Assembly: GCA_025933935.1 (NCBI GenBank)
Contig: JAICYZ010000008.1
Coordinates: 1 to 40,222, forward strand
Length of the DNA: 40,222 nt
Direction of reading: 5' to 3'
From: Chitinophagaceae bacterium
Lineage (GTDB): Bacteria > Bacteroidota > Bacteroidia > Chitinophagales > Chitinophagaceae
Part shown: positions 1-40,222 of the stretch, one piece after another
Layout of the letters: each line of letters starts with the position of its first letter
How positions within the stretch are numbered: the first letter of the stretch is position 1
Notes under the pieces: model-generated
The model's database searches: none
Told to the model about the DNA's origin: nothing
The model's input: only the letters and a program-made list of their open reading frames with translations
Position numbers and translations under genes: made by a program

Positions 1-357
1 ATCGCTCCCGTGCACTGCATTTTCTCCAATTGATGCGGCATACAATTTTCTGATGGTTCCTTCTTCTGCCTGCGCAGGATTGGTGGCGCCGATAAGTTTT
101 CTGAAATCTTCAACCGCATTATCTTTTTCAAGAATGGCAGCAGTGATCGGTCCGCGGCTCATAAATTCTACGAGTTCTCCATAGAAAGGGCGTTCTTTGT
201 GAACAGCATAGAATTCACCGGCCTTTGGGGCAGAAAGATGCGTCATTTTCATAGCAACAATTCTGAAACCAGCTTCGTTGATCATTTTTAAAATCGCGCC
301 TGTGTTTCCCTTGGAAGTGGCGTCAGGCTTAATCATTGTAAAAGTTCTGTTGGTCAT
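1..357 (-). CDS. ndk: Nucleoside diphosphate kinase, 5' part (runs off left edge)
   Basis: Transfers the gamma-phosphate of ATP to NDPs through a phosphohistidine, balancing cytoplasmic nucleotide pools. The 119 visible residues start [20 protein letters not shown], the standard NDK N-terminus (TxxMIKPDA). They continue through a [11 protein letters not shown] segment and reach ENAVHGSD, which contains the active-site histidine. The frame is open to position 1, so the C-terminal 20-30 residues lie outside the window. The ATG at 357 is the only sensible start. The gene is divergent from the DUF3822 gene, and a good Bacteroidota promoter lies just upstream. Identity is secure; only the 3' end is missing. 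Confidence 0.96.
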
Positions 358-374
358 TTTTTTTATTTTGGCTG

Positions 375-407
375 CGAAGGTAAAGTTTAGCGGTGAATTA
401 AAACAAA
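375..407 (-). promoter_or_regulatory. Probable promoter of ndk
   Basis: On the reverse strand a TTTG box (407-404) is followed after 21 bases by TACCTTCG (382-375). This matches the Bacteroidota -33/-7 pattern TTTG...TAnnTTTG with one mismatch. The ndk ATG lies about 18 bases further on. Confidence 0.55.
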
Positions 408-418
408 GACAAGAGCCC

Positions 419-442
419 GAATTACACAAATTTTCACGAATT
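419..442. repeat. Intergenic AATT/CACGAATT filler repeat
   Basis: A short near-palindromic run built from GAATTACACAAATT and TTTCACGAATT. Degenerate strings of this kind are common between genes in Bacteroidota. ATTACACAA recurs near 11988 and 12098. No function can be assigned. Confidence 0.3.
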
Positions 443-614
443 AAAATGATCTAAAAATTGGCTTAATTTCTGCCAGCAGATTGAAACAATCAATTGAAGT
501 ATTTGAGCGACTTCTATAAATACAAGAGGAATAAAATTGTTGAAAATTCGTTTAATTGGTTGCTAAAGCATCAGTACTGCGAAAAAAATGATAATATTGC
601 CACAAGTAAAATAA

Positions 615-1442
615 ATGAGAACTGTATTTGAAATATTACCTTCCTCTGTAAATCCGGAAAGCTGTAAACTTCTATGTGAAGTAAGTAATGAAGGCTTTTC
701 TTTTTGTATCAAAAATGAAGAAACAAATTCATTTTTAGGATTGGGAGTTTACCATTTCGATAAAAGCAAACCGGCTGTGGGCTTACCAATTGCTATGCAG
801 GTGCTCTTTCATCAAAAAGAAATACTCGCTGGAAAATTTAAAAAAGTATGTGTTGTATATTCCTATTGCCAAAGCACGCTGATTCCGTTTTCTGTATATG
901 ACAGAGAGAAAAACGCAGTTTTGATGAATATGATGTTTGGCGATGTTGGGCAGAATGAAACGATTTTAACTGATGTTTTGCCGGATAAATCAATCTACAA
1001 TTGTTACCGGCTTCCGGCAGCGCTTTTGGAAGTGATTCAAACTCAGTTTCCGGATTCATCCTTCTCGCATCAATACTCACTTTTATTGAAAAATTCATCT
1101 GTCGAAAGCGATCATTTGACTTTAATTTTTTATACACAAAAATTTATAGTTTGTTTGGTAAAAGATGGAAAATACCAATTGCTGAATTCTTATAACTTTG
1201 AAACACCGCAAGATGTTTCATATGGGTTATTAAATATTTGTCAGCAATTTCATATGTCAGATCCGCATTTGATCATTCATGGATTACTTGAAGAAAATTC
1301 GCCGCTTTATAAAGACATCTATAAATATTTCAACGATATCGAGTTGGCTTCTTTGCCATCAGACTCTGTTTATTCAGATGACATAATGAAATTTCCTTCT
1401 CATTATTTCAGTTATATATTTGCAATCGATTCATGCGAATAA
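615..1442 (+). CDS. DUF3822 family protein
   Basis: Uncharacterised cytoplasmic protein of 275 residues with no signal peptide or membrane segment. Family assignment rests on length, on the overall pattern (an N-terminal region with LLCEVSNEGFSFCI, a central FPDSSFSHQYSLLL segment, and a C-terminal part with SDPHLIIHGLLEENSPLYKDIYKYF) and on its position directly upstream of rsmD, the usual place for DUF3822 genes in Bacteroidota. Its last 10 bases overlap the start of rsmD, so the two are probably translationally coupled. The family may have an actin/ASKHA-like fold, but I cannot show that here. The linkage suggests, without proving, a role near rRNA modification. Confidence 0.75.
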   Translation: MRTVFEILPSSVNPESCKLLCEVSNEGFSFCIKNEETNSFLGLGVYHFDKSKPAVGLPIAMQVLFHQKEILAGKFKKVCVVYSYCQSTLIPFSVYDREKNAVLMNMMFGDVGQNETILTDVLPDKSIYNCYRLPAALLEVIQTQFPDSSFSHQYSLLLKNSSVESDHLTLIFYTQKFIVCLVKDGKYQLLNSYNFETPQDVSYGLLNICQQFHMSDPHLIIHGLLEENSPLYKDIYKYFNDIELASLPSDSVYSDDIMKFPSHYFSYIFAIDSCE

Positions 1443-1972
1443 TAAGCGGAAAATATGGTGGAAGAAAAATAAACCCGCCTTCCAAAATGCCTTATACGCG
1501 GCCCACAACTGATGTGGCAAAGGAAGGTTTGTTCAATATAATTGAAAATAATATTTCCATACCGGGCATTAAAACCCTTGATATTTTTGGTGGCACCGGC
1601 AGCATCAGTTACGAACTCGCTTCGCGGGGAGCCGGAGATCTTACTATTATAGAGAAAGATCCGAAAATGTATGAATTTATTAAAAATAAAATTGCGGAAT
1701 TAAAAATTGAAAATTGCGAAGTGGTAAAAAGTGATGTTTTCCGTTTCCTGAAAAATTGCACAGAGAAGTTTGATTTAATATTTGCCGGACCGCCTTATGC
1801 GCTTCAAAATATTGACGAGCTGCCACAAATTATCCGTGAGAGGAAATTGTTGCGTGAGAATGGTTGGTTTATTTTGGAGCATACGCCGGCAAACAATTAT
1901 GAAAATGAATTGCAGTTTAAAACCATGCGCAATTATGGAACAACGGTATTTTCAATTTTTATAAATAAATAG
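1433..1972 (+). CDS. rsmD: 16S rRNA (guanine(966)-N(2))-methyltransferase RsmD-like
   Basis: SAM-dependent methyltransferase of 179 residues, expected to methylate G966 of 16S rRNA in the 30S subunit. It starts MRIISGKYGGRKINPP, the typical RsmD N-terminus, followed by RPTTDVAKEGLFNII. SAM-binding motif I is DIFGGTGSISYELASRGA (about residues 50-67), and IEKDP is the acidic loop after beta 2. The catalytic motif IV, normally DPPY/DPPF, reads AGPPYAL, with Gly119 where Asp is expected. The codon is plainly GGA, in a region that reads cleanly, so a frameshift does not explain it. Either this lineage tolerates the change or activity is altered. It overlaps the upstream DUF3822 gene by 10 bases. 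Confidence 0.88.
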   Translation: MRIISGKYGGRKINPPSKMPYTRPTTDVAKEGLFNIIENNISIPGIKTLDIFGGTGSISYELASRGAGDLTIIEKDPKMYEFIKNKIAELKIENCEVVKSDVFRFLKNCTEKFDLIFAGPPYALQNIDELPQIIRERKLLRENGWFILEHTPANNYENELQFKTMRNYGTTVFSIFINK

Positions 1973-2074
1973 AAGAAAGTTTGAAAGAGTTTAGAGAGAT
2001 TGAAGCAGTTTGGAAAGGTTAGAGTTTAGAAATTCGAGTTGGGATTCACATTTTGCAACTCACCATTCACGACA

Positions 2075-2704
2075 ATGACACCAATATTTATTACAGGAAC
2101 GGGAACTGATGTGGGCAAAACTTTGATTGCTTCAATTGTTACTGAAGCTTTACAGGCAGATTACTGGAAACCTGTGCAGGCAGGCTTCTCGGAAGGAACT
2201 GATTCCTTAAGAATTAAAGATCTGATATCAAATGATCAAACAAAAATCCATGCTGAATTGTATCTTTTGGAAATGCCGGCGTCGCCACATTTATCAGCGC
2301 CTGCGGAAGGTAAAGAAATTAAAATAAAAGAAATCATTCATCATTTACCCAAAACAAAAAACCAGTTAATTATTGAAGGAGCCGGAGGATTAATGGTTCC
2401 TTTAAATAAAAAAAAATTGATTTTAGATCTCATAAAAAAATTAAAAGCAAAAGTGATCATCGTAAGCAAAAATGAATTGGGAAGTATCAATCATTCTTTG
2501 CTTACAGCTGCAGTTTTAAAAAAAGAAAAGGTAGATGTTTTGGGTTGGATCTTTACAGAAGAATATAAAAATTACGAGGAAGAAATAGGCGAGTGGAGCG
2601 GTTATCCGGTGATCGCAAGTGTAAAACATTTGCCAGTTATTTCTAAAGAAATCATCAAAGCAGAAGCTAATAAAATGCTTCCAAAATTGAAACTTTTTTT
2701 ATGA
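2075..2704 (+). CDS. bioD: Dethiobiotin synthetase
   Basis: ATP-dependent carboxylase that closes the ureido ring of dethiobiotin from 7,8-diaminopelargonate, the penultimate step of biotin synthesis, in the cytoplasm. The 209-residue protein begins MTPIFITGTGTDVGKT, carrying the P-loop GTGTDVGKT at residues 8-16. DYWKPVQAG and IEGAGGLMVPL are the other BioD hallmarks. I chose the ATG at 2075 because the upstream in-frame TTG at 2039 would add 12 residues unlike any BioD N-terminus, encoded by a low-complexity purine-rich spacer (1973-2040). The stop overlaps the next gene's start (ATGA). No other biotin gene is present in the window. Confidence 0.93.
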   Translation: MTPIFITGTGTDVGKTLIASIVTEALQADYWKPVQAGFSEGTDSLRIKDLISNDQTKIHAELYLLEMPASPHLSAPAEGKEIKIKEIIHHLPKTKNQLIIEGAGGLMVPLNKKKLILDLIKKLKAKVIIVSKNELGSINHSLLTAAVLKKEKVDVLGWIFTEEYKNYEEEIGEWSGYPVIASVKHLPVISKEIIKAEANKMLPKLKLFL

Positions 2705-3276
2705 CAAAAAAAGAACTGAGATTTATTTTTAAAGAAAAAAGAAAAGTGCTTTCTGTACACGAAATTGAAAAATTCAATGATCTTATTTTGATCAATTTTC
2801 AAAAATTAAAGTTGCCTTTTATCAATTGTGTACATACTTATGTAGCGTCGTTAAAGCTGGGAGAGCCCGATACAGCAACGATTGTAAGATACCTGCAATT
2901 TATAAATCCACTGGTAAAAATCGTGATCCCGAAAATTGATATTCATTCAGGAAATATCAATCATTATCATTTTGATGAAGGTGTGGAATTGATCGCCAAT
3001 GCCTATGGAATTGATGAACCAAAAGATGGGAATCTGATCAAAGAAGATGAGATAGACCTTGTTTTGATACCCTTGCTTGCATTCGACAGGAAAGGTTTCC
3101 GGGTTGGTTTTGGAAAAGGATATTATGATAAATTTCTTGCCCGTTGCAAACCAAATGTTATTAAAACAGGATTAAGTTTTTTTGATCCTGTAGATGAGAT
3201 AAAAGATATTTCCGGCTTTGATATACCTTTAAACTTTTGCATCACGCCAACAGAAACATTTTCATTTTCCTTGTGA
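2701..3276 (+). CDS. 5-formyltetrahydrofolate cyclo-ligase
   Basis: Converts 5-formyl-THF to 5,10-methenyl-THF using ATP, returning stored folate to one-carbon metabolism. The protein has 191 residues, the family norm, beginning MTKKELRFIFKEKRKVLS. The conserved core is LVLIPLLAFDRKGFRVGFGKGYYDKFL, with the GxGKGYYD nucleotide/substrate motif around residues 140-147, followed by DIPLNFCITPTE near the C-terminus. The ATG overlaps the bioD stop codon by four bases, so the two are very likely co-translated. Sometimes named fau, ygfA or MTHFS. Confidence 0.93.
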   Translation: MTKKELRFIFKEKRKVLSVHEIEKFNDLILINFQKLKLPFINCVHTYVASLKLGEPDTATIVRYLQFINPLVKIVIPKIDIHSGNINHYHFDEGVELIANAYGIDEPKDGNLIKEDEIDLVLIPLLAFDRKGFRVGFGKGYYDKFLARCKPNVIKTGLSFFDPVDEIKDISGFDIPLNFCITPTETFSFSL

Positions 3277-3312
3277 GAATTAAATGTATCTGATTAAACG
3301 AAATAACGATTC

Positions 3313-4386
3313 ATGCTCAAAAGTTTCAGGTATATCTTACTCCCGTTCTCATTTCTTTATGGCGGTATTCTTTGGGTACGCAACAAATTTTTTGATAAAA
3401 ATATTTTGCGGTCTGCTACTTTTAATTTCCCGTTGATATGTGTTGGAAACCTGGCTGTTGGCGGAACCGGCAAAACTCCAATGGTAGAATATCTTGTAAA
3501 ACTCTTGTCCAATAAATACCAGGTGGCAACTTTAAGCCGCGGCTATAAAAGAAAAACAAAAGGATTTGCGATCGCTGCTGAAGATACCTCAGCGGTGGAT
3601 ATTGGAGACGAGCCCATGCAGATTCATCAAAAATTTCCGAACATAACAGTGGCCGTGGCAGAAGAAAGAGTTATTGGAATACCACAATTGCTTTTCGAAA
3701 AACCAAAAACAGAGATAATCATTTTGGATGATGCCTTTCAACACAGGGAAGTAAAAGCAGGATTGAATATTTTATTAACTGATTATAATAATCTTTATTA
3801 CAAAGATATTTTATTGCCGGCCGGCGATTTACGCGATATAAAAAGCAGCAGTAAAAGAGCTGAGATTATTATCGTTACCAAATGTAAGCCAGACCTGAAT
3901 TCGATGGAAAAGAATAAAATTATTGATGAACTTCGGCCATTATCCAATCAAAAAATATTCTTTACAAAAATCGAATACAACGCACTGTATCATTTGTTTA
4001 CGAAAGAAAGGTTTGTGCCGGAGGCCGATTCAGAAGTGCTTTTAATTTGCGGCATTGCTAATCCTCAACCAATAAAAACAATACTGGCGAGCGAAGTTGC
4101 TTCTTATGAATTGTTGCAGTTTAAAGACCATCACATTTTTAATACAGATGATTTAAAGGAAATAAAACTACATTTCGAAAGAATAAAAAATAATAAAAAA
4201 TTTATTATCACCACAGAAAAAGATGCGGTGAGGCTTGCCAAATTTGAAAAAGAATTGGCCGCATTTCCGGTTTACGTTTTGCCAATGGAACATCAGTTTT
4301 TATTTGATGAACGAAGGAAATTTGAAAATGAAGTAATTGAGTTTGTCGAATCTTTCAAAAACGTCGGTAAAAATCTAGAGAATTGA
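3313..4386 (+). CDS. lpxK: Tetraacyldisaccharide 4'-kinase
   Basis: Inner-membrane-associated kinase that phosphorylates the 4' position of the lipid A disaccharide precursor (Raetz pathway). At 357 residues it has normal length. A hydrophobic N-terminal helix (about residues 6-22, ILLPFSFLYGGILWV) anchors it. The Walker A motif NLAVGGTGKTPMVEYL is at about residues 46-61, followed by LSRGYKRKTKGF and the Walker B-like IIILDDAFQHREV. The C-terminal lobe has the typical FKDHHIFN and IITTEKDAVRL motifs. It lies 36 bases after the cyclo-ligase gene, probably in the same transcript. It shows that the organism makes lipid A and is therefore Gram-negative. Confidence 0.95.
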   Translation: MLKSFRYILLPFSFLYGGILWVRNKFFDKNILRSATFNFPLICVGNLAVGGTGKTPMVEYLVKLLSNKYQVATLSRGYKRKTKGFAIAAEDTSAVDIGDEPMQIHQKFPNITVAVAEERVIGIPQLLFEKPKTEIIILDDAFQHREVKAGLNILLTDYNNLYYKDILLPAGDLRDIKSSSKRAEIIIVTKCKPDLNSMEKNKIIDELRPLSNQKIFFTKIEYNALYHLFTKERFVPEADSEVLLICGIANPQPIKTILASEVASYELLQFKDHHIFNTDDLKEIKLHFERIKNNKKFIITTEKDAVRLAKFEKELAAFPVYVLPMEHQFLFDERRKFENEVIEFVESFKNVGKNLEN

Positions 4387-4401
4387 TATCTGTAGATGTA
4401 T

Positions 4402-4422
4402 TAAATTTACATTATAAATTTA
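4402..4422 (+). promoter_or_regulatory. Inverted repeat upstream of the small-gene pair, possible operator
   Basis: TAAATTT (4402-4408) and AAATTTA (4416-4422) form a perfect 7-base inverted repeat with a 7-base spacer, ending 25 bases before the ATG at 4448. Its placement would suit autoregulation by the HTH-like product of that gene. The arms are purely A/T, so chance occurrence in this AT-rich spacer is quite possible. Confidence 0.3.
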
Positions 4423-4447
4423 TTAAAAAACACTAAACAGTAGATCA

Positions 4448-4735
4448 ATGTTAGAAGTAATCGAAAATTTCCTGCTGCTAAAAAAGGAAATTTCCACCTT
4501 GATAAAAAAATCCGGATACAGGAATGATTTTATCGCTGCAAAGATCGGAATGCGCAATGATTATTTCGCTGTAAAAAAACAAAGAGGAAATTGGTCGGAT
4601 GAAGAACTTCTAAAAATTATAAAAGTGATCGAAAACGAAGAAGTGTCTAATTTTTTCGATTCACTTGTTATTAAAAATTACTTTCCTGGAAATACAATTT
4701 CTTCAGAAGAATTTGAAAAAATTATGGAATGGTAA
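4448..4735 (+). CDS. Small helix-turn-helix-like protein, candidate antitoxin
   Basis: I do not recognise a named family. The 95-residue product is highly charged and predicted helical. The stretch from about residue 18 to 62 (KKSGYRNDFIAAKIGMRND, then YFAVKKQRGNWSDEELLKII) has the spacing of a lambda-repressor/XRE helix-turn-helix: a short helix with AAKIGM in the place of the usual LAKKLGI, a recognition helix with YFAVKKQRG, and a following helix. The C-terminal tail (about residues 65-95) could bind a partner. Its stop overlaps the next gene by seven bases. Gene order and overlap resemble a two-gene toxin-antitoxin module. It could also be a plain small regulator or an unrelated helical protein. 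Confidence 0.65.
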   Translation: MLEVIENFLLLKKEISTLIKKSGYRNDFIAAKIGMRNDYFAVKKQRGNWSDEELLKIIKVIENEEVSNFFDSLVIKNYFPGNTISSEEFEKIMEW

Positions 4736-4983
4736 TTATTTTAGAAAAGCTATTTGTAGTTCAATTACAAATCTGCGATCATCATTTTCAAAACCAATTT
4801 AGAAAATTTTATCAGCAATTAAAAGTGGTTAATAAAGTAACTGAAATTAAAAATGTTTATCAAATAGGAATGAATCTGTATAAAGTGGAAATAGATAAAA
4901 GTAAAATAGCTCTTCGGGTATCTGATAATACAGTCATAATTGGTTGTTTCCTCAAAAATCAGTTTTACGTATCCGGTATTTGA
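4729..4983 (+). CDS. Small basic protein, candidate RelE/HigB-like toxin
   Basis: An 84-residue product of no family I can name with confidence. It starts at the ATG overlapping the stop of the preceding gene (7-base overlap), suggesting coupled translation. The layout is a short N-terminal strand, an amphipathic helix (HHFQNQFRKFYQQLKVV, about residues 18-34), then strands NVYQIGMNLYKVEID, KIALRVSDNTVIIGCFLKN. That order, and the pattern of G.nLYkv.i, then R., then a hydrophobic strand ending in F.KN, is reminiscent of RelE/ParE-fold ribosome-dependent RNases. The similarity is weak and judged by eye. Alternatives are a non-toxic partner protein or a lineage-specific orphan. Confidence 0.6.
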   Translation: MVIILEKLFVVQLQICDHHFQNQFRKFYQQLKVVNKVTEIKNVYQIGMNLYKVEIDKSKIALRVSDNTVIIGCFLKNQFYVSGI

Positions 4984-5155
4984 GTTTATTTTTCCTATAA
5001 TTTATATTATGTTAAGTAGACTATTCTGAATCTTTCAGTAAACAACAAATACCTTACATTTCTTTATTCTCCTACCTGCATTACGCTTCTATCGCACATT
5101 TCGCTTTCAATAAACAAACAAATAAACCGGTTTCGGATTTAGAAAATGAAACAAA

Positions 5156-5177
5156 AACCCTGAATTGCTTCAGGGTT
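5156..5177 (-). terminator. Rho-independent terminator of the gyrA-TPR operon
   Basis: Perfect 9-base stem AACCCTGAA/TTCAGGGTT with a 4-base loop. On the reverse strand the stem is followed by a T-rich stretch (TTTTTGTTT). It lies 23 bases beyond the stop of the TPR gene. Confidence 0.85.
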
Positions 5178-5200
5178 CGATTATTTAAAATTTAAATTAA

Positions 5201-6523
5201 TCAGTTTACAAATTTCGCGTCTGCCTGATCATATTTATCCTGATATTCTTTCAGGTGTGTTTTATCGCCAAGGCTTTGATAAATGTTCTGTAAGAGATTT
5301 ACAACAGATTTATAACGCGATTTTTCGGCTTTTTTATAACCTTGTTCTAAAGTACTCAGCGCTTTTTCAGCATAAGGCACGGCTTGCTTAAGAAATGCGT
5401 CTCCCTGGTCTGACAGGTCTTTCTTTTGTTTCGTCTGATCAGGAGTTAATTTCGCACCTTTGATTTTTGCTGCGTCCTCTAACGTTGTGATTCCTTTGTT
5501 GTAATAAAACTGAGCATATAATAAGTTTACACTTGAATTTGCGGGATCCAAAGCCAGTGCTTTATCTAATTGGGCTTGCAAAGTTTTCATCAGATTATCT
5601 TTGTTCTGTACTGCCGTTCCTTCATCGCCACTATATAAATAACTGAATATTTCTGTTGCATAATTCAAATGATAACGCAAACTGTCGGGATGTTTCGTTG
5701 TTAGCTCGTCATATTTTTGGAACAATGCCGGACGATTTTCATTTTCCCGGTAATAATCCATTTCTACAAAATCAAAATAATCGTCTTTCGGGAAAAGCTC
5801 TTTACCCAGCGTGGCGTATTTAACCATATTGGCGGAATCTTTAGCCTCTTTATAATCAAGAGTCAGCCACTGATAAGGCAATTCAAAGGCGGGATCAGCA
5901 CTATCTGCTGCATTGTGCAATCCTTTGATGTGAGCATCGGCGATTTCTTTAAAGTATTTTCGCGCCATGTTATCGTTCTTTGCATTCAAAGCGGCCTTTG
6001 CAATATTTAATACCAGAGTGGTATCAACAGCTCCGATTTTGGCCCAACCTTTTTCCCTGATATATTGACCCACATTATCAGCTTTGATAAAGAGATTCAT
6101 GGCTTTGGCAAATCCGGCAGTATCAGATTTTCCTGCAGCGTCATTAAAGGCATTAGCAGCTTCCTGATAATAGCCGGCATAAATACCAAAAATCGGCTGG
6201 TAATTATCTTTTACAGTCAATAAAGTCAATTTTGCATTGTTGGAATCTGCGATTGCTTTTTTAAATGCATCAAAAGCTTCTGCATATGGATCACCCGTAA
6301 ATAAACCTTTATAAGCAGAACTGTCAGCCATTGTTGAATAAACTTTACTCTTTAAATAAAGCGCTTCTGAATTATTTGGATCCTTTGCCAATATCCCGTC
6401 AATTTCAGTTTTGGCTTTGTCCCACTTCTTGTCATTTACATAAGAAGTTGCTTTTTTGATATCTTGTCCAAAAGTGCTTGCAACAAGAAAGGTAAATAGA
6501 ACCGGTAAAAGTATTCTTTTCAT
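5201..6523 (-). CDS. Exported tetratricopeptide-repeat protein
   Basis: A 440-residue periplasmic (or surface) protein. A signal peptide is clear: MKRILLPVLFTFLVASTFGQ, cleaved after GQ or nearby. The mature part is helical with TPR-like units. One lies at about residues 21-62 (AKTEIDGILAKDPNNSEALYLKSKVY) and another at about 305-340 (LDKALALDPANSSVNLLYAQFYYNKG). The last lies near 380-425 (AEKALSTLEQGYKKAEKSRYKSVVNLLQNIYQSLGD). It begins 12 bases after gyrA and shares its terminator, so the two are probably co-transcribed. A TPR gene directly after gyrA is a recurrent arrangement in Bacteroidota, but no functional link is known to me. TPRs suggest a protein-binding scaffold. Confidence 0.85.
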   Translation of the reverse strand: MKRILLPVLFTFLVASTFGQDIKKATSYVNDKKWDKAKTEIDGILAKDPNNSEALYLKSKVYSTMADSSAYKGLFTGDPYAEAFDAFKKAIADSNNAKLTLLTVKDNYQPIFGIYAGYYQEAANAFNDAAGKSDTAGFAKAMNLFIKADNVGQYIREKGWAKIGAVDTTLVLNIAKAALNAKNDNMARKYFKEIADAHIKGLHNAADSADPAFELPYQWLTLDYKEAKDSANMVKYATLGKELFPKDDYFDFVEMDYYRENENRPALFQKYDELTTKHPDSLRYHLNYATEIFSYLYSGDEGTAVQNKDNLMKTLQAQLDKALALDPANSSVNLLYAQFYYNKGITTLEDAAKIKGAKLTPDQTKQKKDLSDQGDAFLKQAVPYAEKALSTLEQGYKKAEKSRYKSVVNLLQNIYQSLGDKTHLKEYQDKYDQADAKFVN

Positions 6524-6535
6524 GTGTTTGTTTTT

Positions 6536-9193
6536 TTATTGATTATCAAGTTCATTGACTCCTTCATCTGAAATTTCATTGTCATTATCATCTGCTGCAT
6601 TATCTCGGCCAGACTCTTCTGTTTCCAACTCATTTGCCGATGGAATAATTGCGTCATTTTCTACGTCTTCTTCGGTCACAATTTGAATCTCGCCGCTCAC
6701 CTCTTCAATTTCAGTATCGTTTAAATTGGTAATAGCCGCAATTTCATCGCCTTCATCTAATTTGATCAGTTTCACCCCTTGTGTAGCTCTTCCTGCTTCA
6801 CGGATAGACGCGATTGACGTGCGAATAGTTACACCGGATTTACAAGTAATCATTAAATCCTGCGTTTCATTAACATTTAAGAGTCCGATTAATTCGCCTG
6901 TTTTTTCTGTAACATTTATAGTTTTTACCCCTTTGCCGCCTCTGTTGGTAATTCTGTATTCTTCAACAGCAGTTCTCTTTCCATATCCTTTTGCGCTCAC
7001 AACCAGTACACTAACCTCGGGATCATTAACATTTACACAAATCATACCAACTACTTCGTCAGTTTCAGCATCAACAGAAATTCCAAAAACGCCTATCGCT
7101 CCTCTCCCGGTCGGTCTTACTTTTTCTTCCGGAAACCGGATCGCGCGGCCACTTTTCACTGCCATCATGATCTGCTGGTTACCATCGGTAAGACAAGCAT
7201 CTAGCAATTGGTCGCCGTCATTCACGGTAATTGCATTGATACCATTTTGCCTTGGCCTTGAGAAATCAGCAACTTTTGTTTTCTTGATAATTCCTTTCCG
7301 CGTACAAAGTACGATATAATGGTTATTTATATATTCTTCATCCTGAAGATTTTTTATGGTAATAATCGTTCTGATCGCATCATCTGAAGGAATTTGAATT
7401 AAGTTTTGAATTGCACGACCCTTACTTTGTTTATCGCCTTCGGTAATTTCATAAACTTTAAGCCAGAAACATCTTCCTTTTTCTGTAAAAAACAATAAAG
7501 TATGGTGCGTGGATGCAACAAACAATTTGTCAATATAATCTTCTTCTCTCGTCCTGCTTCCTATTGCCCCGCGTCCACCGCGCCTTTGCTGGCGATATTC
7601 TGTAGCTGAAGTTCTTTTAATGTAACCCAAATGAGAAATAGTAACCACCACATCTTCTTCCTCTATCAGATCTTCCATACTGATTTCGTCGGCCAGGTAC
7701 GTGATTTCTGTTTTGCGCGCATCACCAAATTTGTCTTTGATCTCTGTCAATTCATCCTTAATGATCTGGAATCTTTTGCTTTCATCACCGAGAATATCTT
7801 TCAGCTTTTCAATCAATCTCATTACTTCTGCATGCTCTTCCCTGATCTTTTCACGTTCCATTCCGGTAAGGCGCTGCAATCTCAATTCAAGTACCGCTTT
7901 TGCCTGGATTTCGCTCATGCTGAAATCTGCGATCAAGCCGTCTTTTGCAATATCAGGAGTAGATGAAGCACGAATGAGTTTAATCACTTCATCCAAGTGA
8001 TCTAATGCAATCAAAAATCCTTCTAAAATATGTGCTCTTTCTTCTGCTTTTTTTAATTCAAATTTTGTTCTTCTGATCACTACTTCATGGCGGAAATCAA
8101 CAAATTCACGGATCAGATCTTTAATGTTCAAAACATGTGGCCTTCCTTTTACCAAAGCCACATTATTGATCCCAAAAGAAGTTTGCAGTTCGGTATGCTT
8201 ATATAAATGATTGATTACCACTTGTGATATCGCATCTTTTTTCAAATCAACTACAATCCTGGTACCTTCTTTATTGTTGCTTTCATTATTGACATCTGAA
8301 ACTCCTTCGATCACTTTTTCATTGATGAGATGCCCGATCTTTTCGGTAAGTGCATCACGGTTTACCTGGTAAGGAACTTCTGTAATAATGATTTTTTCCT
8401 TGCCTGTCTTTGAAGTTTCCACTGTTACTTTTCCACGTAAAACGAGTCTTCCGCGACCTGAATGCATGGCTTGTTTCACGCCGTCGTAGCCGTAAATAAT
8501 TCCACCGGTCGGAAAGTCAGGTGCTTTTACTATTTTGATTATTTCATCAATGGAAATTTCACGATTATCTATAAAAGCAATGCAACCATCAACCACTTCA
8601 GAAAGATTGTGTGGTAGCATATTGGTAGCCATACCTACAGCAATTCCACTGGCACCGTTTAAAAGTAATTGTGGAATACGAGTCGGCAATACTGTCGGCT
8701 CGTTTGTGCTGTCGTCGTAATTTAATTGCCAATCAATGGTATCTTTCTCAATATCATCCAACATTGTTTCCGCAATGCGTTCCAATCTCACTTCTGTATA
8801 ACGCATGGCTGCCGGGAAATCGCCATCCTGGCTTCCAAAGTTTCCCTGTCCGTCAACCAATGTATAACGCATGCTCCAATCCTGCGCCATCCTCACGAGG
8901 GTTCCATAAATGGATGAATCTCCATGAGGATGGTATTTACCCATCACATCACCGACAATACGGGCCGATTTTTTATAGGGTTTATTATACGTGTTTCCCA
9001 TTTCATACATACCGTATAAGATGCGCCGATGAACCGGTTTTAATCCGTCGCGGGCATCAGGCAGCGCTCTGCCTACGATCACGCTCATTGAATAATCAAT
9101 GTAGGCAGATTTCATTTGTTCTTCAATATTAACGGGTATGATTCTGCCCCGTGGCTGGCCGTTTTCCGGCAATTCTTCTCCTATTGTTTCCAT
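6536..9193 (-). CDS. gyrA: DNA gyrase subunit A
   Basis: Breakage-reunion subunit of gyrase (A2B2 with GyrB), which introduces negative supercoils. The 885-residue protein has the N-terminal winged-helix/tower domains with DARDGLKPVHRRILYGM. The catalytic tyrosine is in AAMRYTE. The GyrA box QRRGGRG (in YRQQRRGGRGAIG) marks it as gyrase rather than ParC. Six-bladed C-terminal wrapping repeats follow (GYGKRTAVEEYRITNRGGKGV, shortened here to YRITNRGGKGV). The last about 70 residues are strongly acidic, which in other gyrases modulates wrapping. In the quinolone-resistance region the protein reads HPHGDSSIYG: the Ser equivalent to E. coli S83 is kept, but the position of D87 is Gly. It is the first gene of a two-gene operon. 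Confidence 0.97.
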   Translation of the reverse strand: METIGEELPENGQPRGRIIPVNIEEQMKSAYIDYSMSVIVGRALPDARDGLKPVHRRILYGMYEMGNTYNKPYKKSARIVGDVMGKYHPHGDSSIYGTLVRMAQDWSMRYTLVDGQGNFGSQDGDFPAAMRYTEVRLERIAETMLDDIEKDTIDWQLNYDDSTNEPTVLPTRIPQLLLNGASGIAVGMATNMLPHNLSEVVDGCIAFIDNREISIDEIIKIVKAPDFPTGGIIYGYDGVKQAMHSGRGRLVLRGKVTVETSKTGKEKIIITEVPYQVNRDALTEKIGHLINEKVIEGVSDVNNESNNKEGTRIVVDLKKDAISQVVINHLYKHTELQTSFGINNVALVKGRPHVLNIKDLIREFVDFRHEVVIRRTKFELKKAEERAHILEGFLIALDHLDEVIKLIRASSTPDIAKDGLIADFSMSEIQAKAVLELRLQRLTGMEREKIREEHAEVMRLIEKLKDILGDESKRFQIIKDELTEIKDKFGDARKTEITYLADEISMEDLIEEEDVVVTISHLGYIKRTSATEYRQQRRGGRGAIGSRTREEDYIDKLFVASTHHTLLFFTEKGRCFWLKVYEITEGDKQSKGRAIQNLIQIPSDDAIRTIITIKNLQDEEYINNHYIVLCTRKGIIKKTKVADFSRPRQNGINAITVNDGDQLLDACLTDGNQQIMMAVKSGRAIRFPEEKVRPTGRGAIGVFGISVDAETDEVVGMICVNVNDPEVSVLVVSAKGYGKRTAVEEYRITNRGGKGVKTINVTEKTGELIGLLNVNETQDLMITCKSGVTIRTSIASIREAGRATQGVKLIKLDEGDEIAAITNLNDTEIEEVSGEIQIVTEEDVENDAIIPSANELETEESGRDNAADDNDNEISDEGVNELDNQ

Positions 9194-9505
9194 AATTTTT
9201 TAGTATTTGCAAATATACTTTCTAAACAGCGTTTTTCCTTAAAAAACAATATTTTTAAGGAGATATTTTTCACCATTTTTTGCACGGAAATAAGAGTGGT
9301 TTGTCAGAAAATTTTGATTAGAACTATGATTGAAATTTGAGATGCAATTTGTAAGGGACAGGCAAAAAAACATTCACGCTGATCTAATTTTAAATCGGCA
9401 TCAGTAAAGAAAGAAATATCATCGTTTTATAATTACCTTCATCCTTTACCGTCTTGGCCTTCATTTTATGCAAAAATTGTTTGAAAACTTAAATTCATTC
9501 TTTTT
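9194..9505. other. Intergenic region between gyrA and the M28 peptidase gene
   Basis: A 312-base divergent spacer. Apart from the -7 element of gyrA at 9210-9217 I see no gene, RNA or strong repeat. A forward promoter for the peptidase gene must lie here, but I could not pick a convincing one. Confidence 0.6.
9210..9217 (-). promoter_or_regulatory. -7 element of the gyrA promoter
   Basis: TATATTTG on the reverse strand, a perfect TAnnTTTG, 16 bases before the gyrA ATG. No properly spaced -33 TTTG box is visible. The predicted leader is about a dozen bases. Confidence 0.5.
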
Positions 9506-10852
9506 ATGAAATCATTTTTATGCATTTTACTCATATTTTGGATAACAAATACAAAAGCGCAAACCATTATTGACCGCGATCCGGAAATTGCCAAAATGGT
9601 TTCTGAAGTTTCTCCGGATTCTTTGCAATCATACATCAATACACTCGTTGCCTTTGGCACGAGAAGCACGCTTAGCACGCAAACAGATCGTAAAAGAGGA
9701 ATTGGCGCTGCCAGAAATTGGGTACTGAAAAAGTTCAATGAATTTGCAAAAAATTCCAATGGCAGGCTTTCAGCAATGATAGACACGACCACCATTGAGC
9801 CAAATGGGAAGCGGGTGGATAAGCCGGTTGTTTTAGGAAATGTTGTTGCTACTTTAAAAGGAACTGATCCAAATGATAGCAGAATCTTTATCATCAGTGG
9901 CCATTTAGATACCCGCCGCAGCGATGTGATGGATGTTGTTGGTGATGCTCCAGGCGCCGACGATGACGGAAGCGGTACTTCAGCCGTGATAGAGTGTGCA
10001 CGGGTGATGTCAAAACATTCATTTCCTGCAACGATCATTTTTGTAGCAGTTAGTGGAGAAGAACAAGGTTTGCTGGGTTCCACTTTTATGGCAAATAAAG
10101 CAAAAAAAGAAAATTGGAACATTGAAGGAGTTTTTAACAATGATATCATTGGCAGCAACAACAGCAACGAAACGCATATTATCAACAATACCAAGGTGCG
10201 CGTGTTCAGCGAAGGTATTCCCATGTATGAGACTGAAAAAAACATCAAAAGAATCATGGCGCTTGGTTTGGAAAACGATAGTAAGTCACGCCAACTGGCG
10301 CGGTATATAAAAGAAATCGGCGAACGTTATGTGGATAACCTGCAGGTGCAAATGGTTTACAGAACCGATCGTTTTTTAAGAGGCGGCGATCATCTTCCTT
10401 ATTTACAAAATGGTTTTACTGCTGTAAGAATTACAGAGATGAATGAAAACTTTACGCGCCAACACCAGGATGTGCATAAAGAAAATGGCATTGACTATGG
10501 TGATGTGGCCAAGTGGATCGACTATGAATATTTAAGAAAAAATACTGCATTGAATTTATGCAATCTTGCTAATCTCGCTAAAGCGCCAGGTGTACCTGAA
10601 GAAGTTAAAATTGAAGTAAAAAATTTATCAAACAGTACCTCGCTTTCCTGGCAACAGTCAAAGACCGGAAAAGTGAACGGATATTTTGTGCTGATACGTG
10701 AAACGGTAAGCCCGGTTTGGCAAAAAAAGATCTTTACCAAAGAAAATGAGATGACGCTCCCCTATTCAAAAGACAATTATTTCTTTGCAGTGCAAAGCGT
10801 GAATGAAACGGGGAATGAAAGTTTGCCGGCAATCCCAATGTTTTCAAGGTAA
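9506..10852 (+). CDS. Exported M28-family zinc metallopeptidase
   Basis: Secreted aminopeptidase-type enzyme of 448 residues using two zinc ions. The signal peptide is MKSFLCILLIFWITNTKAQ. Zinc ligands and catalytic residues of the M28 fold are visible: H123 and D125 in SGHLDTR, D142/D143 in GADDDGSG, the general base and ligand pair E175/E176 in SGEEQGLLGS, and D203 in VFNNDIIGS. The last His falls in the region RQHQDVH near residue 326. The final about 85 residues (VKIEVKNLSNSTSLSWQQS onward) look like a fibronectin type III or similar beta-sandwich. Substrate cannot be told from sequence. It stands alone, convergent with the DUF1080 gene. Confidence 0.9.
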   Translation: MKSFLCILLIFWITNTKAQTIIDRDPEIAKMVSEVSPDSLQSYINTLVAFGTRSTLSTQTDRKRGIGAARNWVLKKFNEFAKNSNGRLSAMIDTTTIEPNGKRVDKPVVLGNVVATLKGTDPNDSRIFIISGHLDTRRSDVMDVVGDAPGADDDGSGTSAVIECARVMSKHSFPATIIFVAVSGEEQGLLGSTFMANKAKKENWNIEGVFNNDIIGSNNSNETHIINNTKVRVFSEGIPMYETEKNIKRIMALGLENDSKSRQLARYIKEIGERYVDNLQVQMVYRTDRFLRGGDHLPYLQNGFTAVRITEMNENFTRQHQDVHKENGIDYGDVAKWIDYEYLRKNTALNLCNLANLAKAPGVPEEVKIEVKNLSNSTSLSWQQSKTGKVNGYFVLIRETVSPVWQKKIFTKENEMTLPYSKDNYFFAVQSVNETGNESLPAIPMFSR

Positions 10853-10982
10853 ACATTCAGTGTATCTCAATATTGACCGGGATGATCATTTCATTAAATC
10901 ATTTGGGTTTTTAAGTTAATTTTTGTTGTCACTGCTGCTTGTCAGCAAAGCAATTAATGAATATAGCGAACTGATGATAATT

Positions 10983-11957
10983 TTATTTTGCCGGCGTGAT
11001 AATAATATTCCGAAAATCAATGGGTCCATGGTCTCCCTGAAGCAAAATTGGTCCAGGTGCGGCTTCATCACTGTCGAGAGCACCGCCGGTGATGCCGGGA
11101 ATTTCCTGGTTGCAAATGATCATCTTTCCATTAGCAACGATCGTTACCATTCTGCCGATTAACGTAATATCAAATGATTGCCACTCTCCTGCTGCTTTTG
11201 CCGCCATTTCGCTTGGAGGCAGAAAACCGTAGATTGCGCCAAAATAAATATCCAAAGGTTGCTTTCCTTTACTGTCTTCCACCTGTACTTCATATCTTCC
11301 ACGAAGATAAACGCCGCTATTGCTTTCGGCAGGATAACGAAGTTCAATGTGTAATTTGAAATCCTCGAATTTTTCATTGGTTACAATGTTGGACCCCGAA
11401 TGCGGACTTCTTAAAAGTCCGGATTCTACTTTCCATTGATTTTCTCCGGTTGCATGCCATTGACTCATATCCTTTCCGTCAAAAAGATGGATTGGTTTCC
11501 CCCACTCCGGCTCCGTTTTTCTGCGCAGCAGTGGTGCTCTTTTGGCTGTCCAGTTATAAGTATTCCCATTACTGAAAGTCATGGCGCCGCTCAAATTGTC
11601 ACCTTGAAGCGTTCCTTCTACTTTCAGGTCATTCGGTTCGCGTTCCCATTGTGGCGGAATTGAAAAACTCATTTTACCATTTTCAATATTGATTCTGGAA
11701 ATCGGCCGCGCACTTCCACCCGGTCCGACAAAACGGCCGACAAGCATTTTCAACCCGGAATGTTTTACTTCCAGCCATGAAGGAGTCATTTTACCGTTTA
11801 TATCAATGGTAATATCCCATCGTCCTTCCAGGGCTGCGGTATCTGACTGTTGGCCGTGATTTGTTTGTGCTTCAGATTTTTTCATAGATGCTAAAGTTAC
11901 AATCATCAAAACAGAAAAGAAAATGCGTTTTGTGTTCAGAAAAAACAATTTTTTCAT
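10983..11957 (-). CDS. Exported DUF1080 (3-keto-disaccharide hydrolase-like) protein
   Basis: A 324-residue exported protein: signal peptide about residues 1-30 (hydrophobic FFSVLMIVTLASM), a beta-rich N-terminal domain (about 40-140, GRWDITIDINGKMTPSWLEV through GTLQGDNLSGAMTF), and a C-terminal DUF1080 jelly-roll (about 155-324) starting IHLFDGKDMSQWHATGENQW. The latter has the family's SGVYLRGRYEVQVEDS and GEWQSFDITLIG motifs. DUF1080 belongs to the concanavalin-like lectin/glucanase fold, and some members cleave 3-keto-glycosides. The N-terminal domain seems related to the small protein at 21443-21796. The gene is preceded by a plausible promoter. Role in carbohydrate turnover is inferred from the family. 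Confidence 0.85.
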   Translation of the reverse strand: MKKLFFLNTKRIFFSVLMIVTLASMKKSEAQTNHGQQSDTAALEGRWDITIDINGKMTPSWLEVKHSGLKMLVGRFVGPGGSARPISRINIENGKMSFSIPPQWEREPNDLKVEGTLQGDNLSGAMTFSNGNTYNWTAKRAPLLRRKTEPEWGKPIHLFDGKDMSQWHATGENQWKVESGLLRSPHSGSNIVTNEKFEDFKLHIELRYPAESNSGVYLRGRYEVQVEDSKGKQPLDIYFGAIYGFLPPSEMAAKAAGEWQSFDITLIGRMVTIVANGKMIICNQEIPGITGGALDSDEAAPGPILLQGDHGPIDFRNIIITPAK

Positions 11958-12007
11958 GCAGACAATCTATTTTTTATTTTTTTCAAATTACACAATAAAA
12001 TTAAATA

Positions 12008-12035
12008 CAAAAGTATTTTACAGCAAAACAACAAA
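12008..12035 (-). promoter_or_regulatory. Possible promoter of the DUF1080 gene
   Basis: Reverse-strand TACTTTTG (12015-12008) is a perfect TAnnTTTG. A TTTG lies 16 bases upstream (12035-12032), slightly closer than the usual 19-21. The leader to the ATG at 11957 would be about 47 bases. Confidence 0.45.
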
Positions 12036-12084
12036 TAACACGTTTTTCAATTTTATTATTTTTCAATTTCACATTACTGCAAAA

Positions 12085-12106
12085 TTTGTGTAGCGGATTA
12101 CACAAA
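12085..12106. promoter_or_regulatory. Perfect 8-base inverted repeat in a divergent spacer
   Basis: TTTGTGTA (12085-12092), six bases, then TACACAAA (12099-12106). It sits between two divergently transcribed genes, where an operator would be expected. A T-rich run follows on the forward strand, but no forward gene ends upstream, so a terminator role is unlikely. Confidence 0.4.
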
Positions 12107-12266
12107 CTTTTTTCTTTAAAACAAAGCAAAATTTCTGCAATTTTTTTTGCCGCGTTCAATGTATTTACGTTCAGCGACAACCGTTCAATTATTAATTATT
12201 ATTTATTAAAAGATTGCACAGCAACTCCGATTCACCGGCTGGCACAACGTTTGAAAAAAGACGGGT

Positions 12267-12707
12267 ATGGAAAGAGAAATTAAATCTTCTGAAAAAAATC
12301 AAGCCGCAAGTGTTGAAGGAAATTTTTCTGAAGAAAAAACAAAAGTGATACCCGTTATAGAAGAAGTTTTACAAGTAGATAAGAAAGTAGTTGAAACGGG
12401 CCGGATTCATATCAGAAAGGAAGTTGCAAAAGACGAGCAACCCGTTGAGATTCCATTAATGAATGAAACTTATGATGTAAAGAAGGTTCAGGTGAGCAAT
12501 CTGATTTTTGATGAACCACCGAAAATGCGAACCGAAGGCGATACTATGATAATACCGGTGGTAAAAGAAGTAGCAGAGATAAAGATCAGGTATCAGGTAA
12601 CAGAAGAAATTCATGTGGTAAAAAACAAGACCGTCACTCCTTATTCAGAAAAGGTAACGTTGAAAAAAGAGAAGGTAATCATAGAACGTGAGGAAGGGAA
12701 AAAGTAA
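12267..12707 (+). CDS. DUF2382 domain protein
   Basis: A 146-residue soluble, charged protein made almost wholly of DUF2382, the domain found in YsnF/AvaK-type stress proteins. Two related segments can be seen: about residues 28-75 (VIPVIEEVLQVDKKVVETGR, then IHIRKEV) and about 92-140 (MIIPVVKEVAEIKIRYQVTE, then EIHVVKNKT). The IP-(V/I)-(I/V)-EE-V...(K)-V pattern repeats in both. There is no signal peptide. It starts the cassette with the OmpA and PRC-barrel genes (44 bases to the next gene). The same domain recurs at the C-terminus of the third gene. The molecular function of DUF2382 is unknown; stress linkage comes from the family. Confidence 0.85.
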   Translation: MEREIKSSEKNQAASVEGNFSEEKTKVIPVIEEVLQVDKKVVETGRIHIRKEVAKDEQPVEIPLMNETYDVKKVQVSNLIFDEPPKMRTEGDTMIIPVVKEVAEIKIRYQVTEEIHVVKNKTVTPYSEKVTLKKEKVIIEREEGKK

Positions 12708-12751
12708 TTGTTTTCAACATAAAAAAAATTTTTACTCTTAAAACATAAACT

Positions 12752-13414
12752 ATGGCAGAATTAAATGTGCAACCAAAAAAGAAATCACCCATATGGTGGA
12801 TCATCATTGTCATCATTATCATCCTGGTTATTTTATATTTTATTTTCCGTGGGCGCAACACAGAAAATCAAACGAATAATAGCGCTACAGATACAACAGG
12901 TATGACGCATAACCGTGATACCAATGAGACAACTACCTCCGGCAATGCAAATAATACTGTTGCTGCTACATCCGGTTGGGAAGGAATCAATTACAACGCT
13001 CCGACAGAAAAGTATGCGGAAATTACAGACAAGGATATCGAAGTAAGGAGTGATAATAAATACGCGGTTTATAGCCTCGGCGAAAACATTCTTTTTGATG
13101 AAAATAAAAGTACCATTCGTCCAAATGCTGACAATGATCTGAAGCAAATCGCCGCCTCTATCAAAAAACGTTTTAGCAATGATGATATCAGGATTTATGG
13201 GTTTACTGATTCTGTTGGCAGCAAAGATTACAATAAGCAACTGGCGGAAGAACGTGCTGCTGCAGTTCAATCATGGCTTGTCAAAAATGGCGATATCAAC
13301 AGTAATCATATTTCTCTCAATCCGGTAGGTGAAGCACGACCGGTTGCGTCTAATAAAACTGAAAAAGGACGGCAGGAAAACCGGAGAGTGGAAATTGTAG
13401 TGAAGGAAGCGTAA
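12752..13414 (+). CDS. Membrane-anchored OmpA-domain protein
   Basis: A 220-residue protein with a short basic cytoplasmic end (NVQPKKKSPIWW), one transmembrane helix (about residues 14-33, rich in Ile), a low-complexity Thr/Asn linker (about 38-75) and a C-terminal OmpA domain (about 105-220). The OmpA domain has the expected ILFDENKSTIRPNADNDL opening, GFTDSVGSKDYNKQLAEERA, and the closing GRQENRRVEIVV, including the D and R residues that bind the meso-diaminopimelate peptide of peptidoglycan. It is therefore a probable inner-membrane protein that grips the cell wall. Middle gene of the DUF2382 cassette. Confidence 0.9.
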   Translation: MAELNVQPKKKSPIWWIIIVIIIILVILYFIFRGRNTENQTNNSATDTTGMTHNRDTNETTTSGNANNTVAATSGWEGINYNAPTEKYAEITDKDIEVRSDNKYAVYSLGENILFDENKSTIRPNADNDLKQIAASIKKRFSNDDIRIYGFTDSVGSKDYNKQLAEERAAAVQSWLVKNGDINSNHISLNPVGEARPVASNKTEKGRQENRRVEIVVKEA

Positions 13415-13516
13415 GTGAGCAAATTTATTATCCACCGTTATCGATGAAAAACCCAAAAAATATTTATTAAACATTTTATTTAACAAGAAAGTTGACCCTT
13501 TCACAAATCAAAAATT

Positions 13517-14551
13517 ATGAAATACACAGATGATATGCCCGACCGTTTGCACGAATTAAACGGCAGTAATTTCGAAATAGCCAAAGGCCAGGAAGATATT
13601 ACGGGATGGGATGTAAAGGATTCGGACGGTGATATAGTTGGTAAAGTAGACGACCTGATCTTTGATAAAGAATCACTTAAAGTAAGATACCTCATTTTAA
13701 AAGTGAAGAAGAATAAAGACCTCGGCATTGTTGAAAGTCGTAAGGTGTTGGTACCAATTGGCCTCGCCCAACTCGACAGGGAAGATGATGAAGTTTATTT
13801 GCAAAATTTAAATATTGACCGGCTTAATTCGCTTCCCGATTATGATAAGGATAAACTGAACCGGGAAATGGAAACAAAAACATATAACACTGCATCCGGA
13901 GCAACAGTTCCGGTAGCTACCGGTGCCGATTTTTATAACAATGATTATTATAATGATACGAATTTGTATAAAAACCGTCGCGAGAGAACTGTTGAAGACA
14001 GGGCTGAAAGAACTTCAGAAAGAATAAGGGATGACAGAGAAAACAGAACTTCAGAAAGAATAAGAGATGACAGAGAAAACAGGGATATCGATGAAAGAAC
14101 AAGGGATAACAGAGAAAACAGGGATATTGATGAAAGAACAAGGGATGACAGAGAAAGCAGGAATATTGATGAAACTAAAAACAGAGAAACCACCATTCCG
14201 ATCATTGAAGAAACCGTGGATGTAGGCAAAAAAGAAGTAGAAAAAGGCGGCATTCGCATCCGGCAACGGGTCGTTGAAAAACCTGTTGAAGAAAATATCA
14301 ACCTGAGAGAAGAGCACGTAAAAGTCGACAGAAAAAATGTGGACCGCCCTGCTACAGATCGTGATTTTGATAATGCAAATGAGCAGGATATAGAAATAAG
14401 GGAACATGCAGAAGTGCCGGTTGTAAATAAAGAAGCACGGGTTGTAGAGGAAATAACAGTAACAAAAGAAGTTACCAACAGGAATGAAAAAGTAAAAGAT
14501 ACCGTCAGGAAGACGGAAGTAGATGTCGACGACTTAACAAAAAAGAAGTGA
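13517..14551 (+). CDS. PRC-barrel and DUF2382 fusion protein with charged repeats
   Basis: A 344-residue soluble protein in three parts. Residues about 15-110 form a PRC-barrel domain (DVKDSDGDIVGKVDDLIFD, then SLKVRYLILKV). Residues about 155-225 are an extremely charged linker of tandem 12-13-residue units of the type RTSERIRDDREN and RDIDERTRDNREN. The C-terminal part (about 232-344) is DUF2382, opening TIPIIEETVDVGKKEVEKGG. PRC-barrel plus DUF2382 is a known stress-associated architecture, but the repeat linker is distinctive. A probable terminator follows. It lies 102 bases after the OmpA gene, so it might have a separate promoter. Confidence 0.85.
   Translation: MKYTDDMPDRLHELNGSNFEIAKGQEDITGWDVKDSDGDIVGKVDDLIFDKESLKVRYLILKVKKNKDLGIVESRKVLVPIGLAQLDREDDEVYLQNLNIDRLNSLPDYDKDKLNREMETKTYNTASGATVPVATGADFYNNDYYNDTNLYKNRRERTVEDRAERTSERIRDDRENRTSERIRDDRENRDIDERTRDNRENRDIDERTRDDRESRNIDETKNRETTIPIIEETVDVGKKEVEKGGIRIRQRVVEKPVEENINLREEHVKVDRKNVDRPATDRDFDNANEQDIEIREHAEVPVVNKEARVVEEITVTKEVTNRNEKVKDTVRKTEVDVDDLTKKK
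14009..14191 (+). repeat. In-frame tandem repeat in the PRC-barrel gene
   Basis: Two near-identical 36-base units (14009-14044, 14045-14080), then two 39-base units (14081-14119, 14120-14158) and a partial fifth. All end in a shared GA(T/T)-AGAGA-type block encoding RD(D/N)REN or RES. The unit length is a multiple of three, so copy-number change would preserve the frame. Confidence 0.85.
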
Positions 14552-14616
14552 TGTGATGCGGCTTGTAAAATTGTGCTAGCAGATTTATTCGATCATCTGG
14601 CAAATGGATTAAAATG

Positions 14617-14650
14617 GATGGGCAACGCGTACGTTACCCATCTCTTATTT
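14617..14650 (+). terminator. Probable terminator of the DUF2382/OmpA/PRC cassette
   Basis: GATGGG-C-AACG (14617-14627), loop CGTA, CGTT-A-CCCATC (14632-14642): a 10-base-pair stem with one internal mismatch. It is followed by TCTTATTTT and lies 65 bases after the stop. Confidence 0.6.
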
Positions 14651-14723
14651 TCGCGCGAAATGTGATTGAATTTAAAGCTGAAAAAAAAGGTATTTTCCTC
14701 ATATTTCCTGCGAAAATTGCTTG

Positions 14724-14731
14724 TAACTTTG
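14724..14731 (+). promoter_or_regulatory. -7 element abutting the histidine kinase start codon
   Basis: TAACTTTG, a perfect TAnnTTTG, ends three bases before the ATG at 14735. If used, transcription would begin at or within a base or two of that ATG. No good -33 TTTG box is seen at the standard distance. Confidence 0.4.
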
Positions 14732-14734
14732 GTT

Positions 14735-16210
14735 ATGAGTGCTTCTATCACGCAATCTTCTTCTTTTCAGCTGATCATGGATTTGTTTAAAAATGCTAAA
14801 CAAAATTCCATATTATTATTAAATACTCAGGGAATTATACTTGCACTCAACCCCGCATTTACAAAGCATTTTGGATACACCGAAAAAGACATTATCGGAA
14901 AAAGATTTAATGTGCTATTTACCCCGGAAGATCAAAGAAAAGGGCTGCCGGAAAAAGAAATTGAACGGGTACTTGCAACGAATCAGTCGAACGACAACAA
15001 CTACCTTGTTGATAAGAGCAACACAGCAACCTGGGTTTCGGGCGAATCGCTTCTGATTCAAATCCCAAAAGAGGGTTCGTTCATTTTAAAAGTGGTGGAA
15101 AATATCCATGTACAAAAAGCAGCGGAAATCTCTTTTAAAGTGCTGAATAATTTCAATGAAAATGTGCTGGCCACCATCAGAGATGCGGTAATTGTACTGG
15201 ACGAAAAAATGAATGTGATCAAAGCGAATGATGCATTTCTGAAACTCGCAGGAAAAGAGGGTTCCGTATTTCCTGATTTAAATTTTATGGAGTTTTTGAA
15301 GCAATATGATCCTGGCAACAAACTCACTATGGGATTACAGCAAGCCATTAAATTGCAATCAGCCTTTTCAAATAAAGAAATTGAAATTGAAACTTTACCA
15401 GGTAACAAAAAAGTTTTTGAAGTGACGTGTACACCTTTGATCAACTCGAGAAATAATCGATTTTTGCTCATCATCCACGATATTACTATTTCGAAAGAGA
15501 TGGAGAAAGAAAGAGAAGATACTCTTGGATTTGTAACTCACGAACTGCGTAATCCATTAACCAATCTTATATTATCGAATGAACTGATGACAGAAGCGAT
15601 AAAAGAGAATGATTTATCGCAAATAGAATCGATTCTCGCACGCTTTGAACGCAGTGTGCAGCGAATGAATAAAATGATCAGTGGATTATCAGAATCAACT
15701 AAAATACATTCAGGAATTTTCGAACTGGAAACCTCGCGGTTTAATTTTGGAAATATGATAAAGGAAGCGATCGAAGTTACCGAAACCTTAAATCCATCTT
15801 TCCGGATAATTGTAAATGGTGATACTGATTTTTCCGTTGTTGCCGATCGCTACAGGTTGATACAGGTTATTACAAATTACCTGAGCAATGCGATTAAATA
15901 TTCGGTTGAAAATAAAGAAGTCACGCTCGAAATCAGTCGTAATCATGACTCAGTAACAGTAGCGGTAAACGACAAAGGAATTGGGATTTCCAAAGAATCA
16001 TTGCCTTATATTTTCGAAAGGTTTTTCAGGGTTAAAAAAACACGAAAAATAGAAGGAATTGGACTTGGTTTATATTTATGCAAGCAAATTATTCACGCTC
16101 ATGAAGGTGACGTGTGGGTAGAAAGTGAAGAGAATAAAGGAACTACCTTTTATTTTTCCATTCCATTGCAAACGGGATTTATTGTGGCGGATAATCAAAT
16201 AAAAACATGA
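14735..16210 (+). CDS. Soluble PAS-domain sensor histidine kinase
   Basis: A 491-residue cytoplasmic sensor kinase. PAS domain 1 (about residues 12-115, LLNTQGIILALNPAFTKHFG) and PAS domain 2 (about 140-250, IRDAVIVLDEKMNVIKANDAF) precede the HisKA dimerisation domain. The phospho-acceptor is H269 in FVTHELRNPL. The HATPase domain has the N box (VITNYLSNAIKYS), G1 (VNDKGIGIS), F box (YIFERFFR) and G2 (GIGLGLYLC). There is no membrane helix. I prefer the ATG at 14735 over the in-frame TTG at 14666, because a TAnnTTTG box sits between them and the added 23 residues are not PAS-like. No response regulator is adjacent, so it is an orphan kinase here. Confidence 0.9.
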   Translation: MSASITQSSSFQLIMDLFKNAKQNSILLLNTQGIILALNPAFTKHFGYTEKDIIGKRFNVLFTPEDQRKGLPEKEIERVLATNQSNDNNYLVDKSNTATWVSGESLLIQIPKEGSFILKVVENIHVQKAAEISFKVLNNFNENVLATIRDAVIVLDEKMNVIKANDAFLKLAGKEGSVFPDLNFMEFLKQYDPGNKLTMGLQQAIKLQSAFSNKEIEIETLPGNKKVFEVTCTPLINSRNNRFLLIIHDITISKEMEKEREDTLGFVTHELRNPLTNLILSNELMTEAIKENDLSQIESILARFERSVQRMNKMISGLSESTKIHSGIFELETSRFNFGNMIKEAIEVTETLNPSFRIIVNGDTDFSVVADRYRLIQVITNYLSNAIKYSVENKEVTLEISRNHDSVTVAVNDKGIGISKESLPYIFERFFRVKKTRKIEGIGLGLYLCKQIIHAHEGDVWVESEENKGTTFYFSIPLQTGFIVADNQIKT

Positions 16211-16426
16211 GAATAATCCGCGGATTTTAAAGTAAATGAAGAATTAACAGCCAAAAAAAACGCCTGTTTTCTCTTCAGCTTATCTTTATGAACGTCGATG
16301 ATTAATACGTTCAGGTCTTGCGGTAAATGAACAAATAAGAAGGATTTTTCTTTTTGAAATTTCTGACAATCTTTTCAATCGATATAAACTGAATAATTAA
16401 GTTTTATCTTTTTATCATTAACATTT

Positions 16427-16861
16427 ATGAAAAGCATTCCTATACTTTGCTTTATGCTGATTTTTGGAAAAAATACTTTTTGTCAAATCAATGATTCGAC
16501 AGCTATTGTGAAATTATTGGAAAAAGAATCGTCCACCTGGCGCTCCGGCGATTCCGCAAGTCATGCAGACTGTTGGAAAATACAGCCTTACAGTATGGTC
16601 ATCATTATCACAGGTGATGGTAAAACGTTGTCTATCCCTGCTGAGAAACTAGCACATGCAGCAAAGGAAAATATGGGCAAAGGAGGCACATCTAAAAATT
16701 CAAGCTATAGCATGAGTATTCACGGGAACGATGCTGTGGTTACACATCATGAAACATCAACAACTGTAGCCGGTGTTGTCAGTCACACATTTGAGGTGCG
16801 GATGCTCGAAAAAATAAATGGTGAGTGGAAACTGACAGGGCAAATCATCCAGGTACTTTGA
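16427..16861 (+). CDS. Exported NTF2-like (SnoaL-type) protein
   Basis: A 144-residue exported protein. The signal peptide is about residues 1-19 (PILCFMLIFGKNTFCQ). The rest fits a cone-shaped NTF2/SnoaL fold: a first helix with LLEKESSTWRSGDSASHADCW, a middle part, and strands SYSMSIHGNDAVVTHHETST, then HTFEVRMLEKINGEWKLTGQ. The closing EKINGEWKL pattern is typical of the family. No catalytic set can be assigned; such proteins bind small ligands or act as enzymes. It stands alone between the kinase and the convergent sulfatase. Confidence 0.75.
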   Translation: MKSIPILCFMLIFGKNTFCQINDSTAIVKLLEKESSTWRSGDSASHADCWKIQPYSMVIIITGDGKTLSIPAEKLAHAAKENMGKGGTSKNSSYSMSIHGNDAVVTHHETSTTVAGVVSHTFEVRMLEKINGEWKLTGQIIQVL

Positions 16862-16923
16862 AAATTGATATGACTGCCTTTTGATTAAATTCTCCAGCAC
16901 TCTTTTCTTCGAGCCGACTGTTT

Positions 16924-18468
16924 TTATTCCCCGTCAAGAGCCTTCATTTTAAATGTTGCAACAGCCGGTGTTGCATGTTCTTCTTTCATGATTTCTTCCA
17001 TCTGTTTTATTATTTCCGCGTGCTGGGCTGCTACGTCATGCTGCTCGCGGATGTCGCTATCAAGGTCAAACAATTTTAATTTCAAGTTATCTTTGTTGAT
17101 GTTAAACCTGATTCCTTTCCATTTGCCCATTCGTACTGCCTGTTGCCCGTTATCAGCTGCAAATTCCCAATAGAGATACGGATGTTTTTTTTGTATCGTG
17201 GAATGATTAAGTAAAGTGGGAAGAAAACTGATACCGTCAATATTTTTTGGCATTGCAATTCGTGTTAACTGGCACAATGTAGGTACTACATCCCAGGCAG
17301 CACAAATGAGACCACTGGTTGTGCCGGATTTTATTTTTCCCGGCCATGATGCGATAAAAGGTTCACGGATTCCACCTTCGTAAAGAAAACCTTTTCCCCA
17401 TCCAAACTCACTTTTAAAAGGACCGTTGCTATCAAACCACGGACAGTCCGCCCCTCCTTCATTAGATGCGCCGTTATCGCTGGAAAACAAGATGATGGTA
17501 TTTTCATACACGCCTTCTTCCTTCAGCTTTTTTACAATTTCTCCCACGTGCTCATCCAGCAGCGCAATCATGGCAGCATGCGTTGCGCGCGGGTAGCGGC
17601 AAGGCACATAACTTCCTCCCAAATAGGGCTTTTCATCGCCGAACTTTTTATGATAATATTCTACCAACTCTGCAGGAGCCTGCATGGATGCGTGAGGCAG
17701 CGGATCCGGATAATAAAGGAAAAAAGGATGATCTTTATTTTGACCAATAAATTTTAAGGCCGCTTTTATGATGAAGTCAGGCGCATAATCATTCTGACTG
17801 TATGTCGCATAATTTGCGGGATCGAGCGGGTCTTTGTCTGAAGGAAATTTTATATCCGGATCCTGCACTTTATTATTCAGGGGAACACGATAAATGTTTT
17901 CCCATAAATGCCCCGGATAATACTGATGATCCTGACGCTGGCACAAAGAACCATAAAAATAATCGAATCCCTGGTTGTTCGGAATGCCGGTTGTCATTGG
18001 ACCGCCGAGCCCCCATTTACCCACAAGCGCCGTTTTATAACCGGCTTGCTTCAACAATTTTGCAATGGTAATCGTAGAATCCGGAATGGGCAATTGCCCT
18101 TCCAACGCCGGATTCGCTTCCATAGCCTGAAAATTCCATACATCTCCACGTTCGCTCCATTCATCATTACCGCGGATATAAGCATGGCCAGAATGCAGCC
18201 CGGTCATCAACGAATATCTTGAAGGAGCGCAAACAGGCATTGCATAATATTGCGTGAACCGCATGCCATTTTTTGCCAGCGCATCAATATTTGGAGTTTC
18301 AATTTTCTGTTGTCCGTATACACCTGCATCTCCATAACCCATATCATCAGCAAGGATGTAAATGATATTCGGTTTGCTTAATTTCTTTACAATCCCGGGA
18401 TGTTGTGCCAACAGCTTTTGAGAAAACAAGATGAGCACTAAAACAAAAACAATTTTAAAATTTTTCAT
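16924..18468 (-). CDS. Exported type I sulfatase
   Basis: Periplasmic or secreted sulfate ester hydrolase of 514 residues. The signal peptide is MKNFKIVFVLVLILFSQKLLAQ. The calcium site Asp pair is D41-D42 in ILADDMGYGD. Cys80 in CAPSRYSLMTG fits the CxPSR signature and is the residue turned into formylglycine by an anaerobic or FGE-type maturase (none in this window). KWGLGG, PHASMQAP and FSSDNGASNEGG supply further active-site residues. The in-frame GTG at 18495 would put nine extra residues before an otherwise perfect signal peptide, so I use the ATG at 18468. Substrate (algal or host polysaccharide, or other sulfate ester) cannot be told. It lies 110 bases after ispH. Confidence 0.92.
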   Translation of the reverse strand: MKNFKIVFVLVLILFSQKLLAQHPGIVKKLSKPNIIYILADDMGYGDAGVYGQQKIETPNIDALAKNGMRFTQYYAMPVCAPSRYSLMTGLHSGHAYIRGNDEWSERGDVWNFQAMEANPALEGQLPIPDSTITIAKLLKQAGYKTALVGKWGLGGPMTTGIPNNQGFDYFYGSLCQRQDHQYYPGHLWENIYRVPLNNKVQDPDIKFPSDKDPLDPANYATYSQNDYAPDFIIKAALKFIGQNKDHPFFLYYPDPLPHASMQAPAELVEYYHKKFGDEKPYLGGSYVPCRYPRATHAAMIALLDEHVGEIVKKLKEEGVYENTIILFSSDNGASNEGGADCPWFDSNGPFKSEFGWGKGFLYEGGIREPFIASWPGKIKSGTTSGLICAAWDVVPTLCQLTRIAMPKNIDGISFLPTLLNHSTIQKKHPYLYWEFAADNGQQAVRMGKWKGIRFNINKDNLKLKLFDLDSDIREQHDVAAQHAEIIKQMEEIMKEEHATPAVATFKMKALDGE

Positions 18469-18578
18469 TGTACACTTCGAACTATTTATCAGCACTGCAA
18501 TTTATTCCTTTCAGCACGATTATTCTCTAAGTAATACAATTCATTCTCTCAGATTTCTTATTTGCGAAACTCGATCAA

Positions 18579-19838
18579 TCACGCCAACACTTTTGCAGTG
18601 CTGTCCAATGAACCTGAAAATTCTTTTGTCACTTGCTCGATGGTCTTATTACAATTAAATAAACCGGTAATTTTTCTGATTACGCCTTCTACGAGGGCAT
18701 CCGGGCAACTGGCGCCGCTGGTCACTAAAATTTTGACAGGTTTTTTGTCCGGCAAATAAGAAAGTGTTGTTACCTCCTGCTTTTCATGCATTTTATAATG
18801 CCGGATTTCTTTTGACGAAATAATTTCTTTATCTGAACCGATAAAATATGTAGGCAATTTCACTTCGCATAATTCTACAAGATGCGATGTATTGGAACTG
18901 TTATATCCACCCAACACAATTGCAAGATCGGCGGGTATATCCAATAACGCATAAACGGCACCCTGGTTGTCATTCGTTGCATAGCAAAGTGTATCTCTTG
19001 TATCCGCAAACCTATCAGCAATATTTGATTCGTTCAGATCGTACTTTTTAATCATTGTTCCCTTTAAAAATTCGGCAATAGCCTGCGTATCGCTGGCCAG
19101 CATCGTTGTTTGGTTCACTACCCCTATTCTTTGAAGGTGGTTTTCCACTTTAAACCCTTCAGAATATTGGCCTGCGAAATCGGTATAAAACTTTTCAGGG
19201 TCATTATTGCCCGCGATATATCCGGCAAGTTTCATTGCTTCCTTCATATCTTTCACAACTACCGTTGGCGAATGAACTGCACTATGGCTAAAGGTTGCGC
19301 GCGTTTCCTCGTGTTGCGGCTTGCCATGAACAACCACCGTATAATTATTTTTGGCAATTGCCTGCGCGCGGTTCCAAACTTTTTCTACAAAAGGACAAGT
19401 GGTGTTATATTGCTCAATCTGAACTCCTGCTTCCAATAATTTTTGCTGTATTTGCAAAGTAGTTCCAAATGCAGGAACGATTACAATATCACCGGGGCAA
19501 AGTTGTTCAAAAGGAATTTGTTGGTTGCCTTTTGTATCCATCAAAAATTGCACTCCTCTGCTTCGAAGATCAGCGTTTACCTGGGGATTGTGAATCATCT
19601 CACTCAGTAAATAAATTTTTTTATCCGGATTTTCATCAATCGTTCTGAAAGAGATTTCAATAGCATTTTCGACACCAAAACAAAATCCAAAATGACGCGC
19701 AAGATAGATTTGCACATCGCCAAAATCCAACACGCTCGGTGTATAATCTTTCTTTAATTTATCGTCAAATTTCCGCCGGTTCTTTATAGCAGTGATTAAA
19801 GGGCTTCTATAAATAACCGGCACATTAAATTTTTTCAT
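18579..19838 (-). CDS. ispH: 4-hydroxy-3-methylbut-2-enyl diphosphate reductase (long form)
   Basis: Last enzyme of the MEP isoprenoid pathway: reduces HMBPP to IPP and DMAPP with a [4Fe-4S] cluster. The three cluster cysteines are C53 (HFGFCFGVENA), C148 (NTTCPFVEKVW) and C378 (TSGASCPDALVEGV). VVHGKPQHEETRAT carries conserved His and Glu. At 419 residues it is about 100 longer than E. coli IspH. The extra length is an N-terminal stretch of about 40 residues and added central segments, which resembles the longer plant/cyanobacterial-type enzymes. Its presence means the organism uses the MEP pathway. A TAnnTTTG promoter precedes it. Confidence 0.95.
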   Translation of the reverse strand: MKKFNVPVIYRSPLITAIKNRRKFDDKLKKDYTPSVLDFGDVQIYLARHFGFCFGVENAIEISFRTIDENPDKKIYLLSEMIHNPQVNADLRSRGVQFLMDTKGNQQIPFEQLCPGDIVIVPAFGTTLQIQQKLLEAGVQIEQYNTTCPFVEKVWNRAQAIAKNNYTVVVHGKPQHEETRATFSHSAVHSPTVVVKDMKEAMKLAGYIAGNNDPEKFYTDFAGQYSEGFKVENHLQRIGVVNQTTMLASDTQAIAEFLKGTMIKKYDLNESNIADRFADTRDTLCYATNDNQGAVYALLDIPADLAIVLGGYNSSNTSHLVELCEVKLPTYFIGSDKEIISSKEIRHYKMHEKQEVTTLSYLPDKKPVKILVTSGASCPDALVEGVIRKITGLFNCNKTIEQVTKEFSGSLDSTAKVLA

Positions 19839-19857
19839 TTATTCAATTTTCGGACAC

Positions 19858-19885
19858 CAAAGTTACAAACTCATTTCTCCGCAAA
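19858..19885 (-). promoter_or_regulatory. Probable promoter of ispH
   Basis: Reverse-strand TAACTTTG (19865-19858), a perfect -7 element, with TTTG (19885-19882) 16 bases upstream. The predicted leader is about 15 bases. Confidence 0.5.
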
Positions 19886-19941
19886 GCACCGATAACCGGA
19901 ATAATCACTATTTTTATTTTTTTTTAACCTATATAAACAAT

Positions 19942-21249
19942 ATGCCAAATAGAAAGAATTGTGAACATCCGAAGTGGAGTTATTCTAGCAATATTTATGA
20001 AGTAAACGTGCGCCAATATACAGCAGAAGGAACATACGTTGCATTTGCAAAAAACCTTCCAAGGTTAAAAGATATGGGCGTGCAGATACTTTGGTTTATG
20101 CCTATAACGCCCATTAGTGACAAAGACAGACTTGGCACTCTTGGAAGCTATTATGCGGCAAAAAACTATGATGCTTCCAATGTGGAATTTGGAACGATGG
20201 ACGAATTTAAAGATCTGATACGAGAAGCGCATGGAATGGGTTTTAAAGTTATCATTGATTTTGTAGCCGATCATACAGGCAACGACCATCCCTGGGTTAC
20301 AGAATATCCGCAATTTTATGTTCAGGGAGAAAATAACGATATTCTTCATCCACACGGCTGGACCGATGTTTCCCAATTAAACTATAATGTTCCACAGGTT
20401 TGGAAATACATGGTTAATGTATTGAAATTCTGGGTAGAAGACTGTAACGTGGATGGTTTTCGTTGTGATATGGCGCACCTCGTTCCACTTAATTTTTGGT
20501 TGTATGCTAAAAGAAAAATGTCGAAGGTAAAAGAAGGACTTTTTTGGTTGGGCGAATGTGAAGAACCTGAATATCACAAAGTATTTGATGCTACTTACAC
20601 GTGGAGATGGATGCATGCGACAGAAGATTTTTATCACGGGAAAATGAATCTTCAAAGTTTGCTTACCGTATTATATAAATCAGTAACGGAATTCCCCTGC
20701 AACTCTTTCCGGGCGTACTTTACATCCAATCATGACGAAAATAGCTGGAACGGAACGGAGTATGAAAAATATGGTGATGCTGCCCAATTATTCGCTGTTT
20801 TTTCCTGTACCTGGAACGGCATTCCTTTGATTTATTCCGGACAGGAAATGCCGAATAAAAAACGCCTGAAGTTTTTTGATAAAGATCACATTGAGTGGAC
20901 TAATAAATTTGAATTGCATGATTTTTATAAAACGCTTTTGACGCTCCGGTCTAATAACAAATGCCTTCGTGCAGGAGATCCGAATATACTTACAAAGATC
21001 ATCTCGCATCCGGATGACCATCGCGTTTTCTCTTATTTGCGAAAATATAAATCTAACCAGGTGCTGGTAATATTAAACTGTTCAAATGAGGGATTAAATT
21101 TTGAAGTAAAGAATGTGAAAGGCGTTTTCAGAAATGTGTTTGGAGGCGATGACATTAGTTTTGAAACAAGCAAGCAGGTATGGCTGAATGCGTGGGGATA
21201 TCTGGTTTTTGAAAGGGTACCGATGCTTACTTATAAAATTAAATCGTGA
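19942..21249 (+). CDS. Cytoplasmic GH13 alpha-amylase family enzyme
   Basis: A 435-residue alpha-glucan-active enzyme without a signal peptide, so intracellular. The GH13 conserved regions are present: region I FVADHTG (D110, H111), region II DGFRCDMAHL with the nucleophile D176, region III GECEEPEY with the acid/base E205, and region IV TSNHDEN (H264, D265 as transition-state stabiliser). The last about 80 residues form a beta-domain (RVFSYLRKYKSNQVLVILNC). Likely substrates are glycogen-derived maltodextrins, but the specificity (amylase, glucosidase, transferase) cannot be read. glgC and glgA lie about 16 kb away, so a metabolic link is inference. It is divergent from ispH. Confidence 0.88.
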   Translation: MPNRKNCEHPKWSYSSNIYEVNVRQYTAEGTYVAFAKNLPRLKDMGVQILWFMPITPISDKDRLGTLGSYYAAKNYDASNVEFGTMDEFKDLIREAHGMGFKVIIDFVADHTGNDHPWVTEYPQFYVQGENNDILHPHGWTDVSQLNYNVPQVWKYMVNVLKFWVEDCNVDGFRCDMAHLVPLNFWLYAKRKMSKVKEGLFWLGECEEPEYHKVFDATYTWRWMHATEDFYHGKMNLQSLLTVLYKSVTEFPCNSFRAYFTSNHDENSWNGTEYEKYGDAAQLFAVFSCTWNGIPLIYSGQEMPNKKRLKFFDKDHIEWTNKFELHDFYKTLLTLRSNNKCLRAGDPNILTKIISHPDDHRVFSYLRKYKSNQVLVILNCSNEGLNFEVKNVKGVFRNVFGGDDISFETSKQVWLNAWGYLVFERVPMLTYKIKS

Positions 21250-21442
21250 AGAGTAAGCGAATGATCAATCATGCAGCTTTTTCGCATTCAGTAAATGAGC
21301 AAATAACCGTTAATATTTTTTTCAAAGAAAAAACAAATTATAAAAATCAGAAAAAAATCTTTCCTTTATAATGGTTATTTTTTTTATTAGTAAAGCACTT
21401 AAAAAATTGCATCAGAAATTTTATAACTGTAAAATAAAATGT

Positions 21443-21796
21443 ATGAACAAAAAACTTCTTTTATCAGCCTTCTTTACATTGACTATTTCGTTTCTCTTTG
21501 CTCAGAGCAATGAAATTACCGGCCATTGGACAGGCAAAGTAATGAATCAATATGATGTAACTTATGACTTTGTAGCCCAGGGAGATTCTCTTACCGGAAA
21601 GGATACGCATTATGATGGCTCCGTTTCTGACATCAGCAATGGCAAAGTAATGGGCGATAGTATTTCATTTACCGTACCGATACAAGGGCAAATGACACCG
21701 GTTACAGGTAATCTTAAAGATGGCGTGCTTACAATTCATCTGACTGTCCAGGGATATGATATAAGTGCGGATTTAAAAAAGAGCGTTGCGAAATAA
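21443..21796 (+). CDS. Small exported beta-rich protein of unknown function
   Basis: A 117-residue exported protein. I use the ATG at 21443, which gives a clean signal peptide (MNKKLLLSAFFTLTISFLFAQ); the longer frame from 21371 adds an implausible start. The mature part reads EITGHWTGKV, then DFVAQGDSLTGKDTHYDGS, ISNGKVMGDSISFTVP and later GNLKDGVLTIHL. Alternating strands suggest a small beta-barrel or sandwich. By eye it aligns with the N-terminal domain of the DUF1080 protein at 10983-11957 (shared GxW opening, NGK...SFxxP, then a GxLxxGxL block). No enzyme motif is seen. A weak terminator-like hairpin follows. Confidence 0.75.
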   Translation: MNKKLLLSAFFTLTISFLFAQSNEITGHWTGKVMNQYDVTYDFVAQGDSLTGKDTHYDGSVSDISNGKVMGDSISFTVPIQGQMTPVTGNLKDGVLTIHLTVQGYDISADLKKSVAK

Positions 21797-21822
21797 TCCG
21801 TTCTGAATATTTTCGTTTGTGC

Positions 21823-21843
21823 TTAACCGTTATATCCGGTTAA
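21823..21843 (+). terminator. Possible terminator after the small exported protein
   Basis: TTAACCG (21823-21829) pairs with CGGTTAA (21837-21843) over a 7-base loop; one bulge lets the stem extend to GC/AGC. A moderately T-rich stretch follows. It lies between convergent genes. Confidence 0.35.
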
Positions 21844-21898
21844 AGCAGCGTTTGTATTTTACAATGTTACCTAATTGCTGAGTTATAAAACAGACAAT

Positions 21899-22351
21899 TT
21901 AATTGCTTGTATCATTTTTAAATCTTAGAGAAATATAGTTATCACCAGCTTCCACAAGTTTAAAAGGCGCTCTCACAGAAGCGGGTAATTGATCCCACAT
22001 TTCGGTAGGCTTGCCTTTGAATGGAATTTTCAAGACTGCATTAGAGGATTTATATTCTTCAGCGACAGATTTTACTCCTTTTAATTTTTTCAGGCTTTCT
22101 TTTAAATTGGCGAGATTCGGATCTTCATATTCAACATTTGAAATCATGATCGCGTCTGTGTCTTTATGGCTTTTAAAGAGTGTATTAAATGAAGATTTTG
22201 CATCATTGATTGCCATTTTAAGAGAATCCGAAGTTTTCTTCAAGGATGGTGGGGCAGGTTGTTTTTTTTGTTGATTGCTATTCTTTACCTGCCCTGTAGA
22301 TGTAAAAGATAAGGCTGATAATGCAATAAAAAACAGACAGATAATTTTCAT
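21899..22351 (-). CDS. Exported protein of unknown function with a ferredoxin-like C-terminal part
   Basis: A 150-residue exported protein I do not recognise. The signal peptide is about residues 1-20 (MKIICLFFIALSALSFTSTG). A Lys/Gln/Pro-rich linker (about 22-40) leads into a helix (DSLKMAINDAKSSFNTLFKS). Then comes a compact domain (about 65-150): AIMISNVEYEDPNLANLKES, LKKLKGVKSVAEEYKSSNAV, LKIPFKGKPTEMWDQLP. The strand-helix-strand-strand-helix-strand order and the GVKSV turn recall the HMA/ferredoxin-like fold, but no CxxC metal motif is present. The domain may be a protein-binding derivative. No neighbours inform its role. Confidence 0.7.
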   Translation of the reverse strand: MKIICLFFIALSALSFTSTGQVKNSNQQKKQPAPPSLKKTSDSLKMAINDAKSSFNTLFKSHKDTDAIMISNVEYEDPNLANLKESLKKLKGVKSVAEEYKSSNAVLKIPFKGKPTEMWDQLPASVRAPFKLVEAGDNYISLRFKNDTSN

Positions 22352-22616
22352 TTTTTTAGTTTTGAAAAATTCGAAAAAAATCTTCCTGCAATTGTCAAAG
22401 GCAATAGAATCGGAATAAAATTATCATTATTTCCAAAGAAAAATAGAAAAAACAATAGCTAGAAACTTACAATCATGTGGAAAATGACTGAAGTATTACA
22501 AATGTTAGCGTTTTTTTCCTTTATATCCCCACAGCATGAAGAGAAAAGAGCTTCCTTTTTTTAATCCAGTAAAACAACAAATACTTTCAATTCTTTTTTT
22601 GGTAAAGAACAATCTT

Positions 22617-23048
22617 TTATTTTTTTATCGTAAGAATAGCTACAGTCAATCTACTCACACAAAATAATTTTTCTTTCTCGTCGTAAATTTTGATATCCCA
22701 CACATGCGTTGTTTTGCCAAGATGCAAAGGAGATGCGATTGCAGTTACGATTCCATCTGTTACGCTTCGCAAGTGATTTGCATTTATTTCCAGGCCAACG
22801 CAATAATATTTTTCCCGGTCAATAACCAGCGCAGAACCAATACTACCGATAGTTTCCGCCAATACACAAGATGCGCCTCCATGAAGAAACCCATAAGGCT
22901 GGCGGGTTGTAGCATTTACAGGCATTGACATTTTCAAAAACCGTTCACCTATTTCTACCCATTTTAAGCCCAAAAATTCAGCCATCGTATTGCTGCTGAT
23001 GCCGGCCAGATCGTCAATGGTAATATTTTTATGAAACCAAATAGACAT
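22617..23048 (-). CDS. Hotdog-fold acyl-CoA thioesterase (PaaI/YdiI type)
   Basis: A 143-residue cytoplasmic thioesterase. The hotdog signature GFLHGGASCVLAETIGSIGS (about residues 53-72) contains the HGG turn and the catalytic-position Glu of the MenI/YdiI/PaaI group. Upstream MPVNATTRQPYGFLHGG is also typical. It hydrolyses an acyl-CoA or aryl-CoA; 1,4-dihydroxy-2-naphthoyl-CoA (menaquinone pathway) is one option, phenylacetate intermediates another, and sequence alone does not decide. It lies 35 bases after coaD in the same orientation, so is likely the third gene of the pyrB-coaD operon. Confidence 0.85.
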   Translation of the reverse strand: MSIWFHKNITIDDLAGISSNTMAEFLGLKWVEIGERFLKMSMPVNATTRQPYGFLHGGASCVLAETIGSIGSALVIDREKYYCVGLEINANHLRSVTDGIVTAIASPLHLGKTTHVWDIKIYDEKEKLFCVSRLTVAILTIKK

Positions 23049-23083
23049 GTTGACTCAATAAAATTTGTGAGGAAGAAACAGGA

Positions 23084-23557
23084 TTATTTTTTATAGATCG
23101 CTTTCTTTACCGCATCGGGCAAAAATTGAGAAATGTCGCCGTTGTTGCGGATTACATCTCTGATTAAAGTGCTGGCGATAGAAGTATATTTTGGAAGCGT
23201 TGTTAAAAAAATTGTTTCTACATTATTTTTCAAGCTTCTATTCATGTCAGCAATTGCCTTTTCGTATTCAAAATCATTTACGTATCGAATGCCGCGCAAA
23301 ATAAAATCAGCGCCAACTTCCTTGCAACAATCTACAGTCAGTCCGTCATAAGCCAGCACGCCGATCCGTGGTTCGTCTTTATAAATTTCCTGCAACCATT
23401 CCAGTCTTTGCTCTTCAGAAAACATGGGAACTTTATTGCTGTTTCGCCCTAAACCAATATATAATTTATCAAACAAAGGAAGCGCACGATCGATGATATC
23501 AGTGTGCCCAAGTGTAACAGGGTCAAAGGTTCCGGGAAATAAGCAGATTCGTTCCAT
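23084..23557 (-). CDS. coaD: Pantetheine-phosphate adenylyltransferase
   Basis: Transfers AMP from ATP to 4'-phosphopantetheine, the penultimate step of coenzyme A synthesis. The 157-residue protein has normal length. T10 and H18 of the nucleotidyltransferase signature lie in PGTFDPVTLGHTD. Further family motifs are ADFILRGIRYVNDFEYEKAI and the C-terminal YTSIASTLIRDVIRNNGDIS, covering the usual substrate and ATP contacts. It follows pyrB by 32 bases and precedes a thioesterase gene by 35, consistent with one operon. Confidence 0.96.
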   Translation of the reverse strand: MERICLFPGTFDPVTLGHTDIIDRALPLFDKLYIGLGRNSNKVPMFSEEQRLEWLQEIYKDEPRIGVLAYDGLTVDCCKEVGADFILRGIRYVNDFEYEKAIADMNRSLKNNVETIFLTTLPKYTSIASTLIRDVIRNNGDISQFLPDAVKKAIYKK

Positions 23558-23589
23558 AAAAGTTTTTGCTTTATTTTAAAATGAAAAAC

Positions 23590-24522
23590 TTAACTAAAAG
23601 TTTGTTGATTGCTGAGTAAATATAACACAGCCATCCTGATTGCTACACCATTTTCCACCTGTTGCAAAATAATCGATTGTTTCGAATCCGCGACATCGCT
23701 GTCTATTTCCACGCCCCTGTTAATGGGGCCCGGATGAAGAATCACAATCTCCTTATTTAAACTATCCAAAAGTTTTTTATTGACACCATACACAAGATTA
23801 TATTCTCTTAAAGAAGAAAATAAAACCTGGTTTTGACGTTCCAGTTGTATGCGAAGAATATTCGCGACATCACACCATTGCAAAGCTTTTTTGAGATTAT
23901 ATTCTACACGAATATCAAACGCTTCTTTTATGTATTTTGGAATTAATGTTGGCGGCCCCGCAACCATTACTTCTGCACCAGCTTTTTTTAGTAAATAAAT
24001 GTTACTAAGCGCCACTCTCGAATGCATAATATCTCCAACCAATACAATCTTCTTCCCTTCTAATTTCCCCAATTTTTCTTTTATGGAATATGCATCTAAT
24101 AAAGCTTGCGTAGGATGTTCATTAATTCCATCACCGGCGTTAATAATGGCGGCAGGAATATGCTTTGCGAGGAAATGCGGAGCGCCGCTGGCACTGTGCC
24201 GCATTACCACCATATCCACTTTCATGGAAAGAATATTATTTACAGTATCCAGTAAAGTCTCTCCTTTTGAAACTGATGAGCCGGAAGCGGAAAAATTAAG
24301 CGTATCGGCGCTCAGCCTTTTTTCTGCTACTTCAAAGGAAATGCGCGTCCGCGTAGAGTTTTCATAAAATAAATTGACAATGGTTATATCCCGCAAAGAA
24401 GGAACTTTTTTTATCGGCCTTTGTAATACTTCTTTAAATTGAGTGGCAGTGGAAAGAATTAATTCGATGTCTGAAAGTTGTAAATCTTTAATGCCGAGAA
24501 GATGTTTGGTGGATAGTTGCAT
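23590..24522 (-). CDS. pyrB: Aspartate carbamoyltransferase, catalytic chain
   Basis: Condenses carbamoyl phosphate with aspartate to give carbamoyl aspartate, the committed step of pyrimidine synthesis. The 310-residue protein has the carbamoyl-phosphate loop S56-T-R-T-R60 in YENSTRTRISFEVAE. SASGSSVSKGETLLDTVNN is the second active-site loop, reaching in from the neighbouring subunit. MRHSASGAPH, the HPTQALLDAYSI motif and HPGPINRGVEID complete the signature. No pyrI regulatory gene is adjacent. A perfect TAnnTTTG box ends only seven bases before the ATG, implying an almost leaderless mRNA. Confidence 0.96.
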   Translation of the reverse strand: MQLSTKHLLGIKDLQLSDIELILSTATQFKEVLQRPIKKVPSLRDITIVNLFYENSTRTRISFEVAEKRLSADTLNFSASGSSVSKGETLLDTVNNILSMKVDMVVMRHSASGAPHFLAKHIPAAIINAGDGINEHPTQALLDAYSIKEKLGKLEGKKIVLVGDIMHSRVALSNIYLLKKAGAEVMVAGPPTLIPKYIKEAFDIRVEYNLKKALQWCDVANILRIQLERQNQVLFSSLREYNLVYGVNKKLLDSLNKEIVILHPGPINRGVEIDSDVADSKQSIILQQVENGVAIRMAVLYLLSNQQTFS

Positions 24523-24529
24523 TAAAGGT

Positions 24530-24537
24530 CAAAGCTA
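24530..24537 (-). promoter_or_regulatory. -7 element just upstream of pyrB
   Basis: TAGCTTTG on the reverse strand, a perfect TAnnTTTG, with seven bases before the ATG. No convincing -33 TTTG box. The predicted leader is about four bases. Confidence 0.45.
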
Positions 24538-24635
24538 ATGGAAAAAATGGAAAATGAATTCGCGCGGAAATAATTTTTTTGTTGGTAAATAGAATTAAAT
24601 GGAATCAATATTAAGGTGATCTCAGTTCTAACCTA

Positions 24636-25859
24636 CTAAGGATACAATAAATATTTAGCGCGCATCTTTTTATATTCACTCAATCCCGGTTCCCAGCTTT
24701 TGCGAATCTCTTCTTCACTTGTTCCGGCGATGATCTGTTTTTTGAAAAGGTCTGTTCCGGCAAGGCCATCGATACTTCCCATCTGTTTACTTTGAGAGCG
24801 ATCGAAAAATTTCTCCTTCTGCGGATAAGCCTTATAAAGATCCATCATCCACTTTATATTAATCTTGCCTTTTTTGCGGAAGGGAGTCATGTCATATTTT
24901 CTCAGATCCAGGCCATAACAAACTTCATCCTGGTGCAAAGGCGTTTCCGACATTCCCTGCAAGCTAACCGGTGTAAAAGAAAAAGAATAAACGCCTTTTA
25001 AAGCAGGACTGCCTAACACAGTAAATGGAATATGAGTACCGCGCCCCTGGCTGATAATCGTTCCTTCAAACAAACACAAAGAAGGATAGAGGATAACTGC
25101 TTGTTGCGAATTAAGATTTGGCGAAGGATGTACGGGCAAAGTATAATCCATATTGTGTGCATAATTTTTCACCGGAATAACTTCTATCTTACATTTTAAT
25201 TTGCCAGGGAGCCATCCTTCGCCATTGATCATTTGTGCAAATTCACCGATGGTCATACCATGCGTAATCGGTATAGGAAATTTACCGATCCCGGATTTGA
25301 ATTTCATATCCAATACCGGTCCGTCAACAAAACCATTCGGATCAGGGCGATCAAGGATCAATAATTCTTTTCCGTTTTCTGCACAAGATTCCATTACTTC
25401 AGAGAGTACATTTATGTTTGTATAAAAACGGCACCCCACATCTTGGATGTCATAAATCATGATGTCAATCGAAGCCATATCTTCTTTTGAAGGCTTTCTT
25501 TTTTTCCCATATAAAGAAACGACGGGAATGCCGGTTCCCGGGTCGATTTCATCAGCCACTGCAGCGCCATTACTGGCATTTCCACGAAATCCATGCTCAG
25601 GCCCAAAGATGGTTTGTATATGAATTCCAAGTTTGAGCAAACTATCCACACTCGATTTATTTCCAATAATGGAACTTTGATTTACAACCATTCCAACTCT
25701 CTTCCGTTTCAAGTAGGGCAGATATTTTTCTACCTGGTCTGCACCCGTTACGATCGGCTTTTTACCAAATTCGGAATGATCTGAGTTCTCCTTTTTTATT
25801 AATCCCAGAAAAGGAATTGAAATAAATAGAATGGCAATAGTGATAAAACGTAGTTTCAT
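24636..25859 (-). CDS. Exported NamZ-like exo-beta-N-acetylmuramidase (DUF1343)
   Basis: A 407-residue exported protein of the DUF1343 family, whose characterised member NamZ removes terminal MurNAc from peptidoglycan fragments. The ATG at 25859 gives a good signal peptide (MKLRFITIAILFISIPFLGL); the upstream start at 25898 would bury it behind 13 polar residues. Family motifs are RVGMVVNQSSIIGN, TIFGPEHGFRGNASNGA, IDIMIYDIQDVGCRFYTNI, LLILDRPDPNGFVDGPVL and FPIPITHGMTIGEFAQM. It is probably periplasmic and takes part in cell-wall recycling or turnover. It appears monocistronic. Confidence 0.9.
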   Translation of the reverse strand: MKLRFITIAILFISIPFLGLIKKENSDHSEFGKKPIVTGADQVEKYLPYLKRKRVGMVVNQSSIIGNKSSVDSLLKLGIHIQTIFGPEHGFRGNASNGAAVADEIDPGTGIPVVSLYGKKRKPSKEDMASIDIMIYDIQDVGCRFYTNINVLSEVMESCAENGKELLILDRPDPNGFVDGPVLDMKFKSGIGKFPIPITHGMTIGEFAQMINGEGWLPGKLKCKIEVIPVKNYAHNMDYTLPVHPSPNLNSQQAVILYPSLCLFEGTIISQGRGTHIPFTVLGSPALKGVYSFSFTPVSLQGMSETPLHQDEVCYGLDLRKYDMTPFRKKGKINIKWMMDLYKAYPQKEKFFDRSQSKQMGSIDGLAGTDLFKKQIIAGTSEEEIRKSWEPGLSEYKKMRAKYLLYP

Positions 25860-25969
25860 AATTGAATAATAATTGGTGACGAATATATGACAGACCAACG
25901 GTTATTCCTTATTTATGCAAAACATAATCCTTTGCCTTTACTTTGTTTATATGCATGATTGTCTTGATA

Positions 25970-26001
25970 ATTGAACCTTGAAGTAAAGTGTGTTAACTTT
26001 G
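25970..26001 (+). promoter_or_regulatory. Promoter of the ALDH gene
   Basis: ATTG (25970-25973), 20 bases, TAACTTTG (25994-26001): a textbook Bacteroidota -33/-7 pair. The predicted leader is about 33 bases. Confidence 0.65.
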
Positions 26002-26037
26002 AAGATTCTCACTTGCAATTCAACTTAAAAATATAAA

Positions 26038-27564
26038 ATGCAAACTTTTTTAAAAGAATTAAAAATTTCTGAATTAAATAAAGGTGTTTCTACCGGAACA
26101 AAATGGATTTCTGCCTCTGGCGAAAAAATAAAATCCTCCTCTCCTGTTGATGGAAAACTTATTGCAACGGTAAATGCCTGCGATAAGAGAAGTTTTGATT
26201 ATGTAGTAGAAACGGCACAAAATGCGTTTCTGCAGTGGCGCGCATGGCCTGCACCTAAACGCGGAGAAATTATCCGTCAGATAGGAAATGAACTAAGAAA
26301 AAATAAAGCCACACTTGGAAAGTTGGTGAGTTATGAAATGGGCAAAAGCCTGCAGGAAGGAATGGGAGAAGTTCAGGAAATGATTGACATTTCTGATTTG
26401 GCTCTCGGACTTTCCCGGCAACTTTATGGACTAACCATGCACAGCGAACGGCACGGCCACAGAATGTATGAACAATATCATCCGTTAGGAATCGTAGGAA
26501 TTATTTCTGCGTTCAATTTTCCGGTAGCTGTTTGGAGCTGGAACAGTTTGATAGCAATGGTTTGTGGTGATGTTTGCATATGGAAACCATCAGAGAAAAC
26601 ACCGCTTTGTGGCATCGCCTGCCAGAATATTATCTCAAAAGTTTTTAAAGAAAATGACGTTCCGGAAGGCGTTTGTAATTTAGTTACAGGCGGTCGTGAA
26701 ATTGGCCAATGGATTTGCAATGAACCAAACATTGAACTGGTTTCTGCAACCGGATCTACACAAATGGGAAAAGCGGTAAGCGCGGCAGTCGGCGCAAGAC
26801 TCGGAAAAAGTTTGCTGGAGCTTGGTGGAAATAATGCCATCATTATCTCAAAAGACGCAGATTTGAATATCGCTTTGGTTGGATGTATGTTTGGTGCTGT
26901 AGGCACTGCAGGACAACGTTGTACTACCACTCGCCGCTTAATTATTCATGAAGATATTTATGATTCTTTCAAAAAGAAACTGGTAAATGCATATAAACAA
27001 TTAAAAATCGGAGATCCTTTAAAAGAAGAAAATCATGTAGGACCATTGATTGACCAGGACGCGGTAACGGCTTATTTAAATGCCATTGAACAAATAAAAA
27101 AACAAGGTGGAAAAATGGCCTTGCCTGGTGGAACACTCTCGGGCAAAGGATTTGAAAGTGGATGTTATGTAAAACCTTGTATCGCTGAAGTAAGCAATGA
27201 TATGGAAATTGTACAGCATGAAACTTTTGCTCCTATTTTGTACTTGATAAAATATAAAACACTTCAGGAAGCGATCGCCCTGCAGAACGCCGTACCACAA
27301 GGTTTATCAAGTGCGATCTTTACATTAAATCTTCGCGAAGCCGAAACCTTTCTTTCAAATGCCGGTAGTGATTGTGGAATAGCGAATGTAAATATCGGAA
27401 CTTCCGGAGCGGAGATTGGAGGCGCTTTTGGTGGGGAAAAGGAAACCGGAGGAGGAAGAGAAAGCGGCAGTGATGCCTGGAAAGTTTATATGCGTCGGCA
27501 AACAAATACGATCAATTATTCTGATACACTTCCCTTGGCACAGGGAATAAAATTTACGGTATGA
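26038..27564 (+). CDS. ALDH7-type aldehyde dehydrogenase (probable aminoadipate-semialdehyde dehydrogenase)
   Basis: NAD(P)-dependent oxidation of an aldehyde to an acid. The 508-residue protein carries the general base E261 (LLELGGNNAII) and the nucleophile C295 (TAGQRCTTTRRL). The text ELGGNNAII and AVGTAGQRCTTTRRLIIHE, together with SATGSTQMGK, places it in the ALDH7 (antiquitin) group. The usual substrate there is alpha-aminoadipate semialdehyde / piperideine-6-carboxylate in lysine breakdown. No signal peptide. It is monocistronic with a strong promoter. The lysine role is family inference; no other lysine-catabolic gene is nearby. Confidence 0.92.
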   Translation: MQTFLKELKISELNKGVSTGTKWISASGEKIKSSSPVDGKLIATVNACDKRSFDYVVETAQNAFLQWRAWPAPKRGEIIRQIGNELRKNKATLGKLVSYEMGKSLQEGMGEVQEMIDISDLALGLSRQLYGLTMHSERHGHRMYEQYHPLGIVGIISAFNFPVAVWSWNSLIAMVCGDVCIWKPSEKTPLCGIACQNIISKVFKENDVPEGVCNLVTGGREIGQWICNEPNIELVSATGSTQMGKAVSAAVGARLGKSLLELGGNNAIIISKDADLNIALVGCMFGAVGTAGQRCTTTRRLIIHEDIYDSFKKKLVNAYKQLKIGDPLKEENHVGPLIDQDAVTAYLNAIEQIKKQGGKMALPGGTLSGKGFESGCYVKPCIAEVSNDMEIVQHETFAPILYLIKYKTLQEAIALQNAVPQGLSSAIFTLNLREAETFLSNAGSDCGIANVNIGTSGAEIGGAFGGEKETGGGRESGSDAWKVYMRRQTNTINYSDTLPLAQGIKFTV

Positions 27565-27664
27565 TGAAATGAAAACGTGGTATTCATTTGTTTGCTGAAA
27601 ACATTTTTGAGCTTCGTTTCTTTTTGTTAACGCATAATTCTTATTTTTACAGCACTGCATTTGT

Positions 27665-27738
27665 CGGGATGTAGCGCAGCCCGGTAGCGCGTTTCGTTCG
27701 GGACGAAGAGGCCGCTGGTTCGAATCCAGTCATCCCGA
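27665..27738 (+). tRNA. tRNA-Pro (anticodon CGG)
   Basis: Full cloverleaf: acceptor CGGGATG/CATCCCG (27665-27671, 27731-27737), D arm GCGC/GCGC, anticodon stem TTTCG/CGAAG around loop TTCGGGA (CGG at 27699-27701), T arm GCTGG/CCAGT around TTCGAAT, discriminator A at 27738. The C1-G72 pair and A73 agree with a bacterial proline tRNA. CCA is not encoded, so it must be added by nucleotidyltransferase. A T-rich run follows directly. Confidence 0.95.
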
Positions 27739-27812
27739 CTTTTTATCTTTTCCAAATTTTATTAAAAATACAATTCCGGGTATTTGTTTGTTTACTGTAA
27801 TTCTTGAAAAAC

Positions 27813-28901
27813 TCATCCCCACCAGAATGCAGTGGCAATAATAATATAAATGGCAATCAATGCTGCACCTTCCAGCCAGTTGGATTCGCCATCAAAAGAT
27901 ATAAATGCCGCCAGCACAATCGCCAGAAACATGGCCGCCAAAAGCATCGGAGAAAATACCAGTGTAAACGAAGCCAGTCCAAATACCTGGCTGATGATCA
28001 CTAATAATGGAGCGAGCACCAGCGCTATTTGTAATGGGCTGTTGATGATCACGGAAAATGCATATTCAGACCGTCCTTTTGCGGCAAGCTGTATTCCCAC
28101 TACATTCTCAATCGCATTTCCGGCAATAGCAACAATTACAAGACCAGCAAATTCATCCGAAATGTGCATTGATTTCATAGACGGTTCCAGGGCAGTTACA
28201 AACCAATCAGAAACAAAAGCGGCTGCAGTACTCGCTATTGTCAACAATGCGACTGCAAGCCAAAGCGGCCATCGCGGTTTCTCTTCGTCATCAACATCAT
28301 TTGCAACGCCTGTTTTACCGCGCTTCAGTGAAGCGGGGAGATATAATAAAAATAAAACCAGCAAAACGATCGCTACAATTAAAGAAAATGTTTCTTCATG
28401 TGGCGCTGCAGCCGAATGTATCCAATGAGCTAAAGAAGGAATTGCCATAGCCATTACCGATAACAGCATCAACGTGACGATTGTGCGTGCACGTGATGAA
28501 CCTAATTTTTGAGTTCCATGTCGCAATCCACCTACAAAAAAAGAAAGCCCGAGTACCAGTAAAAGATTGGACAAAATAGAACCAACGAGGGCGGCTTTTA
28601 CTACAGTGGTCAAGCCGGCTCTCAATGCAAAAATAGAGATAAATAATTCAGGAAGGTTTCCCAATGCAGATTGCAACACGCCTGTCGCGCCAGGGCCAAA
28701 CCGATCGCCCAATTGTTCCACGCTGCGGCCTACAAGTGCTGCCAGTAAAGCAACAGCAGCAGCAGAAGTGAGGAACGCAAGAACCGGGTTTAATTTAAGA
28801 TAATAGAAAATTGCCGCACAAATAACTGCAGCTGCACCGCCGATAAGAATGATCAAATCTGACTTGACGAAAACTTTCTCCCGCGTAGTTGTTCTTTCCA
28901 T
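27813..28901 (-). CDS. Calcium/proton antiporter (CaCA superfamily, CAX type)
   Basis: Inner-membrane cation exchanger of 362 residues that likely pumps Ca2+ out against H+. About 11 transmembrane helices in two inverted halves can be traced. The two alpha repeats are clear: QSALGNLPELFISIFALRAG in the first half and VIAIAGNAIENVVGIQLAAK in the second, each with the conserved Gly-Asn-x-x-Glu core. An acidic loop between the halves (VANDVDDEEKPRW) is also typical. The N-terminus is a short basic segment. It lies alone, convergent with the tRNA gene, so nothing nearby hints at regulation. Confidence 0.9.
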   Translation of the reverse strand: MERTTTREKVFVKSDLIILIGGAAAVICAAIFYYLKLNPVLAFLTSAAAVALLAALVGRSVEQLGDRFGPGATGVLQSALGNLPELFISIFALRAGLTTVVKAALVGSILSNLLLVLGLSFFVGGLRHGTQKLGSSRARTIVTLMLLSVMAMAIPSLAHWIHSAAAPHEETFSLIVAIVLLVLFLLYLPASLKRGKTGVANDVDDEEKPRWPLWLAVALLTIASTAAAFVSDWFVTALEPSMKSMHISDEFAGLVIVAIAGNAIENVVGIQLAAKGRSEYAFSVIINSPLQIALVLAPLLVIISQVFGLASFTLVFSPMLLAAMFLAIVLAAFISFDGESNWLEGAALIAIYIIIATAFWWG

Positions 28902-29059
28902 TTTCTTACAATTGTTACGACAAAGTAAATAAAAATGGCGAATAGTGAACCGGTGATCGTTGATTCAGTTTGCCGAATTGATAATTTACAACTGATCAAC
29001 GGCGGCAAAAGCGGCATGGTATTTATAGTAATAATTTTTTAAACCTTAAATAACCCGGT

Positions 29060-29299
29060 ATGAAAAAGTATTTTATCCTTATTGTTTTATTTTCTGCTAC
29101 GCTTTTTGCGTGCAACAATAATAAAAAAAGCGAATCGAAAGATTCAGAAACTTATAGAACCGTGCCCGTTCCAAATGTAAACGGAAATATTCCTGACACA
29201 AATAATTCGATTGATCTGAGTACCAAAAAAACAGATTCATCCCATATCAAAATAGATTCTTCACATGTGAAAACAGACTCTTTACAAAAAGGAAAATAA
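29060..29299 (+). CDS. Small lipoprotein of unknown function
   Basis: A 79-residue lipoprotein. MKKYFILIVLFSATLFAC is a signal peptide with a lipobox (LFAC, lipidated Cys18). The rest is hydrophilic and probably unstructured, ending in a short repeat of the type (T)DSSH(I/V)K(I/T)DS. Low complexity precludes any family assignment. It may be a spacer or surface lipoprotein. No operon partner. Confidence 0.65.
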   Translation: MKKYFILIVLFSATLFACNNNKKSESKDSETYRTVPVPNVNGNIPDTNNSIDLSTKKTDSSHIKIDSSHVKTDSLQKGK

Positions 29300-29463
29300 G
29301 AATCAGTGGTATTTATTGTTGTGCTGCAATTTGTGCGGAGAAATTAACCTGGTGACATAGAAAAATTAAAAAAATTACTTCTTTTGGTTTCTACAAATTT
29401 TCCCAATCTTTTTGGTAAGCTTCATACATTTTTCACGATTTGCAACCGTACAAAGCATTTTCT

Positions 29464-29898
29464 TTATTTAGCCAGATAATCACCCACCTCATCTATTTCG
29501 TCGTAATTTCCAATGCCCTTTGGATTAAAACCATACTGATTTTTACCTGGAACGCTGTCGGTACACAGAAGAACCAAAATCCATATGGAACCTACTAGTG
29601 GAATAAGCGTGATTAAAACAAACCAGCCACTTTTTCCTACATCATGAAGGCGCCTTACCAATATAGCAAGGCTTGGCAACAAAACAAATAAGGCATATAT
29701 GATATAAACATATCCATAAAATAAATTTATAGGCCCGGCCGTTGTTTGGATGGTAAAACTGGTTCCAAATGCTTTGTCGAGCATCATTGCGACAATTGCA
29801 AAAATGAGATTGAATAAGGCAAAATACCAGTATTCGCTTCTTCTGGCTCTTCCCGAAAAAATTGCGTAATTCTTTAAAGCATTGAGATAGTAATTCAT
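29464..29898 (-). CDS. DUF805 family membrane protein
   Basis: A 144-residue inner-membrane protein. The N-terminus MNYYLNALKNYAIFSGRARR with SEYWYFALFN is the hallmark of DUF805. Four hydrophobic segments follow (about residues 24-42, 60-80, 95-112), with the conserved ILVRRLHDVGKSGWFVLI motif between helices two and three or so. The family is widespread and of unknown function. The C-terminal tail (GIGNYDEIDEVGDYLAK) is acidic. Monocistronic. Confidence 0.9.
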   Translation of the reverse strand: MNYYLNALKNYAIFSGRARRSEYWYFALFNLIFAIVAMMLDKAFGTSFTIQTTAGPINLFYGYVYIIYALFVLLPSLAILVRRLHDVGKSGWFVLITLIPLVGSIWILVLLCTDSVPGKNQYGFNPKGIGNYDEIDEVGDYLAK

Positions 29899-30059
29899 TT
29901 TAGTTTGGTTTTAATTTTGGTAAATAAATAGGGGCTAAAAATATAGTAGCTTCTTGAATATTAAAAGTAAAAACGAAAATATTTTTATAAACTCACAGCA
30001 ATCAAACAAATAACATCATTTCTTTTTTCATTTTCCCGCAATATTATTTTCAAAAAAAA

Positions 30060-30083
30060 CCTGCAGGAAAAAATTCCTGCAGG
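30060..30083 (-). terminator. Strong terminator of the efflux operon
   Basis: Perfect 10-base stem CCTGCAGGAA/TTCCTGCAGG with an AAAA loop (TTTT on the transcript strand). On the reverse strand it is followed by eight T residues. It ends 24 bases after the stop of the RND permease gene. Confidence 0.92.
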
Positions 30084-30107
30084 CCATATCTAAACTAAAC
30101 ATCAACA

Positions 30108-33100
30108 TCAAAACCAACTACCAATCCATCTCATTCCTACTTTATTTCCCAAAATCCTTTTTCTTCTTCTCACTTTTGCATTATGGATAAACATAGTTAC
30201 AAACATCAACGGAATAAACAACAAGGTCAATGGCGGAATACCCATGATTGAGATCCATCTTCCTCCAAACTGCCTTCTCATAGGCCGTTTCAGCCTTTCT
30301 GCAATCAAATACATGCTCGGCACCATGATAAGCGTCATAAAGAATGCGAACGCCAAACCGAAGATGATCGTCCACGCAAGCGGCTTCCAGAATACCGCGC
30401 TATCACCGCCGAAGAAGATATGCGGATTCAAATCCGTGAACATTGTTACGAAATTAATATTGAAACCGATCGCTAAAGGAAGCAATGCGAAGATGGCTGC
30501 AAGCGCGGTAAGCAATACCGGGATAATTCTGATCTTTCCAGCCTGGATCACTGCTTCTCTTGTCTTCATTCCACGAGCCCTTAGTTCATCAGCAAAATCA
30601 ATTACCAATATCGCATTCTTCACCACAATTCCCGCCAATCCTACAATTCCTATTCCCGTCATTACTACCGATATTCCCATTCCTGTAATCGAGAATCCAA
30701 GGATGACACCAATGACACTGAATAGAATTTCTGTAAGAATAATCACTGGTTTACTGATGGAATTAAACTGAAGCACCAGTATAAATAAGATCAGCATTAA
30801 CGCTACCATCAACGCTTTTCCAAGGAATGCACCGGTTTCCGCCTGCTGTTCTCCTTCACCGGTTTGTTTGATCGTAACATTCGTACTTTTTTTATTAAAG
30901 TTGCTGATCGCTGTCGCAATGTTCTGATTCACTTCTGTTGGCGTATATCCAGATAGGACATTGGAGAAAATAGTAATCACACGCTTTACATTTTTTCTTT
31001 TGATACTTCCATAAGTGCTCGTGTAATCGACGTCTACCAACGAACTGATTGGAATCGATTTCACCTGTCCCCCACTCGCCATATCACGGAAAACAATGTT
31101 CATATTCAACAGATCTGACAGATTTTTTCTTTGCAATTCATTATTGCGCAACTGGATCTTATATTCATCTTCGCCACTTTTTATTTTCGACACTTCCAGT
31201 CCGAATAACGCCGTTCTGATCTGTTGTCCGATTTGCGCAGTCGATACCCCTTCGATCATTGCGCGCTGCCGGTTTATGGATAACGTAATCTCAGGGTTGG
31301 TCAGATCGACGTCGAGTTTTAATTCTTCCACTCCAGGAATTTGCAAACTGTCCAGGTACGTTTTCAATTCTGTTGCCGTGGAAGTCAGCACGTCGAAATC
31401 TTCACTCGCTACTTCAATATTAATGGGAGGTTCGGTAGGTGGACCGTTTTGTTCCTGGGCCACAGAAATTTGTGCGCCCGGAATTCCTTTGATCGCCTGC
31501 CGGATAGAATCAAGATAAGGTTCTGTAGAAACGCCATTCCTTTTTTCATATTCAACAAAGGAAACCTGTACCCTGCCGAGATTTGGTTGTGTACTCCGGT
31601 CACCACTCGAAGGATCCGATGCGCCAACGGCAACATTTGAAATGACACTTTCCACAATCGGGTTTGGTTTTCCGGATCGGCCATCCAACACGCGGGTTAC
31701 TTTGTGTTCAATATCTTTTGTGATCGAATCGGTATAATCTACACTACTTCCAACAGGTAACTTCAGATAAACGTAAATAAAATTCGGATCACCTTTCGGG
31801 AAGAAAACCACCGGCACATTTCTTATTTTAAAAAGTATGAGAGAAAAAATCAGTAACACAAATGTGCCTACCAGGAGCCAAACCGGTCTCCATCCTGCTA
31901 CTGCCCAGCGCAATAATTTTTCATAATTACGCATGATGGCAGGCAATACGTTATTTTGGAACTTATGAATCCAGCTATCAAAAAGGTATGTATTTAAAAC
32001 AACAATTATGGCAAAGAAAATCATCAGGTTTCCCAGGAAAGGCACATGCACCAGGTCAAAGAAAATACCTGCAACCAATGGAATTAAAAATGCCTTGCTT
32101 TTGAAAATCGCAGATTTTCTTTTTACACCGTGCTCTTCCGGATGATTCATGAAATCTACCGCAAATACCGGGTTCATAATAAAAGCGACTATCAACGATG
32201 CGGTTAGTGTGAAGATCAGCATTGTAGGCAAATAGATCATGAACTTTCCGATAATTCCCGGCCAGAAAAGCAACGGAACAAATGGCGCTAATGTAGTAAG
32301 CGTACCCGAAAGCACCGGAATAAAAATCTCCCCCGCAGCCATTTTTGCAGATTCGAAAATCGAAAGTTTTCCTTTGTTTTCCATGAAAATACGATGCGTA
32401 TTTTCTATTACCACAATGGCATCATCCACAATAATACCGAGGCCAAAAAGCAGTGCAAAAAGCACAATGAAGTTCAGGGTTACATTTCCACCAACGATCA
32501 AATCTGCCGCAGGCAAAAACAGGAAGGCGACAAACATACTAAGCGGCACAGAAAGCGCTACAAAGAACGCGTTGGTAACGCCCATAAAAAACATCAAAAT
32601 CAAAAGAACCAGGACAAATCCTATAACGATTGAATTTACCAGGTCGTTGAAAGATGTGCGTGTGGAACGGCTTTGATCGCCGGTGATCACCACATTCAAA
32701 TTTGATGGCAAAATGGTGGACTTCATTTCCTCCACTGATTTCTTTACATCATCGGAAGTCTGAATTAAATTTTCACCGGCTCTTTTTATTATGTTGAGTG
32801 TAACTACATTTTTTCCATTGAGACGTGCATAGCTTTCGCTTGTCTTCACCGTATCTTTTATCGTTGCAATGTCTTTCAGATAAATCGGCATGCCGGATGT
32901 ATTGCGAACGATAATTTGTGAAATATCGAAGGCGTTTTTAAACTGTCCGCGTATTTGTAAAGTCCGCTTCATATTTCCTACGTCTAAAAGGCCTCCGGAA
33001 ATATCCACGTTTTCACCTTTCACCGCATTGGCAATATCATTGAATGTAACGCCGGCGCTTTGCATTTTATAATTGTCCACATTGATCTGAAATTCCCTTT

Positions 33101-33683
33101 CAGGAGCACCGACAATATCAACGCGGGTAATTTCAGGCAGCTCTTCCAGTTTGTCCTTCGCGTCATCAGCAAATTTTTTCAAACTCATCATGTCATAATC
33201 ACCACTGAGATTCACAAACATGATTGGGAATTCACTAAAACTTACTTCCTGCACGTTTGGTTCCTGCGTAAGATCAGTAGGCAGATCTTTCTTTGCCTTA
33301 TCTACTGCATCTTTCGTTTTTTGCAACGCAACTTCAGTTTTTACATCTGTTTCAAATTCAACTGTTATGGCAGAAAAATCCTGTAAAGAGGTTGACGTAA
33401 TCTTATTAATCTTTGCACCGGTAATGCCTTTTATTTGTTTCTCAATCGGCTTAGTCACCAGGTTTTCCATATCCTTGGGAGAGTTACCTGCGTAGATCGT
33501 CTGTACATAAATCGTTGGAATTACAATGTCCGGAAATTGTTCTTTCGGCAACGTAACAAACTGATACACGCCCATTAATGACACAAAAAGTATCAGCAAA
33601 TAGATGGACGTTTTATTCTTGATTGCCCAGCTTGTTGGTTTAAACTCTTTGTATTTTTCCTTAAAATTTTCAGTTAAGCTCAT
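30108..33683 (-). CDS. RND efflux transporter permease (AcrB/HAE1 family)
   Basis: Inner-membrane proton-driven pump of 1191 residues. The N-terminus holds TM1 (SIYLLILFVSLMGVYQFV) followed by the first porter domain. The proton relay is intact: the Asp pair in TM4 (GLGIIVDDAIVVIENTHRIF) and the Lys in TM10 (GLAGIVVKNAILVIDF). Between TM6 and TM7 there is an extra segment of about 60-70 residues with two hydrophobic helices (AFLIPLVAGIFFDLV and NLMIFFAIIVVLNTYLF). A further hydrophobic helix (PLTLLFIPLMFVTMFIH) and a basic tail extend the C-terminus. That makes it longer than AcrB (1049). Last gene of the tetR-tolC-adaptor-RND operon. Substrate unknown. Confidence 0.95.
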   Translation of the reverse strand: MSLTENFKEKYKEFKPTSWAIKNKTSIYLLILFVSLMGVYQFVTLPKEQFPDIVIPTIYVQTIYAGNSPKDMENLVTKPIEKQIKGITGAKINKITSTSLQDFSAITVEFETDVKTEVALQKTKDAVDKAKKDLPTDLTQEPNVQEVSFSEFPIMFVNLSGDYDMMSLKKFADDAKDKLEELPEITRVDIVGAPEREFQINVDNYKMQSAGVTFNDIANAVKGENVDISGGLLDVGNMKRTLQIRGQFKNAFDISQIIVRNTSGMPIYLKDIATIKDTVKTSESYARLNGKNVVTLNIIKRAGENLIQTSDDVKKSVEEMKSTILPSNLNVVITGDQSRSTRTSFNDLVNSIVIGFVLVLLILMFFMGVTNAFFVALSVPLSMFVAFLFLPAADLIVGGNVTLNFIVLFALLFGLGIIVDDAIVVIENTHRIFMENKGKLSIFESAKMAAGEIFIPVLSGTLTTLAPFVPLLFWPGIIGKFMIYLPTMLIFTLTASLIVAFIMNPVFAVDFMNHPEEHGVKRKSAIFKSKAFLIPLVAGIFFDLVHVPFLGNLMIFFAIIVVLNTYLFDSWIHKFQNNVLPAIMRNYEKLLRWAVAGWRPVWLLVGTFVLLIFSLILFKIRNVPVVFFPKGDPNFIYVYLKLPVGSSVDYTDSITKDIEHKVTRVLDGRSGKPNPIVESVISNVAVGASDPSSGDRSTQPNLGRVQVSFVEYEKRNGVSTEPYLDSIRQAIKGIPGAQISVAQEQNGPPTEPPINIEVASEDFDVLTSTATELKTYLDSLQIPGVEELKLDVDLTNPEITLSINRQRAMIEGVSTAQIGQQIRTALFGLEVSKIKSGEDEYKIQLRNNELQRKNLSDLLNMNIVFRDMASGGQVKSIPISSLVDVDYTSTYGSIKRKNVKRVITIFSNVLSGYTPTEVNQNIATAISNFNKKSTNVTIKQTGEGEQQAETGAFLGKALMVALMLILFILVLQFNSISKPVIILTEILFSVIGVILGFSITGMGISVVMTGIGIVGLAGIVVKNAILVIDFADELRARGMKTREAVIQAGKIRIIPVLLTALAAIFALLPLAIGFNINFVTMFTDLNPHIFFGGDSAVFWKPLAWTIIFGLAFAFFMTLIMVPSMYLIAERLKRPMRRQFGGRWISIMGIPPLTLLFIPLMFVTMFIHNAKVRRRKRILGNKVGMRWIGSWF

Positions 33684-33730
33684 AAATATTTTGTTGTGCT
33701 TTACAGTAAAAGCAGTTTTAATTCATTTTC

Positions 33731-34948
33731 CTATTCTGCATTGGTTGTGATCGGCTGACCATCAAACAATCCCTGGAAACCGTCAGTTATCAATTGATCA
33801 CCGGCCTGCAAGCCACTTTTGATTTCAATATTATCACCATACAATTGCCCGATAACCACATCTCTTTTTTGGGCGACCATTTTATCACCTTCTTTTGCAG
33901 CAACCAGCACAAATTTTCCATTTTCACCGGTTTGCAATGTGTTCACCGGAATGGCGATTGAATTTGGCGCTGTGTAATCGAGGATATTTACCTGCGCTAT
34001 TTGATTTGGACGCAGATTCATTTCTTTCGGCACTTTTATTTCTGCAGTAAATCCGCGGGTAGTTGTTCCGATTGCTTCGCTGATAAAAGAAATCTCACTG
34101 TCAAAAGTTTTGTTGATGTCCGGTATTTTTACAATCACTTTCGTTCCTTTTTTTACCTGTCCTGAATAATTTTCGGGCACAGTAACGGTAATTTTCAGAT
34201 CGGTATCGTTTACAATTTTTATATAGCCGCCGGCCAAAGGATTGCCGTTAAAAGTTTCACCAACATGAGCAGTGATGTCATCTACCGTTCCATTTACATT
34301 ACTGTAAACATTGCTTTGATTTGCCTGTTCCTGTGCAGTGGCAACCTGTGCCTGTATTGCTTTTAATTGATTTTGTAATGTTTCTACATTGGTTTTTGCC
34401 TGCAACAATTGCACTTCGGTTCCGATATGCTGCGCCCAAAGATTGCTTTGTCTCTGGTAAACAGATTTCGCCAGGTCAAGTTGCGCCTGCACACTTCCTA
34501 ATTGTTGTTTTATGGCGTTTACATTTTCCCTGGCAACGGCATCGTCTAATTTTAAAATAAGCTGGCCTTTGTGGACTTTATCACCTTGCTTTACATAAAT
34601 GGCTTTTATCTGTCCGCCCTGGCCGCTCGGGGTTATATAGGAAATGTTTTTTGCATCCACACTTCCCTGCAGGTCCAGGTAATGTTTAAAATCTTCGGTT
34701 TTAACTGTCGTAAGCGCTACCAGTTTTGGCTTAGCCATTACAGCAGCACTCGTATCCTGCTTTGCAATATCTTTTTGCAAAGCGGTTATTTGGTCATCCA
34801 GTTTTTCTTTCTGTGTCTTCAGCTTTTGCAATTCAGTTTTTTTATCGCTCAGCGATTCATTCTTCTTTTTACTTGAATCGCCACATGATGAAACGACTGC
34901 AGTAAAAAATACAATCAGGCTGAGGTTGAGTAATTTTTTCATTGTCAA
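33731..34948 (-). CDS. RND efflux periplasmic adaptor (membrane fusion protein)
   Basis: A 405-residue lipoprotein linking the RND pump to the outer-membrane channel. The lipobox is VVSSC (Cys22). Between lipid anchor and barrel lies an extra charged coiled coil (about residues 32-65, KKTELQKLKTQKEKLDDQIT), common in Bacteroidota adaptors. The lipoyl half-motifs are GGQIKAIYVKQGDKVHKGQL and NVNGTVDDITAHVGETFNG, bracketing a hairpin coiled coil (about 125-195). Beta-barrel (VTVPENYSGQVKKGTKVIVK) and membrane-proximal domains follow. The start could also be the ATG at 34942. It lies 47 bases before the pump gene. Confidence 0.93.
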   Translation of the reverse strand: MTMKKLLNLSLIVFFTAVVSSCGDSSKKKNESLSDKKTELQKLKTQKEKLDDQITALQKDIAKQDTSAAVMAKPKLVALTTVKTEDFKHYLDLQGSVDAKNISYITPSGQGGQIKAIYVKQGDKVHKGQLILKLDDAVARENVNAIKQQLGSVQAQLDLAKSVYQRQSNLWAQHIGTEVQLLQAKTNVETLQNQLKAIQAQVATAQEQANQSNVYSNVNGTVDDITAHVGETFNGNPLAGGYIKIVNDTDLKITVTVPENYSGQVKKGTKVIVKIPDINKTFDSEISFISEAIGTTTRGFTAEIKVPKEMNLRPNQIAQVNILDYTAPNSIAIPVNTLQTGENGKFVLVAAKEGDKMVAQKRDVVIGQLYGDNIEIKSGLQAGDQLITDGFQGLFDGQPITTNAE

Positions 34949-34980
34949 GATTATTATTAGGGTTGATTTTTTTGTTTGGT

Positions 34981-36333
34981 TTAAAGTTTTCCTGTCGCTG
35001 TGAGGTAATCAATTTTCGCAACGATGGCATCATAAATAGAACTGTAATAATTATTTTGCGCCGTCACCAAATCAGCCTGCGCAGTAGATATTTCCTGGTT
35101 GCTGCCAAGTCCCTGGTCATATTTTAATTTGGTAGAATTATAAACTGATTCCGCAAGTTGGATATTCTTTTTTTGAGCATCCATGGTAAGAATTGCGGAT
35201 TTCATATTGATCCTTGCCTGGTTTACGTCGTTGTCAATAGAAGATTTTAATTGCTCCAGGTTGTTGTTCATTTTTTGAAGATTCAACCTGGCAGTTGAAA
35301 TATTTGCATTACGTGCGCCACCATCAAAAATGGGAATGTTTAAAGTAAAATTCATAAATGAAGTAGTGTACCACGGCTCACTGCCCTTGAAGAAAGTAAA
35401 GGTGGTGCGTTGTGCATTTTGATTAATGTTTGCTGAAAAAGTTAATGTCGGGATCTTACTTAACTGATATCTTTTTACATTATACTTTCCGAGATCAACG
35501 CTATTTTCCAATAGTTGATATTCTTTGCGATTTTCATAATTATAATCGGCATCCAGTATTCCTGATTTTATTTCTTCATCGGAAAGCGTATCGGTTAGAT
35601 AGAGCGAATCCTGTTGCGGAATATTCATCAAAAATTTCAAACCTTCTTTTCCTGCATCAATTTGGTTCTGTGCTTTTAATTTCTGTGTTTCCAGGTTGCT
35701 CAATTGCACCTGCACTTTATCTACATCCAGCTTTTCCGCAAATCCATTTTGGTAAATAATTTTTGTATCGTGAAGCAACTTTTCGTAAGTAGCAATATTG
35801 GCATCAATTGTTCCTATCTGCCTTTTCGCAACCGCCAATTGATAATAAATTTTATAGACATTTGCTTTTATTTGTTGTTTCGTAACCTCTGAAGTAAGCA
35901 CTGAATTTTGAATGGCTGCTTTTCTTGCCTGAAGACCAACAAAAACCTGTCCGTCAAATAGGATCTGCTGCAGATTGGCTCCGTAAGTCCCGCTATATTT
36001 TGTTCCAAATTTAATTGGGAAGAAAGTACCGGGAGTGCCACCCGCAAACTCAGCAGGCACAAGCTGTGTAGGAATAGAAAGGTAATCGACAAAGGAAACA
36101 GTTCCGTTGATCTGAGGCAAAGCAGCAGAAGTCACCTGCTTATTTTGTTGCTCCTGGAGTTGAATATCAACCAAAGCATTTTTTACCTGCACAGCATTTT
36201 TTAAAGCATAATCCACCGCTTCCTGGGCAGTGAAAGAATGAACTTCCGAAGGTGTTTTTTGCTGGGCATTGGCGATAAAGCAAATAGCGCTCATCATTGC
36301 CAATAAAGAAAATTTCATAAATCTTGTTTTCAT
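34981..36333 (-). CDS. TolC-family outer-membrane efflux channel
   Basis: A 450-residue outer-membrane factor. The signal peptide is about residues 1-24 (MKTRFMKFSLLAMMSAICFI then ANAQ). The mature sequence has the two-fold TolC repeat: each half a long helical hairpin rich in Gln, Asn, Leu (ATYEKLLHDTKIIYQNGFAE, LDVDKVQVQLSNLETQKLKA; later ESVYNSTKLKYDQGLGSNQE). The GxxxxLDV-type motif is typical. It starts six bases after the tetR stop. It completes a tripartite pump with the adaptor and RND permease. Confidence 0.94.
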   Translation of the reverse strand: MKTRFMKFSLLAMMSAICFIANAQQKTPSEVHSFTAQEAVDYALKNAVQVKNALVDIQLQEQQNKQVTSAALPQINGTVSFVDYLSIPTQLVPAEFAGGTPGTFFPIKFGTKYSGTYGANLQQILFDGQVFVGLQARKAAIQNSVLTSEVTKQQIKANVYKIYYQLAVAKRQIGTIDANIATYEKLLHDTKIIYQNGFAEKLDVDKVQVQLSNLETQKLKAQNQIDAGKEGLKFLMNIPQQDSLYLTDTLSDEEIKSGILDADYNYENRKEYQLLENSVDLGKYNVKRYQLSKIPTLTFSANINQNAQRTTFTFFKGSEPWYTTSFMNFTLNIPIFDGGARNANISTARLNLQKMNNNLEQLKSSIDNDVNQARINMKSAILTMDAQKKNIQLAESVYNSTKLKYDQGLGSNQEISTAQADLVTAQNNYYSSIYDAIVAKIDYLTATGKL

Positions 36334-36339
36334 TGTACG

Positions 36340-36969
36340 TTATTTTTTCATCCGGTCGTTTTCGGATCTTTCTTTTTGATATTTCGTAATTAATTTATAA
36401 CCTTTAGGCGTTACCATTCCAAACAGAAAAAATTCTATCAGTTGTTTGTGCAGGAAAGCCATCTGATAATGCTTTTGAGGGAAAAGTTCCTCGCTGAAAG
36501 GAAGTATCACGCATTCCAGGCGGATCTTGGCAATAATATCCGTATCCATTTCAGGGCGGTACAATTCTTCAGCTTTTCCTCTTTCGATATTTTTTTTGAT
36601 GATGTCCAGAAGAAAATTGTATTTGAACTCTTTAAACTTTTTGAAGGTTGCAGGATGATTTCTTTCGATGTCAAATAAAATGGTAGAATTCATATTGTCG
36701 AACATAGATTCCAGACTTTCCATTGCCAGAAATACTTCGTGTATTGCATTTTGCGCGTTTTCTCTGCTACTCAGACAAAACTTTTTATTAAAATTCAGTA
36801 TGTCGGCAATAACAGCGTCTACTAAATCATTTTTATCTGAAAAACACTGATAGATCGTTTTTTTTGAAACGCCCAGTTGCGATGCAATTTCATCCATCGT
36901 TACCGACTTTACTCCATAACGGCGGTAAAGTTCATCTGCTTTTTGTTTGATTCTCTCTCTTAATTCCAT
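36340..36969 (-). CDS. TetR/AcrR family regulator of the efflux operon
   Basis: A 209-residue regulator. The N-terminal HTH is MELRERIKQKADELYRRYGV, KSVTMDEIASQLGVSKKTIY and QCFSDKNDLV, an excellent TetR signature (residues about 3-50). The rest is helical and presumably binds an inducer. I use the ATG at 36969: a full -33/-7 promoter lies between it and the upstream ATG at 36999, and the extra ten residues are unlike TetR N-termini. As first gene of the operon it likely represses its own transcript and is relieved by a pump substrate, which is the rule for such regulators but untested here. Confidence 0.92.
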   Translation of the reverse strand: MELRERIKQKADELYRRYGVKSVTMDEIASQLGVSKKTIYQCFSDKNDLVDAVIADILNFNKKFCLSSRENAQNAIHEVFLAMESLESMFDNMNSTILFDIERNHPATFKKFKEFKYNFLLDIIKKNIERGKAEELYRPEMDTDIIAKIRLECVILPFSEELFPQKHYQMAFLHKQLIEFFLFGMVTPKGYKLITKYQKERSENDRMKK

Positions 36970-36977
36970 AGCGGCGG

Positions 36978-37008
36978 CAAAACTAAGGAAACTTTTCATG
37001 TCACCAAA
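36978..37008 (-). promoter_or_regulatory. Promoter of the tetR-tolC-adaptor-RND operon
   Basis: Reverse strand: TTTG (37008-37005), 19 bases, TAGTTTTG (36985-36978). Both boxes and their spacing match the Bacteroidota consensus. The predicted start is about five bases before the ATG at 36969. It decides the tetR start. Confidence 0.7.
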
Positions 37009-37114
37009 GTTTCCAAGAGAAAATTTTTATGAAATTTTAATTTTCAGGGATGAACGGGAAGGCTTGTGAGGAAGGAATGGCGAATGGTGAAGAATTAATT
37101 AAAAATTAAAAATT

Positions 37115-37320
37115 AAAAATTAAAAATTACGAATTACGAATTACGATTGATCTATTTGTCGTTCGTTTTGCAGTAAAGCAAAAAAAAAGCGAAAATTATG
37201 TTTGTATAACTGCTGAATTGTTTTTTTTTTTGAAAAATTAAAAATTACGAATTACGATCGATCTATTTGTCGGTTGGTTTCGCAGTAAAGCAAGAAAAAA
37301 GTGGAAATCGTATTTGCGGG
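37115..37320 (+). repeat. Imperfect direct repeat, two copies of about 85-90 bases
   Basis: Both copies contain, in order, AAAAATTAAAAATTACGAAT, TTACGAT(T/C)GATCTATTTG, TCG(G)TT(C/G)G, GCAGTAAAGCAA and an A-rich stretch then G(C/T)GGAAA or GCGAAAA-like bases. Copy 1 spans about 37115-37206, copy 2 about 37232-37320. They lie head to tail with about 25 bases between. Confidence 0.75.
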
Positions 37321-37359
37321 CATCATGAAAATTTCAAATTGTACAAGGTGCTCAATTGC

Positions 37360-37402
37360 TTTATTGTTGAATATTTACGGTAGCAAACAATTCAACAATA
37401 AA
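37360..37402. repeat. Long perfect inverted repeat 3' of glgC
   Basis: TTTATTGTTGAAT (37360-37372) and ATTCAACAATAAA (37390-37402) are exact reverse complements, 13 bases, around a 17-base loop. It begins 20 bases after the glgC stop. There is no T-run on the transcript strand, so it is at best a weak terminator or an mRNA 3'-end hairpin. Confidence 0.55.
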
Positions 37403-37421
37403 ACAATAAAACAATGAAAGA

Positions 37422-38717
37422 TCATTCAATAACAAAGCCATCCGGCAGAATAGCGCCTTTCTTTACCACTACAATTCCGTCTTTTACCGTATACAGTTCA
37501 TGATCGTTATTCTGCAAATGTGAGCCACCATTGATTCTTACGTTGTTTCCGATACGCACGTTTTTATCGATGATCGCATTATTGATGTAGCAATTATCTC
37601 CTACACCCAACTTTGGAATTCCTTTTTCTGAATCAAACCCCATCTCTTCAATGGTTTCATAATAATCGCTTCCCATAATATAACACCTGAAAACTTTGGT
37701 GCCATATCCAATTCTTGTTCGGATACCAATGACACAATTTTCCAGACGTTCTGCATGAATGATACAACCATCGCCGGCAATGGTATTAAGCAATGAACTG
37801 CCACTGATCTTTGCGGGTGGCAACATTCGTGGACGTGTATAAACTTTTTGCTCGTTGTGAAAAAGGTTGAAAGGTGGAAGTTCCTGTGTGAGTGCAAGAT
37901 TCGCCTCAAAGAAAGAAGAAATATTTCCAATATCTGTCCAATAGCCGCCGTATTGATAACTGAATACATCATGGTCTTTGATGGCAAACGGAATAATTTC
38001 TTTTCCAAAATCTGTTGCATCTTTTTTCTGATTATCGAGCAAGTCAATTAATACCTCTTTTTTAAAAAGATAAATCCCCATGGAAGCAAGATAATTTCTC
38101 CCCATTCTTTGCATATCCTCTTTGGTGTCGCTGATCCAATCTGGTAAAATATCCAATCCCGGTTTTTCTATAAACGAAACAATGCGGTTCTCTTCATTCG
38201 ATTTTAAAATGCCAAATTCTGTTGCTTCTTTTTCGGTCACAGGAATTGTAGCAATCGTAATATCTGCGCCATCTTTGGCATGCGTACGAAACATGTTTCC
38301 AAAATCCATTTGATACAACTGATCACCGGATAAAATAAGCACATGATCGTACTCAAGACTGGTCAGATAACGCAACGACTGGCGCACCGCATCAGCAGTC
38401 CCCTGGAACCATTCAGAACTTTCAGGCGTTTGTTCTGCGGCGAGGATGTCAACAAATCCACTACTGAAATTGCTGAACTGGTACGTATTTTTTATGTGCT
38501 TATTGAGCGAGGCTGAGTTAAATTGAGTAAGCACAAAAATCCTGTTGATATTTGAATTAATACAATTGGAAATCGGAATATCCACCAATCGGTATTTTCC
38601 GGCAATAGGCACAGCCGGTTTGCTTCTATGACGGGTGAGCGGATACAACCTGGAACCTGCGCCACCACCGAGTATTACTGCAATTACTGACTTACTGATC
38701 CACATATTTGTTTGCAT
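37422..38717 (-). CDS. glgC: Glucose-1-phosphate adenylyltransferase
   Basis: Makes ADP-glucose from ATP and glucose-1-phosphate, the regulated first step of glycogen synthesis. The 431-residue protein has the nucleotidyltransferase motif VIAVILGGGAGSRLYPLT (G17-R23), RSKPAVPIAGKYRLVDIPIS, and the substrate motif SFIEKPG. A C-terminal left-handed beta-helix (INNAIIDKNVRIGNNVRING) provides allosteric regulation in relatives. The ATG at 38705 is an alternative start. It lies 104 bases after glgA in the same orientation, so glgA-glgC is a probable operon. Confidence 0.95.
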   Translation of the reverse strand: MQTNMWISKSVIAVILGGGAGSRLYPLTRHRSKPAVPIAGKYRLVDIPISNCINSNINRIFVLTQFNSASLNKHIKNTYQFSNFSSGFVDILAAEQTPESSEWFQGTADAVRQSLRYLTSLEYDHVLILSGDQLYQMDFGNMFRTHAKDGADITIATIPVTEKEATEFGILKSNEENRIVSFIEKPGLDILPDWISDTKEDMQRMGRNYLASMGIYLFKKEVLIDLLDNQKKDATDFGKEIIPFAIKDHDVFSYQYGGYWTDIGNISSFFEANLALTQELPPFNLFHNEQKVYTRPRMLPPAKISGSSLLNTIAGDGCIIHAERLENCVIGIRTRIGYGTKVFRCYIMGSDYYETIEEMGFDSEKGIPKLGVGDNCYINNAIIDKNVRIGNNVRINGGSHLQNNDHELYTVKDGIVVVKKGAILPDGFVIE

Positions 38718-38753
38718 TTTATTTTAAGTTTAAAATTTAAAGTTCTACAAGGC

Positions 38754-38810
38754 TGAAGGTTCAACGTTCAAAGTTCAACGTTACCTTCAACATTCAACCT
38801 TCAACATCAA
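38754..38810. repeat. GTTCAACnTTCAA filler repeat between glgA and glgC
   Basis: About 57 bases made of degenerate TTCAACGTTCAAAG-like units on the forward strand, with inverted GAAGGTT/AACCTTC ends. Similar strings are common between genes in Bacteroidota. No role can be assigned. Confidence 0.5.
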
Positions 38811-38821
38811 ACCTTTAACCA

Positions 38822-40222
38822 TCATGCACGATACAAATTAATATAAATCTCTGCGCTTCTTTCCCAACTGTGGTCGATCTGCATAATGTGCCTGATGATA
38901 TCATTCATTTTTTCTTTTTGTTCATACAATTCGGTTGCACGATAAACAGCATTACAAATATCACCAACAGAAGCGGTATTAAAACAAATGCCAAAACCAT
39001 CTGGATCACCAAAATCCTTAACGGTATCTTTTAATCCACCGGTGCGCCTCACAATTGGAATCGTTCCATAGCGCAATGCATACATTTGATTCAAACCACA
39101 CGGTTCTACCCTGCTTGGCATCAATAAAAAATCAGCACCTGCATACATTTCATGACTTAATTTTTCATTGTACCCGATTTGAGTATTGTAATATCCGAAG
39201 AGGTGAATGTGCAAATTGCTTAATTGATATTCGATATAAGGATCACCACTTCCCAAAACCAAAAAATTCATTTTGCCTTCCATATAATAAATAGAATCGC
39301 CAATTACCTGGGGTAATAAATCCGCGGCTTTTTCCCCAACAAGCCTTCCAATAAAAATGATCAAAGGTTTGTTTTCCTCCAGGTTAAACCGCTTACACAA
39401 ATCTTTTTTATTTGCGCGTTTTTTTTCAGAGAAATCTTGCAAACCAAATTTTTCATCCAGGTACTTATCCGTTTCCGGATTCCATACTTCCACATCTATG
39501 CCGTTTAAGATTCCAAAACATTTTCCTCTTTCATACTGAAATAATTTTTCCAGTCCGTTGGCTGAATACATCAACTCTTCCAGGTAGCCATGACTTACCG
39601 TATTTACTTTTGAAGCGCATTTCACGGCGCATGCGAGGCTGTTGATGGTGTTATCCCATTCCAGCAGTCCCCATTTCCATTTATCCCAATCAGGAATATA
39701 ATTTGATTTGCTCCAGTCCATCCATCCCTGGTATTGTGCATTATGAATTGTCAAAATCGTTTTAATAGAAGACAAATTTTTATAAGCAAAACAATGTTGC
39801 ATCATAAAAGGAACCAGTCCCGCCTGGTGATCATGTACATGTACAATATCAGGATGATGATGCCATTTGCTCATCCAGTCTACTACAGCAATTTGAAAAG
39901 CAGTGAAGCGTTCGGTATCGTCATCATAACCGTAAATTTTTGCGCGATCGAGCAAACCATTGATATCAACGAGATACAAATCGAAGCCCAACACATTGGT
40001 TGCTTCTTTGATGATCGTATATTCAAACCAGTAATGCGCCATTCCAAAAGCGCCTTTATGAACGACTTCGAATTGATGATTGTACAAAAATTTAGTGCGA
40101 TACATGGGCATTACCACTTTCGCGATATGCCCCAGCTTGTTTTGATATTTTGGCAAAGCACCCACTACATCGCCCAGTCCGCCTGCTTTTGCCATTGGGT
40201 AACATTCTGCACTTACATGAAT
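38822..40222 (-). CDS. glgA: Glycogen synthase, C-terminal part (runs off right edge)
   Basis: GT5 glycosyltransferase that adds glucose from ADP-glucose to growing glycogen. The visible 466 residues read in frame from the right edge as IHVSAECYPMAKAGGLGDVV, so the true start lies outside the window and the ATG at 40195 is internal. The ADP-glucose motif KAGGLGDVVGALP, the HDHQAGLVPF segment, the second-domain FIGRLVGEKAADLL and the C-terminal PSRVEPCGLNQMYALRYGTI carry the family's catalytic and nucleotide-binding residues. Only about ten N-terminal residues seem missing. It is upstream of glgC in the same orientation. Confidence 0.95.
   Translation of the reverse strand: MHVSAECYPMAKAGGLGDVVGALPKYQNKLGHIAKVVMPMYRTKFLYNHQFEVVHKGAFGMAHYWFEYTIIKEATNVLGFDLYLVDINGLLDRAKIYGYDDDTERFTAFQIAVVDWMSKWHHHPDIVHVHDHQAGLVPFMMQHCFAYKNLSSIKTILTIHNAQYQGWMDWSKSNYIPDWDKWKWGLLEWDNTINSLACAVKCASKVNTVSHGYLEELMYSANGLEKLFQYERGKCFGILNGIDVEVWNPETDKYLDEKFGLQDFSEKKRANKKDLCKRFNLEENKPLIIFIGRLVGEKAADLLPQVIGDSIYYMEGKMNFLVLGSGDPYIEYQLSNLHIHLFGYYNTQIGYNEKLSHEMYAGADFLLMPSRVEPCGLNQMYALRYGTIPIVRRTGGLKDTVKDFGDPDGFGICFNTASVGDICNAVYRATELYEQKEKMNDIIRHIMQIDHSWERSAEIYINLYRA

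Follow-up and report, generated by a model that had tools for sequence, protein, structure and literature searches.

HigBA-type pairs combine a RelE-fold toxin with an XRE antitoxin, and the toxin gene comes first. Going by the predictions, the two-gene locus described here combines folds of these two kinds, but its antitoxin gene precedes the toxin gene. The best sequence and fold matches of its toxin family are the archaeal RelE/RelB systems (M. jannaschii 3bpq and P. horikoshii 1wmi), from which it differs in two respects: the partner is a predicted XRE-like helix-turn-helix (HTH) protein, and the toxin is a short form without two arginines conserved throughout the long form of the family. 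The pair lies next to dif, the site where linked bacterial chromosomes are separated before division, which is 28 bp long and normally present once per chromosome.

In the accessible part of PMC3025954, dif was predicted in all 19 single-chromosome Bacteroidetes then analysed. Acinetobacter dif modules, according to the accessible parts of PMC10132070, PMC6449649 and PMC12907356, carry higAB, relBE and other pairs, so that toxin-antitoxin genes adjoin dif-type sites as they do here. Those modules lie between two sites, in plasmids and chromosomes, whereas the pair studied here is found in Bacteroidota with one chromosomal dif and a second site was not found. IS1202-family elements such as ISAba71 share with our family the XerC side of the chromosomal dif and a single orientation, but they have a transposase and a fixed 5-bp distance (PMC10132070, accessible part); the distance in our family varies from 6 to 352 bases, and inspection of the listed neighbouring ORFs by eye showed no transposase. 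In the literature within reach, which covered few subscription journals and included the accessible parts of the four papers cited above, we found no description of pairs like these beside dif in the Bacteroidota.

Here we analyse a stretch of 40,222 nucleotides (the window) from a member of the Chitinophagaceae. Homology and predicted fold identify positions 4448–4983 as a type II toxin-antitoxin-family pair, of which toxicity and autoregulation would be expected.

Organization of the locus

The features of the locus are collected in Table 1. The original prediction described two small overlapping genes whose products belong to no recognised family. Both open reading frames and their overlap were confirmed, and neither protein reaches the cut-off of any profile in Pfam or NCBIfam, PF05016 (ParE_toxin) and TIGR02385 (RelE_StbE) included in the case of the second.

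Table 1. Features at and around the gene pair in the window.
Feature	Coordinates	Strand	Remarks
lpxK, left neighbour of the pair	3313..4386	+	named in the original prediction; ORF list; matches in 14 of 20 congeneric genomes, own genome included
Inverted repeat TAAATTTA-5-TAAATTTA	4402..4422	.	chance-level; perhaps part of an A+T-rich promoter
Antitoxin-like gene	4448..4735	+	95 aa, ATG start, predicted XRE-like HTH protein; relatives found in genome searches
Predicted HTH, codons 26-46 (helices 26-33 and 37-46)	4523..4585	+	AlphaFold2 model, alignment
Toxin-like gene	4729..4983	+	84 aa, ATG start, RelE fold (predicted), short subfamily without two long-form arginines
7-base overlap of the antitoxin-like and toxin-like genes	4729..4735	+	ORF list
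Chromosomal dif	4990..5017	+	XerC arm 4990-5000, spacer 5001-5006, XerD arm 5007-5017
Tetratricopeptide-like (TPR-like) gene, far side of dif	5201..6523	-	ORF list; TPR by eye
gyrA (by eye), next after the TPR-like gene	6536..9193	-	ORF list

The toxin-like protein has a predicted RelE fold

The second protein had been likened to RelE/HigB toxins from its order of strands and helices. The AlphaFold2 model (mean pLDDT 91) bears this out: it runs strand-helix-helix-strand and continues as a sheet of further strands, as in a RelE fold. The best Foldseek match of the model is 3bpq_B (RelE, E 9.2e-5). VIA gave a Z of 11.3 to 1wmi_A, with RelE entries at the top and YoeB, YafQ, HigB and ParE entries lower.

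At the sequence level, the RelE/ParE kinship of the window toxin follows from the profile scores of its long-form relatives and from the profile link between short and long forms. Three long-form second genes were compared with PF05016 (cut-off 23), and two of them scored 34.8 and 32.6 bits while the third, cut by a contig end, scored 22.2; one of the three reached 29.1 against TIGR02385 (cut-off 27.9) and the other two stayed below. Long-form relatives are thus found above the cut-offs of these families, whereas the window protein is below them and the short form L014 matches no curated family, these two included. PF05016 was matched at E<=0.1 by 24 of 31 aligned second genes. When seven short forms were aligned with 23 long forms, profile against profile, hhalign returned a probability of 97.9 and an E of 4.5e-13, and the PDB RelE3 entry 3bpq matched the long profile at 6.7e-24 and the short profile at 8.5e-4.

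A short subfamily has lost two arginines

The short forms (window, L037, L040, L051, L014, which is the L042 locus, L060 and L028) form one clade with 100/100 support in a tree of 42 toxins; L029 and L030, recognised later than the 31-pair alignments and outside the tree, resemble them. In the long forms, R59, R64, R82 and Y86 (L041 numbering) are invariant (23/23). These positions were equated with RelE residues by spacing, which is close to that of the residues required for RelE1 activity, R60, R65, R85 and Y89; E. coli RelE needs R61, R81 and Y87 (PMC12620021, accessible part). The RelE-type ribonuclease set is incomplete in the window toxin and the other short forms. By eye, R59 is replaced in all seven aligned short forms, the window included, and the C-terminal segment holding R82 is arginine-free in all seven, which end early; R64 is kept in five and is a lysine in two (window and L051), and a tyrosine near Y86 is present in every one. 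Because the window toxin is without the two long-form-invariant arginines, one of which is the presumed general acid, it may be no active RNase.

The short forms have a conserved set of their own, comprising 18 invariant columns, eight of them in the second helix. The dN/dS ratio was 0.15 for the L040 and L051 toxins and 0.10, with dS near saturation, for those of L040 and L042. Of 11 pairs, nine yielded no YN00 estimate and seven no dS under NG86; synonymous sites of the window and L037 toxins are saturated, so that the ratios stand for the short forms and not for the window toxin itself. The short forms are thus under purifying selection, indicating that they are kept for some function. The pairs of L040 (5001–5533), L051 (5001–5533) and L014 (5559–6097) sit at one place within an operon for arginine biosynthesis, flanked by an M20 peptidase gene and argH (genes named by eye); they are perhaps orthologous and might influence the operon.

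These observations all speak for a domesticated pair, in which the short RelE-fold protein has ceased to be a toxin and has taken on regulation jointly with the HTH protein, for instance of the operon around the pair. The window, L037, L060 and L028 pairs, however, are found in four other neighbourhoods, as selfish pairs would be, and location in an operon is by itself no proof of regulation. We regard domestication as a serious alternative, though one we would not bet on. More broadly, the residue changes together with the purifying selection suggest that the short subfamily has either a changed target or the role of a regulator.

The first protein is predicted to be XRE-like

The HTH-like spacing noted earlier in the first product is present in its model, which is all-helical (pLDDT 90) with two suitably placed helices (Table 1). 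F40, K43 and K44 are invariant across 31 aligned first-gene sequences. The best Pfam match of these 31 members is HTH_26, a weak one that 7 of them reach at E<=0.1, and comparison with XRE-type HTH proteins gave a Foldseek E of 0.2 and a best VIA Z of 7.7, a moderate to weak likeness. Assignment to a known antitoxin family was rejected, as the matches were weak and scattered. We describe the first protein as a predicted XRE-like HTH protein; sequence and fold are consistent with this, but the likeness is weak in both.

The original prediction also placed an operator at a perfect inverted repeat 25 bases upstream of the antitoxin ATG. The repeat exists, and each of its arms, TAAATTTA, is palindromic by itself. 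However, when the 61-base gap (82% A+T) was shuffled with a first-order Markov model, 4.8% of the shuffles contained such a repeat, and 11 of 122 A+T-rich 61-mers of the window contain one as well, which is chance level; the operator reading was rejected. The repeat was not seen by eye in the 170 bases 5' of the gene of the nearest relative, L037. The toxin-antitoxin reading thus stands as regards family identity and falls as regards the operator. The Bacteroidota-type box TAnnTTTG occurs within 80 nt of the antitoxin start at 21 of 38 loci (window included) versus 3.3 expected; the window has no exact box within that distance.

Relatives of the pair

Searches with the first gene gave matches in 7 of 99 related genomes, own genome included (those in G047 and G094 weak or decayed), in 14 of 394 genomes of a Chitinophagaceae sample, own included, and in 16 of 341 genomes of a sample of Cytophagales, the order of Dyadobacter, the query genome included; 51 loci were found among named genomes. 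Loci from the two samples extend about 1.5 kb per side. As a single-sequence query, the window toxin matched 3 of the 99 genomes, own included; G053 holds the sole clear relative, and the match in G006 is weak with four internal stops. The nearest named relatives belong to Chitinophagaceae (Foetidibacter, Ferruginibacter, Niabella) and Spirosomataceae (Dyadobacter). Viral contigs (scanned with six and two short peptide patterns), phage records and plasmid records yielded no relative of the first gene.

The pair is conserved as a unit: an overlap of 1–10 bases joins the antitoxin-like gene to an intact toxin-like gene at 41 of the 51 loci, a count that takes in L066, cut by its contig end, and excludes as broken or missing L045, L046, L069, L071, L072, L074, L075, L081, L082 and L083. 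Alignments comprised 31 pairs drawn from the 51 loci plus the window, L014 and L028, with broken pairs and near-copies left out and L042 and L014 treated as one locus. At several loci (for example L069, L071, L072, L082 and L083) an intact first gene stands next to a broken second gene, as expected of a toxin, although this evidence is biased because the search was anchored on the first gene. One decayed copy of the pair, with several stops, lies at L019 (5613–6100, G047), about 1 kb beyond two peptidase-like genes. In another observation, L038/L039 and L043/L044 (5001–5566) share the same dif-side neighbourhood, and the first two thirds of their antitoxins are nearly identical while the toxins and antitoxin tails differ, as if toxin and antitoxin tail had been exchanged jointly.

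The chromosomal dif site beside the toxin gene

Six bases 3' of the toxin stop lies a sequence, unremarked in the original prediction, that consists of a XerC arm, a spacer and a XerD arm: TTTTCCTATAA TTTATA TTATGTTAAGT. The XerD arm is one base off the A. baumannii dif printed in PMC10132070 (accessible part). A 23-base dif pattern with at most two mismatches matched 67 of 99 related genomes, of which 66 carry it a single time and G064 carries it twice. The window genome has one match, and a reversed control pattern gave one match in the 99 genomes, in G024. With a looser pattern, 32 of the 37 genomes that hold the 51 named-genome loci matched, against two control matches, and six of the 32 (G451, G452, G458, G463, G475 and G479) had a second match. 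In G458 (Pseudarcicella hirudinis, the genome of L056) both matches are exact, and the one at the pair also adjoins a TPR-like gene and gyrA. The two-match genomes, G064 included, could reflect second replicons, mixed bins or chance. At the site the local GC skew changes sign, positive before it and negative after, and it wavers farther on; gene direction alone could account for this turn. We assign 4990–5017, by its sequence, as the chromosomal dif, with putative XerCD action.

The TPR-like neighbour also occurs in G003 and G006 of the genus (blastp) and, by eye, at the Dyadobacter, Pseudarcicella and L077 loci, where gyrA follows it at the dif-side loci (by eye). The combination of dif, the TPR-like gene and, where the locus is long enough, gyrA is a neighbourhood common to Chitinophagales-type and Cytophagales-type genomes.

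Family members lie beside dif more often than chance

Not counting the window, dif lies past the toxin gene on the same side and in the same orientation at 8 of 51 loci: L038, L039, L043 and L044 (Dyadobacter), L055 and L056 (Pseudarcicella), L064 (Foetidibacter) and L077 (Cytophagales). The XerC arm begins 84–352 bases after the toxin stop at these eight. The expectation is 0.002 for 51 independent loci, 500 bases, one strand and a 6-Mb genome. The four Dyadobacter copies are orthologous by their flanking genes and represent one event, so that the number of independent events is below eight; the other 43 loci are away from dif. In the Cytophagales sample, dif is near 2 of 22 places, both among the eight, and in the Chitinophagaceae sample it is near none of the other 16. 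For a control we used 150 PF05016 places listed from a larger total: 101 of them are in genomes with a dif match, at least one of the 101 (G028) being itself a member of the present family; none of these 101 is near dif, ten are on the dif contig and the nearest is 34 kb away. A 3-mismatch dif-like match near L074 (also L009, L018 and L034, same genome) was not counted, being on the opposite strand and upstream; that genome has no match to the 23-base pattern. For the loci and collections examined, members of the family are located beside dif far more often than by chance.

Is the unit mobile through XerCD?

The dif-side position in several lineages, always on the XerC side, would fit a unit that moves via XerCD like the plasmid dif modules of Acinetobacter and whose other flanking site has decayed. 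In the 50 nt leading up to the antitoxin start, L038, L043 and L044 also contain, by eye, 14 consecutive bases identical to the dif spacer and part of the XerD arm and oriented like the true downstream dif; this may be a promoter coincidence. Against such mobility, no second site with three or fewer mismatches was found at the dif-side loci, and the best dif-like score 5' of the antitoxin gene was not significant in the window (p 0.90, 200 shuffles per locus). Among the other dif-side copies, p was 0.04 for L038, 0.25 for L043, 0.18 for L044 and 0.12 to 0.75 for the rest, while the lowest value among 52 loci, 0.005, belonged to L078, which is away from dif. A second dif-like site upstream of the antitoxin gene was rejected on these scores. 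The viral, phage and plasmid searches described above likewise speak against mobility, and we consider it unlikely. As no second flanking site was found, XerCD capture is a lead and not a result.

The family lies at dif in several lineages

In four genomes of the window's genus, lpxK is followed by dif with the pair absent: G006 (44 bases apart), G019 (31), G015 (overlapping) and G007 (205). In two more, G003 (406) and G016 (356), an unrelated small gene lies between lpxK and dif and the pair is again absent; in the remaining genomes lpxK and dif are farther apart, on separate contigs, or one of them was not found. These six genomes imply either arrival of the pair in the lineage of the window or its survival there alone, and arrival is the simpler reading. 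For Dyadobacter, the histidine kinase gene on the left flank of the carriers was matched (E<=1e-100) in 1 of 15 genomes lacking the pair at dif, on a contig other than that of dif, so that no comparison with an empty site was possible.

On trees built from fewer than 100 columns, in which the window and L064 toxins are on long branches, the dif label needs six changes; at least five are forced by well-supported branches in the antitoxin tree and at least four by supported branches in the toxin tree. The nearest relative of the window, L037, is away from dif, and the species that carries it has another family member, L064, beside its dif. We conclude that at least three lineages are at dif, namely Dyadobacter/Pseudarcicella, Foetidibacter L064 and the window, and that L077 may be a fourth. 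That the locus is an ordinary chromosomal toxin-antitoxin pair with a meaningless dif-side place inherited from one ancient event is improbable: the shared dif, TPR-like and gyrA neighbourhood, the orthologous Dyadobacter copies and the clustering of the dif label on the trees (as few changes in 8 of 500 shuffles) would suit it, but a single dif clade is rejected on the toxin tree (AU p 3.3e-7), and the label changes, the six pair-free genomes and the placement of L037 and L064 all argue against it.

Discussion

We propose that 4448–4983 is a two-gene type II toxin-antitoxin-family operon, in which a gene for an XRE-like HTH antitoxin and autorepressor would be followed, in overlapping codons, by that for a RelE-fold toxin. 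The antitoxin would be expected to bind its own toxin and its own promoter. The simplest course of events would be an insertion of the pair between lpxK and the chromosomal dif at some point in the evolution of the genus. Long-form members, which keep the arginine/tyrosine set of RelE ribonucleases, probably cleave RNA, and the short-form toxin of the window most likely persists with a toxicity that is weak or altered, or chiefly as a co-repressor. Our best guess for the excess at dif is repeated capture or retention at a site that is recombination-prone, nearly single-copy and indispensable. Taken as a whole, this explanation, that is, a toxin-antitoxin-family operon inserted at dif, with an altered short toxin and a family enriched at dif, appears to us probable.

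A bolder and rather doubtful extension is that this Bacteroidota family is tied to dif as such. Its units would repeatedly settle on the XerC side and be retained, so that a cell losing dif or the terminus would die, or Xer-using phages would be denied the site, and one branch would have swapped its RNase active site for another function.

Toxin-antitoxin pairs are common, but if this family does prefer dif, where chromosome dimers are resolved, addiction modules would gain a link to maintenance of the terminus or, outside Acinetobacter, to gene capture that depends on Xer. Named genomes in which to test this are available in Dyadobacter and Foetidibacter. The short subfamily provides a natural set of RelE-fold proteins that have kept the partner and lost two presumed active-site arginines.
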